From assembly GCA_900317905.1 (NCBI GenBank), contig ONIN01000004.1, positions 62,001 through 126,000 of the forward strand: a DNA stretch of 64,000 bases. Direction: 5' to 3'. Origin of the DNA: an uncultured Eubacteriales bacterium. GTDB lineage: Bacteria; Bacillota; Clostridia; Oscillospirales; Oscillospiraceae. Shown here in pieces: positions 1 through 64,000 of the stretch (the stretch's first letter is position 1; each line of letters opens with the position of its first letter). The notes below the pieces were generated by a model. The model made no database searches. It was not told where the DNA came from and saw only the letters and a list, made by a program, of their open reading frames with translations. Position numbers and translations under genes: made by a program.

Positions 1-596
1 ATACTGGCGTCCTGAACGAAAATGTAGTCCGCCGTAGGGGTGATATAACGGATTCTGAGCTCGTAGCGGATGCCGGCGATGGTGCGCATCTGCTCGGCGG
101 TGTAGCTGTTGTCGATCTCGAATTTCTGCCGGAAGAGGCTCATGAGCTCCACGGCGGAGGCGTCGGCGGGAAGGCCGTAATAGTCCAGATAGTCGTCCAG
201 CAGCTTCCGCTGGAGGTCGGTCATCTCGGTATATTCAAAAGGCGGCGCCAGGGTCACCGGCAGGGTGTCGGTGTACTCGTCACCGTGGTCGGTGACGATC
301 TGCACCATCTTCAAAATGGCGGCGTTGGGGTCCTCCTGGCTGAGCAGATCCTCGGCGTTGAGGGTCAGGCTGTTCTGGCTCACGTTGGAGATCAGCACCC
401 GGCCGTAGCGGTCGAGGATGTTGCCTCTGGCTGCCTTTACGCGCTGGGTCGTGGTGACGCTGTTGAGGCTCTCCTCATAATAGGCGGCACCGTCCACGAT
501 CTGCAGCTTGTAGATCGCCACGAAGAAGATCACCAGCAGCACTGCCATCAGCAGCGCCATTCCGGCAATCCGCCCCGGGCGGATGGTTTTATCCAT
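1..596 (-). CDS. mrdA: penicillin-binding protein 2, N-terminal part (runs off the window)
   Basis: This is the N-terminal 198 codons of a transpeptidase of the elongation machinery, which crosslinks lateral-wall peptidoglycan. The ATG at 596 follows an AAAGGAG ribosome binding site. The product has a short basic N-terminus, one membrane anchor at about residues 11-30, then the class B PBP signature RGNILDRYGR at about 57-66, at the start of the dimerisation domain. The catalytic SxxK region lies beyond base 1. It follows mreD by 16 bases, the usual mreC-mreD-PBP2 order, so it is called PBP2 rather than a divisome PBP. The family call is firm; the exact paralogue is inferred from context. Confidence 0.88.
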   Translation of the reverse strand, partial: MDKTIRPGRIAGMALLMAVLLVIFFVAIYKLQIVDGAAYYEESLNSVTTTQRVKAARGNILDRYGRVLISNVSQNSLTLNAEDLLSQEDPNAAILKMVQIVTDHGDEYTDTLPVTLAPPFEYTEMTDLQRKLLDDYLDYYGLPADASAVELMSLFRQKFEIDNSYTAEQMRTIAGIRYELRIRYITPTADYIFVQDAS

Positions 597-612
597 AGAT
601 TGCTCCTTTTAT

Positions 613-1128
613 TTACACGCGGCGGGCTCTTCTGGCGGCGGCCCGGCTGATATAGAAAAACGGGATGGAAAAGGGCAGGGAGATCAAAGTCTGCTTCAGC
701 ATGGTGAGCATGGGCAGGCCGAAGCCCGCGTTGTGGAAGATCCACAGCCGCACCGCCTGGACGAAGCCCACGATCAGCAGCGCAGCCAGAACGGTTGCCA
801 GAAAGCCCGGCAGGGTCCGGCTCACCAGATGCTCAGACAGCATCCCGGCGGCGAAACCCAGAATGGGCAGCAGCGTCAGAAACAGAACCGTCGTCTCCGG
901 AAAGCCCATGTCCCCCAGAAGCCCGGCGAAGAGGCCGAACACGCCGCCCCACAGCGCCCCGTGGAACATGGCGGTCGCCACCACCACCGCAGGCAGGATC
1001 AGCCCATGGACGCCCAGGATCCGAAACCGCGCGAAGGCCGTGTTCTGCAGCAGCACCGTCAGGATCAGATAGAGCGCCAGCAGCAGTCCCCGTCCCACTT
1101 TTTCTTTGTTTACCAGATCACGCCACAT
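613..1128 (-). CDS. mreD: rod shape-determining protein MreD
   Basis: A 171-residue, very hydrophobic protein with about five membrane segments, the usual size of MreD. MreD is an integral membrane part of the elongasome that works with MreC and PBP2. Sequence conservation in this family is low, so the call leans on length, hydrophobicity and position between mreC (5 bases upstream) and PBP2. A short RARRARRV-like basic tail ends the protein on the cytoplasmic side. No mreB is present in the visible part of the operon. Confidence 0.85.
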   Translation of the reverse strand: MWRDLVNKEKVGRGLLLALYLILTVLLQNTAFARFRILGVHGLILPAVVVATAMFHGALWGGVFGLFAGLLGDMGFPETTVLFLTLLPILGFAAGMLSEHLVSRTLPGFLATVLAALLIVGFVQAVRLWIFHNAGFGLPMLTMLKQTLISLPFSIPFFYISRAAARRARRV

Positions 1129-1133
1129 TTGCG

Positions 1134-1982
1134 TTACTCCACAATGTCAAAATCCTTGATAATAAAGACCTGCACCAGGGTGTTCAGGTCGCAGGCGGGC
1201 TGCACGACACCGTAGGTCTCCTGACCGCCCGCGTCGGTGCGCACCTCCGCAACCGAGCCGATGATCAGGCCCGCGGGGAAGGCGCCGCCCTTGCCGCTGG
1301 TGAGCACGGTGTCACCGGCAAAGAGGCTCACGCCCTCTGCCAGATAGCCCAGCTTGGCACTGCCGTCCTGCATGAGGGTATAGTCGCCCACCACCATGCC
1401 GGTGGCGCCGGAGTTGGAGACATAGCCGCCGACGCTGATGTCCACGTCGATGACGGTACGCACCGTGGCCCAGCCGGAGCCGACCTCGATGATCTGGCCC
1501 ACCAGGTTGCCGCCCTCGGTGATGACGCTGTCGCCCACCTCCAGCTCAGACTCGCTGCCCTTGCTGATGGTCAGGGTGGCCGACCAGTTGGAGGCGGTAT
1601 AGCCTACGACCTTGGCGGACTCCAGCTTGAAGTCCGTGTGGCGCTGGCTGAAGTTCAAAAGCTCCCGAAGGCGCTCGTTTTCCTCCACGGCCTCCTCAGC
1701 GTCCCGCACCTTCTGCTTTTCCTCGGCCAGCTGGTTGCGCAGGGAATCGTTCTCCGCCTGGAGCTGATCATATTTATAGACCGAGCCGTAGAGTCCCTCC
1801 AGCCAGCCCGCCGCCGTGGACGCAGCCTGCTGGAACGGCTCTCGCAGCTTGCCGTCCAGGTTGGAGACGAAACCCGCTCTGCCGCTGAGCAGGCCGTTGA
1901 TCAGCAGCACCACCAGCACTGCCGCCACGACCACCGCCAGAAAGCGGACGCCTGTTTGTTTGAGAAAAGTTTTCCAGTTCAA
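1134..1982 (-). CDS. mreC: rod shape-determining protein MreC
   Basis: A 282-residue MreC: a bitopic scaffold that links the cytoskeleton to wall synthases. One membrane segment lies at about residues 12-31, followed by a heptad-like helix at about 70-112 (rich in E, K, L and Q, ending ENERLRELLNF), as in the MreC coiled coil. The rest is beta-rich and glycine-rich (SVITEGGNLVGQI, TDTGVVQ-type strands), matching the paired beta-barrel domain. It lies downstream of maf and just upstream of mreD. Confidence 0.93.
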   Translation of the reverse strand: MNWKTFLKQTGVRFLAVVVAAVLVVLLINGLLSGRAGFVSNLDGKLREPFQQAASTAAGWLEGLYGSVYKYDQLQAENDSLRNQLAEEKQKVRDAEEAVEENERLRELLNFSQRHTDFKLESAKVVGYTASNWSATLTISKGSESELEVGDSVITEGGNLVGQIIEVGSGWATVRTVIDVDISVGGYVSNSGATGMVVGDYTLMQDGSAKLGYLAEGVSLFAGDTVLTSGKGGAFPAGLIIGSVAEVRTDAGGQETYGVVQPACDLNTLVQVFIIKDFDIVE

Positions 1983-2014
1983 AATCCTGATCTCCTAAAT
2001 GAGATTTGTCGGCA

Positions 2015-2587
2015 TCAAATCAGAGAAATGCCAAAGGTTTTCAGCATCTGTCCAAGTCTGCACAGCGGCAGTCCCATGACATTGAAGAAGTCCCCGTCGA
2101 TGGCCTCCACAAAGAGGGATGCATAGCCCTGGGCGCCGTAGGCGCCGGCCTTGTCCATGGGCTCTCCGGTGGCGATGTAGGCTTCGATCTCTTCCATGGT
2201 AAGTTCCCGGAAGCGCACCTTCGATGCCTCCACCTCGGTGCGCATCTCGCCGCCGCGGGAGATCGTGACGCCGGTGTAAACGGTGTGGGTCCTCCCGGAG
2301 AGGGCCATCAGCATCCGCACCGCGTCATCGTGGTCGTGGGGCTTGCCGAAGATCCGGCCGTTCAGCCAGACCACCGTGTCCGCCGCGATGACCACGTCCT
2401 CCGGATCGGCAGATCGCGCCACCTCAGAGCATTTCTGTCTGGAGAGTTCTGCCGCGGTCTCTTCCCCGTTCAAGCCGGGATCCGGGTGCTCCTCCCCTTT
2501 TGCGGGCCGGATCTCCAGCGGAGACACCCGCAGCATTTCCATCAGCTCTCTGCGTCTCGGAGAGGCAGAGGCGAGAATGAATTTCAT
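2015..2587 (-). CDS. maf: Maf family nucleotide pyrophosphatase
   Basis: A 190-residue Maf/YhdE-type protein. These enzymes hydrolyse non-canonical or modified nucleoside triphosphates to monophosphates. The N-terminal MKFILASASPRRRELM motif carries the conserved SxSPRR signature, and AADTVVW at about residue 68 carries the catalytic aspartate. It lies 5 bases after the U32 gene stop and upstream of mreC. The maf-mre linkage is widespread in Firmicutes and supports the call. Substrate preference (dTTP/UTP versus m7GTP type) cannot be told from the sequence by eye. Confidence 0.93.
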   Translation of the reverse strand: MKFILASASPRRRELMEMLRVSPLEIRPAKGEEHPDPGLNGEETAAELSRQKCSEVARSADPEDVVIAADTVVWLNGRIFGKPHDHDDAVRMLMALSGRTHTVYTGVTISRGGEMRTEVEASKVRFRELTMEEIEAYIATGEPMDKAGAYGAQGYASLFVEAIDGDFFNVMGLPLCRLGQMLKTFGISLI

Positions 2588-2591
2588 CGGT

Positions 2592-4679
2592 TTATTCGAC
2601 TCCTCGATAGTACAAGCCGCGGGTCAGCCCGTTGGGCTTGTAGGTGGACTGGCCCATGTAGCTCTTGGCCACCGCGACGCACTCACTGGGGGTCTCGGTG
2701 GTGAACATGAGCCGCACGCCCCAGAGGCCCGCAGCGGCGTAATCGTCGTGCTTGTCGGCCAGATAAAGCTTGTGGGCGTTGTAGATCACGTTCCGGCAGC
2801 CGAAGGCCCGCACCACCGGGAAGGCGGAGCCGCGGCGATCGATCAGCTGGTTCGGGATGTGGCAGTTGCAGCGTCCGGCGCTGTTTTTGATGGTGCACTG
2901 CTCGGTGATCATGCAGGGCAGGCGGCCGTAGACGATCATTTCGGTGTCGACGGCCTTGGCCAGATCCCGGATCTGCGCCAGACGGAGCTCAAAGGACGCC
3001 GTCACCGAGAGCATCCCGGTGTGGCGGAGCATTTCGATGGTGTGGGAGTTGAAGACGTTCAGGCCGAAGTCGCCCCGGATCTTCATCCCGGCCTTGCGGG
3101 CGGCGGGGATGTGGCCCAGGTTTCCGACCACCGCTTCCTCCACGCCGTTTTCCGCCGCGACACGCAGCAGGTCATCCAGCTCCAGACTCTGGTCGTCGGT
3201 GATGACTCTCGGCAGGACGGCGGCGATCTTCGTGCCCGCCTCCTGGAAGGGTGCCAGCCGCTCCGGCGCGTCGCCGATGACCTCCGCCGGAACATAGAGG
3301 TAGTCCGGCTTCAGGGCCGCCAGCTCCGGCGTCAGCTGCGCGGAGGTGAGCACCTGATAGATCCTGAGCGGATCCGTCTGATAGTTATGTCCCGCGGGCA
3401 GCGCGGGCACCTCGCCCCGGCGGCGCTGGGGATTTTCCGCCCGCGCATCCTTCAGAGCGGTGATGAGCCGTCTTCTCAAATCATTGATGGCGCTGGCAGG
3501 CAGGAAGAGCCCCGGCTCCACGTGCACCTGAATGTCCAGTGCGTAATAGGGCGTGCCGCCGGTCTTGGCGAACTGCTCCGCCAGAGAAGCCTCGTTCAGC
3601 GACGACCGAAGCGCTACCTCCGGCACAGGCCCCGAGACCACGGCGCGGACGCCGTCCACATCCTCGGCAGCGGCGCGGCAGGGCTTGTCCGCCTGCACCA
3701 CCACATAAAACTTCACACCCACGCGGCGCATCTCGCCGTCGCCGTAGGCCTTTCTGGCGGCAGTGAAGAGCTTCTCCGAACCGCGGTCATCCTCGGTGCG
3801 GGTGCCCAGCATGTCCGGCCCCTTCTGCCCCAGATAATAGCCCTGGGTAAAGCCCTGACGGGAGAAGGCCTGCTCCAGCCGCTCCATCTCCGCGGAGGTT
3901 GGCCGCCGCTCGTCCTTGATGCATTTCGAATAGACGTCCGTGACCACGGCCACGTACTCCGGCCGCTTCATCCGGCCCTCGATCTTCACGCAGGCCACGC
4001 CGGCGTCCTCCAGCTCCCGGAGGTGCTCGGCAAGGCAGTTGTCCTTCAGACTAAGCGGATATTCGTCCATTCTGCCGCCGAGACTGTACTGCAGTCTGCA
4101 GGGCTGGGCACACATGCCGCGATTGCCGCTGCGGCGGCCGATCAGCGCGCTCATGTAGCACTGGCCGGAATAGCAGAAGCAGAGCGCCCCGTGGACGAAC
4201 ACTTCCGTCTCGATGCTGGCTCTTCTGGAGATCTCCCGGATCTGCTCCAGGCTCAGTTCTCTCGACAGCACCGCTCTCGTACAGCCCAGCTCCGCTGCGG
4301 CCTCCACCCCGGCCAGGTTGTGGATGCTCATTTGCGTGCTGGCGTGCAGCGGCAAGTCGGGCACCGCGGAGCGCAGCACGCGCACCAGGCCCAGATCCTG
4401 CACCAGCAGCGCGTCCGCCCCGTATTCCGAGGCCTTCTGCGCCAGCTCCACGGCGGAATCGATCTCCCGGTCACCCACCAATGTGTTCATGGTGACATAG
4501 ACCTTGCAGCCGCGAATGTGGCAGTAGCGCACCGCCTTGATGAATTCTTCCTCTGTGAAATTGTTGGCTCCCCGGCGGGCATTGTGCGCGCCGAAGCCCA
4601 GATAAACCGCGTCCGCCCCGTTTTGTACCGCCGCGATGACGGCGTCAGGACTTCCGGCGGGTGCAAGCAGTTCCAGCAT
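2592..4679 (-). CDS. U32 family peptidase / RlhA-like protein with DUF3656-type C-terminal region
   Basis: A 695-residue U32 family protein. It starts MLELLAPAGSPDAVIAAVQNG, the typical TIM-barrel opening. The U32 signature (HGALCFCYSGQCYMS followed by RSGNRGMCAQPCR) lies at about residues 163-195. A second cysteine set (PCMITEQC and GRCNCH) lies near residue 600; in related enzymes such cysteines are thought to hold an Fe-S cluster. Long U32 proteins of this layout include RlhA, which needs prephenate-linked metabolism to hydroxylate C2501 of 23S rRNA. Whether this one is RlhA, a tRNA hydroxylase relative or a true peptidase is open. It is the first gene of the maf-mre operon, with GAGGA before the ATG. 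Confidence 0.85.
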   Translation of the reverse strand: MLELLAPAGSPDAVIAAVQNGADAVYLGFGAHNARRGANNFTEEEFIKAVRYCHIRGCKVYVTMNTLVGDREIDSAVELAQKASEYGADALLVQDLGLVRVLRSAVPDLPLHASTQMSIHNLAGVEAAAELGCTRAVLSRELSLEQIREISRRASIETEVFVHGALCFCYSGQCYMSALIGRRSGNRGMCAQPCRLQYSLGGRMDEYPLSLKDNCLAEHLRELEDAGVACVKIEGRMKRPEYVAVVTDVYSKCIKDERRPTSAEMERLEQAFSRQGFTQGYYLGQKGPDMLGTRTEDDRGSEKLFTAARKAYGDGEMRRVGVKFYVVVQADKPCRAAAEDVDGVRAVVSGPVPEVALRSSLNEASLAEQFAKTGGTPYYALDIQVHVEPGLFLPASAINDLRRRLITALKDARAENPQRRRGEVPALPAGHNYQTDPLRIYQVLTSAQLTPELAALKPDYLYVPAEVIGDAPERLAPFQEAGTKIAAVLPRVITDDQSLELDDLLRVAAENGVEEAVVGNLGHIPAARKAGMKIRGDFGLNVFNSHTIEMLRHTGMLSVTASFELRLAQIRDLAKAVDTEMIVYGRLPCMITEQCTIKNSAGRCNCHIPNQLIDRRGSAFPVVRAFGCRNVIYNAHKLYLADKHDDYAAAGLWGVRLMFTTETPSECVAVAKSYMGQSTYKPNGLTRGLYYRGVE

Positions 4680-4712
4680 AATAATCCTCTTTAGGCATAA
4701 AGATACAGATAC

Positions 4713-4742
4713 AGTATAACACAGAATGCGGTATTGCTACAA
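4713..4742 (-). promoter_or_regulatory. predicted sigma-A promoter for the U32-maf-mre operon
   Basis: On the minus strand, TTGTAG (4737-4742) and TATACT (4713-4718) are separated by 18 bases and lie about 35 bases before the U32 start. The -35 box overlaps that of the divergent dnaD promoter. This is a pattern match only. Confidence 0.5.
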
Positions 4743-4762
4743 GACAAAATTAATGATATAAT
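4734..4762 (+). promoter_or_regulatory. predicted sigma-A promoter for dnaD-dnaC
   Basis: TTGCTA (4734-4739) and a perfect TATAAT (4757-4762) with a 17-base spacer, about 55 bases before the DnaD-like start. It is in the only AT-rich stretch between the divergent operons. Confidence 0.65.
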
Positions 4763-4816
4763 GTAAAAACATTCTGAACAAAACCATGTGGATGCACGAT
4801 AGATAAGGACATGACC

Positions 4817-5770
4817 ATGAACCAAACGGATTATACCCTCTCCCGGCCGGTTTCCCTGTCGCTGCCGGTGGAGGACATCGACCGGCTGCTGGCCGAGCGG
4901 GACGGAAATGCAGCGCTGGTATATCTGGCTTTGCAGCGCTCCAGCGGGCAGCCGCTGAACCCCACGGCACTGGGGCTCTCGGAGGAACAGTATACCGCCG
5001 CATTGAAGACCCTGGAGCGTCTCGGCATCCTGAAGGGTACGGAACCGCCGAAGAAGGAAGTGCCCCTGCCGCCGGCCGAGGAGCTGCCCCAGTACACCGC
5101 CGAGGATCTGGTGCGCCGCACCAGGGAGGACGCCACCTTCCGGGGCGTATTGCAGCACGCGGAGATGCTCTACGGCCGAAAGCTCTCCACCCCGGAGACC
5201 CGCTCCCTGCTGGGTATGCAGGATTATCTGGGTCTGCCGCCGGAGGTGCTGATGGAGCTGATCACCTACGTCTTTGACCGGTACCGCAGCCAGAAGGGCC
5301 CCGGCCGCTCCCCCACCATGCGGATGGTGGAGAACGAGGCCTACGTCTGGGCGCGAAACGAGCTGCTCACCTCGGAGCTGGCACAGGAATACATCCTCCG
5401 GCAGCAGCAGCGGCAGGATCGGGTGACCCAGCTGATGGAGGCCCTGGAGCTCCGCGGGAGAGTCCCTTCTCCCACGGAGCGGAAATATCTCCAGAACTGG
5501 GCGGACATGGGCTTCACCCCCGACGCGGTGGCCGAGGCCTACGACCGCACCGTCACCGGCACCGGTGCCCTGAAATGGGCCTATCTCAACAAAATTCTCC
5601 TCAGCTGGGACAAGCGCGGGCTGCACCGGCTGCCGGAGATCCTGGAAAACGATCCCCGCGGCGGCGGCAAGCGCAAGACCGCGCCCCCGCCCGCAAATAC
5701 CCAGCCGAGAAACGACCTGGCGCTGGCGGAGCAGCTGCTCCAAAGCCGCCGGGGAAATAAGGAGGAATGA
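4817..5770 (+). CDS. DnaD domain protein (replication initiation)
   Basis: A 317-residue DnaD-family protein, which acts in primosome assembly during loading of the replicative helicase. The N-terminal 80 residues fit a winged-helix domain. The C-terminal part (about residues 205-260) has the DDBH2 pattern NWADMGFTPDAVAEAYD and YLNKILLSW, including the YxxxIL motif of DnaD/DnaB proteins. The start at 4817 was chosen because AAGGA (4805-4809) is 7 bases away; the ATG at 4811 would be only one base from it. The 3-base gap to the next gene, a DnaC/DnaI-like ATPase, supports a replication role. The tail after residue 275 is basic and disordered. Confidence 0.9.
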   Translation: MNQTDYTLSRPVSLSLPVEDIDRLLAERDGNAALVYLALQRSSGQPLNPTALGLSEEQYTAALKTLERLGILKGTEPPKKEVPLPPAEELPQYTAEDLVRRTREDATFRGVLQHAEMLYGRKLSTPETRSLLGMQDYLGLPPEVLMELITYVFDRYRSQKGPGRSPTMRMVENEAYVWARNELLTSELAQEYILRQQQRQDRVTQLMEALELRGRVPSPTERKYLQNWADMGFTPDAVAEAYDRTVTGTGALKWAYLNKILLSWDKRGLHRLPEILENDPRGGGKRKTAPPPANTQPRNDLALAEQLLQSRRGNKEE

Positions 5771-5773
5771 TCC

Positions 5774-6760
5774 ATGCCGCTGAACGGAACCTGTCTCGCC
5801 CGGGCGCGGGCACGTCTGGAGCAGCTCCGGGAGGAGCATGAGACCACCCGCCAGAACCGGGTGACGGAGATCTATTTCCGTCTGCCGAAGGTGCAGGAGA
5901 TCGACCAGCGGCTCCAGCGGCAGATGGTGAAGGTCTTCGGCCTGACCCTCCACTATGGGCAGGACCCCACCGAGGAGCTGCGTGCATTGCAGCAGAGCAA
6001 TCTGGCGCTCCAGGCGGAGCGGGAGAAGATCCTGACCGACGCCGGATTCCCCGCCGACTACACCGAGCCCATCTGCAGCTGCAGGGTCTGCGGCGACAAG
6101 GGCTATCTCCCCGACGGGAGCATGTGCGACTGCCTGATGAGGCTTTACAACCAGGAGCTCACCCGGGATCTCAGCACCCTGCTGCAGACCGGGACGGAGC
6201 GGTTTGAGATCTTCGATCTGGACTACTACGACGAATCCGCCCGGGCGCAGATGGCGAGAGTTTTGGAGATCTGCCGCAGCTTTGCCGAGGGGTTTGCTCC
6301 CGGCGCGCCGAATCTGCTGCTCCAGGGAGAGACCGGTCTTGGCAAGACCTTCCTCTCCGCCTGCATCGCCCGCACGGTGGCGGAGCAGGGCTACACCGTT
6401 GCTTATGAGAGTGCCGGAACGGCTCTCGGCTTCTTCGAGACCGCGAAGTTCCAGCGAAACTCCGAGGCCGGCGAGCAGGCAGGCGCCAAGGTGGAGCAGT
6501 ATCTCAGCTGCGATCTGATGATCCTGGACGACCTGGGGACGGAGATGATCTCCCCCTACTCCACCAGCGCGCTCTATTCTCTGATCAACACCCGCATGAT
6601 CCGGGAGAAGACCACCATCATCAGCACGAATCTGGATGACGCCGCCCTGCACCGCTGCTACTCGCCGCAGATCCTCTCCAGACTGGAGGGCTGCTACATC
6701 ACCCTCGGCTTCGTCGGAAGAGACATCCGGCAGGTTCGAAAAGAACGGGGCATCCTTTAA
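5774..6760 (+). CDS. DnaC/DnaI-like helicase loader ATPase
   Basis: A 328-residue AAA+ protein of the DnaC/DnaI group, expected to load the replicative helicase. A cysteine cluster at about residues 101-120 (CSCRVCGDKG and MCDC) resembles the zinc site of DnaI. Walker A is GETGLGKT at about 185-192, Walker B is LMILDDLG at about 248-255, and STN at about 290 fits sensor I. The N-terminal 90 residues are helical and charged. It sits directly behind the DnaD-like gene with a GGAGGA site and ends at a strong terminator. A DNA-transposon IstB-like ATPase is an alternative but has no cysteine cluster and no transposase is nearby. Confidence 0.9.
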   Translation: MPLNGTCLARARARLEQLREEHETTRQNRVTEIYFRLPKVQEIDQRLQRQMVKVFGLTLHYGQDPTEELRALQQSNLALQAEREKILTDAGFPADYTEPICSCRVCGDKGYLPDGSMCDCLMRLYNQELTRDLSTLLQTGTERFEIFDLDYYDESARAQMARVLEICRSFAEGFAPGAPNLLLQGETGLGKTFLSACIARTVAEQGYTVAYESAGTALGFFETAKFQRNSEAGEQAGAKVEQYLSCDLMILDDLGTEMISPYSTSALYSLINTRMIREKTTIISTNLDDAALHRCYSPQILSRLEGCYITLGFVGRDIRQVRKERGIL

Positions 6761-6765
6761 AACCG

Positions 6766-6794
6766 AAAACCCGCTGCCGAGCAGCGGGTTTTTT
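6766..6794 (+). terminator. intrinsic terminator after the helicase-loader gene
   Basis: AAAACCCGCTGC, loop CGA, then GCAGCGGGTTTT running into a T-rich tract. It begins 5 bases after the stop. The A-rich left flank lets it work for the convergent minus-strand operon too. Confidence 0.9.
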
Positions 6795-6804
6795 CTTTTT
6801 CATC

Positions 6805-7371
6805 TTATTCGGGGATGTACCAGTAGGAGTGGAAGCGGTGGCGATAGGTCACGGCGTTCTTCGGCATCTGGCGGAGGATCAGCCACGCCATCAGATAGTC
6901 TCCCGCGCCCATGGGGAGCACCATGGCGCCCATGGAGCCCAGGAAGCTGAGGTTCGGCCAGATCAGAAACAGCACGAAGGGGATCAGCCCCAGCACCAGA
7001 TCCGGCAGCAGGGTCATGAGCAGATAGCGCACCTTTCCCATCTCTTCCGGACCCATGAGGAACGGCATGCTCTGGTGGAAATTCGTGTAGTAATAGGCGT
7101 CGCCCCGATAGCAGGGCAGGCGCAGCAGATCTCTCGGGAACAGCAGCAGCGCGCCCACCAGAACGCCTCGGAAATTCAAGGCTGTGACGCCGCCCCGCAG
7201 CAGCAGGACCGCCACCAGCACCACGAACAGAACCAGGGCGGTGATGTTCGTGATCATGACGAGCTTTCTCGGATCGCCCGGCTCCTCAATGGCCACGGCT
7301 CCCTCCACCGGAGTGCCGTTGGGCAGGCTTGCGCCCTTTCCGTCAAAGGCGCCCATAAAATGCAATTTCAT
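6805..7371 (-). CDS. DUF3267-like membrane protein with degenerate zincin motif
   Basis: A 188-residue protein with about four membrane segments. The layout matches DUF3267, a family of putative membrane zinc peptidases: a first hydrophobic stretch, an HExxH region, a YYY/FMG segment, two more helices and a GxxGD motif (GAGDYLMAWL). Where the family usually shows HExxH, this protein reads PRDLLRLPCY, so the metal-binding residues appear to be lost. The alignment is by eye. It is the last gene of a three-gene operon, 2 bases after the thioesterase, with GGAGAG before the ATG. Confidence 0.6.
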   Translation of the reverse strand: MKLHFMGAFDGKGASLPNGTPVEGAVAIEEPGDPRKLVMITNITALVLFVVLVAVLLLRGGVTALNFRGVLVGALLLFPRDLLRLPCYRGDAYYYTNFHQSMPFLMGPEEMGKVRYLLMTLLPDLVLGLIPFVLFLIWPNLSFLGSMGAMVLPMGAGDYLMAWLILRQMPKNAVTYRHRFHSYWYIPE

Positions 7372-7373
7372 AC

Positions 7374-8123
7374 TTATCTCTCTCCAAAATACAGTCTTGC
7401 CGCGAAGGCAGGCTTGGTTGCTTCCGCCTGGGAGATCGCCACGGTCACGGCGTTCTCCTCCTCCATCCGGTGGAGCGCGAGGGCGTCCCCGGCGTGGGTC
7501 TCGGCATTGAAATAGAGCTCCAGTCTCTGAAGCTGCTCCATCTTCCGGCGCTGCTCGTCGGTGAGGGCGTCGTAGGTCATCTCGCCGTAGCGGAAGTTGT
7601 TCACATGGCCCACGCCGTCGGTCCAGCTGGGGCGGGCGATCAGGCGCTCCACGGGCTCAGTCTCCGGGGTTTTCAGCCTCAGTCGGTCGGAGGCCTCCAG
7701 CAGCCGCTCCCCTGCCGGCAGGAAGAACTTCGCCAGCAGCTCCCGATCCATGCAGACGCTGCGGGTCTCCAGCTGCAGCAGGGTGGAAAAGCTCTCGCCC
7801 GAGAGCACCCGCGCGCCGGTCTCGTCCAGGATCTCGAACTCTCTTCGAAACAGCAGACGCCGTTTTTCGGTGGAGTTCCAGGTTTTCATGGTGAGGGCGT
7901 CGTCGGCGCGGATGGGCCGGTGCAGTTCCACGGTCATGGCGATGAGCACCCAGGCCACGCCGTAGTCGCGGATCAGCCGCGGTTCGTCCATCTCGATGTT
8001 TTTCAGGTGTGGCTCCACGCCCTGCATATAGAGCTCCTGGTAGCCGCTTGGCTTCAGGGCGCCGTGCTCGTTGAACATGGCGATGCCCAGCTCCAGCGGA
8101 TAGGAGAATTGCTTCTCGTCCAT
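7374..8123 (-). CDS. acyl-ACP thioesterase family protein
   Basis: A 249-residue double hot-dog protein. These enzymes release fatty acids from acyl-ACP. The first half has WVLIAMTVELHRPIRADDALTMKTW, and the second repeat has PSWTDGVGHVNNFRYGEM, the region carrying the conserved DxNxHVNN-type active site (here D-G-V-G-H-V-N-N). The start at 8123 (MDEKQF) follows AAGGGG by about 9 bases and begins 13 bases after the PrsW-like stop; a longer in-frame start would overlap that gene. Other double hot-dog thioesterases, such as choloyl-CoA-type, are possible but fit less well. Confidence 0.8.
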   Translation of the reverse strand: MDEKQFSYPLELGIAMFNEHGALKPSGYQELYMQGVEPHLKNIEMDEPRLIRDYGVAWVLIAMTVELHRPIRADDALTMKTWNSTEKRRLLFRREFEILDETGARVLSGESFSTLLQLETRSVCMDRELLAKFFLPAGERLLEASDRLRLKTPETEPVERLIARPSWTDGVGHVNNFRYGEMTYDALTDEQRRKMEQLQRLELYFNAETHAGDALALHRMEEENAVTVAISQAEATKPAFAARLYFGER

Positions 8124-8136
8124 TTTGCCCACCCCT

Positions 8137-8871
8137 TTACAAATGCCCGAAGCGGGAGAGGAAGTCGTCGATGTCGTCATCCTTTCCCACGATGCGGCGG
8201 TCGTTCTTTGCGGAGCGGTTCACCCGGTTCAATCCCAGCAGATACAGCAGCGCCAGGAACGCGAAGAACGGCAGCGTGAAGCGGTTGTCGAAATTCATGG
8301 ACATGGCGAAGAAATCATAGGTGCCGTGGAGCAGGATCGGCACCACCACGGCGTAGATCTTTCCGAACCGCACCCCGGCGGGGCTGCCCACGCTCTCGGA
8401 GAATTTCGCCATGCCGAAGAAATAGCCCATGAACACCCCGAAGATGGCGTGACCGGGGATGGAGGTCACCGCACGCACCATGGCAGTGCCGGGGCCGTAC
8501 TGCAGGACGTATTCAATATTCTCGATGGCGGCGAAGCCCAGCGACACCGTGACCGAATAGACGATGGCGTCGAACTGATAGTCGAAGGCCGGCTCGTTCC
8601 AGCAGCGGCGCAGGAAGAAATACTTGCAGCACTCCTCCACCAATGCCGCCACGCAGAACGCCTCCAGAAAGGCAGCCACGTAGGGGTTGGGGGAATAGAG
8701 CACTTTCGAGATCACCAGCTCCAGAAGGATCGCGGGGATCACCGACAGGGCGCCGAATCCAAGATACTTCAGTACCACGTTGATCGGCTCGTGCTCCACC
8801 CCGTCCTTCTTATAGATATACACCAGAAGCGCAATGGCAGGCAGCAGAGCGATCGTGATCAGAAAATTCAT
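8137..8871 (-). CDS. PrsW-family intramembrane metalloprotease
   Basis: A 244-residue protein with about seven membrane segments. PrsW proteases cleave membrane anti-sigma factors in some Firmicutes. The family motifs are visible: ALVEECCKYF (EExxK, about 92-101), FAAIENIEY, SIPGHAIFG and LLHGTYDF, which together supply the glutamates and histidines for zinc. The C-terminus is basic and cytoplasmic. The start at 8871 was chosen for the AAAGGGA site upstream; an in-frame extension of 22 codons has no such site. It heads an operon with the thioesterase and DUF3267-like genes. No anti-sigma factor is seen nearby. Confidence 0.85.
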   Translation of the reverse strand: MNFLITIALLPAIALLVYIYKKDGVEHEPINVVLKYLGFGALSVIPAILLELVISKVLYSPNPYVAAFLEAFCVAALVEECCKYFFLRRCWNEPAFDYQFDAIVYSVTVSLGFAAIENIEYVLQYGPGTAMVRAVTSIPGHAIFGVFMGYFFGMAKFSESVGSPAGVRFGKIYAVVVPILLHGTYDFFAMSMNFDNRFTLPFFAFLALLYLLGLNRVNRSAKNDRRIVGKDDDIDDFLSRFGHL

Positions 8872-9020
8872 AGCATCATCCCTTTGGGTTCCCTTTTTCT
8901 TTAGCTTACACGGAAATTCCGAAAAAAACAAGTTCAAACCACAAAAAACCGCCCCGAAGGAAGTTTTTTATGATGCGGCGTGCTGCGCATAGTTTGGCAA
9001 TTCACGCTGTCAGCGCGCAC

Positions 9021-9049
9021 TTGCGCGAAGAAGCGAAAGCAGTTATAAC
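9021..9049 (+). promoter_or_regulatory. predicted promoter for the secreted repeat protein
   Basis: TTGCGC and TATAAC with a 17-base spacer, about 57 bases before the ATG at 9106. The stretch 8882-9020 otherwise holds only short GC-rich inverted repeats and no coding signal. Confidence 0.4.
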
Positions 9050-9105
9050 AAAAGAGTGCTGTTAGACCGCCTTGCGCGGAACATAATAGAAAAGGAGATC
9101 ACAAA

Positions 9106-12100
9106 ATGGGAACCCGAACACGAGCCAAACGCTTTGCACTTTTGCTTTCCCTGCTTCTCATGTTGGGGCTGTTTTTTCCCTTCGGCGCGTCCGCGCTGGA
9201 GGATGGTGAGCGCGTGCTGCACATCCTCCCCGGTGAGAGCTGGACGCTGAGCAACACCGCTCAGGAGAGCGTCTCGCTTCGCCCCAATGCCAGCGGCAGT
9301 CCCAGCGGGTATGATTTCGTCACCGCGGACGCGGATGGAAACGTCACGTCCCGCGCCGCCGCGCTGTATGGCGAATCCAAAGAAATCGTCATCCCGGCAC
9401 AGGGACAGGCGATCGTGCAGGGCTATGCAAGCGCTTATGGCCTTGTGCTGCCCCAGACGATCGAAGCGGAAAAGGACGAGACGCCCGCTTTGCTTCACGC
9501 GCAGCTCCACTATCACGAAACCTGCGCATTCGTGAACACCGCGCCGCACAGCGCCAACGTGCTGATCCGGTCGGTGTGGCGTGCGGCGACCTGGGTCGTC
9601 ACCGACAGCCGCGGTGAGCCGGTCGCGGAGGACGGAAGCTTCATCGGAACGGTTTCCTCTACCACGGAAGACGTGGTATCCGTTCCCGCCGGCGGCCGGG
9701 TCGTCGTGACCTGCAACACGGCTGCTATGAGTGGCTCTGCCGATAGCAATGTGCCCTGGTACACCGTGATCTGCATGGCGCGCTCCGCCTTTTTCCGGCT
9801 GGAGGAGCACACGGAAGCGCCGCTCCTGTTCACATATCTGGTCCGGGGCGAGACCCGTTCCTTCACCAACATCACCGACCGTGCCCAGACCATCTATTCC
9901 AGAGGCCGGGCGGTCCTCTACAACACTGCCGGCAAGCCGGAGAGCTTCCCCACCACGGAGTATCTGACGGTTCCCGCCGGTTACACCGCCGCCCTCACCG
10001 GCAGCGGCGCCCTGGCCCTCCCGCGCGATGCCTTTGAGGAACAGGACGCCGGGGCTTTCCCGGGTCTGCGCACGCTGCACATTCCCGTCGGGATCTCCGT
10101 CCGGGTCAAAAACGTTTCGGGGGACGACGTGACGCTGTCCGGCATCATGGGCTATGCGGCCATCTTTCATCCCTCTGGGCTGATCAACGAGCTGGACGGC
10201 AAGGATCCCTACACCCTCACCATACCGGCCGGGTGCTCCGCGGTCCTGACGGGCCTCGGGACACTGGAGAGTGTGGACGGCCAGCTGGAAATCGACGTCA
10301 GCGAGGATCCGGCAGCCTTTGTGACGGAGGCCTACTCCGGCGACGCATTTCGCTTCACCAACTACTCCGGCAGCAAGCAGCGGCTCTACTATAATGGAAT
10401 CGCGTCCTCCGTCTCCTACGGCGGCCAGGAAAACTATCAGGACCCGGACAACGGCAGCACGAACCGCGGCGCCCGTTACGTCTATGTCCCCGCGGGCGCT
10501 TCCGCCACGCTCTCGCTCAGCCAGAACTCCACCTCCAAGGGCACCGTCTACGGCGCGTATAAGGCGTTCCGCGTGGAGCGCCTGAGCAGCAGCGAGTCTG
10601 CGGATCGGCTGCACCTTGACCCGGGCAACACGGTGGTCAAGGTGACCAACAGCAAGAGCAGCGCCCAGACGTTCAACTGCATGGGCAAGATCATCAAGCT
10701 GTCCGGGAGGGAGACGGTCTATGTGCCTTCCTGGCTTCCCTCCGGCTACGGCTTTGCCAGTCTCACCAACAAGTACCTCACCATAACCGCTGCCACGGTC
10801 GCCCCCACAGAGTGGCTCCACGTCCTGCTGCAGGAGGGGGAGAGCTGCGAGGTGACCAACATCAGCGGCGAGGCGGTATCCCTTTTCTGCAGCGGCGCCG
10901 CCGATGTGCTGTGCTTTGACGCGGCGGGGGCCGTCACTGCAAAGGGGCTCTATGGCGCATCGAGCGAGAGCCTTCGAAAGGCCGCCCTCAGCGCTGAGAG
11001 CACCGTTGTCCCCGTGCCCGCCGGAGGAAAGGTCCGGCTGACCGCGGCGGACGGCTGGCTGACGCTGGACGGCAGGGCGGCGGACTTCGCCCTGAACAGG
11101 GACTGCGGCAGCGTTTCGGTGCGCATGGGGCTGCACGCAGGTGAGGTCTGCGCCTTCACCGACGCCTTCAACTGCGAGATCACCGGCCCGGTAGAGAAGG
11201 CGCTGCTGGGGAATCAGCCGGAATTCGGCAGCTCAGCGATGCAGACCGCCATCACGCCCTACAGCGGCGCGGACTTTGTAGGCTTCGCCTACGGCAGCGG
11301 CGGGGGCAAGGAGCCTGTGGACTGCCGCGCTGCGGTCACGGAGGGCCCGCTCTATGAGACTGTGACGCTCAACCGCGGCGAGAGCTGCGTTTTCTCCCTG
11401 CGCGAGGGAGCATATCGGACCGAGCTTCTCCTGTCAAAGCCCGTGTGGCAGACGATTGGCGGCAGCGTGTCCGTGTACGGCAACGCCTCTGCTTACCAGT
11501 ATTACGACGGCAGCCCCAATGTGTTCACCGCCGTGATGGATGATACGGTGATCCGTTACGCGCCGTCGGTAACGGAGCTTTCCAGGCCGGGGCAAAGCGC
11601 CATCGTGACGCTGCCCGTGAAGCAGGGAAAGGATCTGGACCTTACCGCGCTGCAGACGGCGGAGAACGGCGATGAGGTTTGCCTCACGGTCTACGGCCTC
11701 GCGCCGCTGACGCGCTTTTACCGGCAGGACGGCACGCTTTCGGACGAGCAGAGCGGCAGTGAACGCGTCTGGATGGCGCCTTCCGATCCCGCGTCCTGCT
11801 CGGCAAACATTGCGGCAGAGGGCTCCGAGCTCCTCATTGCCGCGGTGCGGGGCAGTGTTGACGACGGGTCAAGTCCCGTTATGCTCACCGACTGGGCCCT
11901 GCTTGACCGCAGCGGCGGGACGCTGTCCGGCATCGACGCCATTCGGGAAACCGGGCTGGATTCCGTCCGGGTCACGCTGAAAACGGGGAAAAACGCTCCT
12001 GCGAAAGTGGTGCTGCTGCTCGCCGCCTATGACGAGGACGGGCAAATGCTCCAGTGCGCGACGCGCTCGCTGCGGGGGGATGCGGCAAACGGGGAAACCG

Positions 12101-12204
12101 TTCTGCCCTTCGCCTGCGGAGAGGAAACCGCCTCGCTGCGGCTGATCATCACAGACGGCAGCTATGCGCCGCTGATGCCCCGTGTTCTGCTGGCGGGCGA
12201 ATAA
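9106..12204 (+). CDS. secreted multi-repeat protein of unknown function
   Basis: A 1,032-residue protein with a clear signal peptide (basic start, hydrophobic core, cleavage predicted after FGASA, about residue 30). I do not recognise a named family. The mature part is built from divergent modules of about 90-110 residues. Each has a motif like GESWTLSNTAQESV, GETRSFTNITDRA, GDAFRFTNYSGSK or GESCEVTNISGEA, followed by a strand like VPAGGRVVVT, IPAGCSAVLTG or VPAGASATLSL. This suggests tandem beta-sandwich domains displayed outside the cell. No LPxTG-like signal, membrane anchor or cell-wall repeat is present, so it is probably released or held by other contacts. AAAAGGAG precedes the start, and the gene has its own promoter and terminator. 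Confidence 0.75.
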   Translation: MGTRTRAKRFALLLSLLLMLGLFFPFGASALEDGERVLHILPGESWTLSNTAQESVSLRPNASGSPSGYDFVTADADGNVTSRAAALYGESKEIVIPAQGQAIVQGYASAYGLVLPQTIEAEKDETPALLHAQLHYHETCAFVNTAPHSANVLIRSVWRAATWVVTDSRGEPVAEDGSFIGTVSSTTEDVVSVPAGGRVVVTCNTAAMSGSADSNVPWYTVICMARSAFFRLEEHTEAPLLFTYLVRGETRSFTNITDRAQTIYSRGRAVLYNTAGKPESFPTTEYLTVPAGYTAALTGSGALALPRDAFEEQDAGAFPGLRTLHIPVGISVRVKNVSGDDVTLSGIMGYAAIFHPSGLINELDGKDPYTLTIPAGCSAVLTGLGTLESVDGQLEIDVSEDPAAFVTEAYSGDAFRFTNYSGSKQRLYYNGIASSVSYGGQENYQDPDNGSTNRGARYVYVPAGASATLSLSQNSTSKGTVYGAYKAFRVERLSSSESADRLHLDPGNTVVKVTNSKSSAQTFNCMGKIIKLSGRETVYVPSWLPSGYGFASLTNKYLTITAATVAPTEWLHVLLQEGESCEVTNISGEAVSLFCSGAADVLCFDAAGAVTAKGLYGASSESLRKAALSAESTVVPVPAGGKVRLTAADGWLTLDGRAADFALNRDCGSVSVRMGLHAGEVCAFTDAFNCEITGPVEKALLGNQPEFGSSAMQTAITPYSGADFVGFAYGSGGGKEPVDCRAAVTEGPLYETVTLNRGESCVFSLREGAYRTELLLSKPVWQTIGGSVSVYGNASAYQYYDGSPNVFTAVMDDTVIRYAPSVTELSRPGQSAIVTLPVKQGKDLDLTALQTAENGDEVCLTVYGLAPLTRFYRQDGTLSDEQSGSERVWMAPSDPASCSANIAAEGSELLIAAVRGSVDDGSSPVMLTDWALLDRSGGTLSGIDAIRETGLDSVRVTLKTGKNAPAKVVLLLAAYDEDGQMLQCATRSLRGDAANGETVLPFACGEETASLRLIITDGSYAPLMPRVLLAGE

Positions 12205-12292
12205 TCCCGTCCCGCAATCGGAACGGCGCACAGACACCGATACGCGAAAAGCCTCTCCAGGCCTCACAAGATCAGACGATAAGATAGCAGCA

Positions 12293-12331
12293 CCCTCCCG
12301 CTGCCAAAAGGCAGCGGGAGGGTACTTTTTT
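12293..12331 (+). terminator. intrinsic terminator after the secreted repeat protein
   Basis: A 13-base stem CCCTCCCGCTGCC/GGCAGCGGGAGGG with an AAAA loop, followed by TACTTTTTT. It lies 90 bases after the stop. Confidence 0.9.
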
Positions 12332-12343
12332 ATGATGAAAGCT

Positions 12344-12377
12344 TGACAAAAAACGCAGACGCCGCACGGCGTCTGCG
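12344..12377 (-). terminator. probable minus-strand terminator
   Basis: A perfect 11-base stem, CGCAGACGCCG/CGGCGTCTGCG, at 12354-12377. Read on the minus strand it is followed by TTTTTTGTC. It is the second terminator-like structure downstream of the cyclodeaminase-family gene. Between it and 12460 is another short hairpin (CGAGGGGA/TCCCCTCG, from 12392) with no T-run. Confidence 0.6.
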
Positions 12378-12459
12378 AAGGATTGAAAACACGAGGGGAA
12401 TCCCATCCCCTCGCGCTCCCCATGCCAGCTTTTTTCTGCGCTGACTATTCTGCAGTCTG

Positions 12460-12486
12460 AAAAACCGCCCTTTCGGGCGGTTTTCT
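12460..12486. terminator. bidirectional terminator
   Basis: AAAACCGCCC, TTTC loop, GGGCGGTTTT. A-rich and T-rich flanks on both sides allow termination in both directions. It lies 36 bases past the minus-strand stop at 12522. Confidence 0.8.
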
Positions 12487-12521
12487 AAAAAAAGGGGATT
12501 GAGAGAGGGATGTTTCAGAGA

Positions 12522-13145
12522 TTATTCTTTGTTCAGGCGGTTGTTCAGCTTTTCGATCAGATTGTCGATCAGTTCCTGATGCTCCTGGACGTTGATCTCC
12601 GCCTCGCGGTTGACGGTGTAGCGGAAGGTGAACTCCATCATGTGGTTGGAGAGAGCCTTGATCTCGCCGCGCATGGCAGCAATGACGCCCAGAGACAGGT
12701 GCACGGCGGTGAGCACGTTGGGAACCATCTCGTCAGGGCAGGCATCAGCGATCTCATCCAGCATCTCCAGGTTGTGGCACATCAGATAGACGACCTCGTT
12801 GGGGATGCCGCAGGCCACGCGGGCCGCGCTCTCAATCTCTTCCACGGTGGAGCTCTCCTCCGCCAGACGCTTGCGCAGCGGAGAGCGGGAGCGGACGAAA
12901 TCGTCCACCTGCTTGAGCATGTATTTGCTCAGCTCCGGAAGCTCCTTGACGGTCTCCTCAGAGACGCTGCCTTCGGGGCAGGCATTGGCCGCCAGCAGGG
13001 CCAGGCTCGCCGCCATGGAAGCGGTGGCCGCAACTGCGCTGCCGCCTTCGGGCTTGCCTTCCGCGGAGCCGATCTCGTCGGCAAATTCCTTCAGGGTCTT
13101 ATCAACAAGCTTCTGCAGCTTGAGGGATTTTTTGACTTCTGCCAT
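12522..13145 (-). CDS. cyclodeaminase/cyclohydrolase (FTCD-like) family protein
   Basis: A 207-residue, all-helical protein of the formiminotransferase-cyclodeaminase fold. The family opening is seen: LVDKTLKEFADEIGSAEGKPEGGSA, including the PxPGGGSxAA-like motif (here KPEGGSAVAATASMAASL). Related proteins are methenyl-THF cyclohydrolase (FchA) or formimino-THF cyclodeaminase, acting in one-carbon metabolism. No other folate gene is nearby, so the reaction is not assigned. The start at 13145 follows AAGGAGG by 8 bases, which decides it over an in-frame ATG 15 codons upstream. Confidence 0.8.
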   Translation of the reverse strand: MAEVKKSLKLQKLVDKTLKEFADEIGSAEGKPEGGSAVAATASMAASLALLAANACPEGSVSEETVKELPELSKYMLKQVDDFVRSRSPLRKRLAEESSTVEEIESAARVACGIPNEVVYLMCHNLEMLDEIADACPDEMVPNVLTAVHLSLGVIAAMRGEIKALSNHMMEFTFRYTVNREAEINVQEHQELIDNLIEKLNNRLNKE

Positions 13146-13246
13146 GATGCAGACCTCCTTTATCATGTTTGACTGCATCCAATTTAGCACGGTTTTGGGT
13201 TTCCGTCAGTGAGCAAATCACATTTGTCTGGTGTGGATTGGTTTTT

Positions 13247-13990
13247 CTATTTATCATACCCCACATCCCAGAGGATCAGCCCCTTTGCGGGAGCGGTTTT
13301 TCCGGCTTTGGCACGGTCCATGGCCGTCAGGATCTCCGGCATGGAATCCGGGTCCCGCTGCCCCAGCCCGACTTCCAACAGGGTGCCGGTGAGGATCCGC
13401 ACCATGTGGTAGAGAAAACCGTCGCCGGTAAAGCGGAGGTCCACTTCCTCCCCCTTTTTTTCGATCTCGATCTCCGTTACGGTGCGCACGGCGGAGCGCT
13501 TGAACCGCTTATTGGCATGAAAGCTGGTGAAATCATGGGTGCCGCAGAGAAGGTCGGCGGCGCTCTGCATGGCCTCCAGATCCAGCGGTGCCGGCACCGG
13601 GAGGACATACTTCCGGTCAAACACGTTGGGCGTCTCGCTGTTCCAGATCCGGTAGACGTAGGTTTTGGATGTGCAGTTCAGTCTGGCGTGGAATCTGGGC
13701 TGGGCCTCGGTGAGAGAGAGGGCCCCTACGTCGGCGGGGAGCTTTTTCCGAAGATTTGCGAGGATCGTCTCCGGCGGCAATTTTGTCTTTGCCCGGAAGG
13801 AGGCCACCTGCCGTCTGGCGTGGACGCCGGCGTCCGTTCTGCCGGAGCCCGCCACCTCGATCTCCTGCTCCAGCAGCTCCGAGAGCGTCCGCTCCAGCAG
13901 TCCCTGGATGGTGTTGGGGGTGTTCCCCTGCCGCTGCCACCCGTCGAACCGGGTGCCGTCATAGCAAAGTTCCAATCGATAATTCGGCAT
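13247..13990 (-). CDS. truA: tRNA pseudouridine synthase A (first copy)
   Basis: A 247-residue TruA, which makes pseudouridine at positions 38-40 of tRNA anticodon arms. The catalytic block GSGRTDAGVHA with its aspartate lies at about residues 47-57, and GDGFLYHMVRILTGTL near residue 190 is the conserved C-terminal motif. It is transcribed alone. A second, diverged TruA lies at 62513-63280 next to ecfT. One copy may have a changed target range, which cannot be decided here. Confidence 0.93.
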   Translation of the reverse strand: MPNYRLELCYDGTRFDGWQRQGNTPNTIQGLLERTLSELLEQEIEVAGSGRTDAGVHARRQVASFRAKTKLPPETILANLRKKLPADVGALSLTEAQPRFHARLNCTSKTYVYRIWNSETPNVFDRKYVLPVPAPLDLEAMQSAADLLCGTHDFTSFHANKRFKRSAVRTVTEIEIEKKGEEVDLRFTGDGFLYHMVRILTGTLLEVGLGQRDPDSMPEILTAMDRAKAGKTAPAKGLILWDVGYDK

Positions 13991-14016
13991 CGCAATCTCT
14001 CCCTTCCGCTCTTTGC

Positions 14017-14045
14017 AGTTTACACCATTTCAGTGATCTCGGCAA
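14017..14045 (-). promoter_or_regulatory. predicted promoter for truA
   Basis: On the minus strand TTGCCG (14040-14045) and TAAACT (14017-14022), 17-base spacer, 26 bases before the truA start. Confidence 0.45.
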
Positions 14046-14068
14046 GCTTGTCTATTTTCAGATAATGC

Positions 14069-14097
14069 TTGCATTTTCTGGATTTCAAATGTATGAT
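14069..14097 (+). promoter_or_regulatory. predicted promoter for the AEC transporter
   Basis: TTGCAT (14069-14074) and TATGAT (14092-14097) with a 17-base spacer, about 40 bases before the ATG at 14139. Confidence 0.45.
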
Positions 14098-14138
14098 GGC
14101 ACCCGTGACTGTATCATTATGGATGAGAGGTTGACTTT

Positions 14139-15074
14139 ATGGAATTGACCCTGGTGCTGGCCCAGAAGATCGGCGGGCTGGCCATCATCATCGCCCTGGG
14201 CTTTCTGGCGGTAAGGCTGAAGATCCTGAAATTCGACGACGCCGGGCCCCTGAACAAGTTCGCACTGTATTTCCTCACCCCCTGCGCCATGCTGGACGCC
14301 TACCAATATGAATTCAGCATGGACAAGCTGGCAGGCATGGGCATCTCCCTTCTGGCCAGCCTAATCGTGGTGGTGACCTTCACGGTGCTGACCATTCTGA
14401 TCAAAAAGCCCATGAAGCTGAACGTGGTGGAGTACACCTCCATGGCCTACCCCAACGCCGGCAACTTCATGCTGCCGCTGGTGGCCAGCGCCCTGGGCGG
14501 CGACTGGGTGATCTATCTGAGTCCCTGCTTTTTTGTGATGAATATTCTGATGTTCACCCACGGGCAGGCGGTGCTCAGCGGCGAAAACCGCTTCCACATC
14601 AGCATGATTACAAAAAACGTGGTCATGATGGCCAACATCCTCGGCATGGTCATGTTCCTCTTCCACTGGCAGCTGCCCGGCGTCCTGGGCTCCACCGTTA
14701 CCGCTCTGGGCAACATGATGGGCCCCACCTATATGTTCACCATCGGCATGATCGTCGGCAGCGCCAACCTGAAGGCGGTCTTCACCAACCGCCGTGCCTG
14801 GGTCATCACCGTTGGCCGTTTGATCGTCTATCCGCTGGCTGCAGTGGTGGTGCTGCGATTCTGCGGCGTGTTCCGCATCGCGCCCCAGGCAAGAGAGGTC
14901 ATCACAGTAGCCGCCCTCACCGCCGCAGCCCCCGCCGCCGTGATGGTGACCCAGTTTACACAGATGTACCGCAGCGAGCCGGAGGCCCACTTCGCCAGCG
15001 CGGTGAACATCCTCACCACGATTTTGTGCCTGCTCACCATGCCGCTGATCGCCTATGTATATTCTATTCTATAA
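14139..15074 (+). CDS. AEC family permease (auxin efflux carrier-like)
   Basis: A 311-residue membrane protein with about ten hydrophobic segments in two halves, matching the Mem_trans/AEC family. Members export or import small organic anions such as malate or amino-acid derivatives. Typical features are the N-terminal NKFALYFLTPCAMLDAYQY segment and the second-half AALTAAAPAAVMVTQF. No substrate-linked gene is adjacent, so the substrate is unknown. GAGAGG precedes the start and a strong terminator follows the stop. Confidence 0.85.
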   Translation: MELTLVLAQKIGGLAIIIALGFLAVRLKILKFDDAGPLNKFALYFLTPCAMLDAYQYEFSMDKLAGMGISLLASLIVVVTFTVLTILIKKPMKLNVVEYTSMAYPNAGNFMLPLVASALGGDWVIYLSPCFFVMNILMFTHGQAVLSGENRFHISMITKNVVMMANILGMVMFLFHWQLPGVLGSTVTALGNMMGPTYMFTIGMIVGSANLKAVFTNRRAWVITVGRLIVYPLAAVVVLRFCGVFRIAPQAREVITVAALTAAAPAAVMVTQFTQMYRSEPEAHFASAVNILTTILCLLTMPLIAYVYSIL

Positions 15075-15080
15075 GTATTT

Positions 15081-15113
15081 CCCGGACGTCAGACGTCCGG
15101 GATTTTCGTTTTT
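15081..15113 (+). terminator. intrinsic terminator after the AEC gene
   Basis: A perfect 10-base stem CCCGGACGTC/GACGTCCGGG with a one-base centre, so probably a slightly shorter stem in RNA, followed by ATTTTCGTTTTT. Confidence 0.8.
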
Positions 15114-15164
15114 GCACAACTGTCGGATTTGCGGCAATTTCTCCAATTTCGAGGGGACTTTCTG

Positions 15165-15193
15165 TTGACATGCTGTGAATCTTGTGGTAATTT
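15165..15193 (+). promoter_or_regulatory. predicted promoter and long leader of the dehydratase operon
   Basis: A perfect TTGACA (15165-15170), then TAATTT (15188-15193) at 17 bases; a TATAAT directly follows at 15194-15199. About 140 bases of leader remain before the start at 15348. They contain small inverted repeats (TGACAA/TTGTCA and GGCCG/CGGCC). I do not recognise a riboswitch class in it. Confidence 0.5.
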
Positions 15194-15347
15194 TATAATG
15201 ATATGTTGTCGGGTTATGCGCATCGTGTGACAAGTTTTTGTCAAGAAGCTGCAGGGCTCGCGACGTGAAACCCCGGCAGAGGGCCGAAGGGATCGGCCGC
15301 TCTTTTCGCAACGTAATTTCAAGGAATTTTCGGAAGGAAGGGACACC

Positions 15348-16541
15348 ATGAAAGACTTGAAACACCTGATCTTCTTCGAAGATCTCCTGCAGGACGCGCA
15401 CAACGAGCTCGTTCAGCAGGCAATCGACGAAGGCAAGCGCGCCCTGGGATATAACTGCTATTATGTCCCGGAAGTGCTGCTGAACCTGGACGGATGCTTC
15501 TCCACCCGTCTGCGCGCCCCCCGCTGCTCCTCCCCGGACGTGGCCACCTACTACATGACCGGTCGTACATGTCCGTACGTCCGCTCCATTCTGGAGCGCG
15601 CCATTGAGGGCGGCTACAATCACCTGAGCTGCATCTTCGGCTCTGAGAGCTGCGCCGCCATGGAGCGTATGGAAGAGCAGCTGTATCTGCTCAAGCCCGT
15701 CAAGCATGACGACTTCTTCGTCACCATCATCGATCCTCCGCTGAAGGGCGACGCCACGAACCTGGAGTACTACAAGACCCAGATCCGCAAGCACATGCTC
15801 AAGGCCATGGAGAACGTCTTCGGCACCGATACCTCCGACGCCGCCATGCGCCGCGCCATCGAGAAGTTCAACGAGCTCTGCCGCGTCATCACTGAGATCG
15901 GCGACATGCGCAAGCTGCCGAACCCGCCCATCACCGGCTATGAGTTCCACGTGATCCAGCTGGTCAGCGAGGTCTGCCCCCACGATCTGATCCTCCCCTA
16001 TCTGAAGGAGACCCTGGAAGAGCTGAAGACCCGCGAGCCCGAGCCGGAGTTCCCGTTCCGCGCCCGCGTGGTGCTGGCCGGCTCCGAGATCGACGATCCC
16101 GAGTTCACCAAGCTGCTTGAGATGTGCGGCGCCATGGTCGTGGCCGACCGCTACTGCTTCGGCAGTCTGCCCAGCCGCGAGGAGATCGAGATCCGCGACG
16201 GTGAGAGCGCCTTTGACGCCATCTGCCGCCACTATCTGCACTGGAACCAGTGCGCCCGCTTCATGGACGGCATGAAGATCGATCAGCGTCACAATGAGCT
16301 GCTGCGTCTGGTGAAGGACTACAACGCTGACGGTATCGTCTATGAGAACATGAAGTTCTGCGAGTTCTGGAGCTATGAGAAGGTGCTCGCCAGCCACATC
16401 GCGACCAACGAGAACGGCATCCCCTGCTGCACCATCGAGAAGGAATACGCCCTCGGCTCCGTCGGTCAGCTCCGCACCCGCTTCCAGGCCTTCGTTGAGA
16501 GTCTGGAGATCAAGAAGATCAACGCTGAAGGAGGGGTTTGA
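15348..16541 (+). CDS. 2-hydroxyacyl-CoA dehydratase family subunit (smaller)
   Basis: A 397-residue member of the HGD-D family. Such proteins form the Fe-S dehydratase component that removes water from 2-hydroxyacyl-CoA by a ketyl-radical route after ATP-driven reduction by a separate activator. The N-terminal part has RLRAPRCSSPDVATYYMTGRTCPYVRS and a SESCAAMERM block with conserved cysteines; the C-terminal domain ends with VYENMKFCEFWSYE and CTIEKEYALGSVGQLRTR, the usual closing pattern. AAGGAAGGG precedes the ATG. It is followed after 2 bases by the larger subunit. No activator or CoA-transferase is present, so the substrate is unassigned. Confidence 0.85.
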   Translation: MKDLKHLIFFEDLLQDAHNELVQQAIDEGKRALGYNCYYVPEVLLNLDGCFSTRLRAPRCSSPDVATYYMTGRTCPYVRSILERAIEGGYNHLSCIFGSESCAAMERMEEQLYLLKPVKHDDFFVTIIDPPLKGDATNLEYYKTQIRKHMLKAMENVFGTDTSDAAMRRAIEKFNELCRVITEIGDMRKLPNPPITGYEFHVIQLVSEVCPHDLILPYLKETLEELKTREPEPEFPFRARVVLAGSEIDDPEFTKLLEMCGAMVVADRYCFGSLPSREEIEIRDGESAFDAICRHYLHWNQCARFMDGMKIDQRHNELLRLVKDYNADGIVYENMKFCEFWSYEKVLASHIATNENGIPCCTIEKEYALGSVGQLRTRFQAFVESLEIKKINAEGGV

Positions 16542-16543
16542 TC

Positions 16544-18148
16544 ATGGGAAAAATCATTGATCATATCGACGACAAACTGAAAGTATTCGACCCGATCTAC
16601 CGTGCTGAGCACGGTCTCGGCGGTCAGCGTGACCGTTACTATGACCGCACCGGCGTCGCCAAGTATCGTGAGTGGCGCGGCGTGAAGGATACCATGTACG
16701 ATTACACCCGCTGGCTGATCAACATCATGTCCATGGTGAAGATGGTTGCCTCCGCCCCGATCCCGATCATGAAGGGCTTCTGGGAGTACCGCTGGATGGG
16801 CTCCTATCTGGGCACCTTCCTGTTCATCGACCGCCTGTTCGAGGGCTATCGCGACCAGGAGCTGCGCGTGGCGCATCTGCAGATGCACGCCATCGTCGTG
16901 AACCTCACCAAGCGTATCGCCTACATCCTCTCCCATGACCGCCGTCTCGGCGCCAGCATGGAGAAGAGCGCCAACCTCCTGCCCATGGACGAGACGCTCC
17001 CCGCATTCTTCACCACCGGCTTCCCGGATCTGTACCCGGTGGCACTGCAGACCCTGCCTGAGTTCATCATCTGCGACATCGACCAGCACATCGAGCCCTA
17101 CTACATCGACGTGGCCGAGAGCTTCGGTCTGCCCGCCGACGTCTGCTCCCGCTGCGCGGCTGAGACCGGCGTCGCCCTGGACGACGCGTTCCCGATCGTC
17201 GGCAAGGCCATGATCACCACGAACATGCCCTGCAACGCCTCCGAGGCCACCAGCATGTTCCAGCGCCGCCGCATCGGTCTGCCTGACTACGTGGCTTCCA
17301 TGTCCATGATCCACAACGACGAGGACACCGCGCTCCCCTTCGACCGCAAGATCATGGAAGAGACCATCGCCTTCATCGAAGAGCAGTACAACACCAAGTG
17401 GAACTGGAAGGCCTATTTCAAGGCTGCCAAGAACTTCAACGAGCAGAACACCTACGAGTTGGAGAAGTGGGACTACATGAAGACCGGCTACACCGCCGAG
17501 GTGGGCATCTCCGAGACCCTCTACAAGCTGTTCGAGTGGCAGTCCGTCAACGGCACCGATCCTTACTTCAACAAGGTCGACCGCAAGGTCATGAAGATCC
17601 TGCGCAAGTGCTATGAGAATCGCTACGAGCCCTTTGGCGGTAAGACCCGTCACCGCGCGTTCCTGTGGGGACCCAGCGCTGTTTACTACACCGACTTCCC
17701 GACCTGGTGCCAGAATGCCTGGGGCCTGGCCATCGTGCTGAACATGGACTCCACCATGGGCTTCAACATGATCGACACCGAGGATCCCGATCGCGCGCTG
17801 GACGATCTGGCTCTGCTGACCACCAAGGCCTGCATGCGTCACATGGCCGTCGGCGGCTGGGACAACATCAACGCCGTTTGGGAATGGGCCCACAACTTCA
17901 ACTGCGACATGGTCCTGATGAACGACAACATCGCCTGCAAGGGCATGCTGGGCGTCCACTCCATCATGGAGGAGCAGGCCCGCGATCTGGGCTTCCACTT
18001 CATCTTCATCGAGCATGACCTGGAAGACAGCCGTACCGTCTCCCGTCAGAACATGCGTGACTGCGTCAACCAGTACATGTCCATCGTTCTCGGCGAGGAG
18101 CCGCTGGATCCCACGATCATCAACTTCGACGACTCCGAAGCGTACTAA
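16544..18148 (+). CDS. 2-hydroxyacyl-CoA dehydratase family subunit (larger)
   Basis: A 534-residue partner of the upstream subunit, clearly longer than the 375-480 residues usual for HgdA-type chains. The C-terminal half has the family pattern: NFNCDMVLMNDNIACKGMLGV followed by FIFIEHDLEDSRTVSRQNMRD. The first 120 residues (a charged start, then KMVASAPIPIMKG and a tyrosine-rich helix) look like an extension. The ATG at 16544 follows AAGGAGG by 9 bases; a TTG two codons earlier is less likely. Codon choice is strongly biased to C-ending codons, suggesting high expression. A 59-codon membrane gene follows by 18 bases. Confidence 0.85.
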   Translation: MGKIIDHIDDKLKVFDPIYRAEHGLGGQRDRYYDRTGVAKYREWRGVKDTMYDYTRWLINIMSMVKMVASAPIPIMKGFWEYRWMGSYLGTFLFIDRLFEGYRDQELRVAHLQMHAIVVNLTKRIAYILSHDRRLGASMEKSANLLPMDETLPAFFTTGFPDLYPVALQTLPEFIICDIDQHIEPYYIDVAESFGLPADVCSRCAAETGVALDDAFPIVGKAMITTNMPCNASEATSMFQRRRIGLPDYVASMSMIHNDEDTALPFDRKIMEETIAFIEEQYNTKWNWKAYFKAAKNFNEQNTYELEKWDYMKTGYTAEVGISETLYKLFEWQSVNGTDPYFNKVDRKVMKILRKCYENRYEPFGGKTRHRAFLWGPSAVYYTDFPTWCQNAWGLAIVLNMDSTMGFNMIDTEDPDRALDDLALLTTKACMRHMAVGGWDNINAVWEWAHNFNCDMVLMNDNIACKGMLGVHSIMEEQARDLGFHFIFIEHDLEDSRTVSRQNMRDCVNQYMSIVLGEEPLDPTIINFDDSEAY

Positions 18149-18166
18149 GAAAGGCAGGAACAATCC

Positions 18167-18346
18167 ATGGATATCAAACTCGTTGCCAAAATCATCGGCA
18201 AGCTCGGGCTGTTTGGCTTCCTCGGCTTCGTTGGTACCTTCAGCCTGTATATGTTCAACGGCGAGAACAAGCTGATCTACTATGTGATCCGCCCGCTGCT
18301 GAACAAGCACTACGATTCGCAGGTCCGCGACAAGCGCATCGTGTAA
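18167..18346 (+). CDS. 59-residue membrane microprotein of the dehydratase operon
   Basis: A short gene with ATG at 18167 and TAA at 18344-18346. AGGCAGGAA lies 8 bases before the start. The product begins MDIKLVAKIIGKLG, has a hydrophobic, glycine- and phenylalanine-rich segment at about residues 13-30 (LGLFGFLGFVGTFSLYMF), then a basic soluble tail ending RDKRIV. The codon choice matches the two dehydratase genes, and the operon terminator begins 18 bases after its stop. I know no family for it. It may anchor the dehydratase to the membrane or couple it to a membrane electron donor; both are guesses. Confidence 0.75.
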   Translation: MDIKLVAKIIGKLGLFGFLGFVGTFSLYMFNGENKLIYYVIRPLLNKHYDSQVRDKRIV

Positions 18347-18363
18347 GACAAACCAAGTATAAA

Positions 18364-18394
18364 AATCCCCGTGCCAATGGCACGGGGATTTTTT
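18364..18394 (+). terminator. intrinsic terminator of the dehydratase operon
   Basis: AATCCCCGTGCC, AAT loop, GGCACGGGGATT, then TTTT. Flanking A- and T-runs make it usable from both sides, serving the convergent PAP2 gene as well. Confidence 0.9.
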
Positions 18395-18413
18395 GCTGTG
18401 AATGGGAGCGTTT

Positions 18414-19118
18414 TTACCAGCCGCTGAGGGCTTTCCACTTTTTCTTGTCGGCAAGAAACTTATCTTTCCACCATTTTCCGTAGACCAGAAGCTCTGCCAC
18501 CAGGCAGACCGGCAGTGCCGCCAGAATGTCCACGCAGGAGTGCTGCTTGACGAAGGCGGTGGAGATGCTGATGGTGATGACCGCCAGCACCATGAAGTGC
18601 TTCCACCAGATCGGCACGTCCTTCTGCTTCCAGAAAACCGAGCCGATGCCCACAGAATAGGCCACGTGCAGCGACGGGCAGACGCCGGTGGGCGTGTCGA
18701 AGGCATAGATGAAGGCCATCAGATGGGTGAGGAAATTGTCGTTCACGAAGGTCTCCGGCCGCAGATCCTGCCGGCTGGGATAGATGATATACACCGCCAT
18801 GGCGATGACCTGGGTGATGATGATGAAGGTCTGGAGCTGTTTGAAACCCTCCACGTTGTACAGCAGGAAGTACAGCAGCGACCCGAACACCAGGAAGTAC
18901 CACCCGCAGTAGGCCAGCAGGAAGTATTCGCTGAAGGGGATCATGTCGTCCAGGGCGCAGTGGATCACATGGCAGTTTTCATAAGGGATCAGGTTCTCCG
19001 TGATGAAATACATCACGAAATAGAAGATCCAGCCGCCCAGCAGTTTCAAGTGAGAGAACTGCGGCTCGTTCAAACGGGACAACCGAAATTCCCGGTAGTC
19101 CACCACGGGCTGTCTCAT
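18414..19118 (-). CDS. PAP2 superfamily membrane phosphatase
   Basis: A 234-residue protein with about six membrane segments. The PAP2 active-site motifs are visible: CPSLHVAYSVG at about residue 145 and KQHSCVDILAALP at about 190 (the histidine and aspartate of the third motif). These enzymes remove phosphate from lipid phosphates such as phosphatidic acid or polyprenyl diphosphate. The gene overlaps the upstream PlsC-like gene by 4 bases (ATGA), so the two are translationally coupled and likely act in one glycerolipid route. Confidence 0.82.
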   Translation of the reverse strand: MRQPVVDYREFRLSRLNEPQFSHLKLLGGWIFYFVMYFITENLIPYENCHVIHCALDDMIPFSEYFLLAYCGWYFLVFGSLLYFLLYNVEGFKQLQTFIIITQVIAMAVYIIYPSRQDLRPETFVNDNFLTHLMAFIYAFDTPTGVCPSLHVAYSVGIGSVFWKQKDVPIWWKHFMVLAVITISISTAFVKQHSCVDILAALPVCLVAELLVYGKWWKDKFLADKKKWKALSGW

Positions 19119-19876
19119 GATCTCGGCACCTCCTCCTGACGGTTTTTGGGGTAGTTCTTCTTGGGGATGTTGCGATAAGGGATCACGGTATGCTCCGGCA
19201 GCGCCTCGGCCATGCGGGTGATCTCCTCCTGCAGATACTTGCAGATCCGCGCCCGTTCCTCGGCGATGGGGGCCGACGGGTCAAAGCGCACCGGCTGTCC
19301 GTAGACCACCAGATGCAGATTCGGCGCCAGATACATGGGCACGAAGTCCAGCGCTCTGCGGCTCCGCCGGTAATACATCCTGGCCGTGTCCACGAATTTA
19401 TCCTGGAACTGACAGAGGATGTGGTTGTATGGTTCGTCCTTCTCCGGGAAGATCACGATGCTGCGCCCCTCGTCCAGCCGGTTCATGGTCTGGCGGAAGG
19501 TGGCCACCAGACGGGTATCGTGGTAGACCGGGATCGTCCTTGCGTTGTTGAAGATGTTCACCGCCAGCGGCGTGATGATGTAAGCCAGCAGCTTATAAAA
19601 CCCGTGGGTCCACTTCGGCTTCTGGGACCAGAAGTCCTGATAGGCGTAGGCCGGGCACTCGTTCCAGTGCATCATCTGCCCGGCGCACCAGATGTATGGT
19701 TCTCCCGGTATGTAGAGCTCCGCCACGATGGGGCCGTTCATCTGGGTGTGGTTGCCCACGAGGATCGAAGCCTCCGCCGGGATATGCTTCGTTCCCTGCT
19801 GCTCCGGTCTCCGATAACACAACGCAACCAGCCACCGGATGAACCGGTAAATGACCGCACTGATTTTTTTCAGCAC
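19115..19876 (-). CDS. PlsC-like lysophospholipid acyltransferase family protein
   Basis: A 253-residue protein with a membrane-associated N-terminus. It resembles 1-acyl-glycerol-3-phosphate acyltransferases: ASILVGNHTQMNGPIVAELY aligns with motif I and IVIFPEKDEPYNHI with motif III. Motif I normally reads HxxxxD, but here the residue at the D position is glycine (H-T-Q-M-N-G). Motif III reads FPEKDE instead of FPEGTR. It may be a separate subfamily with another acceptor. The start codon is GTG, 6 bases after AAGGAAGGA. It is coupled to the PAP2 gene. Confidence 0.72.
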   Translation of the reverse strand: MLKKISAVIYRFIRWLVALCYRRPEQQGTKHIPAEASILVGNHTQMNGPIVAELYIPGEPYIWCAGQMMHWNECPAYAYQDFWSQKPKWTHGFYKLLAYIITPLAVNIFNNARTIPVYHDTRLVATFRQTMNRLDEGRSIVIFPEKDEPYNHILCQFQDKFVDTARMYYRRSRRALDFVPMYLAPNLHLVVYGQPVRFDPSAPIAEERARICKYLQEEITRMAEALPEHTVIPYRNIPKKNYPKNRQEEVPRS

Positions 19877-19917
19877 GCTGATCCTTCCTTTCCCCTCTCG
19901 CTTGGAGGCAGAAAAGT

Positions 19918-19945
19918 ATTATACCAAAAATTAATTATTTATCAA
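19918..19945 (-). promoter_or_regulatory. predicted promoter for the PlsC-PAP2 pair
   Basis: On the minus strand TTGATA (19940-19945) and TATAAT (19918-19923), 16-base spacer, in an AT-rich intergenic stretch. Confidence 0.65.
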
Positions 19946-20002
19946 GCAGATTTTGTAACATTTTTTTGAACGCGTCCGTTTTTAAAATATCCGCCTTTGT
20001 GC

Positions 20003-20032
20003 TGGACAAGCGTGGGCTGGGTGTACTATAAT
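20003..20032 (+). promoter_or_regulatory. predicted promoter for the PMT-rpiB operon
   Basis: TGGACA (20003-20008) and a perfect TATAAT (20027-20032), 18-base spacer, 38 bases before the start of the PMT gene. Confidence 0.6.
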
Positions 20033-20070
20033 AGAGTGTCATCGTATCAAAACAGATGGAGGAAGAACCA

Positions 20071-21894
20071 TTGAATTCCATGACATATGCGTTCCCGATA
20101 CTGGCCGTACTGTTCGTGCTGGCGTTTTTTATCTTCGGCATGCGCGGGCCGGTACTGGACGTTGACAGCAAGAAAAGTCGAATCGGCAAGGATGAGGTTC
20201 CGCCGGCTGTGGCGGCGCGGCTCAGCTCGAAGCCCTGGGCAATCCTGCTGCTGACGGTGATCTACGCCGCGGTGGCCTTCTGGAATCTGGGCGACAAGGT
20301 TGCGCCGGAGAGCTGGTACGCCTTCCAGCCCGGGGAGAGCGTCACCTTCACCTTCGCCGCCGAGGAACCCCTGGACCGGATCTTTTTCTTCTCCGGTCTG
20401 AACACCGGCGAATACACCGTCACCGTCTCTGACAACGACGTGGTCACCGGCACCGGCACCATGAGCCAGGGCTACAACGACATCTTCAAGTGGCGGGACG
20501 CGGAGCTGACCTACGAGGGCTCCTTGTGGGCAAAGACCGTGACCCTCACTGCCGACAGCAACACGGAGCTGGCCGAGGTGGCCTTCTACCGCACCGACGG
20601 CACCCGGATCGACGCCGACAGCATCACCGTCTCCGGAAAGGCACAGCCGCTGCTGGATGAGCAGGCGCTGGTGCCGGAGGCGATGACCTACGACAACAGC
20701 ACCTACTTCGACGAGATCTACCACGCCCGCACTGCCCTGGAGCACATGCGCGGCATGTGGCCCTATGAGATCTCCCACCCGCCGCTGGGCAAGCTGATCC
20801 TTTCCATCGGCATCTCCATCTTCGGTTTGAACCCCTTCGGCTGGCGGTTCATGGGCACCCTCTTCGGCGTGCTGATGCTGCCGATCCTCTGGGTGTTTCT
20901 CAGAAAGCTTTTCCACGACGACCGCATCGCCATCTGCGGCACCACCGTTTTCGCATTTGACTTTATGCACTTCGCCCAGACCCGCATCGCCACCATCGAC
21001 ACCTACGGCGTGTTCTTTATCATGCTGATGTACCTGTTCTTCTGGCTCTGGATGACGGACGGGAAGAAACGGGATCTGGCGCTGTCCGGCCTGTTCTTCG
21101 GTCTGGGCGCCGCCAGCAAGTGGATCTGCCTCTACGCAGGAGCCGGTCTCGGCGTTCTGTGGCTGCTGCACTGGATCGGCGCCGGCAGCGACGCAAAAAA
21201 GCACCACGCCACGGGCATCTTCTGGAAATCCTTCTGGAAGAACGTGGGCTTCTGCCTGATCTGGTTCGTGCTGGTTCCGGTGGTGATCTACTATCTTAGC
21301 TACACCCCCTACGGCATCGCCGAGGGACTCAAGGCGCCGGGGATGTATTTCTCCTCCGAGTACGCCAAGATCGTCTGGGACAACCAGACCTTCATGTTCA
21401 CCTATCACGCGGGCCTGGTGGCTGAGCATCCCTACTCCTCCCAGTGGTGGCAGTGGCTGTTCGACATCCGCCCGATCCTCTACTATCTCAACTACGGCGA
21501 CAACACCGTCACCAGCATCGCTGCCTTCTCCAGCCCCATTCTGGCCTGGGCCGGTCTGCTGAGCGTGCTGTATCTCGGCTGGCGCTGGATCCGGAACAAG
21601 GACCGCAGAGCCATGTTCATCGTGGTGGGCTATCTGGCCCAGCTGCTGCCCTGGGTATTCATCACCAGACTGACCTTCGCCTATCACTACTTCCCCTCCA
21701 TCCTGTTCCTGGTGCTGGCGCTGTGCGCGGTCTTTGACGAGATGCGCCGCCGGAACCATCTGGTTTGGATGTACGCATTTACCGGGCTGTCGGTGCTGCT
21801 GTTCGCGGTGTATTATCCCGCCCTCTCCGGCATCGAGACCAGCCGAAACTACAGCTGGAAGATTCTCAAATGGTTCCCCAGCTGGCCACTTTAA
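20071..21894 (+). CDS. PMT-family (phospholipid carrier-dependent) glycosyltransferase
   Basis: A 607-residue GT-C glycosyltransferase of the protein O-mannosyltransferase type, which moves a sugar from a polyprenyl-phosphate carrier to an extracellular acceptor. A first membrane helix is followed by a soluble beta-rich domain of about 150 residues, then the PMT core with FDEIYHARTALEHM (acidic catalytic loop), YEISHPPLGKL and about ten membrane segments. It ends with a KWFPSWPL-like tail. The start is set at TTG 20071, 7 bases after GGAGGA; the ATG at 20080 is 16 bases away and the ATG at 20056 has no such site. The acceptor is unknown. Confidence 0.85.
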   Translation: MNSMTYAFPILAVLFVLAFFIFGMRGPVLDVDSKKSRIGKDEVPPAVAARLSSKPWAILLLTVIYAAVAFWNLGDKVAPESWYAFQPGESVTFTFAAEEPLDRIFFFSGLNTGEYTVTVSDNDVVTGTGTMSQGYNDIFKWRDAELTYEGSLWAKTVTLTADSNTELAEVAFYRTDGTRIDADSITVSGKAQPLLDEQALVPEAMTYDNSTYFDEIYHARTALEHMRGMWPYEISHPPLGKLILSIGISIFGLNPFGWRFMGTLFGVLMLPILWVFLRKLFHDDRIAICGTTVFAFDFMHFAQTRIATIDTYGVFFIMLMYLFFWLWMTDGKKRDLALSGLFFGLGAASKWICLYAGAGLGVLWLLHWIGAGSDAKKHHATGIFWKSFWKNVGFCLIWFVLVPVVIYYLSYTPYGIAEGLKAPGMYFSSEYAKIVWDNQTFMFTYHAGLVAEHPYSSQWWQWLFDIRPILYYLNYGDNTVTSIAAFSSPILAWAGLLSVLYLGWRWIRNKDRRAMFIVVGYLAQLLPWVFITRLTFAYHYFPSILFLVLALCAVFDEMRRRNHLVWMYAFTGLSVLLFAVYYPALSGIETSRNYSWKILKWFPSWPL

Positions 21895-21917
21895 TTCTAT
21901 GAAATGAGGTTTTTACT

Positions 21918-22361
21918 ATGATCGCGATCGGTTCGGATCACGGCGGCTACGCCCTGAAGCAGGAGATCATGAAGCATCTGGACGAAAAGGGTCTGGAATA
22001 CAAGGACTATGGCACCTACTCTGAGGAGAGCTGCGACTACCCCGTCTACGGCGCCGCCGTGGCGAGAGCGGTGGCGGGCGGCGAGTGTGACCGCGGCATC
22101 CTGATCTGCGGCACCGGCATCGGTATCTCCATCGCTGCCAACAAGATCGAGGGCATCCGCGCCGCCAACTGCACGGACTGCTACATGGCCGAGATGACCC
22201 GCCGCCACAACGACGCCAACATCCTGGCCCTGGGCGCCAGAGTGGTGGGCAGCGGCCTCGCTTTGAAAATTGTGGACACGTTCCTGGAGACCGGCTTCGA
22301 GGGCGGCCGCCACGCCAAGCGCGTTGCTCTGATCGCCGAGCTGGACGCCCGAAAGGACTGA
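21918..22361 (+). CDS. rpiB: ribose-5-phosphate isomerase B
   Basis: A 147-residue RpiB, which interconverts ribose-5-phosphate and ribulose-5-phosphate in the pentose phosphate pathway. IAIGSDHGGYALK at the N-terminus, GILICGTGIGISIAANK at about residue 60 and the RRHNDANILALGARV block are all typical. The alternative in this family, galactose-6-phosphate isomerase or allose-6-phosphate isomerase, usually occurs with sugar-specific genes that are not seen here. It follows the PMT gene by 23 bases and is likely cotranscribed. Confidence 0.93.
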   Translation: MIAIGSDHGGYALKQEIMKHLDEKGLEYKDYGTYSEESCDYPVYGAAVARAVAGGECDRGILICGTGIGISIAANKIEGIRAANCTDCYMAEMTRRHNDANILALGARVVGSGLALKIVDTFLETGFEGGRHAKRVALIAELDARKD

Positions 22362-22365
22362 AATC

Positions 22366-23454
22366 ATGGCTGCACGCCCTGACGTTTACCACGCGAGAAA
22401 ACGTGGGAAACGCGGCTTCTGGCGGCTGATGCTGGGGATCCTGCTGGTGCTGATCCTGGTGGCAGCGCTGCTGTTTATCGCCTGCCAGAAGTATATCGTC
22501 TATGAGAACAACGGCCTGCGGGTGGTGTTCCCCGTCATGCAGGAGGCCACCGCCAAGGAGGCGGAAGCCCCGACGCCCACCATCTACCCCGCGGAGCTGA
22601 AATACGACGAGCCGGACTACAGTTCCCTGCTGACCAACGCGGGGCAGGGTCTGGAGATCGTCCATGGCCGCTATCTCACCGCCTCCGGCATTACGGAGGA
22701 GCGTCTGAACACCGTCTCCAACACCCTCAGCTCCACCGGCGTGGACACCCTGGTGCTGCAGATGAAGTCCCCCTCCGGGTTCCTCAGCTGGAAATCCGGG
22801 GTGGTCATGGCCGACGCCTTTGAGGTCAACGGCTCCGAGGACCTAAGTGAAGCCTTTATGAATCTGAAGGACAAGGGCGTTCATCTGGTGGCCGTGGTGA
22901 GCTGCTGCGTGGACTCCGCCATGGCGGAGCGCTATGAGGCGCTGGCCCTGCGCACCTCCGACGGAAGCCCCTATGAGGACTCCAACGGCGGATGGATGGA
23001 TCCCTACAACACCGTGGTGCGGGATTATCTCTCCGGCCTGTGCAGAGAACTGGCACGGATGGGCTTTGAGGAGATCATCCTCTCCTATCTGCAGATGCCC
23101 AACACCTCGGCGGAGTTTGACTTCTCCGCGGAGCTCAGCACCACCCCCACCGCCACCGACGCGGTCACCAGTCTGGGCAGAGCCCTGCGCACGGCCCTCT
23201 CCGGGGAGAACGTGAAGCTCAGTATGTTCGTCAGCAGCGACTCGATCCTCTATGATCTGAGTGCGCGCACCGGTCAGGATCTCAGCATCATGACCAAGCT
23301 CTGCGACCGGATCTGTGTCTTCACCGACAGCGCCTCCATCCCCACCATCACCGAGAATCTCACCAATGCCAACAGCGATTTCGACATCGAGACCCGGTTC
23401 ATCCCCTTCGTCACCAACAGCCAGATCGAGGGCAGTTGGGTGCTGACAAGCTGA
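22366..23454 (+). CDS. membrane-anchored DUF4015 (putative glycoside hydrolase) protein
   Basis: A 362-residue protein with a basic N-terminus, one membrane anchor at about residues 19-41, and an outside domain resembling DUF4015, a TIM-barrel putative glycosidase family. Recognisable parts are VHGRYLTASGITEERL, the TGVDTLVLQMKSPSG strand, GVHLVAVVSC, and NGGWMDPYNTVVRDYLSGLCREL, in line with the family pattern of W.DPxxxxVRxY. The predicted acid/base residues cannot be placed with certainty. It starts 4 bases after rpiB stops. A role in wall or surface glycan handling fits its location, but this is inference. Confidence 0.72.
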   Translation: MAARPDVYHARKRGKRGFWRLMLGILLVLILVAALLFIACQKYIVYENNGLRVVFPVMQEATAKEAEAPTPTIYPAELKYDEPDYSSLLTNAGQGLEIVHGRYLTASGITEERLNTVSNTLSSTGVDTLVLQMKSPSGFLSWKSGVVMADAFEVNGSEDLSEAFMNLKDKGVHLVAVVSCCVDSAMAERYEALALRTSDGSPYEDSNGGWMDPYNTVVRDYLSGLCRELARMGFEEIILSYLQMPNTSAEFDFSAELSTTPTATDAVTSLGRALRTALSGENVKLSMFVSSDSILYDLSARTGQDLSIMTKLCDRICVFTDSASIPTITENLTNANSDFDIETRFIPFVTNSQIEGSWVLTS

Positions 23455-23471
23455 TATTTCCACCGATCCAT

Positions 23472-23506
23472 AACGGAAACGCAACCAATCTGCGTTTCCG
23501 TTTTTG
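23472..23506 (+). terminator. intrinsic terminator after the DUF4015 gene
   Basis: AACGGAAACGCA and TGCGTTTCCGTT form a 12-base stem with a 7-base loop, followed by TTTTG. It closes the PMT-rpiB-DUF4015 operon. Confidence 0.88.
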
Positions 23507-23623
23507 TTGATTTTCAAGGGTTTTCGGATGTTCGATTTACATAATCCACAATTTCCACCGGTTTTTCCACAGGTCAGGAAACCGACCAATTGAAAAAAGT
23601 TTTCCAGTTTCTGAAAAAAACTC

Positions 23624-23652
23624 TTGACAAACGTTCTTTAATGAGTTAAACT
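23624..23652 (+). promoter_or_regulatory. predicted promoter of the T-box transcript
   Basis: A perfect TTGACA (23624-23629) and TAAACT (23647-23652) with a 17-base spacer. The transcript would start near 23659, just upstream of stem I of the T-box. Confidence 0.7.
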
Positions 23653-23658
23653 CCGATC

Positions 23659-23939
23659 ATAAACCATTGAGGCAGAGAAGTACACGGATACGATGCTGCA
23701 AAGAGAGTCGCCGGCGGTGAGATGGCGATGAGCGTTGGCCGTGGAAATGGACTGCTGAGGGCGGGCGAGATGCTTAGAGCAGTAAAGTCCGACGGGCTCT
23801 TCCCCCGTTACCACGGAAGGATGTGTGTTGGCACATCGCTGAGCGGCGGAGAGATCCGCAATTTGGGTGGCACCGCAGAAGTTTGACGACTTTTGTCCCA
23901 AAGAACCGCAGGGTTCCTTGTTGGACAGAGGTCTTTTTT
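23659..23939 (+). promoter_or_regulatory. T-box riboswitch, tryptophan type (UGG specifier)
   Basis: The leader has the T-box layout. Stem I begins with AAGAGAGTCGCC and GGTGAGATGGC elements. The specifier region reads GAAATGGACTG, placing a UGG tryptophan codon at 23748-23750 followed by A, as in known T-boxes (GAAN-codon-purine). The core TTTGGGTGGCACCGC lies at 23862-23876; its UGGC can pair with the acceptor end of a tRNA having G73, which fits tRNA-Trp. A long terminator hairpin (GTCC...GGAC arms, 23888-23932) and a T-run to 23939 follow. Uncharged tRNA-Trp should allow read-through into the TrpB-like gene at 23990. Confidence 0.93.
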
Positions 23940-23989
23940 CATGCCTTTCCGCAGGGAACGAAACCCAAAATCTGAAAGGAGCAAATATC

Positions 23990-25375
23990 ATGGCAAACGA
24001 GAAAATCCCCTACAAAATTTACCTCACCGAAGACGAGATGCCCAAGGCATGGTACAACGTCCGCGCCGACATGAAGGTGAAGCCCGCGCCCCTGCGCAAT
24101 CCCGCAAACGGCGAGCCCATGGGCTTTGACGATCTGACCCCCGTGTTCTGCGACGAGCTGGTGAAGCAGGAGCTGGACAACGACACCGCCTACTTCCCCA
24201 TCCCCGACGACATCCGGAATTTCTACAAGATGTATCGTCCGTCCCCGCTGGTCCGCGCCTACTGCCTGGAGGAGAAGCTCCAGACCCCGGCAAAGATCTA
24301 CTACAAATTCGAGGGCAACAACACCTCCGGCTCCCACAAGCTGAACAGCGCCATCGCCCAGGCCTACTACGCCAAGAACCAGGGCCTCAAGGGCGTCACC
24401 ACCGAGACCGGCGCCGGCCAGTGGGGCACCGCCCTGAGCATGGCCTGCGGCTATCTGGGCCTGGACTGCAAGGTGTTCATGGTCAAGTGCTCCTATGAGC
24501 AGAAGCCCTTCCGCCGCGAGGTCATGCGCACCTACGGCGCCAGCGTGACCCCCTCCCCCTCTGAGACCACTGCCGTGGGCCGCAAGATCCTGGAGCAGTT
24601 CCCCGGCACCACCGGCTCCCTCGGCTGCGCCATCAGCGAGGCCGTCGAGGTGGCCACCTCCACCCCCGGCTACCGCTACGTGCTGGGCAGCGTGCTGAAT
24701 CAGGTGCTGCTGCACCAGAGCGTCATCGGTCTGGAGACCAAGATCGCCATGGACAAGTACGGCATCGTGCCCGACGTCATCATCGGCTGTGCCGGCGGCG
24801 GATCCAACCTTGGCGGCCTCATCAGCCCCTTCATGGGTGAGAAGCTCCGCGGCGAGCGGGATTATCAGATCATCGCCGTCGAGCCCAAGAGCTGCCCCAG
24901 CTTCACCCGCGGCACCTATGCCTACGACTTCTGCGACACCGGCATGGTCTGCCCGCTGGCGAAGATGTATACCCTGGGCAGCAGCTTCATCCCCTCCGCC
25001 GACCACGCCGGCGGCCTTCGATTCCACGGCATGAGCTCCACCCTCAGCCAGCTCTACCACGACGGCTACATGGAGGCCGTGGCCGTGGAGCAGACCAAGG
25101 TCTTTGCGGCCGCCGAGGAGTTCGCCCGCGTCGAGGGCATCCTCCCCGCCCCCGAGAGCAGCCACGCCATCCGCGTCGCCATCGACGAGGCCCTCAAGTG
25201 CAAGGAGACCGGCGAAGAGAAGACCATTCTCTTCGGTCTCACCGGCACCGGCTACTTCGATCTCGTCGCCTACGAGAAGTTCCACAACGGTGAGATGATC
25301 GACTACATCCCCTCCGACGAGGAGATCGCCGCAGGCATCGCCAGACTCCCCAACATCCCCGGCATCAACGACTGA
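23990..25375 (+). CDS. TrpB2-type tryptophan synthase beta-like protein
   Basis: A 461-residue PLP enzyme of the TrpB2 class, which joins indole and serine (or phosphoserine in some archaeal members) to make tryptophan. The PLP lysine lies in GNNTSGSHKLNSA at about residue 110, TTETGAGQWGTALS carries the catalytic glutamate, and GCAGGGSNLGG binds the phosphate. The length and N-terminal extension (about 80 residues before the PRSPLVRAYCLEE-like segment) separate it from TrpB1. No trpA or other trp gene is near, so it may salvage free indole. The ATG at 23990 follows AAAGGAG by 8 bases, and a Trp T-box governs it. Confidence 0.9.
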   Translation: MANEKIPYKIYLTEDEMPKAWYNVRADMKVKPAPLRNPANGEPMGFDDLTPVFCDELVKQELDNDTAYFPIPDDIRNFYKMYRPSPLVRAYCLEEKLQTPAKIYYKFEGNNTSGSHKLNSAIAQAYYAKNQGLKGVTTETGAGQWGTALSMACGYLGLDCKVFMVKCSYEQKPFRREVMRTYGASVTPSPSETTAVGRKILEQFPGTTGSLGCAISEAVEVATSTPGYRYVLGSVLNQVLLHQSVIGLETKIAMDKYGIVPDVIIGCAGGGSNLGGLISPFMGEKLRGERDYQIIAVEPKSCPSFTRGTYAYDFCDTGMVCPLAKMYTLGSSFIPSADHAGGLRFHGMSSTLSQLYHDGYMEAVAVEQTKVFAAAEEFARVEGILPAPESSHAIRVAIDEALKCKETGEEKTILFGLTGTGYFDLVAYEKFHNGEMIDYIPSDEEIAAGIARLPNIPGIND

Positions 25376-25393
25376 ATCCGATCCGATTCATAA

Positions 25394-25420
25394 CCGCATC
25401 CCCAACGGGATGCGGTTTTT
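25394..25420 (+). terminator. intrinsic terminator after the TrpB2 gene
   Basis: CCGCATCCC, CAAC loop, GGGATGCGG, then TTTTT. Confidence 0.92.
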
Positions 25421-25422
25421 GC

Positions 25423-25450
25423 TTGACTTTTCCAAAAAAGCGAGTAGAAT
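25423..25450 (+). promoter_or_regulatory. predicted promoter for psuG
   Basis: TTGACT (25423-25428) and TAGAAT (25445-25450), 16-base spacer, directly downstream of the previous terminator and about 40 bases before the psuG start. Confidence 0.6.
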
Positions 25451-25490
25451 GAAATCTCCGTGAAAAATCAATTCGTTAGGAGTTAATCTT

Positions 25491-26396
25491 ATGAATCCTC
25501 ATCTTGACATTGCTCCCGAGGTAGCCAAAGCGCTTGCCGAGGGAAAGCCCGTGGTGGGTCTGGAGAGCACCATCATCTCCCACGGCATGCCCTATCCGAA
25601 AAATGTGGAGACCGCCCTTCGGGTGGAACAGACCATCCGGGACGCCGGGGCCGTGCCCGCCACCATCGCCATCATCGGCGGAAGGCTGAAGGCCGGACTC
25701 TCCAAAGAGGAGATCGAGCATCTGGGCAAGGCCGGCCGCAGCGTGGCCAAGGTCTCCAGACGAGATCTGCCCGTGATCGTGGCCCGGAAGGCCGACGGCG
25801 CCACCACCGTGGCCACCACCATGCTGATCGCCAACATGGCGGGCATCCGGGTCTTTGCCACCGGCGGCATCGGCGGCGTCCACCGCGGCGCTGAGACCAC
25901 CATGGACATCTCCGCCGATCTGGAGGAGCTGGCCCAGACCCCGGTGATGGTCATCTGCGCCGGCGCCAAGGCGATCCTGGATCTGAACCTGACCCTGGAG
26001 GTGCTGGAAACCAAGGGCGTGCCTGTGATCGGCTACGGCACCGACGAGCTGCCCGCCTTCTACACCAGAGAGAGCGGTCTCGGCGTGGACGCCAGAGTGG
26101 ACACCCCCGAGGAGCTGGCTGCCATCTTCCGCGCCCAGAGAGAAATGGGGCTCAAGGGCGGCATGCTGGTGACGAACCCGATTCCCCAGGAGTTCGCCAT
26201 GGACAAGGCCATCATCGACGCCGCCATCGAGCAGGCGCTCAAGGAGGCCAATGAGCAGGGCATCCACGGAAAGGAGACCACGCCCTTCCTGCTGGCGAGA
26301 GTGGTGGAGCTCACCGGCGGCGACAGCCTCGAGAGCAACATCCAGCTGGTTTTGAACAACGCAAGACTTGCTGCCAAGACCGCAGCAGAGCTATGA
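25491..26396 (+). CDS. psuG: pseudouridine-5'-phosphate glycosidase
   Basis: A 301-residue PsuG (YeiN/IndA-like) enzyme, which splits pseudouridine 5'-phosphate into uracil and ribose 5-phosphate. VGLESTIISHGMPYPKN near residue 25 carries the conserved glutamate and ISHG motif; the DLPVIVARKADGATTVATTM block with its lysine, FATGGIGGVHRGAETTMDISADL, and LLVTNPIPxE-type stretch are family hallmarks. The usual kinase partner psuK is not adjacent, so pseudouridine phosphorylation must come from elsewhere. GTTAGGAG precedes the start. It is a single-gene unit ending at a strong terminator. Confidence 0.93.
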   Translation: MNPHLDIAPEVAKALAEGKPVVGLESTIISHGMPYPKNVETALRVEQTIRDAGAVPATIAIIGGRLKAGLSKEEIEHLGKAGRSVAKVSRRDLPVIVARKADGATTVATTMLIANMAGIRVFATGGIGGVHRGAETTMDISADLEELAQTPVMVICAGAKAILDLNLTLEVLETKGVPVIGYGTDELPAFYTRESGLGVDARVDTPEELAAIFRAQREMGLKGGMLVTNPIPQEFAMDKAIIDAAIEQALKEANEQGIHGKETTPFLLARVVELTGGDSLESNIQLVLNNARLAAKTAAEL

Positions 26397-26411
26397 TCTA
26401 TCCATACAACC

Positions 26412-26444
26412 AAAAAGACCCGAACAGAAGTTCGGGTCTTTTTT
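26412..26444. terminator. bidirectional terminator between psuG and carB
   Basis: AAAAGACCCGAAC, AGAA loop, GTTCGGGTCTTTT, with A- and T-runs on both sides. It ends 3 bases from the minus-strand carB-dapF stop, so it closes both converging units. Confidence 0.92.
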
Positions 26445-26447
26445 GTT

Positions 26448-29400
26448 TTAATACCAGAAGTGTCCGGCGTAGACCTGGGTGGCGGCGCCGGTGAGGGTGA
26501 CGCCGTCATCGGTGACCTTCACGGTGAGGTCGCCGCCGAGGAGCTTCACGGTCACGTCCTTGTCTTTGTCGCAGAGGCCGTTTTCCACCGCCGCCAAGAC
26601 CGCCGCGCAGGCGCCGGTGCCGCAGGCGAGGGTCTCGCCGTTGCCCCGCTCCCAGACCCGCATTCTCAGGGTGGTGCGGTTGACAACTCTGACAAACTCC
26701 GTGTTGATCCGCTCCGGGAAGATGGGGGCGAACTCAAACTCCGGGCCGATCTGCGGCACGTCCAGGGCGTCGATGTCGTCTCTGAAAATGACGCAGTGGG
26801 GGTTGCCCACGCTGACGCAGGTGACCCGCCAGTCCTGTCCCGCGATGTTGAGGGGATAGTCCACCATCCGCTCCGCATCCACATTGGCGGGAAGGGCGGA
26901 GACCGTGAAATCGGCCTTCCCCATATCTACCGAGATGCTGCGGGCGCGGCCGTCTCTGGTGTAGACCCGCAGCCGATAAACGCCGGTGCCGGTCTCGATG
27001 GTCATGCGGTCACCGTGGACATAGCCCCGGTCGTGGAGGAGCTTCGCCACGCAGCGGATGTTGTTTCCGGCCATCTTGCCCTCGCTGCCGTCCTTGTTGA
27101 AGCTGCGCATCTTCGCGTCGGCCACAGTGGACTTTTCGATCAGCACGATGCCGTCGCCGCCGATGCCGTAGTGGGGCTGGCAGAGGCTGACGCAGAGGCT
27201 CTCCGGGGACTTGATGGCGCCGTCGAAATTCTCGATGAAGATATAGTCGTTGCCGCAGCTCTGGAGCTTGACAAACTCCACCTTCTGCCGTCTGGGCCGC
27301 ATGGCGTTGATATCCACCAGCTCGGTGTTGTTCACATTGAAGCGGCTGGCGATGATCTGCGCCAGAGCGTCGGCGGTGTCCAGACTGGTGAGGCAGGGCA
27401 CACCCAGCTGCATGGCTCTCCGGTGCAGGGCGATGTAATCGCCGTAGGTGGCGTCCTTCACCGCGCCGGTATAGACGATGTAGTTGAGCTTTCCGCCCTC
27501 CAGCAGATCATAGATCGCATTCCGGTCGGCGGCGGACTCCACCTCCACGCCCAGCTGCCGGATGGCGTCGGCGGTGCCGGTGGTGGCATAGAGCCTGAGG
27601 CCCAGATCGTAGAAGCGTTTGGCAAGGGTGATGATCTCGGGATAGTCGCTCTCCTCCACGCTGAGCAGGACGCCGGCGGTGCCTCTGCCGTGCTCCGACG
27701 GAACCGTGAAGCCCGCGGCGGTGAGGCCCTTGAACAGCGCCTCCGGCACGGTGCGGCCGATGCCCAGCACCTCGCCGGTGCTCTTCATTTCGGGGCCCAG
27801 GATGGAGTTGGCGTCGTTGAGCTTTTCAAAGCTGAAGACCGGCACCTTCACCGCGCTGTAGGGCGGCGTCCGGTAGAGGCCGGTGCCGTAGCCCAGATCC
27901 GCCAGTTTAGCCCCCAGCATGACTCTGGATGCCAGATCCACCATGGGCACGTTGGTCACCTTGCTGATGTAGGGCACGGTGCGGGAGGCTCTGGGGTTCA
28001 CCTCGATGACGTAGAGCTCGCCCTCGTAGATCAGGTACTGGATGTTCACCAGACCCTTGGTGCCCAGGGCCAGGGCCAGCTTCTCGGAGCAGTCGCAGAT
28101 CCGCTCCAGGAAGGTGTCTGTCAGATTGAACGGCGGGTAGACCGCGATGGAGTCGCCGGAGTGGACGCCCGCCCGCTCGATGTGCTCCATGATGCCGGGG
28201 ATCAGCACGTCCTCGCCGTCGGAGATCACGTCCACCTCCAGCTCCGTGCCGGGCATGTATTTGTCCACCAGCACGGGGTTTTCGATGCCGCCGGAGAGGA
28301 TCGTGCGCATGTACTGCTCGGTGTGTTCCCGGCTGCGGGAGATGGTCATGTTCTGACCGCCGATGACGTAGCTGGGGCGCAGGAGCACCGGGTAGCCCAG
28401 CTTCTCCGCGGCCTCCACGGCTTCCTCCAGAGTGTTGACGCCCATGCCTTTGGGTCTCCGGATGCCGAACTGCTCCAAAAGGGCGTCGAACCGTGCCCGG
28501 TCCTCGGCCACGTCAATGCTCTCGGCGGAGGTGCCGAGGATCGTGACCCCCTGACTGTCCAGAAACTGCGTCAGCTTGATGGCAGTCTGACCGCCGAAGG
28601 CGACCACCACACCGATGGGCTGCTCCACCCGGATGATGTTCATGACGTCCTCGGGGTACAGCGGCTCGAAGTAGAGCCGGTCGGCGGTGTCGTAGTCCGT
28701 GGAGACGGTCTCCGGGTTGTTGTTCACGATGACCACGTCGTAGCCCATTTCTCTGAGCATCCAGACACAATGGACGCTGGAGTAGTCAAACTCGATGCCC
28801 TGGCCGATGCGGATGGGGCCGGAGCCCAGCACCATAACGGTCTGCTTGCCGCTGCGGGGGAAATTTGTAGACTCGCAGAACGTGTCGCAGCTGGAATAGA
28901 AATAGGGCGTCTCGGCGTCGAACTCCGCGCCGCAGGTGTCCACCATTTTGTAGACGAATTCTTTTCCGGGGAGATCCTTCACGCCGGTGAGCCGCCGGAT
29001 GGCCGCGTCCGGGTAGCCCAGGCGCTTTGCGGTCTCGTAGTCGCCGTCGCAGAGGCCCTCCCGCTGCAGATGCTGCTCAAATTCCGCCAGGTGCAGCAGC
29101 TTATACAAAAACCAGCGGTCGATTTTGGTGATCTCAAAGATCTCGTCCACGCTGACACCGGCTTTCAGCGCCTCGAAGACCGTGAAAACTCTCCGGTCAT
29201 CCTGGGCGGCCAGCCGCTCCAGAATGGGCGCGTCGCTGACCGGCGGCGCGTTTAAGGTGTCAAATCCGATCTCCGCGCCGCGGATGGCCTTCATCATGGC
29301 CATTTCGAAGCTGGGGGCGATGGCCATGACCTCGCCGGTGGCCTTCATCTGGGTGCCCAGCTTCCGGCTGGAGCCGGCGAATTTGTCGAAGGGCCACTTG

Positions 29401-30473
29401 GGGAATTTCACCACCACGTAGTCCACGGTGGGCTCGAAGCAGGCGCAGGTCTTGCCGGTGATGTCGTTTTTGATCTCGTCGAGAGAATAGCCCAGCGCCA
29501 GTCTGGTGGTCATTTTCGCAATGGGATAGCCCGTGGCCTTGGAGGCCAGCGCGGAAGAACGGCTGACTCTGGGATTCACCTCGATGACCGCGTACTCGAA
29601 GCTCTCGGGATCCAGGGCGAACTGGCAGTTGCAGCCGCCCACGATGCCCAGGGCGTCCACGATCTTCAAGGCTGCGGTGCGCAGCATCTGGTATTCTTTA
29701 TCCGAAAGCGTCAGCGCCGGGGCCACCACGATGCTGTCGCCGGTGTGGATGCCTACCGGGTCAAAGTTCTCCATACTGCAGACGGCGATGGCGTTGCCCT
29801 TGGCGTCGCGCATGGTCTCGAATTCGATCTCCTTCCAGCCGGAGATGCACTTTTCGATGAGCACCTGGGTGATGGGCGAGAGATCGAGACCGGTGGCGGC
29901 AATGGTTTTCAGCTCTTCGGCGGTGTTTGCGATGCCGCCGCCGCTGCCGCCAAGGGTAAAGGCCGGACGCACGATGACCGGGTAGCCGATGTGCTCCGCC
30001 GCCTGGAGGGATTCCTCCACGGTGACGGCGATCTCCGACGGGACGCAGGGCTCGCCGATGGCCTGCATGGTGTCGCGGAAGAGCTCACGATCCTCCGCCT
30101 TGTCGATGGCGTCGATGTCGGAGCCCAGAAGCCGGACGCCGTGCTGCTGCAGCCAGCCGTCCCGGCACAGCTGCATGGCGATGGTAAGGCCGGTCTGGCC
30201 GCCGAGGCCCGCCAGCACGCCGTCGGGCCGCTCTTTTTCGATGATCCGTTTGACGGTGTCCACGTTCAGCGGCTCCAAGTAGATCTCGTCCGCCAGATGC
30301 TTGTCCGTCATGATGGTGGCGGGGTTGGAGTTCACCAGTACCACGTTCACGTTCTCTGCGCGCAACACGCGGCAGGCCTGGGCGCCGGCGTAGTCGAACT
30401 CCGCCGCCTGGCCGATGACGATGGGGCCGGAGCCGATCACCAGTACTTTGCGGATGCTGTTATCCTTCGGCAT
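26448..30473 (-). CDS. carB: carbamoyl-phosphate synthase large subunit fused to a diaminopimelate epimerase domain
   Basis: A 1,341-residue fusion. Residues 1 to about 1065 are a full CarB, which makes carbamoyl phosphate from ammonia, bicarbonate and two ATP: two ATP-grasp halves (VLVIGSGPIVIGQAAEFDYAG, and VMVLGSGPIRIGQGIEFDYSS from about 550) and a C-terminal MGS-like allosteric domain ending near NINTELVDINAMRP. About 276 residues of DapF type follow without a stop: KLQSCGNDYIFIEN, GIGGDGIVLI, GNPHCVIF and GETLACGTGACAA. DapF epimerises LL- to meso-diaminopimelate. The first catalytic cysteine position reads alanine (KMAGNNIRC). ATG 30473 follows GGGAGG by 8 bases and overlaps carA by 14 bases. 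Confidence 0.9.
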   Translation of the reverse strand: MPKDNSIRKVLVIGSGPIVIGQAAEFDYAGAQACRVLRAENVNVVLVNSNPATIMTDKHLADEIYLEPLNVDTVKRIIEKERPDGVLAGLGGQTGLTIAMQLCRDGWLQQHGVRLLGSDIDAIDKAEDRELFRDTMQAIGEPCVPSEIAVTVEESLQAAEHIGYPVIVRPAFTLGGSGGGIANTAEELKTIAATGLDLSPITQVLIEKCISGWKEIEFETMRDAKGNAIAVCSMENFDPVGIHTGDSIVVAPALTLSDKEYQMLRTAALKIVDALGIVGGCNCQFALDPESFEYAVIEVNPRVSRSSALASKATGYPIAKMTTRLALGYSLDEIKNDITGKTCACFEPTVDYVVVKFPKWPFDKFAGSSRKLGTQMKATGEVMAIAPSFEMAMMKAIRGAEIGFDTLNAPPVSDAPILERLAAQDDRRVFTVFEALKAGVSVDEIFEITKIDRWFLYKLLHLAEFEQHLQREGLCDGDYETAKRLGYPDAAIRRLTGVKDLPGKEFVYKMVDTCGAEFDAETPYFYSSCDTFCESTNFPRSGKQTVMVLGSGPIRIGQGIEFDYSSVHCVWMLREMGYDVVIVNNNPETVSTDYDTADRLYFEPLYPEDVMNIIRVEQPIGVVVAFGGQTAIKLTQFLDSQGVTILGTSAESIDVAEDRARFDALLEQFGIRRPKGMGVNTLEEAVEAAEKLGYPVLLRPSYVIGGQNMTISRSREHTEQYMRTILSGGIENPVLVDKYMPGTELEVDVISDGEDVLIPGIMEHIERAGVHSGDSIAVYPPFNLTDTFLERICDCSEKLALALGTKGLVNIQYLIYEGELYVIEVNPRASRTVPYISKVTNVPMVDLASRVMLGAKLADLGYGTGLYRTPPYSAVKVPVFSFEKLNDANSILGPEMKSTGEVLGIGRTVPEALFKGLTAAGFTVPSEHGRGTAGVLLSVEESDYPEIITLAKRFYDLGLRLYATTGTADAIRQLGVEVESAADRNAIYDLLEGGKLNYIVYTGAVKDATYGDYIALHRRAMQLGVPCLTSLDTADALAQIIASRFNVNNTELVDINAMRPRRQKVEFVKLQSCGNDYIFIENFDGAIKSPESLCVSLCQPHYGIGGDGIVLIEKSTVADAKMRSFNKDGSEGKMAGNNIRCVAKLLHDRGYVHGDRMTIETGTGVYRLRVYTRDGRARSISVDMGKADFTVSALPANVDAERMVDYPLNIAGQDWRVTCVSVGNPHCVIFRDDIDALDVPQIGPEFEFAPIFPERINTEFVRVVNRTTLRMRVWERGNGETLACGTGACAAVLAAVENGLCDKDKDVTVKLLGGDLTVKVTDDGVTLTGAATQVYAGHFWY

Positions 30474-31548
30474 GGCCGGCACCTCCCATCATGCTGAGAA
30501 ATTTATCGAAGAGAATGTTGGTATCCTTGGGGCCGGAGCAGGCCTCGGGATGGAACTGCACGGTGAAGCAGTTTTTGCCGGGGTAGTCGATGCCCTCGCA
30601 GGTGCCGTCGTTGAGGTTGGTGAAATTCTCCACGCCCACCCCTTCGAGGCTCTCCGACACCACCGCGTAGCCGTGGTTCTGGCTGGTGATGTAGGTGCGG
30701 CCGGTGTCGTGGGAGCGCACCGGCTGGTTGGCGCCGCGATGGCCGTATTTCAGCTTCACGGTCTGGCCGCCCATGGCCAGCGCCGTCAGCTGGTGGCCCA
30801 GGCAGATGCCGAAGATCGGAAGCTTGCCGATGAGCTTCTGGATCTGCTCAATGCAGAAGGTGTTTTCCGTGGGATCCCCGGGGCCGTTGGAGAGCATGAC
30901 CCCGTCGGGATGCAGCTCCAGAATGTCTTCCGCCGTGGTATCCTGGGGCACCACGGTGACAGAGCAGCCGTGGCTGGTGAGACTTCTTAAAATGTTCCGC
31001 TTGGCGCCGTAGTCGATGAGCACCACATGGAACTTCGTCTCCCCCGCTGCCGGGACGGTGTAGGTCTCTTTGCAGCTCACCTGCGGCACCACGCCTTTGA
31101 CCGCGTAGTCATTCAGAACCGATGCGTCCACCGGGGGCTCGGAGCAGATCATGGCGTTCATGACGCCGTTTTCCCGGAGGATGCGGGTGAGATACCGGGT
31201 GTCCACCCCCATGATGCCGGGGATGCCCTGGGTTTTCAGAAATGCGTCCAGCTCCCCTTCGCTGCGGAAGTTGGAAGGATCGTTGCAGAGCTCCCGCACC
31301 ACGTAGCCCTTGGCGCAGATCTTCGGGCTTTCAAAGTCCGACTGGATGACGCCGTAGTTGCCGATCAGCGGGAAGGTCTGCAGGATGATCTGTCCGGCAT
31401 AGCTGGGATCGGTGAGGGTCTCCAGATAGCCCACCACGCCGGTGGTGAACACCAGCTCGCCCACGGTGTCCCCTTCGGCCCCGATGCGCTGGCCCTCGAA
31501 GACCATGCCGTTTTGCAGTACTAAATAGGCTTTTTCGTTTTTGTTCAT
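30460..31548 (-). CDS. carA: carbamoyl-phosphate synthase small subunit
   Basis: A 362-residue CarA, the glutamine amidotransferase that feeds ammonia to CarB. The N-terminal domain has VGELVFTTGVVGYLETLTDPSYAGQI. The class I glutaminase domain shows GICLGHQ with the nucleophilic cysteine, and QFHPEA with the catalytic histidine. The ATG at 31548 is preferred over the one two codons earlier because GAGGG lies 9 bases before it and only 3 from the other. The 3' end overlaps carB by 14 bases. It is downstream of argF, so the pair probably serves arginine synthesis at least in part. Confidence 0.96.
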   Translation of the reverse strand: MNKNEKAYLVLQNGMVFEGQRIGAEGDTVGELVFTTGVVGYLETLTDPSYAGQIILQTFPLIGNYGVIQSDFESPKICAKGYVVRELCNDPSNFRSEGELDAFLKTQGIPGIMGVDTRYLTRILRENGVMNAMICSEPPVDASVLNDYAVKGVVPQVSCKETYTVPAAGETKFHVVLIDYGAKRNILRSLTSHGCSVTVVPQDTTAEDILELHPDGVMLSNGPGDPTENTFCIEQIQKLIGKLPIFGICLGHQLTALAMGGQTVKLKYGHRGANQPVRSHDTGRTYITSQNHGYAVVSESLEGVGVENFTNLNDGTCEGIDYPGKNCFTVQFHPEACSGPKDTNILFDKFLSMMGGAGHAEG

Positions 31549-31569
31549 ATTCATACGCCCTCGGCAGAG

Positions 31570-31744
31570 TTCGCGTCCTGAGACGCGAATGAATTTGGAT
31601 CATTTTGCCCCCGGAACTTGTTTCGGGGCGCAAAATACCGCTCAACAAGAAAGAGATTTTTCTTTCGCAAGTTGTACTTGCGCCAAAAATCTCTTTCGAA
31701 GTGTATCCCTTCCAAATGAAATTCGTCTCGCGGATTTCATTTGG
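31570..31744. repeat. cluster of four stem-loops between argF and carA
   Basis: Four nested or adjacent inverted repeats fill 175 bases. HP1: TTCGCGTC/GACGCGAA, 31570-31589. HP2: ATTTTGC plus CCCCG against CGGGG and GCAAAAT, 31602-31636, one bulge. HP3: a perfect 13-base arm pair GAAAGAGATTTTT (31649-31661) and its complement (31685-31697), enclosing a second perfect stem CGCAAGT/ACTTGCG. HP4: an 11-base perfect arm CCAAATGAAAT (31712-31722) and 31734-31744, extendable by three pairs. The outer ends (GAGACGCGAATGAATTTGGA at left, TCCAAATGAAATTCGTCTC at right) are imperfect inverted copies. It could be a non-autonomous mobile palindromic element or a structured operon-internal RNA. No coding potential is seen. 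Confidence 0.8.
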
Positions 31745-31756
31745 GGAGCGAAGCGA

Positions 31757-32740
31757 CTACAGGGTCGCGTGCATGACCGCCTTGATGGTGTGCATGCGGT
31801 TTTCCGCCTCGTCAAAGACGATGCTCTGGGGGCCCTCGAAGACCTCGTCGGTGACCTCCATGCAGGTGAGGCCAAATTTTTCATGGACCTCCCTGCCGTT
31901 CTCTGTCTCCAGATCGTGGTAGGCCGGCAGGCAGTGCATAAACCGGCACTGGGGCCCGGCGTTGTCCATCAAAGCTTGATTCACCTGATAGGGCAGCAGA
32001 TCGTGGATGCGCTCTTCCCAGACTTCCTCCGGCTCGCCCATGGAGACCCAGATGTCCGTATAGATCACGTGGGCGCCCTTGGTGGCTTCCATGGGATCCG
32101 TGATGAACTCCAGCACCGCGCCGGTCTCGGCAGCGATCTTCTGGCACTGGTCGATCAGATCCTGATTGGGGAAATACTTCTCCGGCGCGCAGGCCACGAA
32201 GTGCATGCCCATTTTGGCGCAGCCCACCATGAGGGAGTTGCCCATGTTGTAGCGGGCGTCGCCCATGTAGACCAGCTTGATGCCGTCGAGAGAGCCAAAG
32301 TGCTCCTGGATGGTGAGGAAATCCGCCAGAATCTGGGTGGGATGGAACTCATTGGTCAGGCCGTTCCAGACCCGGACGCCGGAATACTTCGCCAGCGCCT
32401 CCACCCGCTCCTGCTCGAAGCCGCGGTACTCGATGCCGTCGAACATGCGGCCCAGCACCCGGGCGGTGTCCGCGATGCTCTCCTTCTTGCCGATCTGGGA
32501 GCCGCGGGGGTCCAGATACACCGGATGCATGCCCAGATCCGCCGCCGCCACCTCGAAGCTGCAGCGGGTGCGGGTACTGGTTTTTTCAAAAATCAGGGCG
32601 ATGTTCTTGCCCTCGTGATAGCGATGGGGAATGCCGGCCTTCTTCTTGGCCTTCAGCTCCGCAGCGACCGCCAAAAACTCGGCGATCTCCTCGGGGGTGA
32701 AGTCCAGCAGCTTCAGAAAATTCTTGCCTTTCAGGGACAT
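31757..32740 (-). CDS. argF: ornithine carbamoyltransferase
   Basis: A 327-residue ornithine carbamoyltransferase, making citrulline from ornithine and carbamoyl phosphate. [14 protein letters not shown] at about residue 52 is the carbamoyl-phosphate loop, [15 protein letters not shown] binds the same ligand, and [10 protein letters not shown] holds the active-site cysteine. The KYFPNQDLI and DVWVSMGE-like ornithine loop (TDIWVSMGE) match OTC rather than aspartate or putrescine transferases. AAGGAGGAACCACC precedes the ATG. In the operon it comes after argD and before the stem-loop cluster and carA. Confidence 0.96.
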
Positions 32741-32752
32741 GGTGGTTCCTCC

Positions 32753-33913
32753 TTATTTGCAGGCGTCGATGATGACCGCCGCGGCCTCTTTCACCAGCTC
32801 CATGGGGATGTTCAGCGCCGGGAGCAGGCGGATCTTATCCTTGGCGGTGAGCGCCAGGACGCCCTTTTCGCGGCAGGCGGCCAGGATCTCCTTGGCGTCT
32901 TTTTTGGTCTTGAGACCCAGCATGAGACCCATGCCGGTGACGCTCTCGATGCCCTCGGCGGCAGAGAACACGTCGATCAGATATTGGCTCTTCTCCTGCA
33001 CTTCCTTCAAAAGTTCATCGTCGATACGGCTGAGCACATTCAGCGCGCCGGCGCAGGCCACGGGGTTGCCGCCGTAGGTGGAGCCGTGGTCACCGGGCTT
33101 CAGCACGTCCTGCACCTTCTCGCCCATGAGGCAGGCGCCCAGAGGCAGGCCGCCGCCCAAGCCCTTGGCCGTGGAGACCAGATCCGGCTGGATGCCGAAC
33201 TGCTGGTAGGCATAGAGGGTGCCGGTTCGGCCGTTGCCGGTCTGCACCTCGTCGATGATGAGGACGATGTCGTTCTCCTTGCAGAACGCCGCAGCACCCT
33301 GGACAAATTCAGGCTCCAGCGGCACCACGCCGCCCTCGCCCTGGACGCACTCCAGCATGACCGCCGCCAGCTTGTGCTCTTTCGCGGCAGCCTTCAAAGC
33401 CTCCAGATCGTTGGCCGGGGTGTGGACGAAGCCGGGCACCAGCGGCTGGAACAGCTCATGGTAGTGCTCCTGCCCCGTGGCGGAGAGGGTGGCCAGGGTG
33501 CGGCCGTGGAAGCTGTTGACCAGGGTGAGGATGGTATAGGTGTCCGCGCCCTTGGTTTCGGCGGCGTACTTTCTCGCCACCTTGATGGCGCACTCATTGG
33601 CCTCGGCGCCGGAGTTGGCGAAGAAGACCTTCTTCATGCCGGTGCGCTCGCAGAGCATCTGCGCCAGCAGCGCGTCGGGGGCGGTATAGAACAGATTCGA
33701 CATGTGCTGCACCTTGCAAAGCTGCTCAGTAATGGCCTTGACCCATTCCTCGTCCGCCACGCCGAAGGCCGTGACGCCGATGCCGCTGGTGAGGTCGATG
33801 TAGCGTTTTCCGTTCTCGTCAAAGACCTCAGAGCCCTTGCCGGAGACGATCTCCACCGGGAACCGGGCGTAGGTGTTGGCAATGTAAGTCTGGTCAATGG
33901 TTTTCAGATCCAT
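32753..33913 (-). CDS. argD: acetylornithine aminotransferase
   Basis: A 386-residue class III PLP aminotransferase, converting N-acetylglutamate semialdehyde to N-acetylornithine. SGIGVTAFG near residue 42, ANSGAEANECAIKVARK, the LIIDEVQTGNGRTG aspartate block and TVAKGLGGGLPLGA with the PLP lysine (here STAKGLGGG) are all present. Position within the arg cluster decides acetylornithine over other omega-amino substrates. It is 12 bases from argF and follows argB with an AGGAGG site. Confidence 0.95.
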   Translation of the reverse strand: MDLKTIDQTYIANTYARFPVEIVSGKGSEVFDENGKRYIDLTSGIGVTAFGVADEEWVKAITEQLCKVQHMSNLFYTAPDALLAQMLCERTGMKKVFFANSGAEANECAIKVARKYAAETKGADTYTILTLVNSFHGRTLATLSATGQEHYHELFQPLVPGFVHTPANDLEALKAAAKEHKLAAVMLECVQGEGGVVPLEPEFVQGAAAFCKENDIVLIIDEVQTGNGRTGTLYAYQQFGIQPDLVSTAKGLGGGLPLGACLMGEKVQDVLKPGDHGSTYGGNPVACAGALNVLSRIDDELLKEVQEKSQYLIDVFSAAEGIESVTGMGLMLGLKTKKDAKEILAACREKGVLALTAKDKIRLLPALNIPMELVKEAAAVIIDACK

Positions 33914-33945
33914 GATAGTTCCTCCTGTATGTGAAAGGGTAAAAA

Positions 33946-34806
33946 TTATTCCGCAACAAACATGGTGCCGGCGCCCTCGTCGGTGAGGGTCTCCATGAGG
34001 ATGGAGTGCGGGACGCGGCCGTCCATGATAATGACCTTCTTTACGCCGCGGTGGATGGCGTCGATGCAGCAGTCCACCTTTGGGATCATGCCGCCGGAGA
34101 TGACGCCCTGCTCGAAGAGCTTCACGGCGCCGTCGATGGTGATCTTCGGGATCAGGGTGGCGGGATCATCTTTATCCTCCAGCACCCCGGCGATGTCCGT
34201 CATCATGATGAGACTCTCCGCCTCCAGCGCGCCGGCGATAAAGGCCGCGGCGGTGTCGCCGTTGATGTTGTAGATGTTCCCCTCCCGGTCGCAGCCGAGG
34301 GTGGAGATGACGGGGATATAGCCCTTTTCCAAAAGATCCGTGACCGGGTGGATGTTCACATTGGTGATGCTGCCCACATAGCCCAAGGCGGGATTTCGCA
34401 CCTTGGCCTCGATGAGTCTGCCGTCCATGCCGGAGATGCCCATGGCCTTGCCGCCCTTCATCTCCAGCAGGTTCACCAGCGACTTGTTGACCTTGCCTGC
34501 CAGCACCATCTGGGCGATCTCCACGGTCTCTTTGTCCGTGACTCTGAGACCGTCTACGAACTCGCTCTTTTTGCCGAGCTTCGCCATCATCTCGCTGATC
34601 TCCGGGCCGCCGCCGTGGACCAGAACCACCTTCACGCCGACCAGCGTCAGAAGCACGATGTCCTCCATGACCTGCTGCTTGAGAGCGTCGTTCACCATGG
34701 CGTTGCCGCCGTATTTCACCACGACGATCTTGCCGTTGTATTGCTGGATGTAGGGCAGCGCCTGGGTCAGCACCTGGGCCCGCTGCGCATTGGAAAAGTT
34801 GTCCAT
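33946..34806 (-). CDS. argB: acetylglutamate kinase
   Basis: A 286-residue N-acetylglutamate kinase, phosphorylating N-acetylglutamate, usually the arginine-inhibited step when ArgJ recycles acetyl groups. VVVKYGGNAM near residue 27 and VLVHGGGPEIS near 58 form the phosphate-binding lysine and glycine loops; NINGDTAAAFIAGAL and GGMIPKVDCCIDAI are typical of the C-terminal part. The N-terminal helix (SNAQRAQVLTQALPYIQQYNGK) resembles the one needed for arginine sensing. ATG 34806 has GGAG 9 bases upstream; an ATG five codons earlier has no clear site. Confidence 0.94.
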   Translation of the reverse strand: MDNFSNAQRAQVLTQALPYIQQYNGKIVVVKYGGNAMVNDALKQQVMEDIVLLTLVGVKVVLVHGGGPEISEMMAKLGKKSEFVDGLRVTDKETVEIAQMVLAGKVNKSLVNLLEMKGGKAMGISGMDGRLIEAKVRNPALGYVGSITNVNIHPVTDLLEKGYIPVISTLGCDREGNIYNINGDTAAAFIAGALEAESLIMMTDIAGVLEDKDDPATLIPKITIDGAVKLFEQGVISGGMIPKVDCCIDAIHRGVKKVIIMDGRVPHSILMETLTDEGAGTMFVAE

Positions 34807-34844
34807 ATCACTGTACTCCATTTTCGGGAAAGATTCAAGGTGTT

Positions 34845-36059
34845 TTACGTCCGGTAGTCGCCGTTGATCTTCACGTAGTCATAGGTGAGGTCGCAGCCCC
34901 AGGCGGTGGCGGAAGCGGTGCCGTCGCCGAGGGTCACGAGGATGTCGATAGCGTCCTCGGAGAGCACCTTTTTGGCCGCCTCCTCGGAGAAGGGCACGCC
35001 CGCGCCCTGCTCGCAGACCTTCACGATGCCGCCTTTGGAGGAGAAGCTCACGCCCACCTTGTGGACATCCACCTCTGCCCCGCTGTAACCGATGGCGCAG
35101 AGGACGCGGCCCCAGTTGGCGTCGGCGCCGAACATGGCGGCCTTCAGCAGACTGGAGCAGACCACGCTCTTGGCGATGGTCTTGGCGTTGGGCTCGTCCT
35201 TGGCGCCGGTGACGGCACACTCCAGAAGCTTCGTGGCGCCCTCGCCGTCGGCGGCAATGCAGCGGCAGAGATGTACGGTGACGGTGTTCAGCGCCTCCAT
35301 GAAGGCGTCGAAGTCCGCCCCCTCGGAGACGATCTCCTCGTTCCCCGCCATGCCGTTGGCGAGGATCGTGACCATGTCGTTGGTGGAGGTGTCACCGTCA
35401 ATGCTGACCATATTGAAGGTGCTCTGCACATCGGTGGAGAGGGCCCTCTGCAGCATCTCCGCAGAGATGGCGGCGTCGGTGGTGAGGAACACCAGCATGG
35501 TGGCCAGATTCGGGTGGATCATGCCGCTGCCCTTGGCAATGCCGCCCAGGGTGCAGGTCTTGCCGGAGATCTCGAACTCCACGGCGATCTCCTTTTTCAC
35601 CGTGTCGGTGGTCATGATGGCCTCAGCCGCCTCGGGGCTGCCGTTCGCGGAGAGCGCTTCCACCAGCGCGGGAATGCCGTTTTGAATGGGGGTGATGTCC
35701 AGCGGCTGACCGATGACGCCGGTGGAAGCCACCACCACGTCACCTGCGTCGATGTGCAGCGCCGCCCCCAGCAGGGACGCGGTCTGCTCCGCCACCTCGA
35801 TGCCATCGGCATTGCAGGTGTTGGCGTTGCCGCTGTTGCAGATGATGGCCTGGGCGCAGCCGTCAGAAATGTGGGCCTTGGTCACATCCAGAGGCGCGCC
35901 CTTCACCAGATTGGTGGTGTAGACCGCGGCGGCGTGGCCCTTTTTCTCGCTCACGATCAGGGCCAGATCCCGCTTGGTGTGGTTCTTCCGAATGCCGCAG
36001 TGGATGCCCGCGGCGGCAAAACCCTTGGCAGCACAGACGCCGCCGGGAATGATGTTCAT
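34845..36059 (-). CDS. argJ: bifunctional ornithine acetyltransferase / N-acetylglutamate synthase
   Basis: A 404-residue ArgJ, which moves the acetyl group from N-acetylornithine to glutamate and may also use acetyl-CoA. The self-cleavage motif, with the nucleophilic threonine, is visible as HPNLATMLVFLTTDA at about residue 185. GGVCAAKGFAAAGIHCGI at the start and GADANWGRVLCAIGYSG near 290 are typical. The ATG at 36059 follows GGAGGAACTGCT. The acetyl-recycling pathway explains why no separate argA or argE is in the cluster. Confidence 0.96.
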   Translation of the reverse strand: MNIIPGGVCAAKGFAAAGIHCGIRKNHTKRDLALIVSEKKGHAAAVYTTNLVKGAPLDVTKAHISDGCAQAIICNSGNANTCNADGIEVAEQTASLLGAALHIDAGDVVVASTGVIGQPLDITPIQNGIPALVEALSANGSPEAAEAIMTTDTVKKEIAVEFEISGKTCTLGGIAKGSGMIHPNLATMLVFLTTDAAISAEMLQRALSTDVQSTFNMVSIDGDTSTNDMVTILANGMAGNEEIVSEGADFDAFMEALNTVTVHLCRCIAADGEGATKLLECAVTGAKDEPNAKTIAKSVVCSSLLKAAMFGADANWGRVLCAIGYSGAEVDVHKVGVSFSSKGGIVKVCEQGAGVPFSEEAAKKVLSEDAIDILVTLGDGTASATAWGCDLTYDYVKINGDYRT

Positions 36060-36082
36060 AGCAGTTCCTCCGTAATTTGGAT

Positions 36083-37006
36083 TTATACGTTCAGTCCCGT
36101 GGTCTCGTCGAGGCCCAGCAGGATGTTCATGTTCTGAATGGCGGCGCCGGACGCGCCCTTGCCCAGATTGTCGAAGCGGGAGATCAGTAGGATCCGCTCC
36201 TCGTTGCCGCTGACCAGCACCTCCATGTCGTCCCTGCCGGATAAGAGGTTCGCCGCCGCGAGGCCGTCGGGATCCGGTGACTCGCTGTAATGGACGATGG
36301 GGCTGTGGTAGCAGTCCTTGTAGAGGGCCTTCACGTCCTCGATGGTGCCGTTCAGGTCTTTGGCGAACACCGGCACCGTGACGCACATGCCGCTGTAGAA
36401 ATCCGCCACGATGGGGCAGAACACCGGGGTCACCTCGATGCCCGTGACCTTCACCATCTCTTTCAGGTGCTTGTGCTGCTGGGGCAGACCGTACTGTCTG
36501 GGGGCGTCGTATTTTGCCGCTCTATCCGCGGCCTCATACTCAGAAATCATAGCCTTGCCGCCGCCGGAGTAGCCCGTGACGGAAAAGCAGGTCAGGGCCG
36601 CGTCCTTTTTCAGCAGTCCCGCGCGGATCAGAGGCTCCACCAGGACGATGAAGCCGCTGGCGTGGCAGCCGGGATTGGCGATCCGCTTGCTGGCTTGGAT
36701 CTTCTCCCGCTGGTTCCCCAGCTCCGCAAAACCGTAGACCCAGTCCGGGTTGGTGCGGTGGGCGGTGGAGGTGTCGATGACCGCCACGTGGTCGCTCTCG
36801 ATCAGAGAGGCGGACTCTACCGCCGCCGCGTCGGGCAGGCAGAAGAAGGCGATGTCCGAGGAATTGATGGCGTCCTTTCGGGCGTTTAAGTCCTTTCGCA
36901 GATCACCGGTGAGGGTGATGAGCTCCAGATCCTCGCGATCCTTCAGACGATCATAGATTTTCAAGCCGGTGGTGCCGGCGCTGCCGTCGATAAATACCTT
37001 CGTCAT
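36083..37006 (-). CDS. argC: N-acetyl-gamma-glutamyl-phosphate reductase (short type)
   Basis: A 307-residue ArgC of the shorter, type 2 class, about 40 residues less than the common form. It reduces N-acetylglutamyl phosphate to the semialdehyde with NADPH. VFIDGSAGTTGLKIYDRL replaces the usual GASGYxG nucleotide loop, as expected for this class; ANPGCHASGFI carries the active-site cysteine. Its start overlaps the argH stop by 4 bases (ATGA). Confidence 0.94.
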   Translation of the reverse strand: MTKVFIDGSAGTTGLKIYDRLKDREDLELITLTGDLRKDLNARKDAINSSDIAFFCLPDAAAVESASLIESDHVAVIDTSTAHRTNPDWVYGFAELGNQREKIQASKRIANPGCHASGFIVLVEPLIRAGLLKKDAALTCFSVTGYSGGGKAMISEYEAADRAAKYDAPRQYGLPQQHKHLKEMVKVTGIEVTPVFCPIVADFYSGMCVTVPVFAKDLNGTIEDVKALYKDCYHSPIVHYSESPDPDGLAAANLLSGRDDMEVLVSGNEERILLISRFDNLGKGASGAAIQNMNILLGLDETTGLNV

Positions 37007-38379
37007 GCCTCCAGGGCCTCCTTTACATATGCGATTTGGGCCTCCACAGAGGCGACGGAGGTGCCGCCCTGGGAGATGCGCTTTTCCACGCAGGTGGTGA
37101 GGTCGATCTCGTGGTAGAGGTCTTCCTCAAACAGGTCGCTGAATTCTTTGTAAGCCTCCAGCGGCAGCTCCTCCAGCACGGTGTGCTCCGCGATGCACTT
37201 CGCCACCAGCTGGCCGGAGATCTTATAGGCGCTGCGGAAGGGCAGCCCCTTCTTCACCAGATAGTCCGCCAGATCCGTCGCGTTGATGAAGCCGGTCTGG
37301 GCGGCCTTTTTCATGTTTTCGGGTTTCGCGGTCATGGTCTCAATCATGGGGGCGAAGACCTGCAGGCACATCTTCACGGTGTCCACCGCGTCGAAGATGG
37401 CCTCCTTGTCCTCCTGCATGTCCTTGTTGTAGGCCAGCGGCAGACCCTTGAGGGTGGTCAGCATGGCCATCAGGTCGCCGTAGACTCTGCCGGTCTTGCC
37501 GCGCACCAGCTCCGCCATGTCGGGGTTCTTCTTCTGGGGCATGATGCTGGAGCCGGTGGTGTAGGCGTCCGAGAGACTGACAAACTGGAACTCCCAGCTG
37601 GACCAGAGGATCAGCTCCTCCGAAAGTCTCGACAGATGCATCATCAAAATGGCGTAGGCGCTCAGGAGCTCCACGCAGAAGTCACGGTCGGAGACGCCGT
37701 CCAGACTGTTCATGGCGATGGCGTCGAAGCCCAGGGCGATGGCCTCCATCCAGCGGTCGGTGTCGTAGGTGGTGCCGGCTAGGGCGCAGCAGCCGATGGG
37801 CGAGACATTCATCCGCATGGACGCGTCCAGCATCCGGTCCAGGTCTCGAAGCAGCATCATGGCGTAGGCCATCAGATGGTGGCCGAAGGTGATGGGCTGG
37901 GCCCGCTGCAGATGGGTGTAGCCCGGAAGGATGGCGGCTTTGTTCATCTCCGCTTGGTTCACCAGCGCCTGCAGGACTTCCTTCGTGAGCTTCATGATCT
38001 CGGCGTTTTCCGCTCGGAGATAGAGCCTGAGATCCAGCGCCACCTGATCGTTTCGGCTGCGGGCGGTGTGGAGCCGCTTGCCCACGTCGCCGATCCGCTC
38101 GGTGAGCACCTGCTCCACGAACATGTGGATGTCCTCGCAGCCCATGTCAAATTCCAGCGCGCCGGACTCCAGATCGTTCAGGATCCCCTGGAGGCCGTCG
38201 ATGATGGTCTCGGCGTCCTGCTGGGAGATGATATTCTTGGCCCCCAGCATGGCAGCGTGGGCCATGGAGCCGGTGATGTCCTCTTTGAACATGCGGCAGT
38301 CGAAGCGGATGGAGGAATTGAAATCGTCCGCGATCTGATCGGTATTTCCTGCGGTTCTGCCCGCCCATAGTTTCGCCAT
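37003..38379 (-). CDS. argH: argininosuccinate lyase
   Basis: A 458-residue lyase, splitting argininosuccinate into arginine and fumarate. RSRNDQVALDLRLYLR, GYTHLQRAQPITFGHHLMAY (catalytic histidine) and the signature GSSIMPQKKNPDMAELVRGK are all clear. The active-site serine lies in that signature loop. It starts after a short region with a strong hairpin downstream of argG and is coupled to argC. Confidence 0.97.
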   Translation of the reverse strand: MAKLWAGRTAGNTDQIADDFNSSIRFDCRMFKEDITGSMAHAAMLGAKNIISQQDAETIIDGLQGILNDLESGALEFDMGCEDIHMFVEQVLTERIGDVGKRLHTARSRNDQVALDLRLYLRAENAEIMKLTKEVLQALVNQAEMNKAAILPGYTHLQRAQPITFGHHLMAYAMMLLRDLDRMLDASMRMNVSPIGCCALAGTTYDTDRWMEAIALGFDAIAMNSLDGVSDRDFCVELLSAYAILMMHLSRLSEELILWSSWEFQFVSLSDAYTTGSSIMPQKKNPDMAELVRGKTGRVYGDLMAMLTTLKGLPLAYNKDMQEDKEAIFDAVDTVKMCLQVFAPMIETMTAKPENMKKAAQTGFINATDLADYLVKKGLPFRSAYKISGQLVAKCIAEHTVLEELPLEAYKEFSDLFEEDLYHEIDLTTCVEKRISQGGTSVASVEAQIAYVKEALEA

Positions 38380-38405
38380 GGTTCGTTTCTCCTTAATAGT
38401 CCACG

Positions 38406-38433
38406 ATCCTGCATGGGGTTTCCCATGCAGGAT
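38406..38433. repeat. operon-internal hairpin between argG and argH
   Basis: A perfect 12-base inverted repeat, ATCCTGCATGGG/CCCATGCAGGAT, with a 4-base loop. Read in the operon direction it is not followed by a T-run, so it is more likely an mRNA processing or stability element than a terminator. Confidence 0.7.
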
Positions 38434-38460
38434 GTGGGATCAATGTTGATTTTTTTCGGC

Positions 38461-39678
38461 TTATTTCTTGCCGTCTACCAGCGCCTGCACCTGGATCGGC
38501 AGGCCGTAGAGGTTGATGAAGCCTTCGGCGTCCTTCTGGTTGTAGTCGCTCTCACCGAAGGTGGCGATCTCCTCAGAGTACAGGCTGTAGGGGCTCCAGA
38601 CGCCGGCGTTGATGATGTTGCCCTTGTAGAGCTTCAGCCGGACGGTGCCGGTGACCTTCTCCTGGGTCTTGTCCACGAAGGCGCTGAGGGCCTCACGCAG
38701 CGGGGTGAACCACTGGCCGTTGTAGACCAGCTCCGCGAAGGTGATGGCAATGCGCTCTTTCTCGTGGGCGGTCATCTTGTCCAGGCAGATGGTTTCCAGA
38801 ACCTTGTGGGCCTTGTAGAGGATCGTGCCGCCGGGAGTCTCGTAGACGCCGCGGCACTTGATGCCCACCAGACGGTTTTCCACGATGTCGATGATGCCGA
38901 CGCCGTTTTTGCCGCCCAGCTCGTTGAGCTTCAGGATGATGCCCTTGGGGGTCAGCTGCTCGCCGTCCACCGCCACGGGAACGCCCTGCTCAAAGTCGAT
39001 GGTGACGTAGGTGGGCTCGTCGGGGGCGTTGATGGGGCTCACGCCCATCTCCAGGAAGCCCTCCTTCTCGTAGGTGGGCTCGTTGCCCGGATCCTCCAGA
39101 TCCAGACCCTCGTGGCTCAGGTGCCAGAGGTTCTTATCCTTGGAATAGTTGGTCTCGCGGTTGATCTTCAGCGGGACGTTGTGGGCCTCGGCGTAGTCGA
39201 TCTCCTCTTCTCTGGACTTGATGTCCCACTCACGCCAGGGGGCGATGACGGGCATCGTGGGGGCGAAGTGCTTGATGGCCAGCTCGAAACGCACCTGGTC
39301 GTTGCCCTTGCCGGTGCAGCCGTGACAAATGGCGTCGGCGCCCTCCTTCTGGGCGATCTCCACCAGACCCTTGGCGATGATGGGGCGGGCGTGGCTGGTG
39401 CCCAGCAGGTAGTCCTCATAGACGGCGCCAGCCTTGACGCAGGGGATGATGTAGTCGGCGGCGTACTCCTCGGTCAGATCCAGCACATACAGCTTGGAAG
39501 CGCCGGTGGCGATGGCCTTTTCCTCCAGGCCCTCCAGCTCGTCGGCCTGACCCACGTTGCCGGAAACCGCGATGACCTCGCAGTTGTTGTAATTCTCCTT
39601 CAGCCAGGGGATGATGACGGACGTATCCAGCCCGCCGGAATAGGCGAGTACGACTTTCTTGATATCTTCCTTTTTCAT
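38461..39678 (-). CDS. argG: argininosuccinate synthase
   Basis: A 405-residue ArgG, joining citrulline and aspartate with [23 protein letters not shown] holds the PP-loop; [28 protein letters not shown] and [26 protein letters not shown] are conserved blocks. It is the first gene of the arginine superoperon. GGAGGTCACCGTT precedes the start, and a promoter with ARG-box-like sites lies just upstream, so control by an ArgR-type repressor at this point would govern the whole cluster. Confidence 0.97.
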
Positions 39679-39692
39679 AACGGTGACCTCCG

Positions 39693-39748
39693 TAAATAAT
39701 TATTCATCAGAATGTGTATATTATTCAATATTTTCCGAAAAAAGTCAA
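39693..39748 (-). promoter_or_regulatory. arg operon promoter with two ARG-box-like operators
   Basis: On the minus strand TTGACT (39743-39748) and AATAAT (39720-39725) have a 17-base spacer. Two sequences like the ArgR/AhrC consensus (TGAATnnnnATTCA) overlap the -10 and start region: TTGAATAATATACACATTC (39710-39728) and ATGAATAATTATTTA (39693-39707), centres about 19 bases apart. Repression by arginine-bound ArgR is the likely reading; no argR gene is in the window. Confidence 0.65.
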
Positions 39749-39837
39749 TCCCTTTTGGCAAAAAATGTGCATAAAAATCGAATCAGTTCCCCAAATCTTT
39801 TGGTAATTTCGGCATAACCATGCAAATATCCAGTTAT

Positions 39838-39877
39838 TGAATGTATATTTATGCATTTTAGAATGTATATTTGTATG
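39838..39877. promoter_or_regulatory. second, upstream pair of ARG-box-like sites
   Basis: TGAATGTATATTTATGCA (39838-39855) and AGAATGTATATTTGTATG (39860-39877), direct near-copies 22 bases apart. They lie about 100 bases upstream of the argG -35 box. The spacing of two helical turns suits cooperative hexamer binding or looping to the proximal sites. Confidence 0.5.
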
Positions 39878-39886
39878 TTTTCCCAC

Positions 39887-39920
39887 AAGAAAATCCCGAC
39901 CCGGGAATCCGAGTCGGGAT
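39887..39920 (-). terminator. terminator of the minus-strand membrane protein gene
   Basis: ATCCCGAC (39893-39900) and GTCGGGAT (39913-39920) form the stem. On the minus strand it is followed by TTTTCTTG. It lies 19 bases after the stop at 39939. Confidence 0.75.
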
Positions 39921-39938
39921 AATGGATTCAAATGGTGA

Positions 39939-40730
39939 TTACCGCTCCCCCACCGGTTTGGTGTTGGCGCCGATCAGGAAGGCCTGGAGCATCAGCATCA
40001 GCCCGGAGGCCAGGAGGATCAGATAGACGGCGAAGTAGTGCGCGTCCGAGAGGCTCACGATGGCGAAGAATGCCGCGAAGTGGGCCCAGAAGATCGCCCG
40101 CGCCGGTCTCGGCCGGTCGAAGGCGTAGCCCGCCATCTGGTAAAAGCCGATGCCCATGGCGCAGATGGTCAGGATCTCGATGGCGTAGGCGGTGATGGTG
40201 GGGTTGATGATGTTGGCCTTGTAGCTCTCCACCAGCCAGAAGGCGTAGAGGAAGATCGGCAGGCCGGCAAAGAGCACCACCGCCGTGCTGGGCCGCTCAG
40301 ATCTGGCGCCTGCCAGCTGCACCGGGAAACCGATGCCGCAAATCACCGACACGCCGCCGATGATCCGAAGCAGCAGCCGCTGCTGGTCGCTGGGCGGAAC
40401 CGTCATGATCAGCAGGACGCCGCCCACCATCATGGCGAAGCCGAAGATCAGACCCAGAATGTCCGACAGTCTCCCCACCGGGGCGAAGGCCTCGGCATAA
40501 GTCACGGGGATGGGGGCCTTTTCCAGTCGGGTCATGCGGCCGCTCTGCACCCAGAGGATAATGGCCGCCAGCACGATCCACGCTGCCGTGACCCAGGGCC
40601 ACATGGACCCCGTCTTGGCGAGTCCGGTATCCAGTTCAAAGCTGACCTGATTCTGCAGCCAGCGCAAAAACGCCCCGAAGGCCGCCAGCACCGCCGTGCT
40701 GATGGTAATGTTCAGCGCTTTATTTTTCAT
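39939..40730 (-). CDS. multi-span membrane protein of unknown function
   Basis: A 263-residue hydrophobic protein with about seven or eight membrane segments and short loops. I do not recognise its family. Seen features: a long first helix with a soluble loop (NQVSFELDTGLAKTGSMWPW), an acidic/basic cytoplasmic loop (RMTRLEKAPIPVTYAEAFAPVGR), repeated glycine-rich helices (GLIFGFAMMVGGVLLI) and a short polar tail. The start at 40730 has TAGGA about 9 bases upstream; two earlier in-frame ATGs are too close to it. It diverges from spoIID and stands between the arg operon and sporulation genes, which gives no firm hint of function. Confidence 0.75.
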   Translation of the reverse strand: MKNKALNITISTAVLAAFGAFLRWLQNQVSFELDTGLAKTGSMWPWVTAAWIVLAAIILWVQSGRMTRLEKAPIPVTYAEAFAPVGRLSDILGLIFGFAMMVGGVLLIMTVPPSDQQRLLLRIIGGVSVICGIGFPVQLAGARSERPSTAVVLFAGLPIFLYAFWLVESYKANIINPTITAYAIEILTICAMGIGFYQMAGYAFDRPRPARAIFWAHFAAFFAIVSLSDAHYFAVYLILLASGLMLMLQAFLIGANTKPVGER

Positions 40731-40769
40731 AGTATCCATTCCTATCTCATACAATGTTTCGGAATATTT

Positions 40770-40798
40770 ATTGTATACTGAAATCGCCGCGCCGTCAA
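40770..40798 (-). promoter_or_regulatory. predicted promoter for the unknown membrane protein
   Basis: On the minus strand TTGACG (40793-40798) and TACAAT (40770-40775), 17-base spacer. The -35 box overlaps the AAGGAGG site of the divergent spoIID gene. Confidence 0.5.
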
Positions 40799-40810
40799 GG
40801 AGGGATCGCC

Positions 40811-41770
40811 ATGCGAAGGATGTTTTTTCTCACTGCCCTGCTGCTGATGCTGACGGCGGTGCTGCCACTGCTGGCGCTCCGGCTGCTGACGCGCGCCCCC
40901 ACCTCCGACGCGGAGACCGCACTCACGGTGCTGTCTGACGGGCAGATCGTCGAGACCACCATGGCGGACTGGCTCCCCGGCGTGGTGGCGGCGGAAATGC
41001 CGGCCAGCTTCGAGCCGGAGGCCTTGAAGGCCCAGGCGGTGGCGGCACGCACCTTCCTGCTGGAGCATCGGCAGAACCGCCCCGAGAGCCACCCGGAGGC
41101 TGACGTCTGCGACGATCCCGTCTGCTGCTGCGCCCATCAGAATGACGATACGCTGCTGGAAAACTGGGGTGAGGACGCCAGTAAGAATCTCCGCCGCGTC
41201 CGCGCCGCCGCGGAAGGAACCGACGGCCAGATCCTGACCTATGAGGGTGCGCCGATCCTGGCGGCCTTCCATTCCTCCTCCAGGGACAAGACCGAAGACA
41301 GCGCCGCCCTCTGGGGCGCGGTGCCCTATCTGGTCAGCGTCAGCACCCCGGAGACCGCAGAGAATGTGCCGGGGTTTCAGTCCGTTGTCACCTTCTCCCC
41401 GGATGAATTAAAATCCGCGATTCTCGGTGAACGGCCGGAGGCTGTATTCTCCGAGGATCCCGCGGAATGGATCGGAGAAATCGCCTTGGATGACGGCGGC
41501 AGAGTGGGCAGCATCACCATTGCAAATGAGACCTTCTCCGGCGCGGCCCTGCGGAGCATTCTGAATCTCCGCTCTGCGGCATTTACGGCGGAGTTCAAAG
41601 ACGGAAGCTTCACCTTCACCGCTACCGGCCACGGTCACGGCGTCGGCATGAGCCAGTACGGTGCCAATGTCATGGCGCAGCAGGGCAGCAATTATATGGA
41701 GATTCTGGCGCACTATTACCCCGGCACGGAGCTAATCACTCCGGACGCAAAAACTCCCCGCCTCGGATGA
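40811..41770 (+). CDS. spoIID: stage II sporulation protein D (SpoIID-like)
   Basis: A 319-residue SpoIID-type lytic transglycosylase, which in B. subtilis degrades peptidoglycan during engulfment. A membrane anchor lies at about residues 5-24. WLPGVVAAEMPASFEPEALKAQAVAARTF is the family signature with the catalytic glutamate, HSSSRDKTEDSAALWG lies mid-protein and GHGHGVGMSQYGANVMAQQG closes the domain. CCC at about residue 108 belongs to the cysteine-containing insert (CDDPVCCCAH) common in clostridial SpoIID. ATG 40811 follows AAGGAGG by 7 bases. SpoIIM and SpoIIP are not in the window. Confidence 0.93.
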   Translation: MRRMFFLTALLLMLTAVLPLLALRLLTRAPTSDAETALTVLSDGQIVETTMADWLPGVVAAEMPASFEPEALKAQAVAARTFLLEHRQNRPESHPEADVCDDPVCCCAHQNDDTLLENWGEDASKNLRRVRAAAEGTDGQILTYEGAPILAAFHSSSRDKTEDSAALWGAVPYLVSVSTPETAENVPGFQSVVTFSPDELKSAILGERPEAVFSEDPAEWIGEIALDDGGRVGSITIANETFSGAALRSILNLRSAAFTAEFKDGSFTFTATGHGHGVGMSQYGANVMAQQGSNYMEILAHYYPGTELITPDAKTPRLG

Positions 41771-41781
41771 GACGGGGAGTT
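41749..41781 (-). terminator. terminator for nfnAB, overlapping the end of spoIID
   Basis: AACTCCCCG (41752-41760) and CGGGGAGTT (41773-41781) form the stem, with an inner CTC/GAG. On the minus strand TTTTTGCG follows. It covers the spoIID stop codon; in the plus direction the T-run is weak. Confidence 0.75.
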
Positions 41782-41793
41782 GGTTTATGAAGC

Positions 41794-43194
41794 TTACTTG
41801 CTCTTGATGTAGCGGTCGATGGCTGCGGCGGCTTCCTTGCCGGCACCCATGGCCTTGATGACGGTGGCAGCACCGGTGACCGCGTCGCCGCCGGCGAAGA
41901 CGCCGGGCTTGCTGGTGACACCGTGCTCGTCCGCCACGATGCCGCCCTTCTGGTTGTATTCCATGTCGGGCGTGACCTTGCGGAGCAGCGGGTTCGGGCT
42001 GGTGCCCAGGGCCATGATGACCGCGTCACACTCCATCTCGAACTCACTGCCGGGAACCTCGATGGGTCTGCGGCGGCCGCGGGCGTCGGGCTCGCCCAGC
42101 TCCATCTGGATGCAGCGGATGCCACGCACCCAGCCGCTGTCGTTGGCCAGGATCTCCACGGGGTTGGTGAGGAGCTTGAAGACGATGTCCTCTTCCTTGG
42201 CGTGCTCGTACTCTTCCTTACGGGCGGGGATCTCCTGCTCGCCGCGGCGGTAGACCACGGTGACCTCGGCGCCCAGACGCTTGGCGCAGCGGGCGGCGTC
42301 CATGGCCACGTTGCCGGCGCCCACGACGCAGACCTTGCTGATGGGCATCAGCGGGGTGTCATAGCGCTCGTCGAAGGCCTTCATCAGATTGATACGGGTC
42401 AGGAACTCGTTGGCGGAGAACACGCCGCAGTAGTTCAGGCCGGGGATCTTCTGGAACACGGGCAGGCCGGCGCCGGAGCCGATGAACACGGCCTCGTAGC
42501 CGCCCACGTCGGGATCGTTGCTGAGCAGCTCGTCGATCAGCAGCGCCTTGCCGACGGTGGCGTCGCAGCGGATCTCAACGCCCAGAGCGGAGAGCTTGTC
42601 GATCTCCTTCTGCACCAGAGCCTTGGGCAGACGGAACTCGGGGATGCCGTAGGCCAGAACGCCGCCGGCCTTGTGCAGATGCTCAAAGACCGTGACGCCG
42701 TAGCCCATCTTCGCCAGATCGCTGGCACAGGCCAGACCGGAGGGGCCGGAGCCGACCACGGCGACCTTGTGGCCGTTGGGCTCGGCAGCGGTGGGCATCT
42801 CGTCGTCGTTCTGCATGACCCAGTCGGCCACGAAGCGCTCCAGACGGCCGATGCCGACAGGCTCGCCCTTGATGCCGCGGACGCACTTGCTTTCGCACTG
42901 GTTCTCCTGGGGGCAGACACGGCCGCAGATGGCGGGCAGAGAGCTGTCCTCCAGGATCTTGTGGTAAGCGCCCTTGAAGTCCTGCTTGGTGATCAGGTTG
43001 ATGAACTGCGGGATCTTGACATTGACGGGACATCCGGTCATGCAGGCCGGGCGGCGGCACTGCAGGCAGCGGTTGGCCTCATCCAAAGCCAGCTCGACGG
43101 TGTAGCCCAGGGCCACCTCGTCAAAGTTTTTATTGCGGACATTCGGTTCCTGCTCGGGAATCGGATTTTTGGTAGGAGAAAGATTGGTAGCCAT
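41794..43194 (-). CDS. nfnB: NADPH-binding large subunit NfnB (glutamate synthase small-chain fold)
   Basis: A 466-residue GltD-like flavoprotein. With NfnA it forms the electron-bifurcating NADH-dependent ferredoxin:NADP oxidoreductase, common in Clostridia. N-terminal Fe-S cysteines are clear (CLQCRRPACMTGCPV and CGRVCPQENQCESKC). The FAD loop VVGSGPSGLACA is at about residue 147 and the NADPH loop VVGAGNVAMDAARCA near 290. It starts right after nfnA stops (0-base gap). Its sequence alone would also fit a glutamate synthase small chain, but no large chain is here and NfnA is adjacent, which decides the call. Confidence 0.88.
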   Translation of the reverse strand: MATNLSPTKNPIPEQEPNVRNKNFDEVALGYTVELALDEANRCLQCRRPACMTGCPVNVKIPQFINLITKQDFKGAYHKILEDSSLPAICGRVCPQENQCESKCVRGIKGEPVGIGRLERFVADWVMQNDDEMPTAAEPNGHKVAVVGSGPSGLACASDLAKMGYGVTVFEHLHKAGGVLAYGIPEFRLPKALVQKEIDKLSALGVEIRCDATVGKALLIDELLSNDPDVGGYEAVFIGSGAGLPVFQKIPGLNYCGVFSANEFLTRINLMKAFDERYDTPLMPISKVCVVGAGNVAMDAARCAKRLGAEVTVVYRRGEQEIPARKEEYEHAKEEDIVFKLLTNPVEILANDSGWVRGIRCIQMELGEPDARGRRRPIEVPGSEFEMECDAVIMALGTSPNPLLRKVTPDMEYNQKGGIVADEHGVTSKPGVFAGGDAVTGAATVIKAMGAGKEAAAAIDRYIKSK

Positions 43195-44088
43195 TTACTT
43201 GCCCTCCTTTGCGCGCGCTGCTTCCTCGCGGTCGGCCAGCTCCTGCAGGGTGCAGTTGTGGCGGCGCTGGAAGACTCTCTGCTCCTGCTTCTCATAGATC
43301 TTGGAGCGGGCGATGGCCTCGTCGAAGTCTACGAGATGGCCGTCGAACTCGGGGCCGTCCACGCAGGTGAACTTCATCTGGCCGTCCACGGTCAGGCGGC
43401 AGCCGCCGCACATGCCGGAGCCGTCGATCATGATGCAGTTCATATCCACCATGGTGTGCACGCCGTACTCCTTGGTGATCTGACATACGAACTTCATCAT
43501 GGGCAGGGGGCCGATGCAGATGCAGGTGTCATACTGCTCACCCTCGGCTTTGGCCTTCTCCAGCAGCTCTTTGAGCTTGACGGTGGTGAAGCCCTTCTCG
43601 CCGTAGGAGCCGTCGTCGGTCATCATATAGAGATTCCGGCAGCAGGCGCGCATCTCGTCCTCCAGAACGACGATGCCCTTGGTGCGGAAGCCGGCCACGA
43701 TGTCGACGGTGCAGCCCTTGTCAAAGGCGCCCTTGGCCTGGGGCCACGCGATGGCGCAGCCGGAGCCGCCGCCGACCACGATGACCTTGTGCATGTTTTC
43801 AAACTCCGCGGGGTTGCCCAAGGGGCCGACCACGTCGGCCACATAGTCGCCCTCCTGCTTGCTGGCCAGCAGTGCCGTGGTGCTGCCGACACGCTGCATG
43901 ATGACGGTGACGTCGCCGGCCTCGCGATCGAAGTAGGAGATCGTGATGGGCATGCGCTCGCCGAACTCGTCCACACGGAACATGAGGAACTGGCCCGGCT
44001 GCGCCCGGCGGGCAACCAGCGGTGCGTGGAAGGTCACGCGGAACATGTTATCGGATAATTGCTCTTTTTTTACGATTTTAAACGGCAT
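43195..44088 (-). CDS. nfnA: NADH-binding small subunit NfnA (DHODH electron-transfer-like)
   Basis: A 297-residue flavoprotein of the PyrK/SudB type: a ferredoxin-reductase FAD domain (FHAPLVARRAQPGQFLMFRVDE), a nucleotide domain with VIVVGGGSGCAIAWPQAKG, and a C-terminal 2Fe-2S cysteine set (DGSGMCGGCRL then FTCVDGPEFDGH). The ATG at 44088 lies 6 bases after GAGGTG; an in-frame GTG is part of that site itself. With NfnB it links NADH, ferredoxin and NADPH pools, useful here for the many NADPH-using biosynthetic steps nearby. Confidence 0.88.
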   Translation of the reverse strand: MPFKIVKKEQLSDNMFRVTFHAPLVARRAQPGQFLMFRVDEFGERMPITISYFDREAGDVTVIMQRVGSTTALLASKQEGDYVADVVGPLGNPAEFENMHKVIVVGGGSGCAIAWPQAKGAFDKGCTVDIVAGFRTKGIVVLEDEMRACCRNLYMMTDDGSYGEKGFTTVKLKELLEKAKAEGEQYDTCICIGPLPMMKFVCQITKEYGVHTMVDMNCIMIDGSGMCGGCRLTVDGQMKFTCVDGPEFDGHLVDFDEAIARSKIYEKQEQRVFQRRHNCTLQELADREEAARAKEGK

Positions 44089-44108
44089 AAATATCACCTC
44101 AATTTTGC

Positions 44109-44137
44109 ATTATATCCTAAAGGAAAAAAATCCACAA
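44109..44137 (-). promoter_or_regulatory. predicted promoter for nfnAB
   Basis: On the minus strand TTGTGG (44132-44137) and a perfect TATAAT (44109-44114), 17-base spacer, about 20 bases before the nfnA start. Confidence 0.6.
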
Positions 44138-44229
44138 GCAAAATCGGGGCTAATTATCATTTTAACAAGAAAATGTTGCCATGCGCGCCGATTTTGTGCA
44201 GAATCAACAGTTTCTGTCCATTGTCCCAG

Positions 44230-44267
44230 AAAAAAAAGCCGCGCCCCGGGAAATCCAGAAGCGCGGC
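44230..44267 (-). terminator. intrinsic terminator after asd
   Basis: GCCGCGC (44238-44244) and GCGCGGC (44261-44267) form the stem; on the minus strand a run of eight T follows. It closes the hom-asd unit. Confidence 0.82.
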
Positions 44268-44289
44268 ATTCTATTAAAAATGTTATGGA

Positions 44290-45294
44290 TCACTCCGCGA
44301 TCAGCAGCTCGGCGATCTGCACGGCGTTGGTGGCAGCGCCCTTGCGGACCTGGTCGCCGCAGCACCAGAGGGTCAGGCCGTTGGGGTTCGTCAGATCCTT
44401 GCGGATACGGCCGACGAAGACCAGATCCTGGTTCTGGGTATCCAGCGGCATGGGATACTGCAGGGCGTCCAGATCATCCACCAGCTTCACGCCGGGGGCG
44501 GCAGCGATGGCCTCGCGGGCCTCCTGGACGGAGATGGGACGGTCAAAGATCATCTGCACGCTGATGGAGTGGCTGCGCACGACAGGCACGCGGACGCAGG
44601 TGCAGGAGACGTTCATCTCCGGCAGATGCATGATCTTGCGGCCTTCGTTCTGGAGCTTCATCTCCTCGGAGGTGTAGCCCTCGCACTCCTCGCCGCCGAT
44701 CTGGGGGATGACGTTGTAGGCGATCTGGTAGGCAAAGACCTTGGGCTCGTAGCTCTCGCCCTTCTGCAGGGCCTCGACCTCATTGCGCAGCTCCACCGGG
44801 CCAGCAGCGCCGGCGCCGGAGACAGCCTGATAGGTGCTGACGACCATGCTCTTGATGTCGCTGAGCTTCCGCAGGGCGTTGACAGCGGTCACCGTGATGA
44901 CCGTGGAGCAGTTGGGGTTGGAGATGACGCCGTGATGCTTTTTCACGTCCTCGGGGTTCACTTCCGGAACCACCAGAGGGGTGTTCGGATCCAGGCGGAA
45001 GGCGGAGGAATTATCCACAAACACGGCGCCGGACTTCACGATGGCATCCTTAAAGCGCTCGGCGATGTCGTTCTCAGCGGCGCCCAGAACGATGTCCAGA
45101 CCCTCGAAAGCGTCGTCCTTGGCCTCTTCCACGACGATGTCCTTGCCCTGGAAGGAGACGACCTTACCCGCGCTGCGGGCGCTGGCGAAGAGGTGCAGCT
45201 CGCTGATGGGGAAATTCCGCTCGGCGAGGATCTTCTGCATTTCCTGACCGACTGCGCCGCTGGCGCCGAGAATACCGACTTTGTAAGACTTCAT
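44290..45294 (-). CDS. asd: aspartate-semialdehyde dehydrogenase
   Basis: A 334-residue Asd, reducing aspartyl phosphate to the semialdehyde with NADPH; this feeds lysine/diaminopimelate and threonine/methionine. GILGASGAVGQEM is the nucleotide loop, VISNPNCSTV carries the active-site cysteine at about residue 128, and VRSHSISV near 240 the substrate-binding part. AAGGAG precedes the ATG. It lies 58 bases after hom on the same strand, so both arms from the semialdehyde are co-located. The diaminopimelate made from it is the substrate family of the DapF-like domain on CarB. Confidence 0.96.
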   Translation of the reverse strand: MKSYKVGILGASGAVGQEMQKILAERNFPISELHLFASARSAGKVVSFQGKDIVVEEAKDDAFEGLDIVLGAAENDIAERFKDAIVKSGAVFVDNSSAFRLDPNTPLVVPEVNPEDVKKHHGVISNPNCSTVITVTAVNALRKLSDIKSMVVSTYQAVSGAGAAGPVELRNEVEALQKGESYEPKVFAYQIAYNVIPQIGGEECEGYTSEEMKLQNEGRKIMHLPEMNVSCTCVRVPVVRSHSISVQMIFDRPISVQEAREAIAAAPGVKLVDDLDALQYPMPLDTQNQDLVFVGRIRKDLTNPNGLTLWCCGDQVRKGAATNAVQIAELLIAE

Positions 45295-45352
45295 TTTAAT
45301 AAACTCCTTTTTTGAGTAGAATTAACAGATTATTTTTAATAGTATATCGATC

Positions 45353-46495
45353 TCAGTCCGCCAGGGCTGCGATGAAGGAACTCTCGTCCTCCTGCAGCAG
45401 CTTCTGAAGCAGAGTGTGCATGTGGGCCACGCTCACCGGCAGGGTCACCACCGCGCCGTCCCAATCCTCCTGGGCAATGGCATCCACCTCCGGCAGCTTG
45501 GCGCTGCTGCGGACGTAGTAGCGGTGGAGCGCGCCGGCGTTGTTGGTCTCGGCAGGTTCGAAGGAATCGGTATAAAAGCCCTTGACGCCGCGGTTGATGT
45601 CCACCAGATCCTCCACCACGTTGTAGGCGGTGGGATAGCGGCCGGCGCCCTGGCCGAAAAAGCTCTCCTTGCCGATGTACTCACCTTCCATGCTGATGAG
45701 ATTAAAGTTCATGGGCACGGCGCTCTCCAGTGCCTCGCTGCTGAGCAGGGTGGGCTCCACGTAAGCGGCCACGCTGTCCTCCAGCCGCTCGGCGCTGGCG
45801 ATCAGCTTGCAGGTCAGGCCCCGCTGCTGGAACCGCTGGATGTCCGCCGCCTGGACGTTGCGGATGCCGAACACCGGCACATCCTCCTCCTGGAGGCAGA
45901 CGCCGAAGGCCACGCCTGCGGAGATGATCAGCTTTCTCTGGATGTCCCAGCCGTCAATGTCTGCGGAGGGATCGGCCTCGGCATAGCCAAGCTCCTGGGC
46001 CTTCTTGAGCACCTCGGCGAAGTCCACGCTCCGCTTGTGCATGTTATCCATAATATAATTGGTGGTGCCGTTCATGATGCCGCTGACCTTGGTGATGTGG
46101 TCGACTCTGGCAGCCTTCTCCAGATTCGTCAGCCAGGGGATGCCGCCGCCCACGGAAGCCGTGCCGCGGAGGGTGACGCCGTTGGCCTTGGCCAGGTCGT
46201 TCAGCTCCTTATAATAGTGGCACAGCAGGTGCTTGTTCGAAGTGACCACATGCTTGCCGGCCTTCAGCGCGGCCTCCACATATTCATAAGCCGGGTGCAG
46301 TCCGCCCATGACCTCCACCACCGCGTCGATCTCGGGATCGTTCACGATGTCCGCCATGTCGCGGGTCGTCTTGGCGCTGACTTCGCCCAGATCGCGGCGG
46401 CACAGGATCGTGCCAACGCGGATGTCCTCTCTCGGGGCCAGAATGTCATAGACGCCGCGGCCCACAACGCCAAAACCTAACAGACCGATTTTCAT
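45353..46495 (-). CDS. hom: homoserine dehydrogenase, without ACT domain
   Basis: A 380-residue homoserine dehydrogenase. IGLLGFGVVGRGVYDIL is the nucleotide loop; KHVVTSNKHLL, VSGIMNGTTNYIM and ADPSADIDGWDIQRKLIISA match the catalytic core, including the conserved lysine and acidic residues. Many bacterial Hom proteins are about 430 residues with a C-terminal ACT domain for threonine feedback; this one ends at the catalytic domain, suggesting it is not regulated that way. AAAGGAG precedes the ATG. Confidence 0.95.
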   Translation of the reverse strand: MKIGLLGFGVVGRGVYDILAPREDIRVGTILCRRDLGEVSAKTTRDMADIVNDPEIDAVVEVMGGLHPAYEYVEAALKAGKHVVTSNKHLLCHYYKELNDLAKANGVTLRGTASVGGGIPWLTNLEKAARVDHITKVSGIMNGTTNYIMDNMHKRSVDFAEVLKKAQELGYAEADPSADIDGWDIQRKLIISAGVAFGVCLQEEDVPVFGIRNVQAADIQRFQQRGLTCKLIASAERLEDSVAAYVEPTLLSSEALESAVPMNFNLISMEGEYIGKESFFGQGAGRYPTAYNVVEDLVDINRGVKGFYTDSFEPAETNNAGALHRYYVRSSAKLPEVDAIAQEDWDGAVVTLPVSVAHMHTLLQKLLQEDESSFIAALAD

Positions 46496-46550
46496 TCAGA
46501 TTCTCCTTTATTGTCCTTCCTGCGTGGACATTTGAATTTGCAACGGAAAC

Positions 46551-46579
46551 AATATAACACAGCCTTGTGCAGAATGCAA
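46551..46579 (-). promoter_or_regulatory. predicted promoter for hom-asd
   Basis: On the minus strand TTGCAT (46574-46579) and TATATT (46551-46556), 17-base spacer, 55 bases before the hom start. Confidence 0.55.
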
Positions 46580-46939
46580 GAAAAATTTTCAAAAAATTAG
46601 GGAAATCGTGCAAAACCGGAAAAACTTCGTTCAAAGCGCACAAAAGTTCGCAGAAAGCCCAAAAAATGATGTACAATTTGTGGAGAATATGGTATTCTAT
46701 TTCCATAATAGGAAATATTTAGTGTGTTATGGTTCCACTGCACCGGAGATCCCGGCAGCAGCGGGGCTGAAACGGTAAACATAACAACCAGAACCGTCAC
46801 AGCCATATCTTAATAAATATTAAAAACAAAAAATGTTCGAAAAATTACAAAAAATACGCGATAAAAAGTGTTGCTAACGCGAATATAGGTAACAACAGAA
46901 TTTTCTGCCCATTTGCCTTTGGAAGGAAGGCGCATTCCG
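46580..46939. other. AT-rich intergenic region between hom and icd
   Basis: About 360 bases, much richer in A and T than the surroundings. It holds a small hairpin (TATTTCC/GGAAATA, 46698-46717) and several TATA-like strings, but I find no promoter for icd that stands out and no coding frame with a ribosome binding site. Confidence 0.5.
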
Positions 46940-48145
46940 ATGCACAAAATACCGATGTCCAACCCCATTGCGGAGCTGGACGGGGACGAAATGACCCGGA
47001 TCCTGTGGCAGATGATCAAGGATACGCTGCTCGTTCCCTTTGTGGAATTGAATACCGAATATTACGATTTGAGTCTTCCCAACCGGGACGCCACCGGGGA
47101 TCAGATCACCCGGGACGCGGCCGAGGCCATCCGCCGGCTGCACGTGGGCGTCAAATGCGCCACCATCACCCCCAACCAGAAGCGCATGGAGGAATACAAT
47201 CTCCGTCAGATGTGGAAAAGCCCCAACGGCACCATTCGCGCCGCGCTGGACGGGACGGTCTTCCGGGCTCCCATCGTGACGAAGCGGATCACGCCTCACG
47301 TCTCCAACTGGAAAAAGCCCATTACCATCGCCCGCCACGCTTACGGCGACGTCTACCGGGATGTGGAATACCGTGTCCCCTGCCCCGGCACCGCGAAGCT
47401 GGTCTTTGAGGGTGACGACGGCACCAGCTGGAGCGAGCCGGTCTTTCGATTTGAAGGCAGCGGCGTCCTCCAGGGGATGCACAACCGGGACGACTCCATC
47501 CGCTCCTTCGCGAGAGCGTGCTTCGCCTTTGCTCTGGACCTGAAGCAGGATCTCTGGTTCAGCGCCAAGGATACCATATCTAAAAGGTATGATGGTACGT
47601 TCCGGGACATCTTCGCAGAGGTCTACGAGAATGAATACCGCGAAGCTTTCGAGAAAGCCGGAATTACTTATTTCTATACGCTGATCGACGATGCGGTCGC
47701 GCGCGTCATGCGCTCCGAAGGCGGCTTCGTCTGGGCATTGAAGAATTACGACGGCGACGTGATGAGCGACATGGTCTCCGCTGCCTTCGGATCTCTGGCG
47801 ATGATGACCAGCGTTCTGGTGAGCCCCGACGGCAACTTCGAATACGAAGCGGCCCACGGCACCATCACCCGGCACTACTACCGCTGGCAGAAGGGGGAGG
47901 CCACCTCCTCCAACCCGGTGGCCACGATCTTCGCCTGGTCCGGCGCACTGAGAAAGCGCGGCGAGCTGGACGACAACCAGCCGCTGATCCGCTTCGGCGA
48001 CTCGCTGGAGCAGGCAGTGCTGGACACCATCGACGACGGCGTCATGACCGGCGATCTGGCTCAGCTCTGCGGCTGTGAGGGCGTCGAAACGCAGGTTTTC
48101 CTGGACGCCGTGGCCCAGAAATTGGGGAATCTGCTCCGCAGTTGA
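46940..48145 (+). CDS. icd: NADP-dependent isocitrate dehydrogenase (eukaryote-like type)
   Basis: A 401-residue dimeric-type isocitrate dehydrogenase, close in layout to eukaryotic IDH1 rather than E. coli Icd. It makes 2-oxoglutarate and NADPH. SPNGTIRAALDGTVFRAPI is the substrate-serine region, VKCATITPN comes before it, LIDDAVARVMRSEGGFVWALKNYDGDVMSD holds the metal aspartates, and EAAHGTITRHYY the NADP motif. The ATG at 46940 follows GGAAGGAAGG by 9 bases. It supplies the carbon skeleton for glutamate and hence arginine. Confidence 0.95.
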   Translation: MHKIPMSNPIAELDGDEMTRILWQMIKDTLLVPFVELNTEYYDLSLPNRDATGDQITRDAAEAIRRLHVGVKCATITPNQKRMEEYNLRQMWKSPNGTIRAALDGTVFRAPIVTKRITPHVSNWKKPITIARHAYGDVYRDVEYRVPCPGTAKLVFEGDDGTSWSEPVFRFEGSGVLQGMHNRDDSIRSFARACFAFALDLKQDLWFSAKDTISKRYDGTFRDIFAEVYENEYREAFEKAGITYFYTLIDDAVARVMRSEGGFVWALKNYDGDVMSDMVSAAFGSLAMMTSVLVSPDGNFEYEAAHGTITRHYYRWQKGEATSSNPVATIFAWSGALRKRGELDDNQPLIRFGDSLEQAVLDTIDDGVMTGDLAQLCGCEGVETQVFLDAVAQKLGNLLRS

Positions 48146-48247
48146 CATAATCAACAAATTCTGCGTTTGCTGTTTGTATATTTTCGCAAAAGAAAGCATC
48201 TGTGATTTGTAAAAAGTGTTGAAAAAAGAAAAAATAGTTACAGTTGC

Positions 48248-48276
48248 TTGACAAAATGTGCCCGCAGAATTATATT
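48248..48276 (+). promoter_or_regulatory. predicted promoter of the LPGS-protein/sortase locus
   Basis: A perfect TTGACA (48248-48253) and TATATT (48271-48276) with a 17-base spacer, about 80 bases before the first LPGS gene. Confidence 0.7.
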
Positions 48277-48364
48277 TAATTTGGTCTATTATATAGGTGT
48301 AATGCCTGATAGAATCACACACAAATGGCGCCTCACTCTGCGCCAGAAAGAAGAGGTTGAAGAA

Positions 48365-49132
48365 ATGAGAAACATGACAAGCACCAAAAAGATTCTGGCG
48401 CTCGTGCTGACGCTCACCGTGGTCTTTGCCCTTTCCATCGGCATCATGACCATCACTGCAAGCGCGGCTGCGTCCACCGGTGGCTCCGGCAATCTCCTGC
48501 CCGGCTCCGGCGACATCCTCAGCGGTTCCGGCAACCTGCCCGGCAGTGCTGACGATCTGCTCAAGGGCAGCGCCGGCAATCTGCCCGGCTCCGGCGATCT
48601 GATCGGCTCTGCTGCTCAGACTCTGCCCGGCTCCGCCGGCAGCGGCCTGGATCTGCTCGGCTCTGCGGCTCAGGCTCTGCCTGGCTCCGCCGGCTCTGCT
48701 GGTCTGCCTGGTTCCGGCAGCCTGCCCGGCTCCGGCGACCTGCTCGGCTCTGCGGCGAATCTCCTGCCCGGTTCTGGCGGCTCCGCCAACCTGCTCCCCG
48801 GCAGCGCTCAGGAGCTCTTCCCCGGCTCCGGCGGCTCTGCCAGCCTGCTCCCCGGCAGCGGCGGCTCTGCTGACATCCTGAACGGCTCCGGCGGCAGCGC
48901 TGGTTCCGGCGGCTCCGGCGGCAAGACCGATCCGACCCCTGCTCCCTCCAGCAACCCCACTCCCGATAACGGCGGCTCCAACACCAACGGCGGCGGCAAC
49001 GGCGGTTCCTCCGCCAGCGGCACCCCCAAGACCGGCGACGGCCGTCTGGTGATGCTGGTTGTCCTGGCTGTGCTCCTGAGCGCGGCTGTGTTCGTGGTGA
49101 CCTTCCGCAAGTTCCGCAAGAACAACACCTGA
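48365..49132 (+). CDS. LPGS-repeat surface protein with PKTG sorting signal (255 residues)
   Basis: Signal peptide at about residues 1-34 (KKILALVLTLTVVFALSIGIM core, cleavage after ASA). Residues 38-190 are low complexity, rich in G, S, L, P, A and D, and contain ten LPGS motifs followed by A or G, plus one FPGSG. A proline-, asparagine- and glycine-rich linker follows. The C-terminus is a cell-wall sorting signal: TPKTGDGR, a hydrophobic helix, then RKFRKN. TPKTG resembles the (S/P)PxTG motif known for class B sortase of C. difficile. No domain of known function is present. It shares signal and tail with the next gene and lies upstream of a sortase B, its probable anchoring enzyme. Confidence 0.8.
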   Translation: MRNMTSTKKILALVLTLTVVFALSIGIMTITASAAASTGGSGNLLPGSGDILSGSGNLPGSADDLLKGSAGNLPGSGDLIGSAAQTLPGSAGSGLDLLGSAAQALPGSAGSAGLPGSGSLPGSGDLLGSAANLLPGSGGSANLLPGSAQELFPGSGGSASLLPGSGGSADILNGSGGSAGSGGSGGKTDPTPAPSSNPTPDNGGSNTNGGGNGGSSASGTPKTGDGRLVMLVVLAVLLSAAVFVVTFRKFRKNNT

Positions 49133-49156
49133 TCGACAGACACATTCAGTAAATTC

Positions 49157-49190
49157 CGGTTCTGCATTCCGATTTCGGAGTGCAGAACCG
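49157..49190 (+). repeat. stem-loop between the two LPGS genes
   Basis: A perfect 10-base stem CGGTTCTGCA (49157-49166) and TGCAGAACCG (49181-49190), with an inner CCG/CGG. No T-run follows directly, so partial termination or 3'-end protection of the first gene's mRNA is more likely than full termination. Confidence 0.65.
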
Positions 49191-49243
49191 ACATCGCATG
49201 TTTTCCGCACATCCCCCCACCCCAAGAAAGAAGAGGTAAAACA

Positions 49244-51085
49244 ATGAGAAAAAATGCTATTCTCCAGAAGTGCCTGTCCCTCGTTCTGGTGGCCGTGTTC
49301 GTCATGACCCTGAGCGTCGGCTTCCTGGCACCTTCTGCAAAGGCTGCGAGCGACGGTTCCCGCAATGTGACCATCACCTGCAGTGATCCCACGGCCACCA
49401 TTACGGTCTGGGGTCAGAGCGGCATCTCCGGCACAACCTTCCGGGTTCCTGTGCTGGTTCCGGTGACCATCACGGTTGACCGCACGGTCTCCGGCTGGGA
49501 TCTGGTCGGCGGCCCCGGCGGCGCCGATGCGCTGTTGATTCCTGCCGGCAACACTGCGACTCTCAGTGCCCTGGCCCACAACACCGCGCCTTTCTCCATC
49601 TATGTTACGACAGGCACCGATGCGGACGCCGATGCTGACGCGGATGCCGACGCCGATTTCGACTGGTCCGACATTTTTGACGGTTCCGGTGAAGGCGGCG
49701 ACAGTGACGTTGATTGGGGCGACTGGGCTTCCAAGGCCATTGACGCTCTGAGCGACGCCATCAAGAACGGCTCTGCCAACAGCGCAGACAGCGACATTGA
49801 CTGGGCAGACCTCATTGGTCAGATCGCCAATGGCTCCGGTGACGGCGCTGACGGCGACATCGACTGGGCCGAGATCATCGGCCAGCTGACTGACGGCTCC
49901 GGCAACGACGGCAGCGCGGGCAATCTGGACTTTGATGACATCGCCGGCCTGATTGGCCCCGGCATCGCCATCATCTCCGATCTGATCGACAATGGCAGCG
50001 GCTCCGGCGGCTCCTCCAACCTGCCTGACATTGACGCCGACGATCTCGCCGGCCTGATCGGCAGCTTCAGCGATCTGTTTGACGGCAGCGGCAAGGGCGG
50101 CTCCGCCGACGGTATCGACATCGACACCATCATCCCGCTCATCGGCTCTGCTGCTGAGCTCATCCCCGGCCTCATTGACGGCAATGGTTCCGGCGGCTCC
50201 GCCGGCGACCTGCCCATCGGCGATCTGCTGGAAGGCTTCCTGGGTCTCCTGCCCGGCATCATCGACGGCAGCGGCAGCACCCCCGGTTCCGGCGGCTCTG
50301 CTGACGGTTTTGACATTGGCACCATCATCCCCCTGATCGGCTCTGCTGCGGATCTCCTTCCCGGCATCATCGACGGTGGCTCCGGCGGTTCTGCGAATGG
50401 CTCCGGCAATCTCCCCGGCAGCGGCCTTGATCTGATCACCGGCTTCCTGCCGCTCCTGCTGCCCGGTTCTGCTGCGGCTTTGATCCCGGCACTTCTGCCC
50501 GGTTCCGCTGCGGCCCTGCTGCCCGGTTCCGCTGCGGCCCTGCTGCCCGGCTCTGCTGCAGCTCTGCTGCCCGGCTCTGCTGCCCTCCCTGGCTCTGCGG
50601 CTCTGCCGCTCCTGCTGCCTGGTTCCGCTGCTCTGCTGCCCGGTAGTGCGGCTCTGCCTGGTTCTGCGGCTCTGCTGCCTGGCTCCGCTGCCCTGCCCGG
50701 CTCCGCGGCTCTGCTGCCCGGCTCTGCCAGCCTGCTTCCCGGCAGTGGCGGCTCCGGCCTCCTGCCCGGCTCTGCTGGTCTGCTCCCCGGCTCCGGCGGT
50801 TCTGCTGATCTGCCTGGTTCCGGCGGCTCTGGCCTCCTGCCCGGTTCCGGCGGCTCCGGCGGCAGTGGCAACAACCCGACTCCTGTGGATCCCGGCACCA
50901 CTCCCGCCCCCGGCGGTAACACCCCCAGCAACGGTGGCTCCAACACCAACAACGGTGGCTCCAGCACTGGCGGCAGCCCCAAGACCGGCGACAGCCGTCT
51001 GGTGATCTGGGTCGTCCTGGCTGTGGTTCTGAGCGCTGCGGTATTCTTCTTCACCTATCGGAAGTACCGCAAGAATCAGGGTTGA
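49244..51085 (+). CDS. large LPGS-repeat surface protein with SPKTG sorting signal (613 residues)
   Basis: Signal peptide at about residues 1-35, then a beta-rich domain of about 90 residues (NVTITCSDPTATITVWG through PFSIYVTTG). An acidic DADADADAD tract follows, then repeats such as DIDWADLIGQI and DIDTIIPLIGSAAELIPGLIDG. From about residue 385 there are eighteen LPGS motifs, mostly LLPGSAA and LPGSG. A linker precedes SPKTGDSR, a membrane helix and RKYRKN. SPKTG matches the class B sortase motif described for C. difficile. AGAGGT precedes the ATG, as in the neighbour gene, and the two are clear paralogues at both ends. Function is unknown; an extended, perhaps elastic, wall protein is a guess. 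Confidence 0.8.
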   Translation: MRKNAILQKCLSLVLVAVFVMTLSVGFLAPSAKAASDGSRNVTITCSDPTATITVWGQSGISGTTFRVPVLVPVTITVDRTVSGWDLVGGPGGADALLIPAGNTATLSALAHNTAPFSIYVTTGTDADADADADADADFDWSDIFDGSGEGGDSDVDWGDWASKAIDALSDAIKNGSANSADSDIDWADLIGQIANGSGDGADGDIDWAEIIGQLTDGSGNDGSAGNLDFDDIAGLIGPGIAIISDLIDNGSGSGGSSNLPDIDADDLAGLIGSFSDLFDGSGKGGSADGIDIDTIIPLIGSAAELIPGLIDGNGSGGSAGDLPIGDLLEGFLGLLPGIIDGSGSTPGSGGSADGFDIGTIIPLIGSAADLLPGIIDGGSGGSANGSGNLPGSGLDLITGFLPLLLPGSAAALIPALLPGSAAALLPGSAAALLPGSAAALLPGSAALPGSAALPLLLPGSAALLPGSAALPGSAALLPGSAALPGSAALLPGSASLLPGSGGSGLLPGSAGLLPGSGGSADLPGSGGSGLLPGSGGSGGSGNNPTPVDPGTTPAPGGNTPSNGGSNTNNGGSSTGGSPKTGDSRLVIWVVLAVVLSAAVFFFTYRKYRKNQG

Positions 51086-51091
51086 TCCTGC

Positions 51092-51153
51092 TTGTAATTC
51101 CAGATAAAATCCATTATAATGGGGCTGTCTCAAACGAGACAGCCCTGTTTTTT
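51092..51153 (+). promoter_or_regulatory. promoter followed at once by a terminator-type hairpin, before srtB
   Basis: TTGTAA (51092-51097) and a perfect TATAAT (51115-51120) have a 17-base spacer. A 10-base stem GGGCTGTCTC (51122-51131) and GAGACAGCCC (51136-51145) with a T-rich tail to 51153 begins two bases later. It can end the LPGS transcript, while a transcript from this promoter would begin inside or at the hairpin. Confidence 0.65.
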
Positions 51154-51169
51154 ATGTATGAGGTGTCCC

Positions 51170-51907
51170 ATGCGAAAACGAATCCTTCTTGCAATCCTGA
51201 TCCTCTCCGGCGTGATCTTTTTGGTCGGAGTCGGCGTTCTGCTGTACTATTTGCATCAGGACATGAGCGACAAGAACGTCCGCGAACAGGTGGCAAGTCT
51301 GTTCGGCACCACAATCGAAAACGGTCAGGAGGGCATTCCGCCGGAGTTTCAGGCCCTGTACGCTGAAAACCCAGACACCGTGGGCTGGCTGCGGATCGAC
51401 GGCACCAATGTGGACAGCGTGGTCATGCACGCTCCCTACACAGAGGAGAAATATCTCCACACGGACTTCAACGGCCAGTATTCCGCCCGCGGCACCTTCT
51501 ATGTGGCGGAGAAAAACGACCTGCTGACCTCCGACAACATCATCATCTACGGCCATCATATGAACGACGGCACCATGTTCGGCCAGCTGGAGAAGTATGA
51601 GGACTACACCTACTGGAGTCAGCACCCTACCATCATCTTCAACACGATCTACGGCTATCGCACCTATGAGATCGTCGCCGCCATCAAGACCCGGGTGCTC
51701 GCTGATTGGGAGACCGGCTTCAAGTACTACCAGTACACTGGCCACGACGACGTGCAGTTCTGGGAGTATGTCAGTTTCATTCAGCAAAACCGCCTCTATG
51801 ACACCGGCATTGAGCTCCAGGCCGGCGATCGGCTGCTGACCCTCTCCACATGCGCATACCACACCTCTGACGGACGATTCATTCTGGTGGCAAGACAGGT
51901 CAGCTGA
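51170..51907 (+). CDS. srtB: class B sortase
   Basis: A 245-residue membrane-anchored transpeptidase. A helix at about residues 6-27 is the anchor. The class B pattern is seen: NPDTVGWLRIDGT, YGHHM with the catalytic histidine at about 129, TLSTCAYHTSDGRFILVARQ with Cys228 and Arg236. Class B sortases are longer than class A at the N-terminus and between strands, which fits. ATG 51170 lies 6 bases after GAGG. It follows two genes with PKTG sorting signals and very probably attaches these to peptidoglycan stem peptides. Confidence 0.93.
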   Translation: MRKRILLAILILSGVIFLVGVGVLLYYLHQDMSDKNVREQVASLFGTTIENGQEGIPPEFQALYAENPDTVGWLRIDGTNVDSVVMHAPYTEEKYLHTDFNGQYSARGTFYVAEKNDLLTSDNIIIYGHHMNDGTMFGQLEKYEDYTYWSQHPTIIFNTIYGYRTYEIVAAIKTRVLADWETGFKYYQYTGHDDVQFWEYVSFIQQNRLYDTGIELQAGDRLLTLSTCAYHTSDGRFILVARQVS

Positions 51908-51960
51908 TTCGTATCCAAATGGAATAAACCTTCAATATTACGAACTAAGGAGGACTCACC

Positions 51961-52686
51961 ATGCCCATCCCCACTCCCCACATCTCCGCGAAGCTGGGCG
52001 AAATCGCGAAAACCGTGCTCATGCCCGGCGATCCTCTTCGCTCCAAGTTCATTGCAGAAACCTTCCTCACCGAACCCAAGCTGGTGAACAATGTCCGCGG
52101 TGTCCAGGGTTATACCGGCACCTGGAAGGGCGTGCCCGTCACGGTCATGGCCTCCGGCATGGGCATTCCGTCCATCGGCATCTACAGCTGGGAGCTGTTC
52201 AACTTCTATGAGGTGGAGAACATCATCCGCGTCGGCAGTGCCGGCGGCATGCAGGACGATCTGCAGCTCATGGACGTGGTGGCCGGCGCAGGCGCCTGCA
52301 CCGACTCCAACTTCGCCCACCAGTTCGGCTTAAACGGCACCTTCGCCCCCATCGCAGACTACACGCTGCTGATGAAGGCGGACGAGGCCGCCAAGGAGCT
52401 GGGCGTGAAGCTGCACATCGGCAACGTGCTCTCCGCCGATAACTTCTACAGCGACGGCAGCGACAGTCCGGATCTGTGGAAGAAGATGGGCGTCCTCGCC
52501 ACCGAGATGGAGGCCGCCGGTCTTTACATGACCGCTGCCCGCGCCGGAAAGCGTGCCCTGGGTCTGTTCACCATTTCCGATCACCTCTATCGTCCCGAGG
52601 AGCTCAGCAGCGACGAGCGCCAGAACTCCTTCAAGCAGATGATCACCATCGCCCTGGACACCGCCGTCAAGATGGCGGAGCTGTAA
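51961..52686 (+). CDS. deoD: purine-nucleoside phosphorylase, DeoD type
   Basis: A 241-residue hexameric-type phosphorylase, splitting purine nucleosides with phosphate in nucleoside salvage. PTPHISAKLGEIAKTVLMPGDPLR at the start, the phosphate-binding RVGSAGGM, the ATEMEAAGLY nucleoside site and FTISDHL near the end are typical. TAAGGAGGACTCACC precedes the ATG. Its last 20 bases overlap the end of spoIIR on the other strand. Confidence 0.96.
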   Translation: MPIPTPHISAKLGEIAKTVLMPGDPLRSKFIAETFLTEPKLVNNVRGVQGYTGTWKGVPVTVMASGMGIPSIGIYSWELFNFYEVENIIRVGSAGGMQDDLQLMDVVAGAGACTDSNFAHQFGLNGTFAPIADYTLLMKADEAAKELGVKLHIGNVLSADNFYSDGSDSPDLWKKMGVLATEMEAAGLYMTAARAGKRALGLFTISDHLYRPEELSSDERQNSFKQMITIALDTAVKMAEL

Positions 52687-53275
52687 GGTAGGTTTTTACC
52701 GCGTCGAAAAGCTCCAGCACCCGGAAGCGCAGGATGTAGCCGGTACCGTTTTCGGTGATCAGCTGCACGTCATCCGACGATAGGGTCTCCACGGCCCGGT
52801 CAGACACGATCGCCTCGGTGCACAGGGGCGGAAACAGGACGCACCACCAGTTGTGGCCCTCCCCTGCCCCCAGGGTCACCCGGAGGGCGAGATAGTCTCC
52901 CGCCGGGAGCGAAAAAGTCTCGTAATATCGGGTTGGAAAGTGCTCCCGCGTCATGGTGACCGTGACCGGCTGATCGGTGACGGCCTCCGCAGCCCGTTTG
53001 CAGCGCTCCTGCGACATTCGAATGATCTCCGCCGCCTCCTTTGCCGAGGCGGCGGTTTTCAGTTTCGGCTCCAAAAAGGAGAGGATCGCGTCCCGTGCCA
53101 AAAGCTTTTCCGCCTGATCCTCGGGTGTGTCTGAGGCCGCCACCACGTGCAGCCGCACCAGCTTCCGTGAGAGTGCCGTCTGCCGCCCCTGGGCCCAGAC
53201 GCCGGTCAAAAGCGCAATACAGAGGCTGAACAGCAGCGCAAGCTCCCAAGGGCGAAGCTTTCGAGATTCGAACAT
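52667..53275 (-). CDS. spoIIR: stage II sporulation protein R (SpoIIR-like)
   Basis: A 202-residue exported protein which in B. subtilis, made in the forespore, triggers pro-sigma-E processing in the mother cell. A membrane signal lies at about residues 11-28. VRLHVVAASDTPEDQAEKLLARDAIL and the GAGEGHNWWCVLFPPLC block are family hallmarks. The ribosome binding site GGGAGGG lies inside the 3' arm of the mnmA terminator hairpin, so its translation may depend on how that RNA folds or on a separate start. It converges with deoD with a 20-base overlap. Confidence 0.92.
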   Translation of the reverse strand: MFESRKLRPWELALLFSLCIALLTGVWAQGRQTALSRKLVRLHVVAASDTPEDQAEKLLARDAILSFLEPKLKTAASAKEAAEIIRMSQERCKRAAEAVTDQPVTVTMTREHFPTRYYETFSLPAGDYLALRVTLGAGEGHNWWCVLFPPLCTEAIVSDRAVETLSSDDVQLITENGTGYILRFRVLELFDAVKTYLTAPPS

Positions 53276-53277
53276 AA

Positions 53278-53313
53278 AAATCCCTCCCGGAACATTGTGT
53301 CCGAGAGGGATTT
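53278..53313 (-). terminator. terminator-like hairpin between mnmA and spoIIR
   Basis: AAATCCCTCTCGG/CCGGGAGGGATTT on the minus strand with one mismatch pair in the stem and a 10-base loop, followed by TT and the spoIIR ATG. The 3' arm carries the spoIIR ribosome binding site. Confidence 0.75.
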
Positions 53314-53320
53314 CTTTTAA

Positions 53321-54319
53321 TCAAATGGTGATCCAGCCGCCGCCGAGAACCCGGTCGCCGTCATAGAGGACAGCGCTCTGGCCAGGGGCCGGGGCGCGGA
53401 CGGGCTCGTCGCAGTGGATCCGCACCTGATCGCCCACGATCTCGGCGGTGCAGGCGGGGGTCTCCCACTTGGTATGGCGGACGCGGACGCTGGCGCGGAT
53501 GGGTGCCTGCGGCGGGTCGATGAGCCAGTTGAAATCTCTGGCCCGCACCTCCGTGCGGAACAGCTCGTCCCAATAGGCCAGCTCGATGGTGTTGGTTTCG
53601 GCGTGGATTCTGGAGATGTACACCTTCCGATCGTTCACCAGACCCGGCCTCCGCTGGCCGACGGTGTAGCGGCAGATGCCCTCGTGCTGTCCGATGACCT
53701 CCCCGTGGAGGACGAAGTCTCCTGCTCCGGGCAGCGCCGCGCGACGTTCCATCCAGCCTGCGTAGTCCTTGTCCGGGATGAAGCAGATCTCCATGCTGTC
53801 GGGCTTTTTCGCAACCGGGATGCTGAATTCCTCCGCCATGGCGCGCACCTCGGTTTTCTCATAGTCACCCAAGGGCAGCAGCAGGCGCGCAACCTGCTCC
53901 CGCTTCAGCCGGCAGAGCATGTAGCTCTGGTCGTTGGCGGGGCGGCCCTGATACAAACCGCCGTCTCTGGTTCTGGCATAGTGCCCCGTGGCCACGAACT
54001 CCGCCCCCACGGCGTCCGCGTGGGCCAGAAGGGATTTGAACTTCACGGTGGGGTTGCAGAGGATGCAGGGGTTCGGCGTCTCGCCGCATCGGTAGGACTG
54101 CTCGAAAGGCCGGCAGACCTTCTCTTCCAGTTCCTTGCGAATGTCCAGCACGTCCAGCGGGATGCCCAGCCGATCCGCCACCGCTCTGGCGTCGGTGACG
54201 CCGGTGTCGGAAATGCCGTTTTCCAGATAGAGGCCGATGACCTCATAGCCCTGCTGCTTCAATAACGCGGCGCAGACCGCCGAGTCCACGCCGCCGGAAA
54301 GACCCAAAACTACCTTCAT
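53321..54319 (-). CDS. mnmA: tRNA-uridine 2-sulfurtransferase MnmA
   Basis: A 332-residue MnmA, which puts sulfur on U34 of Lys, Glu and Gln tRNAs. The PP-loop SGGVDSAV opens the protein; CGETPNPCILCNPTVKF carries the first active cysteine and MEICFIPD the second. ATGHYAR and YTVGQRRPG are typical. It overlaps the GNAT gene by 4 bases (ATGA), and mnmG lies just upstream, so both U34-modifying activities are made together. A conserved aromatic HHHHHH-type tail is absent; length is slightly short of the 360-residue average. Confidence 0.95.
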   Translation of the reverse strand: MKVVLGLSGGVDSAVCAALLKQQGYEVIGLYLENGISDTGVTDARAVADRLGIPLDVLDIRKELEEKVCRPFEQSYRCGETPNPCILCNPTVKFKSLLAHADAVGAEFVATGHYARTRDGGLYQGRPANDQSYMLCRLKREQVARLLLPLGDYEKTEVRAMAEEFSIPVAKKPDSMEICFIPDKDYAGWMERRAALPGAGDFVLHGEVIGQHEGICRYTVGQRRPGLVNDRKVYISRIHAETNTIELAYWDELFRTEVRARDFNWLIDPPQAPIRASVRVRHTKWETPACTAEIVGDQVRIHCDEPVRAPAPGQSAVLYDGDRVLGGGWITI

Positions 54320-54792
54320 AGCGGTTTCTCCAGAAAGATCATTTCGTCCGGGATCGGGTTGTCGTTGTACTGCACCGAATCCACGAAGCCCAGCCGCCGG
54401 TAGAGCCGCACGGCGCTGTCCAGAAACGGGAAGGTGTCCAGCACCATTTTCTCATAGCCGTGTTCGCGGGCGTCATCGAGGATTCGCTCCGTCAACACCG
54501 TGCCTAGGCCGGATTTCCGGTAGGGCTCCCGCACATAGAGCCGCTTGATCTCGCAGCGCGTTTCATCCACCCGGTGCAGCGCGGCGCAGCCCGCCGCCTC
54601 CCCTTCCTCGGTCAAGGCCAGGTAGAGGCTCTCGTATTTTTCTTTCAGATGGGCAAGCTCCTCGTCGAACTTCTGCAGCACCAGATAGCCCGCGAAATTC
54701 GGCGCGGCGGCCACCAGCATGTCGGTGTACTCCTGAAACAGGGCGCCGATTTCCTTCTTGTGGTCGCAGCCGGGGATGATTTCAAACTTCAT
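54316..54792 (-). CDS. GNAT family N-acetyltransferase
   Basis: A 158-residue GNAT protein. The acetyl-CoA loop is RKSGLGTVLTERIL at about residue 92, following the RLYVREPY strand; KMVLDTFPFLDSAVRLYRRLGF is the usual C-terminal helix-strand part. The acceptor is unknown. It overlaps mnmG (upstream) and mnmA (downstream) by 4 bases each, so it is translated in step with two tRNA U34 modification enzymes. Confidence 0.85.
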   Translation of the reverse strand: MKFEIIPGCDHKKEIGALFQEYTDMLVAAAPNFAGYLVLQKFDEELAHLKEKYESLYLALTEEGEAAGCAALHRVDETRCEIKRLYVREPYRKSGLGTVLTERILDDAREHGYEKMVLDTFPFLDSAVRLYRRLGFVDSVQYNDNPIPDEMIFLEKPL

Positions 54793-56669
54793 GTGTGTTC
54801 TCCATGGTCGGTCTGCAGATAGACCATCAGCGCCGCGATGTCCGCCGGGGAGACCCCGGAGATGCGGCTGGCCTGGCCGATGCTGGCCGGGCGGATGTCC
54901 TGCAGCTTCTGTCTTGCCTCCAGACGGAGGCAGGAAATCTGGGTATAGTCCAGCTCCGGCGGCAGCGGGTGGTTCTCCAGTCGGGTGAACTCCGCCACCT
55001 GCTTCAGCTGCCGCTGGATGTAGCCGGCATATTTGAGGCGGATCTCCGCCTGCTCCGTCACCACTCTGGGCAGCGCCGGACGCGCAGGGTCGAAGGGGGC
55101 GAGATCCTGATAGTGCAGCTGCGGTCGTCTCAGCAGATCCGCAAGGCTGACGCCGCTCTGGGTGGGGGCGGTACCCTTTTCCGTCAGCAGCACAGAGAGT
55201 TCCTCTGAGGGCGGGATGTGGGTCTTCTCCAGCCGCTCCATTTCTTTTGAGACAGCCTTATATTTTTCCTCCACGGCCCGCTCCCGCTCCTCCGAGACCA
55301 GGCCGATTCTTCTGCCGATGTGGGTCAGCCGCTCGTCGGCGTTGTCCTGCCGGTGCAGGAGCCGATACTCCGATCGGGAGGTCATGATCCGGTAGGGCTC
55401 GTTGGTGCCCTTGGTCACCAGATCGTCGATGAGGGTGCCGATGTAGCCGTCGGAGCGGCGTAGGATCATGGGCGGTTCCCCTTTCAGCTTCAGGGCCGCA
55501 TTCACACCGGCTACAAAACCCTGGACGGCAGCCTCCTCATAGCCGCTGGAGCCGTTGAACTGCCCAGCGCCGTAGAGGCCGGAGACTTTTTTCGTCTCCA
55601 GAGTGGGATAGAGCTCCGTGGGATCCACGCAGTCGTACTCGATGGCGTAGGCACAGCGGGTGAACTCCGCGTGCTCCAGGCCGGGCAGCGTGTGCACCGC
55701 CTGGATCTGCACCTCCTCCGGCATGCTGGAAGAGAAGCCCTGCAGATACAATTCCTCGGTATCCAGGCCCATAGGCTCCAGAAACAGCTGGTGCCGGGGC
55801 TTGTCCGGGAAGGTCATGATCTTCGTCTCGATGCTGGGGCAGTAGCGGGGGCCGACGCCCTCGATGACGCCGGAGTAAATGGGGCTCCGGTCGAGATTGG
55901 CTTTGATGATTTCATGGGTGCGCTCGTTGGTGTAGGTGAGCCAGCAGGTGACCCGGTTTTCGATGGGGTCGGTGGTCTCGAAGGAGAAGGGCTCGATCTC
56001 CGCGTCCCCCACCTGTACTTCCATTTTGGAGAAGTCCACGGTGCGGGCGTTGATCCTCGGCGGGGTGCCGGTTTTGAATCGCCGCATTCGAAGTCCCAGC
56101 TGCTCACAGCATTCTGCGAGCTCGCCGGAGGCGGCAAGCCCGTCGGGGCCCGAATCTCTGAGTACCTCACCCACGATGGTGCGGCCTTTCAGATAGGTGC
56201 CGGAAGCGATGACGACGGCTTTGCATCTCCAGACCGCGCCGGTCTCGGTGACCACAGCGGAAACATGGCCGTCCTCGGTCTCGATTCTGACCACCTCCGC
56301 CTGCTTGACCCGGAGGTTTTCCTCCAGCTCCAGGGTGTGCTTCATGACGCTCTGGTAGCGTCTGCGGTCCGCCTGGGCGCGCAGCGAGTGCACCGCCGGG
56401 CCCTTGCCCCGGTTCAGCATCCGGTACTGGATGCAGGCCTTGTCCGCCGCTCTGGCCATTTCGCCGCCGAGGGCGTCCAGCTCCCGTACCAGATGGCCTT
56501 TGCCGGTTCCGCCGATGGCCGGGTTGCATGGCATGTTGCCCACCGCGTCCAGATGGAGGGTGAAGCAGACCGTGTCGCAGCCCAGACGGGCGGCAGCCAG
56601 GGCGGCCTCGATGCCCGCGTGGCCCGCGCCGATCACGGCAATATCACATTTTCCGGCGTCATAACCCAT
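54789..56669 (-). CDS. mnmG: tRNA uridine 5-carboxymethylaminomethyl modification enzyme MnmG
   Basis: A 626-residue FAD enzyme working with MnmE on U34 of several tRNAs. DIAVIGAGHAGIEAALAAARLG is the FAD loop; NMPCNPAIGGTGKGHLVRE and GTPPRINARTVDFSK are MnmG signatures, along with GRIGLVSEER-type C-terminal blocks. The long form (over 600 residues) distinguishes it from TrmFO. It stops 4 bases into the GNAT gene and starts 9 bases after the DUF523 gene. No mnmE is in the window. Confidence 0.97.
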   Translation of the reverse strand: MGYDAGKCDIAVIGAGHAGIEAALAAARLGCDTVCFTLHLDAVGNMPCNPAIGGTGKGHLVRELDALGGEMARAADKACIQYRMLNRGKGPAVHSLRAQADRRRYQSVMKHTLELEENLRVKQAEVVRIETEDGHVSAVVTETGAVWRCKAVVIASGTYLKGRTIVGEVLRDSGPDGLAASGELAECCEQLGLRMRRFKTGTPPRINARTVDFSKMEVQVGDAEIEPFSFETTDPIENRVTCWLTYTNERTHEIIKANLDRSPIYSGVIEGVGPRYCPSIETKIMTFPDKPRHQLFLEPMGLDTEELYLQGFSSSMPEEVQIQAVHTLPGLEHAEFTRCAYAIEYDCVDPTELYPTLETKKVSGLYGAGQFNGSSGYEEAAVQGFVAGVNAALKLKGEPPMILRRSDGYIGTLIDDLVTKGTNEPYRIMTSRSEYRLLHRQDNADERLTHIGRRIGLVSEERERAVEEKYKAVSKEMERLEKTHIPPSEELSVLLTEKGTAPTQSGVSLADLLRRPQLHYQDLAPFDPARPALPRVVTEQAEIRLKYAGYIQRQLKQVAEFTRLENHPLPPELDYTQISCLRLEARQKLQDIRPASIGQASRISGVSPADIAALMVYLQTDHGEHT

Positions 56670-56678
56670 GGTATAACC

Positions 56679-57113
56679 TCAAATCAAAGTTTCGATTTCT
56701 TCTTCCGTATAAACCGGGATCCCGTTTTGCTCCAGCAGCTCGGCGGTGACGCCATTGCCGGGGATCAGGGTCCTGCTGAAGGTGCCGTCATAGATCGCAC
56801 CCTTGCCGCAGGAGGGGCTGCGGGCTTTCAGAAGGGCGGCGTCCGCCTGCTCCTTTTGTGCCAGCGCCAGCGCGAATCCGGCCCCGGCTTCGTATTCTGC
56901 CGTCACGTCCCTTCCGGTTTCCGAGACGACTTTGACGCCCCTTCGCTCCGAAGGAGCGCGGGGCGTCGGAAGGCCGCCGGCCTGTTCCGGGCAGACGGGG
57001 ATCAGCTCGTACTGTTCCCGGAGTCTGCGGAGGATCTCTTCCGGCAGGGGCTTGCTTTTTCCGTCGTAACGGCAGCGTTCGCCCAGAAGGCAGGCGCTGA
57101 TCAGCAGCTTCAT
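56679..57113 (-). CDS. DUF523 family protein (TudS-like)
   Basis: A 144-residue DUF523 protein. Three conserved cysteine sites are visible: ISACLLGERCRYDG, PVCPEQAGGLPTPR and ARSPSCGKG. In TudS, a studied member, such cysteines hold an Fe-S cluster for removing sulfur from 2-thiouracil. Its place right before mnmG and mnmA, which makes 2-thiouridine in tRNA, fits a link to thiolated uracil turnover, but this is inference. It overlaps the rhomboid gene by 4 bases. Confidence 0.88.
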   Translation of the reverse strand: MKLLISACLLGERCRYDGKSKPLPEEILRRLREQYELIPVCPEQAGGLPTPRAPSERRGVKVVSETGRDVTAEYEAGAGFALALAQKEQADAALLKARSPSCGKGAIYDGTFSRTLIPGNGVTAELLEQNGIPVYTEEEIETLI

Positions 57114-57706
57114 ACCGCCGCTCTCGCGCTGTGGCTGTAGACCAGACCCAGCAGCACGCCCACCGCGCCGCCGGCGATGTGGGTCAGTTCCGAGAGTCCC
57201 GCAGTGCCGGTGACAGCCTGGAGGATCTCACTGCCGAGGTACAGCACCAGAACCAGCAGCAGGGTCAGGGGGATGTAGCCGCCGCGGACGCTGGCGAAGC
57301 TGGCCAGCACCATGAGCATGAAGATCTCACCGCTGGCGCCCATGAGCACCGCGTCCGGGAACAGGAACCACATAACCAAACCCGTGGCGATGGCGGTGAG
57401 CAGCACGGCGGTCAGCACCTTGGCGCTGCCGAAGCGATCCTCCGCCGCGGGGCCCACCACCAGCAGCACGATGACGTTGGCCGTGCAGGTGGTGAGATCC
57501 GTGTTCCCCAGCACGTGCAGGATGAACCGCGGATAGGTCAGATAGTCCGTCAGCGGGGACTTGTAGACGCTGAACAGATTCTGGGTGGTCCAGCCGTCGG
57601 TGAGCTCCGCCAGCGCCAGCGCCAAAAGGCTCAAAAGCGCGAAGGTCAGGGTCACCGGGGCGTTGTATTTCAGATTGATGCCGTCGACTCTCTGTGTATC
57701 GAACAT
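57110..57706 (-). CDS. rhomboid family intramembrane serine protease
   Basis: A 198-residue protein with six membrane segments. The catalytic serine lies in MGASGEIFML (GxSG) and the histidine in LTHIAGGAVGVLLG near the C-terminus. The GNTDLTTCTANVIVLLVVGPAAEDRFG segment corresponds to the second helix and the loop before the active site, where an NxxH-type element is less clear. Substrates are unknown. It is coupled to the DUF523 gene and lies 4 bases after the macro-domain gene. Confidence 0.88.
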   Translation of the reverse strand: MFDTQRVDGINLKYNAPVTLTFALLSLLALALAELTDGWTTQNLFSVYKSPLTDYLTYPRFILHVLGNTDLTTCTANVIVLLVVGPAAEDRFGSAKVLTAVLLTAIATGLVMWFLFPDAVLMGASGEIFMLMVLASFASVRGGYIPLTLLLVLVLYLGSEILQAVTGTAGLSELTHIAGGAVGVLLGLVYSHSARAAV

Positions 57707-57710
57707 CGTG

Positions 57711-58238
57711 TTACTCCTCGGCCTTCAGGGCCTCCAATGCAGTCTCGTATGCCTTCATCGTCTTCTGGTCGAAGCAGACCATACGCACCCGCTTGATGTT
57801 GGGGCAGTGCTCCAGCTCCTCAGCCAGGGTGCGGACGGCGATCTTCGCCGCGTCATTCAGCGGGAAGCTGTAGACGCCGGTGCTGATGCTGGGGAAATCC
57901 ACCGTGGCGCAGTGGTTCTCCACCGCCAGCTTCAGGCAGTTGCGATAGCAGCTTGCCAGCAGCTCTGCCTCGTTGTGGTTTCCGTCCTTGTAGCGGGGGC
58001 CGGGGGTGTGGATGACGTATTTCGCAGGGAGACGATAGCCTCTGGTGATCTTGGCCTCGCCGGTCTTGCAGCCGCCCAGAGTGCGGCACTCGGCCAGCAG
58101 GGCGCTGCCGGCTGCCATGTGGATGGCGCCGTCGACCCCGCCGCCGCCCAGCAGAGAGGTATTGGCGGCGTTGACAATGGCGTCCACCTCAGACTTGGTG
58201 ATGTCGCCCTGAATGATTTCGATGCGTGCGGTGTTCAT
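57711..58238 (-). CDS. macro domain protein (ADP-ribose binding/hydrolysing)
   Basis: A 175-residue, single macro domain of the MacroD/YmdB type, which removes ADP-ribose or acetyl from O-acetyl-ADP-ribose. GDITKSEVDAIVNAANTSLLGGGGVDGAIH is the ADP-ribose pocket with the conserved asparagine and aspartate, and SISTGVYSFP closes it. The ATG at 58238 is chosen because GGAGGA is too close to the ATG two codons earlier. Targets in this organism are unknown. Confidence 0.92.
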   Translation of the reverse strand: MNTARIEIIQGDITKSEVDAIVNAANTSLLGGGGVDGAIHMAAGSALLAECRTLGGCKTGEAKITRGYRLPAKYVIHTPGPRYKDGNHNEAELLASCYRNCLKLAVENHCATVDFPSISTGVYSFPLNDAAKIAVRTLAEELEHCPNIKRVRMVCFDQKTMKAYETALEALKAEE

Positions 58239-58250
58239 AGTCATTCCTCC

Positions 58251-60551
58251 TCAGGAAAGGTTCACTTGGATGGTTTCGTTTTCCGCCGTGAGCTGGACGG
58301 CGGCCTCGTGGCGGCGCTGAGCCACCAGTGCGGCGGCGATGGCGTCCTCCACGTCCTTCTGCAGGGTGCGGCGGAGGTTCCGGGCGCCGTAAGTCTCGCT
58401 GAAGCTCTTCTTCACCAGAAAATCCACGACGCTCTCGTCCCAGCTGAGGGTCATGCCGCGCTCCGACATGACGTCCTTCAGTTCTTCCAGCATCAGCACA
58501 GCGATGCCGCGGAAGTTTTCTTCGGTGAGCTTGTTGAAGTAGACGATCTCGTCCACGCGGTTGATGAATTCCGGCCGCAGGAAGTCCTGCAAAGCCTTCA
58601 TGGCCTTCTCGCGGGTCTGGTCATCGGCAGTGAGGCCGAAGCCCAGAGCACCGGTCTTGGTGGTGCTGCCCGCGTTGGTGGTCATGATGATGACGGTGTT
58701 TTCGAAGTTCACCGTGCGGCCCTGGGCGTCGGTGATGCGGCCGTCGTCCAGGATCTGCAGGAGGATGTTCAGCACATCCGGGTGTGCCTTCTCGATCTCA
58801 TCGAAGAGCACCACGCTGTAGGGTCTGCGGCGAATCTTCTCGGTGAGCTGTCCCGCCTCGTCATAGCCCACATAGCCCGGAGGCGAGCCGATGATGCGGG
58901 AGACGGAGAATTTCTCCATAAACTCCGACATATCCAGACGGATCAGGCTCTCCGGCTGCTCGAAGAGGTCGGCGGCCAGGCGCTTGACCAGCTCGGTCTT
59001 GCCCACGCCGGTGCCGCCCACGAAGATGAAGCTTACGGGCTTGCGCTTGGTCTGGAGTCCCACGCGGCTTCTGCGGATGGCGGCGCAGACGGTGTCCACC
59101 GCCTGATCCTGTCCCACGATGTGAGCCTTGAGCCGGTCGCCCAGCTCGGCGATGCGGCTGAATTCGTCCTCCCGGATGGTGGATGCGGGGATCTTCGTCC
59201 AGAGCTCGATGACGCGGGCCAGATTCTCGGTGGTGAGCTGGGGCCGCGGCTGGGCGTTGATGGCATCCAGCTCCTCCTGGGCCACCAGACTCCGGCTGCG
59301 CAGCTCCGCCATGCGGGCGAAGTCCTCGTTTTCGGTGTCGGCCAGGAGCAGCTCCCGCTCCTTGTCGTAGTCGGCCAGCTCTTTTTCCAGCTCGGCCTTT
59401 CGCACCAGGGAGAGGTTTTTCAGATTCACGTCGGAGCAGGCCTCGTCGATCAGGTCGATGGCCTTGTCCGGCAGGTAGCGGTCGGTGATATACCGCTCGC
59501 TGAGACGAACGGCGGCAGCGCACATCTCATCCGGAATCTCCACCTCATGGAAGTCCTCGTAGTACTTCCGGATGCCCTTGATGATCTCCACGCTCTCGGC
59601 GATGGAGGGCTCGGCCACCGTGACCGGCTGGAAGCGGCGCTCCAGAGCGGAGTCCTTTTCGATGTGCTTCCGATATTCGGTGAAGGTGGTGGCGCCGATG
59701 ACCTGGATCTCCCCTCTGGAGAGGGCGGGTTTCAGGATGTTGGCGGCGTTCATGCTGCCCTCGGCGTCCCCGGCGCCGACGATGTTGTGCACCTCGTCGA
59801 TGACCAGGATGATGTTGCCGGCCTTGCGGATGTCGTCGATGAGCCCCTTCATGCGGCTCTCGAACTGGCCGCGGAACTGGGTGCCCGCCACCAGGGCGGT
59901 GAGATCCAGCAGGTGCACCCGCTTGTCCTTCAATTTATGGGGCACGTCCCCGTCGGCGATCCGCTGGGCCAGGCCCTCTGCGATGGCGGTTTTGCCCACA
60001 CCGGGCTCACCGATGAGGCAGGGGTTGTTCTTCTGTCTCCGGTTCAGGATCTGCAGCACCCGTTCCAGCTCCTCGCTGCGGCCCACCATGCGGTCCAGCT
60101 TCCCCTCCTCCGCTCTGGCGGTGAGGTCGATGCTGTAATTATCCAGGAACTTGCGCTTTTTCTGGGCAGGTTCCTTTTGCGTGCGGCCATCCTTGGACTG
60201 CTCCTTTTTCGGGGCGTCCTCCACCGGCTGGATGCTGTTGTTGCCGCCGAAGAGCCGGTTCAAAAACGGGAAGGTGGCGGTCTTGCCGTCGTCGTTCTCC
60301 CCGTCGCCGTCCTCGGAGGCGTCCGGCAGATCCTCGGCGTTGCGGAAAATCTCCATCATGTCGCCGGTGATGTTCTCCAGGTCCTCGTCGGAAAGGCCCA
60401 TTTTTTCAATGACCTCGTCCACGGGCTTGATGTGCAGCTCGCGGGCGCATTTGAGGCAGAGGCCCTCGTTGTGGCTCTCGCCTTTTTCGATGCGTGTGAT
60501 GAACACCACGGCCATGTTCTTGCCGCAGCGTGCGCAGAGAGTAGGCTGCAT
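58251..60551 (-). CDS. ClpE-like ATP-dependent Clp protease ATP-binding subunit
   Basis: A 766-residue Hsp100 unfoldase. The N-terminus has a zinc finger (CARCGKN then CLKCAREL) in place of the ClpC Clp_N repeats, which points to the ClpE type. Two AAA modules follow: Walker A GEPGVGKT at about residue 184 and GGTGVGKTE at about 500, with Walker B VIDEVHN and LFDEIEKAH. A short middle coiled coil (ELEKELADYDKERELL) lies between. The end matches the D2-small domain. It likely works with ClpP, which is not in the window. No CtsR operator was recognised upstream. Confidence 0.88.
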   Translation of the reverse strand: MQPTLCARCGKNMAVVFITRIEKGESHNEGLCLKCARELHIKPVDEVIEKMGLSDEDLENITGDMMEIFRNAEDLPDASEDGDGENDDGKTATFPFLNRLFGGNNSIQPVEDAPKKEQSKDGRTQKEPAQKKRKFLDNYSIDLTARAEEGKLDRMVGRSEELERVLQILNRRQKNNPCLIGEPGVGKTAIAEGLAQRIADGDVPHKLKDKRVHLLDLTALVAGTQFRGQFESRMKGLIDDIRKAGNIILVIDEVHNIVGAGDAEGSMNAANILKPALSRGEIQVIGATTFTEYRKHIEKDSALERRFQPVTVAEPSIAESVEIIKGIRKYYEDFHEVEIPDEMCAAAVRLSERYITDRYLPDKAIDLIDEACSDVNLKNLSLVRKAELEKELADYDKERELLLADTENEDFARMAELRSRSLVAQEELDAINAQPRPQLTTENLARVIELWTKIPASTIREDEFSRIAELGDRLKAHIVGQDQAVDTVCAAIRRSRVGLQTKRKPVSFIFVGGTGVGKTELVKRLAADLFEQPESLIRLDMSEFMEKFSVSRIIGSPPGYVGYDEAGQLTEKIRRRPYSVVLFDEIEKAHPDVLNILLQILDDGRITDAQGRTVNFENTVIIMTTNAGSTTKTGALGFGLTADDQTREKAMKALQDFLRPEFINRVDEIVYFNKLTEENFRGIAVLMLEELKDVMSERGMTLSWDESVVDFLVKKSFSETYGARNLRRTLQKDVEDAIAAALVAQRRHEAAVQLTAENETIQVNLS

Positions 60552-60594
60552 AGAATGTTACTCCTTTTGAAAAACGCGTGTGGAAAAAACGGTA

Positions 60595-61317
60595 TCAGAT
60601 CCCCACACCGGCAGTCAGGATGTCGATGCTGAGGAAGAATTTCGCAAGGGCACTGTTGGCCAGGGTCTCCCGGCCGATCAGCGCGCCGGCAAACTGCAGT
60701 GCCCAGCACAGTAGGATGCAATAGGCCGCGCCGTTCACAAGCCCCATGAACGCACCGCCCACGTCATCCAATCGCGGATGATTCGGGATGCGGAAGGTGA
60801 GATTCGGGATGTTCCCGATGGCCAGAAGCAGCACCAGCACCAGGATGAAGGCGATGACCGTTCCAGCCACATAGGCCAGCCGCTGGCAATAGATCTGGGA
60901 GATGGCCGTGGGAATGTCCGAGAGCTGCTCTTCACTGTATTCAATGGCCTCTTCCGCCATCTGCTCAGAGGGTCCCTGGGCAATGCCGGCGGCCCGGAAG
61001 GAAGCGGCGCAGAACTCCTGCTTTCTGGCAGGCTCTCTCGCCAGGGCGTCCTTCACGTTCAGATCGGCGTCGAAGCCCATCTCCGGCATGACGGTGTTCT
61101 CGATCTGGGTGTCCACATAGCCCTTGGCGAAGGGGTAGAGGCCGGAGACGATCTCCCCGGAAAAGGCCGCCGACAGCAGGCACGCCAGATACAGCGCCAC
61201 CACGATGGCGGCGAGGTTGGCGGCGCTGAGGATCAGCCCCCGCTTGTAGCCGCCCCAGGCAGCCAGCAGCAGGATCAATACACATAGAACATTGATGGCA
61301 ATCGTCATAACATTCAT
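60595..61317 (-). CDS. CvpA family membrane protein
   Basis: A 240-residue membrane protein of the CvpA/colicin-V-production type. It begins with a helix, then AAWGGYKRGLILSAANLAAIVVALYLA, the family hallmark, and has two further helices around 150 and 200 with GGAFMGLVNGAAYCILLC. A soluble insert of about 80 residues sits between helices 2 and 3. The role is poorly known, possibly tied to wall or envelope integrity. It lies 43 bases before clpE and 23 bases after the DUF5711 gene. Confidence 0.82.
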   Translation of the reverse strand: MNVMTIAINVLCVLILLLAAWGGYKRGLILSAANLAAIVVALYLACLLSAAFSGEIVSGLYPFAKGYVDTQIENTVMPEMGFDADLNVKDALAREPARKQEFCAASFRAAGIAQGPSEQMAEEAIEYSEEQLSDIPTAISQIYCQRLAYVAGTVIAFILVLVLLLAIGNIPNLTFRIPNHPRLDDVGGAFMGLVNGAAYCILLCWALQFAGALIGRETLANSALAKFFLSIDILTAGVGI

Positions 61318-61340
61318 CTCTTTCTCTTGGAATCAAAGGG

Positions 61341-62429
61341 TCAAATCGGAATGGCCTGGGCCGAATAGTCGTAAACCAGAAGGGCTTCACCGTTTTTCAG
61401 CAAGATCGCCTGCTGGACGCCCACGGCGTCAATCTCCGTGGTGCGGAGCTCCTCCAGCTGCTGATTGAACAGCGTCAGCTGGCTGCCGCCGCGCACCAGC
61501 ACCTGCTTGCCGCGCATGTCGATGCCGGTGAGCTTCTCCATCGTGTGCTCCCCCAGCACCTTGCCGGAAGAAGAAATGGTGGCGAGGGTGGTGTTGCCGC
61601 CGCTGCGGTAGGCCGAGAGCGCCAGGGCAAAAATGCCGCTGTCGCTGACGGAGTAGTCATACAGATGCAGGCCGTTGAAGCTGTACTCCACATCCTGAAC
61701 GGCCTTGTCCGTCAGAAGCACCAGCCGCTGGTCGCTGAGCACCGCCAGACGGCTGCCGCTGACCCAGTGGAGATCCAGCAGCACCTCCGGTGCCTGGTAG
61801 AGGCCCCGCTCGGTCTCGCTGTTCATGGTGAAGATGTGGATCTTCGAGCCGCCGGAGCCCGCGCAGAGCACCGCCAGCTCGTGATCCTCGGAGAGGTCGG
61901 CGTTCAGCAGATAATCCTCGCCGGAATACCACTCGTAGATCACGTTGAACTTGTCGTCATAGACCGTGACCATGCCCTTGTAGCCCGGCGACTCTGTGCA
62001 GACCGCCAGCCAGCCGTCGGAGAGCACTCTGACGGAGATCACGGCGTTGGCCAGCTCATGGACCGTGATACCGTTTTCCATGTCTGCAGTCAGCAGCGTG
62101 ACACCGCCGATGTCGCAGGCCGCGGCATATTCCCCCGAAGCGCTGACAGCGGGCCGGGACATGGTGGCCGTCTGTCGTGCCGCCAGGCTGCCGTACTCGT
62201 CGAACAGCTGCAGTCCCTCGCCGGAGGCCACGGCCAAGCCGCCCTCCATGGCGGCGAACCGCTGCTCGGCGCTGCTGTCCAGCGCGTAGGGCGAGGTCTC
62301 GATCTCCCCGGTGGGTTCCTTCGGCCGGAACAGCACCAGCGAGAGGATAAACAGCAGCACTGCCGCAAGCAGCAGCGCCAGCACCAGATACCCGCGCCGG
62401 GTCAGTTTTCGTTTTCGTTTCTGTGTCAT
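61341..62429 (-). CDS. DUF5711-like membrane-anchored beta-propeller protein
   Basis: A 362-residue protein with a basic start (MTQKRKRKLTRRG), one membrane helix at about residues 14-33, and an outside domain of repeating strand motifs such as SGEYAAACDIGGVTLLT, DGWLAVCTESPG and SGIFALALSAYRSGGNTT. This matches DUF5711, thought to be a beta-propeller. Function unknown. An in-frame extension up to 62498 is rejected because it lies in a REP-like palindrome. The start at 62429 has no clear ribosome binding site, which is unusual for this window. Confidence 0.72.
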   Translation of the reverse strand: MTQKRKRKLTRRGYLVLALLLAAVLLFILSLVLFRPKEPTGEIETSPYALDSSAEQRFAAMEGGLAVASGEGLQLFDEYGSLAARQTATMSRPAVSASGEYAAACDIGGVTLLTADMENGITVHELANAVISVRVLSDGWLAVCTESPGYKGMVTVYDDKFNVIYEWYSGEDYLLNADLSEDHELAVLCAGSGGSKIHIFTMNSETERGLYQAPEVLLDLHWVSGSRLAVLSDQRLVLLTDKAVQDVEYSFNGLHLYDYSVSDSGIFALALSAYRSGGNTTLATISSSGKVLGEHTMEKLTGIDMRGKQVLVRGGSQLTLFNQQLEELRTTEIDAVGVQQAILLKNGEALLVYDYSAQAIPI

Positions 62430-62460
62430 AGGCGTTACCAGAAATCCAAAGGGAGAACGG

Positions 62461-62493
62461 ATTGCCACACCAGTCTGCGGACTGGTTCGCAAT
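62461..62493. repeat. REP-like palindromic element upstream of the DUF5711 gene
   Basis: ATTGC (62461-62465) and GCAAT (62489-62493) form the outer stem, ACCAGTC (62469-62475) and GACTGGT (62480-62486) the inner one, with a TGCG loop. The pattern CATTGCGA...GGCAATC resembles dispersed intergenic palindromes seen in many clostridial and other genomes. Confidence 0.6.
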
Positions 62494-62512
62494 GACATTC
62501 TTTTTTAGATTC

Positions 62513-63280
62513 TCAGTCTCTTTCCATCATTTCTCCCACTTCTCCATCATACCACAAACGGTTCAGGTATAGTCCCTGGGGCGGCATGGTGGGGCCTGTG
62601 AGGCGGCGGTCCCGGGTCTCCAAAAGATGCGGGATGTCCTCCGGCCTGAGCTTCCCGTGGGAGGCGTAGACCATGGTGCCCACGATGGCGCGCACCATGT
62701 TATAGAGAAATCCGTCGGCGCAGACGGCGATGGTGATCTCCTCCCCCGTCTGCTCCGCCGTGCACCAGTAGACGGTGCGGACGGTGGTTTTGGTCTCGGT
62801 TCCCACACTGCGCACGGCGGCGAAATCGTGGGTGCCCTCGAAGGCCTTCCCCGCCTGCCGCAGCGTCTCGATCTGAAGCGGGTAGGGATAGAAGCAGGCC
62901 CGGTGCTCCAGAAAGGCGTTGCGGATGCGGGAGTTGTGGATCTTGTAGATATACTCCTTTTTCAGGCACGAGCCGATGGCGTTGAAGTCCTCGGGCGCCT
63001 CCACCGCGTCGGTGACGGAGATGTCCCCCGGGAGTCGGGAGTTCACCGCCAGCGGCACCCGGTCGATGGGGATGGTGCAGTCGGTGCGGAAGTTGGCGCA
63101 GTAGCTGAGGGCGTGCACCCCCGCGTCCGTTCTGCCGCAGCCGGTGACCTTCACCGGATGGCCGCAGATTTTGCTCAGGGCCTTTTCCAGGGTCTCGGCC
63201 ACGGTGACCTCGGTTTTCTGCACCTGCCAGCCGTGGTAGGCGGTGCCGTCGTAATGGAGTCTTAAAGCAATGTTTCTCAT
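62513..63280 (-). CDS. truA: tRNA pseudouridine synthase A (second copy)
   Basis: A 255-residue TruA. GCGRTDAGVHA with the catalytic aspartate is at about residues 47-57 and DGFLYNMVRAIVGTMVY near 190. It overlaps ecfT by 4 bases (ATGA), the common ecfT-truA arrangement of Firmicutes, so this copy is likely the standard TruA. It differs from the copy at 13247-13990 in most positions outside the core motifs. Confidence 0.93.
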   Translation of the reverse strand: MRNIALRLHYDGTAYHGWQVQKTEVTVAETLEKALSKICGHPVKVTGCGRTDAGVHALSYCANFRTDCTIPIDRVPLAVNSRLPGDISVTDAVEAPEDFNAIGSCLKKEYIYKIHNSRIRNAFLEHRACFYPYPLQIETLRQAGKAFEGTHDFAAVRSVGTETKTTVRTVYWCTAEQTGEEITIAVCADGFLYNMVRAIVGTMVYASHGKLRPEDIPHLLETRDRRLTGPTMPPQGLYLNRLWYDGEVGEMMERD

Positions 63281-64000
63281 AATCCGAAATGCCGAAGCAG
63301 GATGACCGCTGCCAGAAATGCCAGGAACAGCAGCAGGGCCACGGTGTCTCTCGCTGCCCAGGTGAGCTGCTTCATCCGGGTTCTGCCCTCGCCGCCGTGA
63401 TAGCAGCGGCTCTCCATGGCGGTGGCCAGCTCGTCGGCTCTTCTGAACGCCGACACGAACAGCGGCACCAGCAGCGGCAGCAGCGCCTTGGCGCGCTGGA
63501 AGATGTTGCCCGTCTCAAAATCCGCGCCGCGGGCCTTCTGGGCGGACATGATCTTATCGGTCTCCTCGATCAAAGTGGGGATGAAGCGCAGCGCCATGCT
63601 CATCATCATGGACATCTCGTGCACCGGCACCTTGATCTTTTTCAGAGGATTGAACAGCTGCTCCATGCCGTCGGTGAGGGCCATGGGCGAGGTGGTGTAG
63701 GTCAGCAGGAAGGTGCCCATGATCAGCAGCGTGATCCGCAGCACCATAAAGACGGCGCGGACGATGCCCTCTTTCGTGAGGGTCAGGGGCCCCAGCTTCA
63801 CCAGCGGGGTGCCGGTGGTGAAAAACAGGTTCAGGATGGCGGTGATAATGATAATGACCATCACGGGCTTGAGGCCGCGCACCAGAGATTTCAGCGGGAT
63901 GTGGCTCACGGCGATCATCAGAGCGGTCACCGCGATGACCAGCACGTAGGAAATGTAGCCGTTGGCGGTGAACAGGGCCGCGATATACAGCACCACGATG
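63277..64000 (-). CDS. ecfT: energy-coupling factor transporter transmembrane protein EcfT (start beyond window)
   Basis: The visible 240 codons form a membrane protein with about five helices and the EcfT coupling motifs: KARGADFETGN (ARG) and FVSAFRRADELATAMESRCY. EcfT joins the ATPases EcfA1/A2 to vitamin-binding S components. The missing N-terminal residues (about 30-35) and probably ecfA genes lie beyond base 64000, to judge from the usual order. The 3' end overlaps truA. Confidence 0.92.
   Translation of the reverse strand, partial: IVVLYIAALFTANGYISYVLVIAVTALMIAVSHIPLKSLVRGLKPVMVIIIITAILNLFFTTGTPLVKLGPLTLTKEGIVRAVFMVLRITLLIMGTFLLTYTTSPMALTDGMEQLFNPLKKIKVPVHEMSMMMSMALRFIPTLIEETDKIMSAQKARGADFETGNIFQRAKALLPLLVPLFVSAFRRADELATAMESRCYHGGEGRTRMKQLTWAARDTVALLLFLAFLAAVILLRHFGL

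Follow-up and report, generated by a model that had tools for sequence, protein, structure and literature searches.

Low-complexity repeats between a head and a wall anchor are familiar from the serine-aspartate (SD) repeat stalks of staphylococci. For class B sortases the closest described case is C. difficile SrtB. In the part of PMC4371152 considered here, its recombinant form cuts an SPKTG peptide between T and G, and seven putative substrates are described genome-wide. In the open-licence PMC literature we found no relevant paper on LPGSA, LPGSG, an LPGS repeat or an LPGS motif, and none joining CAG-103, Oscillospiraceae and sortase. The LPGS-repeat locus described here is a lineage-specific form of a general type that is already known. 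It lies in the window, a 64,000-nucleotide stretch of contig ONIN01000004.1 from an uncultured Eubacteriales bacterium, and probably constitutes a wall-display module, in which a sortase B anchors two proteins, A and B, that carry their repeats as a stalk.

Protein A (255 aa; 48365..49132, plus strand, as are all features below) consists of a signal peptide recognized by eye, LPGS repeats that begin directly after it with no head domain between, a linker, and a sorting signal. Its 10 LPGS motifs (4 LPGSA, 6 LPGSG) extend over aa 45-165 (48497..48859), and the TPKTG signal, hydrophobic stretch and basic tail occupy aa 220-255 (49022..49129), ending TPKTGDGRLV...FRKFRKNNT. Protein B (613 aa; 49244..51085) is more elaborate, with a signal peptide (again by eye) followed by an N-terminal head (about aa 34-125; 49343..49618), a (DA)n run (aa 126-139; 49619..49660), a middle region with recurring DIDW and IIPLIGSAA elements (aa 140-385; 49661..50398), 18 LPGS motifs (13 LPGSA, 5 LPGSG; aa 390-535; 50411..50848), a linker, and the SPKTG signal with its hydrophobic stretch and basic tail (aa 578-613; 50975..51082), ending SPKTGDSRLV...YRKYRKNQG. 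The counts of 10 and 18 given in the preliminary description were exact, and its PKTGD...RKxRKN termini are confirmed. By inspection, both proteins have the PxTG motif, hydrophobic stretch and basic C-terminal tail, and both score 15.7 bits against TIGR01167 (LPXTG_anchor), under its curated cut-off of 15.9. Residue shuffles (5000 each) gave a mean of 0.12 LPGS motifs and a maximum of 2 for A 37-219, and a mean of 0.19 and a maximum of 4 for B 386-577, ruling out a chance origin of the repetition.

The two proteins had been called paralogous, which is true of their C-terminal anchor and type of repeat, but the head, (DA)n run and middle region of B are absent from A, and the BLASTP match between them (97.4 bits) is largely low complexity. 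No Pfam domain was found in either by profile search, and PHROGs gave no match. The B head matches no known family; searches by sequence against Pfam, NCBIfam and PDB turned up no noteworthy relative. Among 300 genomes of the family it had 7 matches at E <=0.01, of which the window's own and that in the congener G002 were convincing; the other five had E values of 0.004-0.0095, two of them with internal stops. Matches of 40-47 bases between the (DA)n part of B and four Listeria phage records were put down to simple repeats resembling one another by chance.

The third gene encodes a sortase of 245 aa (51170..51907), identified by profile matches and orthologue alignment. It scores 48.7 bits against Pfam PF04203 (cut-off 26.6), and its best NCBIfam model is the class B sortase TIGR03064 at 138.4 bits; because this is under the curated cut-off of 153.75, we term the enzyme class-B-type rather than a certified member of that family. 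H129/H130 (YGHH), C228 (TLSTC) and R236, which we take to be the usual places of the catalytic His, Cys and Arg, are invariant in all seven orthologues. In a sequence comparison with the PDB, the sortase matches structures titled "NPQTN specific sortase B" more closely (5.2e-26) than it does 5gyj (3.4e-20) and 4ux7 (7.4e-19), which are titled "putative peptidase C60B, sortase B" and are presumably the C. difficile enzyme. No match to it was found in viral contigs. The sortase tree has 26 rows, and omits four of the 21 chosen loci (L066, L099, L122, L126) in which the ORF filter used picked up no sortase. Both sorting motifs had been read as substrates of the C. difficile type; SPKTG is proven there, but TPKTG is not among the substrates described in the part of that source considered (PMC4371152).

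In seven of ten congeneric genomes (G000, G001, G002, G004, G005, G006 and G009) the gene immediately 5' of the sortase orthologue encodes an anchored low-complexity protein, and these seven are all of the orthologous loci. In G003, G007 and G008 there was no close sortase orthologue and no convincing match to A or B. Four of the seven orthologous loci are cut by contig ends, and such repeat genes are therefore probably under-reported in draft genomes. Searches of the window's own draft genome, which is 79.6% complete, found one sortase besides that of the locus, and three sorting signals that are credible, those of A and B and that of an 81-aa SPQTGE protein adjoining the other sortase. Because of the adjacency at all seven loci, and because just one other credible signal was found in the draft genome, the sequences indicate that the sortase and A and B are very likely enzyme and substrates. 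The earlier proposal that the adjacent class B sortase is their partner agrees with both the best model and the gene order. A search of genomes for the two-protein layout had also been suggested. Of the loci compared, the orthologous ones all have at least one anchored protein beside the sortase; 67 of 80 loci in a wider sortase set had no anchor that could be seen, some being cut by contig ends, and a credible anchor was found in 10 by filter and in a further 3 (L061, L063, L064) by hand. Adjacency of sortase and anchor is not the rule across this wider set.

What varies among the orthologous loci is the stalk. The repeat is LPGSA in G000, G002 and G004 (the G004 orthologue has 207 aa and 12 LPGS motifs) and GSGLPGSG in G006 and G001, the sorting signal of G001 being GARTGD, which has no proline. 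A fragment of 54 aa in G005 contains NNPDG, and one at L063, in the wider set, contains (DA)n. The complete anchored orthologue in G009 has a hydrophilic stalk with a GGGNNGGDN repeat and no LPGS at all, and retains both APKTGD and the sortase. The heads of G006 and G009 align about 3 standard deviations above shuffles; from such alignments it is not clear that a head is common to the orthologues. Across the order, a search of 394 genomes at E <=1e-8, scoring at most nine candidates in each, found the LPGS repeat in just one, that of the window. This negative is weak, because the repeat-bearing G002 is missing from it, so that the draw evidently left congeners out.

The preliminary description had offered, as one of two readings, that the internal LPGSG and LPGSA copies are low-affinity sortase sites at which the chain would be cut or crosslinked, and the resemblance of L-P-x-S-G to LPXTG with S for T, in 28 copies, invites this idea, as does the identity of the motif residues between G000 and G002. 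The G009 orthologue speaks against it, keeping anchor signal and enzyme with a different repeat; the repeat consequently looks like a stalk and not like a series of cutting sites. The sortase is moreover class-B-type, there is no LPxTG in A or B, and none of the 40 LPxTG-type pattern matches in the draft genome was a credible anchor, the pattern being no commoner than in a reversed control (44). The physics of a stalk would account equally well for the constancy of the motif, and we consider cutting at internal sites, or crosslinking there into polymers, very improbable.

In G002 the A orthologue is 91% identical and the B head 88%. Between G000 and G002, dN/dS was 0.13 for the A repeats, 0.21 for the B repeats, 0.13 for the B head and 0.09 for srtB, values that point to selection at the protein level; the higher value of 0.37 for the whole of gene A counts against this. 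Amino-acid-changing codons numbered 0 of 89 in the motifs vs 9 of 165 in the spacers (Fisher p 0.029), suggesting that the LPGS motif is maintained where it is used. This greater constraint on motif codons could also mean that the repeats are the working part rather than a passive spacer, whether by attaching to a ligand, to a glycan or to one another, or by carrying glycosylated serines. Every unit has a serine, the repeat is nearly everything that the headless A displays, and elsewhere a shared surface-protein repeat under stabilizing selection has been proposed to be adhesive, in the section of PMC6851277 considered here. Against this reading, an unrelated sequence takes the place of the repeat in G009, and we judge it distinctly unlikely.

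The other earlier reading was of a structural, elastin-like chain; the structural part stands, and the likeness to elastin is partial. A true elastomer or coacervate-former, with A and B self-assembling as an elastic surface coat, would be in keeping with the fit of LPGSG units to xPGxG (11 of 28 units), with the core of B (405-497), which is 0% charged, 27% Leu and 30% Ala, and with the disorder of elastin, credited in the part of PMC5703643 drawn on here to high combined proline and glycine. However, P+G makes up 36% of A 37-186, 36% of B 386-541 and 28% of the B core, vs 60% in VPGVG. The final residue is A rather than G in 17 of the 28 units, and the spacing of 6-18 residues is irregular, so that the regular tandem xPGxG pentapeptides of elastin-like polypeptides are not what A and B contain. 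The hydrophilic stalk of G009 also argues against an elastomer, which we think fairly unlikely. A more elaborate version, in our view rather unlikely, is a sortase-tethered elastin-like surface layer, in which the hydrophobic, uncharged LPGS chain would condense to give a coat that is elastic or sticky, headless A serving as its matrix and B being the functional member, its stalk chemistry re-invented between congeners on a constant tether.

Signals for expression were also found. Promoter-like sites number 5 in the region vs 1.8 in shuffles. One of them, TTGACA-17-TATATT (48248..48276; 11 of 12 consensus matches), lies 5' of A, and G002 has TTGACA-17-TAATAT at a matching offset. Between A and B is a hairpin with a 15-pair stem and no T run after it (49157..49190), its stem near-identical in G002. 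A terminator-like hairpin (51118..51149) occupies the gap between B and the sortase gene, and a hairpin is present between anchor gene and sortase gene at all seven orthologous loci. Overlapping its 5' arm is a second promoter-like site, TTGTAA-17-TATAAT (51092..51120), also present ahead of the sortase gene in G000, G002 and G004, the genomes compared. The sortase ORF as listed starts at 51119, within the hairpin; the ATG at 51170 has GAGGTG a short way 5' and is the better start. The two hairpins probably reduce expression stepwise, giving more substrate than enzyme.

In the wall-display module that we prefer, A and B would be exported and then held in the membrane by their C-terminal hydrophobic stretches, and the adjacent sortase would cut TPKTG and SPKTG between T and G and link both proteins to peptidoglycan. 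The LPGS(A/G) repeats and related glycine-rich stretches would span the wall as a flexible stalk or brush of weak charge; B alone would bear a small head, turned outward, and A may be a headless filler or coat. Export, anchoring, the extended state, the expression ratio and a binding partner for the head are the components of this module that we infer; gene order, motifs, conservation and the interchangeability of the stalk sequence are read from the DNA. The locus offers a natural experiment, in that one genus places the stalk chemistries LPGSA, GSGLPGSG and GGGNNGGDN on a similar-looking wall anchor at one orthologous sortase locus, and this variation makes it possible to ask which features of such a stalk are important.

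Compared with known systems, the LPGS repeats share with elastin and elastin-like polypeptides the xPGx turns and the disorder-promoting P and G, but their P+G is lower, their spacing irregular, and each unit has a serine and ends in A or G; if truly elastomeric, the chain would represent a bacterial relative of elastin-like materials that comes naturally tethered. Staphylococcal SD stalks are likewise low-complexity repeats from head to anchor, acidic where LPGS is nearly uncharged. C. difficile SrtB and its SPKTG substrate CD0386, as far as the part of PMC4371152 considered describes them, have in common with this locus the class B type of sortase and the (S)PKTG motif, but the putative substrates there are genome-wide, whereas the likely ones of the window sortase are adjacent, low-complexity repeat proteins. 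With fibrillar adhesins and Periscope Proteins, as presented in portions of PMC8286594 and PMC8201768, the locus shares a head (in B), a long stalk, a C-terminal wall anchor and a repeat number that varies between species. Folded domains in arrays, tandem and highly similar in Periscope Proteins, make up the stalks there, whereas that of A and B is a low-complexity LPGS repeat in which no Pfam domain was detected.

The locus is real and selected, and its sequence best fits a wall-display module that has a sortase of its own and a stalk (the repeat stretch before the C-terminal anchor) specific to the lineage. Protein A (48365-49132, 255 aa) carries 10 LPGS motifs and protein B (49244-51085, 613 aa) carries 18, where shuffled residues give means of 0.12 and 0.19, and at the end of each protein a PKTGD motif is followed by a hydrophobic stretch and then a basic tail; an exact recount agrees with the preliminary description on both the counts and the C-termini. 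The residue following the 28 motifs is A in 17 and G in 11. Repeats start almost directly after the signal peptide (judged by eye) in protein A, and in protein B they come after a roughly 90-residue head, a short run of (DA)n (aa 126-139) and a middle region 246 residues long. Such (DA)n sequence is also the main content of L063:1-318, an anchored fragment from a relative. The LPGS units have varied codons (6 spellings per 10 motifs in A and 12 per 18 in B, versus 3 per 11 in the relative G006), which makes a very recent DNA expansion look unlikely for the array in the window.

A promoter-like TTGACA-17-TATATT lies upstream of A, a strong 15-pair hairpin without a T run (49157-49190), nearly identical in G002, separates A from B, and a terminator-like hairpin (51118-51149) precedes the sortase gene. 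All seven orthologous loci in the genus have a strong hairpin between anchor gene and sortase gene, with differing stem sequences; the T run after it is at least 5 long in the window's genome (G000), G002, G004 and G006 and 4 long in G005 and G009, and G001 has no such run. In G000, G002 and G004 a promoter-like TTGTAA-17-TATAAT runs into the hairpin's 5' arm (region 51092-51149), and because transcripts started there would lack part of that arm, they could evade the terminator that read-through transcripts meet.

The listed sortase frame, from 51119, begins within this hairpin; the ATG at 51170, with GAGGTG just ahead, gives a sortase of 245 aa. It matches Pfam Sortase above cut-off. Its earlier assignment to class B stands insofar as TIGR03064 is the best model, but the TIGR03064 score of 138.4 is below the cut-off of 153.75. 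The solved structures nearest by sequence are sortase B entries (top match 4lfd, 7.5e-27), and YGHH, TLSTC and a late arginine are unchanged in 7/7 orthologues. A related sortase, L065:5638-6627, has a long (EP)n run before its catalytic domain.

Two sortase-family matches occur in the draft genome, which comprises 38 contigs and is 79.6% complete, so that about one fifth may be missing. The pattern [ASPT]P[KQ]TG[DE] occurs there in five places, two of which are C-terminal signals: protein A and an 81-aa SPQTGE protein adjoining the second sortase. Of the other three, two fall within proteins whose C-terminus does not fit a sorting signal, and at the third no frame bears the motif. A second pattern, with SP spelled by other serine codons, found protein B alone. 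An LPxTG-type pattern matched 40 places versus 44 for a reversed control; inspection of all 40 by eye gave no credible C-terminal signal; L208 came closest but has no basic tail. At the second locus (L044:7358-8528) a class-B-type sortase (130.1 bits) stands beside the SPQTGE protein, whose signal peptide is followed almost directly by the anchor, and this pair recurs in G001 (L186).

Sortase matches at 1e-20 were found in 53 genomes among 119 relatives. Seven of the ten genomes of the genus (G000, G001, G002, G004, G005, G006 and G009) have an orthologue, 46-92% identical, with an anchored low-complexity frame directly upstream of it in 7/7, four of the frames ending at a contig edge; the contig ends inside the repeat gene in G001, G002, G004 and G005 (L038, L041, L043, L064, L182). 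G003 (just 57% complete), G007 and G008 showed no close sortase orthologue and no convincing A or B. In a 26-row sortase tree the seven orthologues, L062 and L063 form one supported nine-row set (98/97). In L063 the anchored (DA)n fragment lies one gene upstream of the sortase, and the L062 contig starts before any upstream anchored gene could appear.

LPGS is present in five of the seven orthologous loci (G000, G001, G002, G004 and G006). It is absent from the complete protein of G009, where Gly makes up 43% and Asn 30% of the stalk and APKTGDTR and a basic tail are present; the 54 residues visible in G005 also lack LPGS. Sorting signal and sortase thus outlast a change of repeat, and by this comparison of sequences the LPGS repeat is not the conserved part of the locus. 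This is the chief evidence against the earlier suggestion that the LPGS copies offer many low-affinity internal sortase sites, since G009 keeps APKTGD and the sortase without them.

Where it is used, the motif may itself be conserved. Between the window and G002, 0/89 aligned motif codons have an amino-acid change (28 silent changes) versus 9/165 spacer codons (29 silent changes; Fisher p 0.029 for amino-acid and 0.008 for silent changes), a result that is only suggestive because the aligner prefers motif-to-motif matching and gapped stretches were excluded. In the same comparison dN/dS was 0.13 for the A repeats, 0.21 for the B repeats, 0.13 for the B head, 0.09 for srtB, and 0.37 both for the B middle and over whole A. 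At silent sites the window and G002 genes for protein A differ unusually little (dS 0.165, versus 0.27-0.52 for B, srtB, icd, hom and deoD); a strong preference for certain codons, a high level of expression or a recent exchange are possible reasons.

An elastin-like chain had been one of the two readings suggested for the repeats. VPGVG is by composition 60% P+G, whereas the LPGS chain reaches 36% in two stretches, A 37-186 and B 386-541, and has 28% in the core of B, with irregular LPGS spacing of 6-18 residues; on these grounds it would be at most a distant functional analogue of elastin. Entries named NPQTN-specific sortase B outscore 5gyj and 4ux7, which we take to be C. difficile sortase B, against the window sortase, so the likeness to the C. 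difficile case is one of motif only. C. difficile SrtB has SPKTG as a sorting motif (PMC4371152), and the parallel drawn in the preliminary description holds for that motif and not for the nearest relationship of the sortases, the window enzyme being closer to other solved sortase B entries. The module is known in kind; what is new is the LPGS stalk and its replacement inside one genus.
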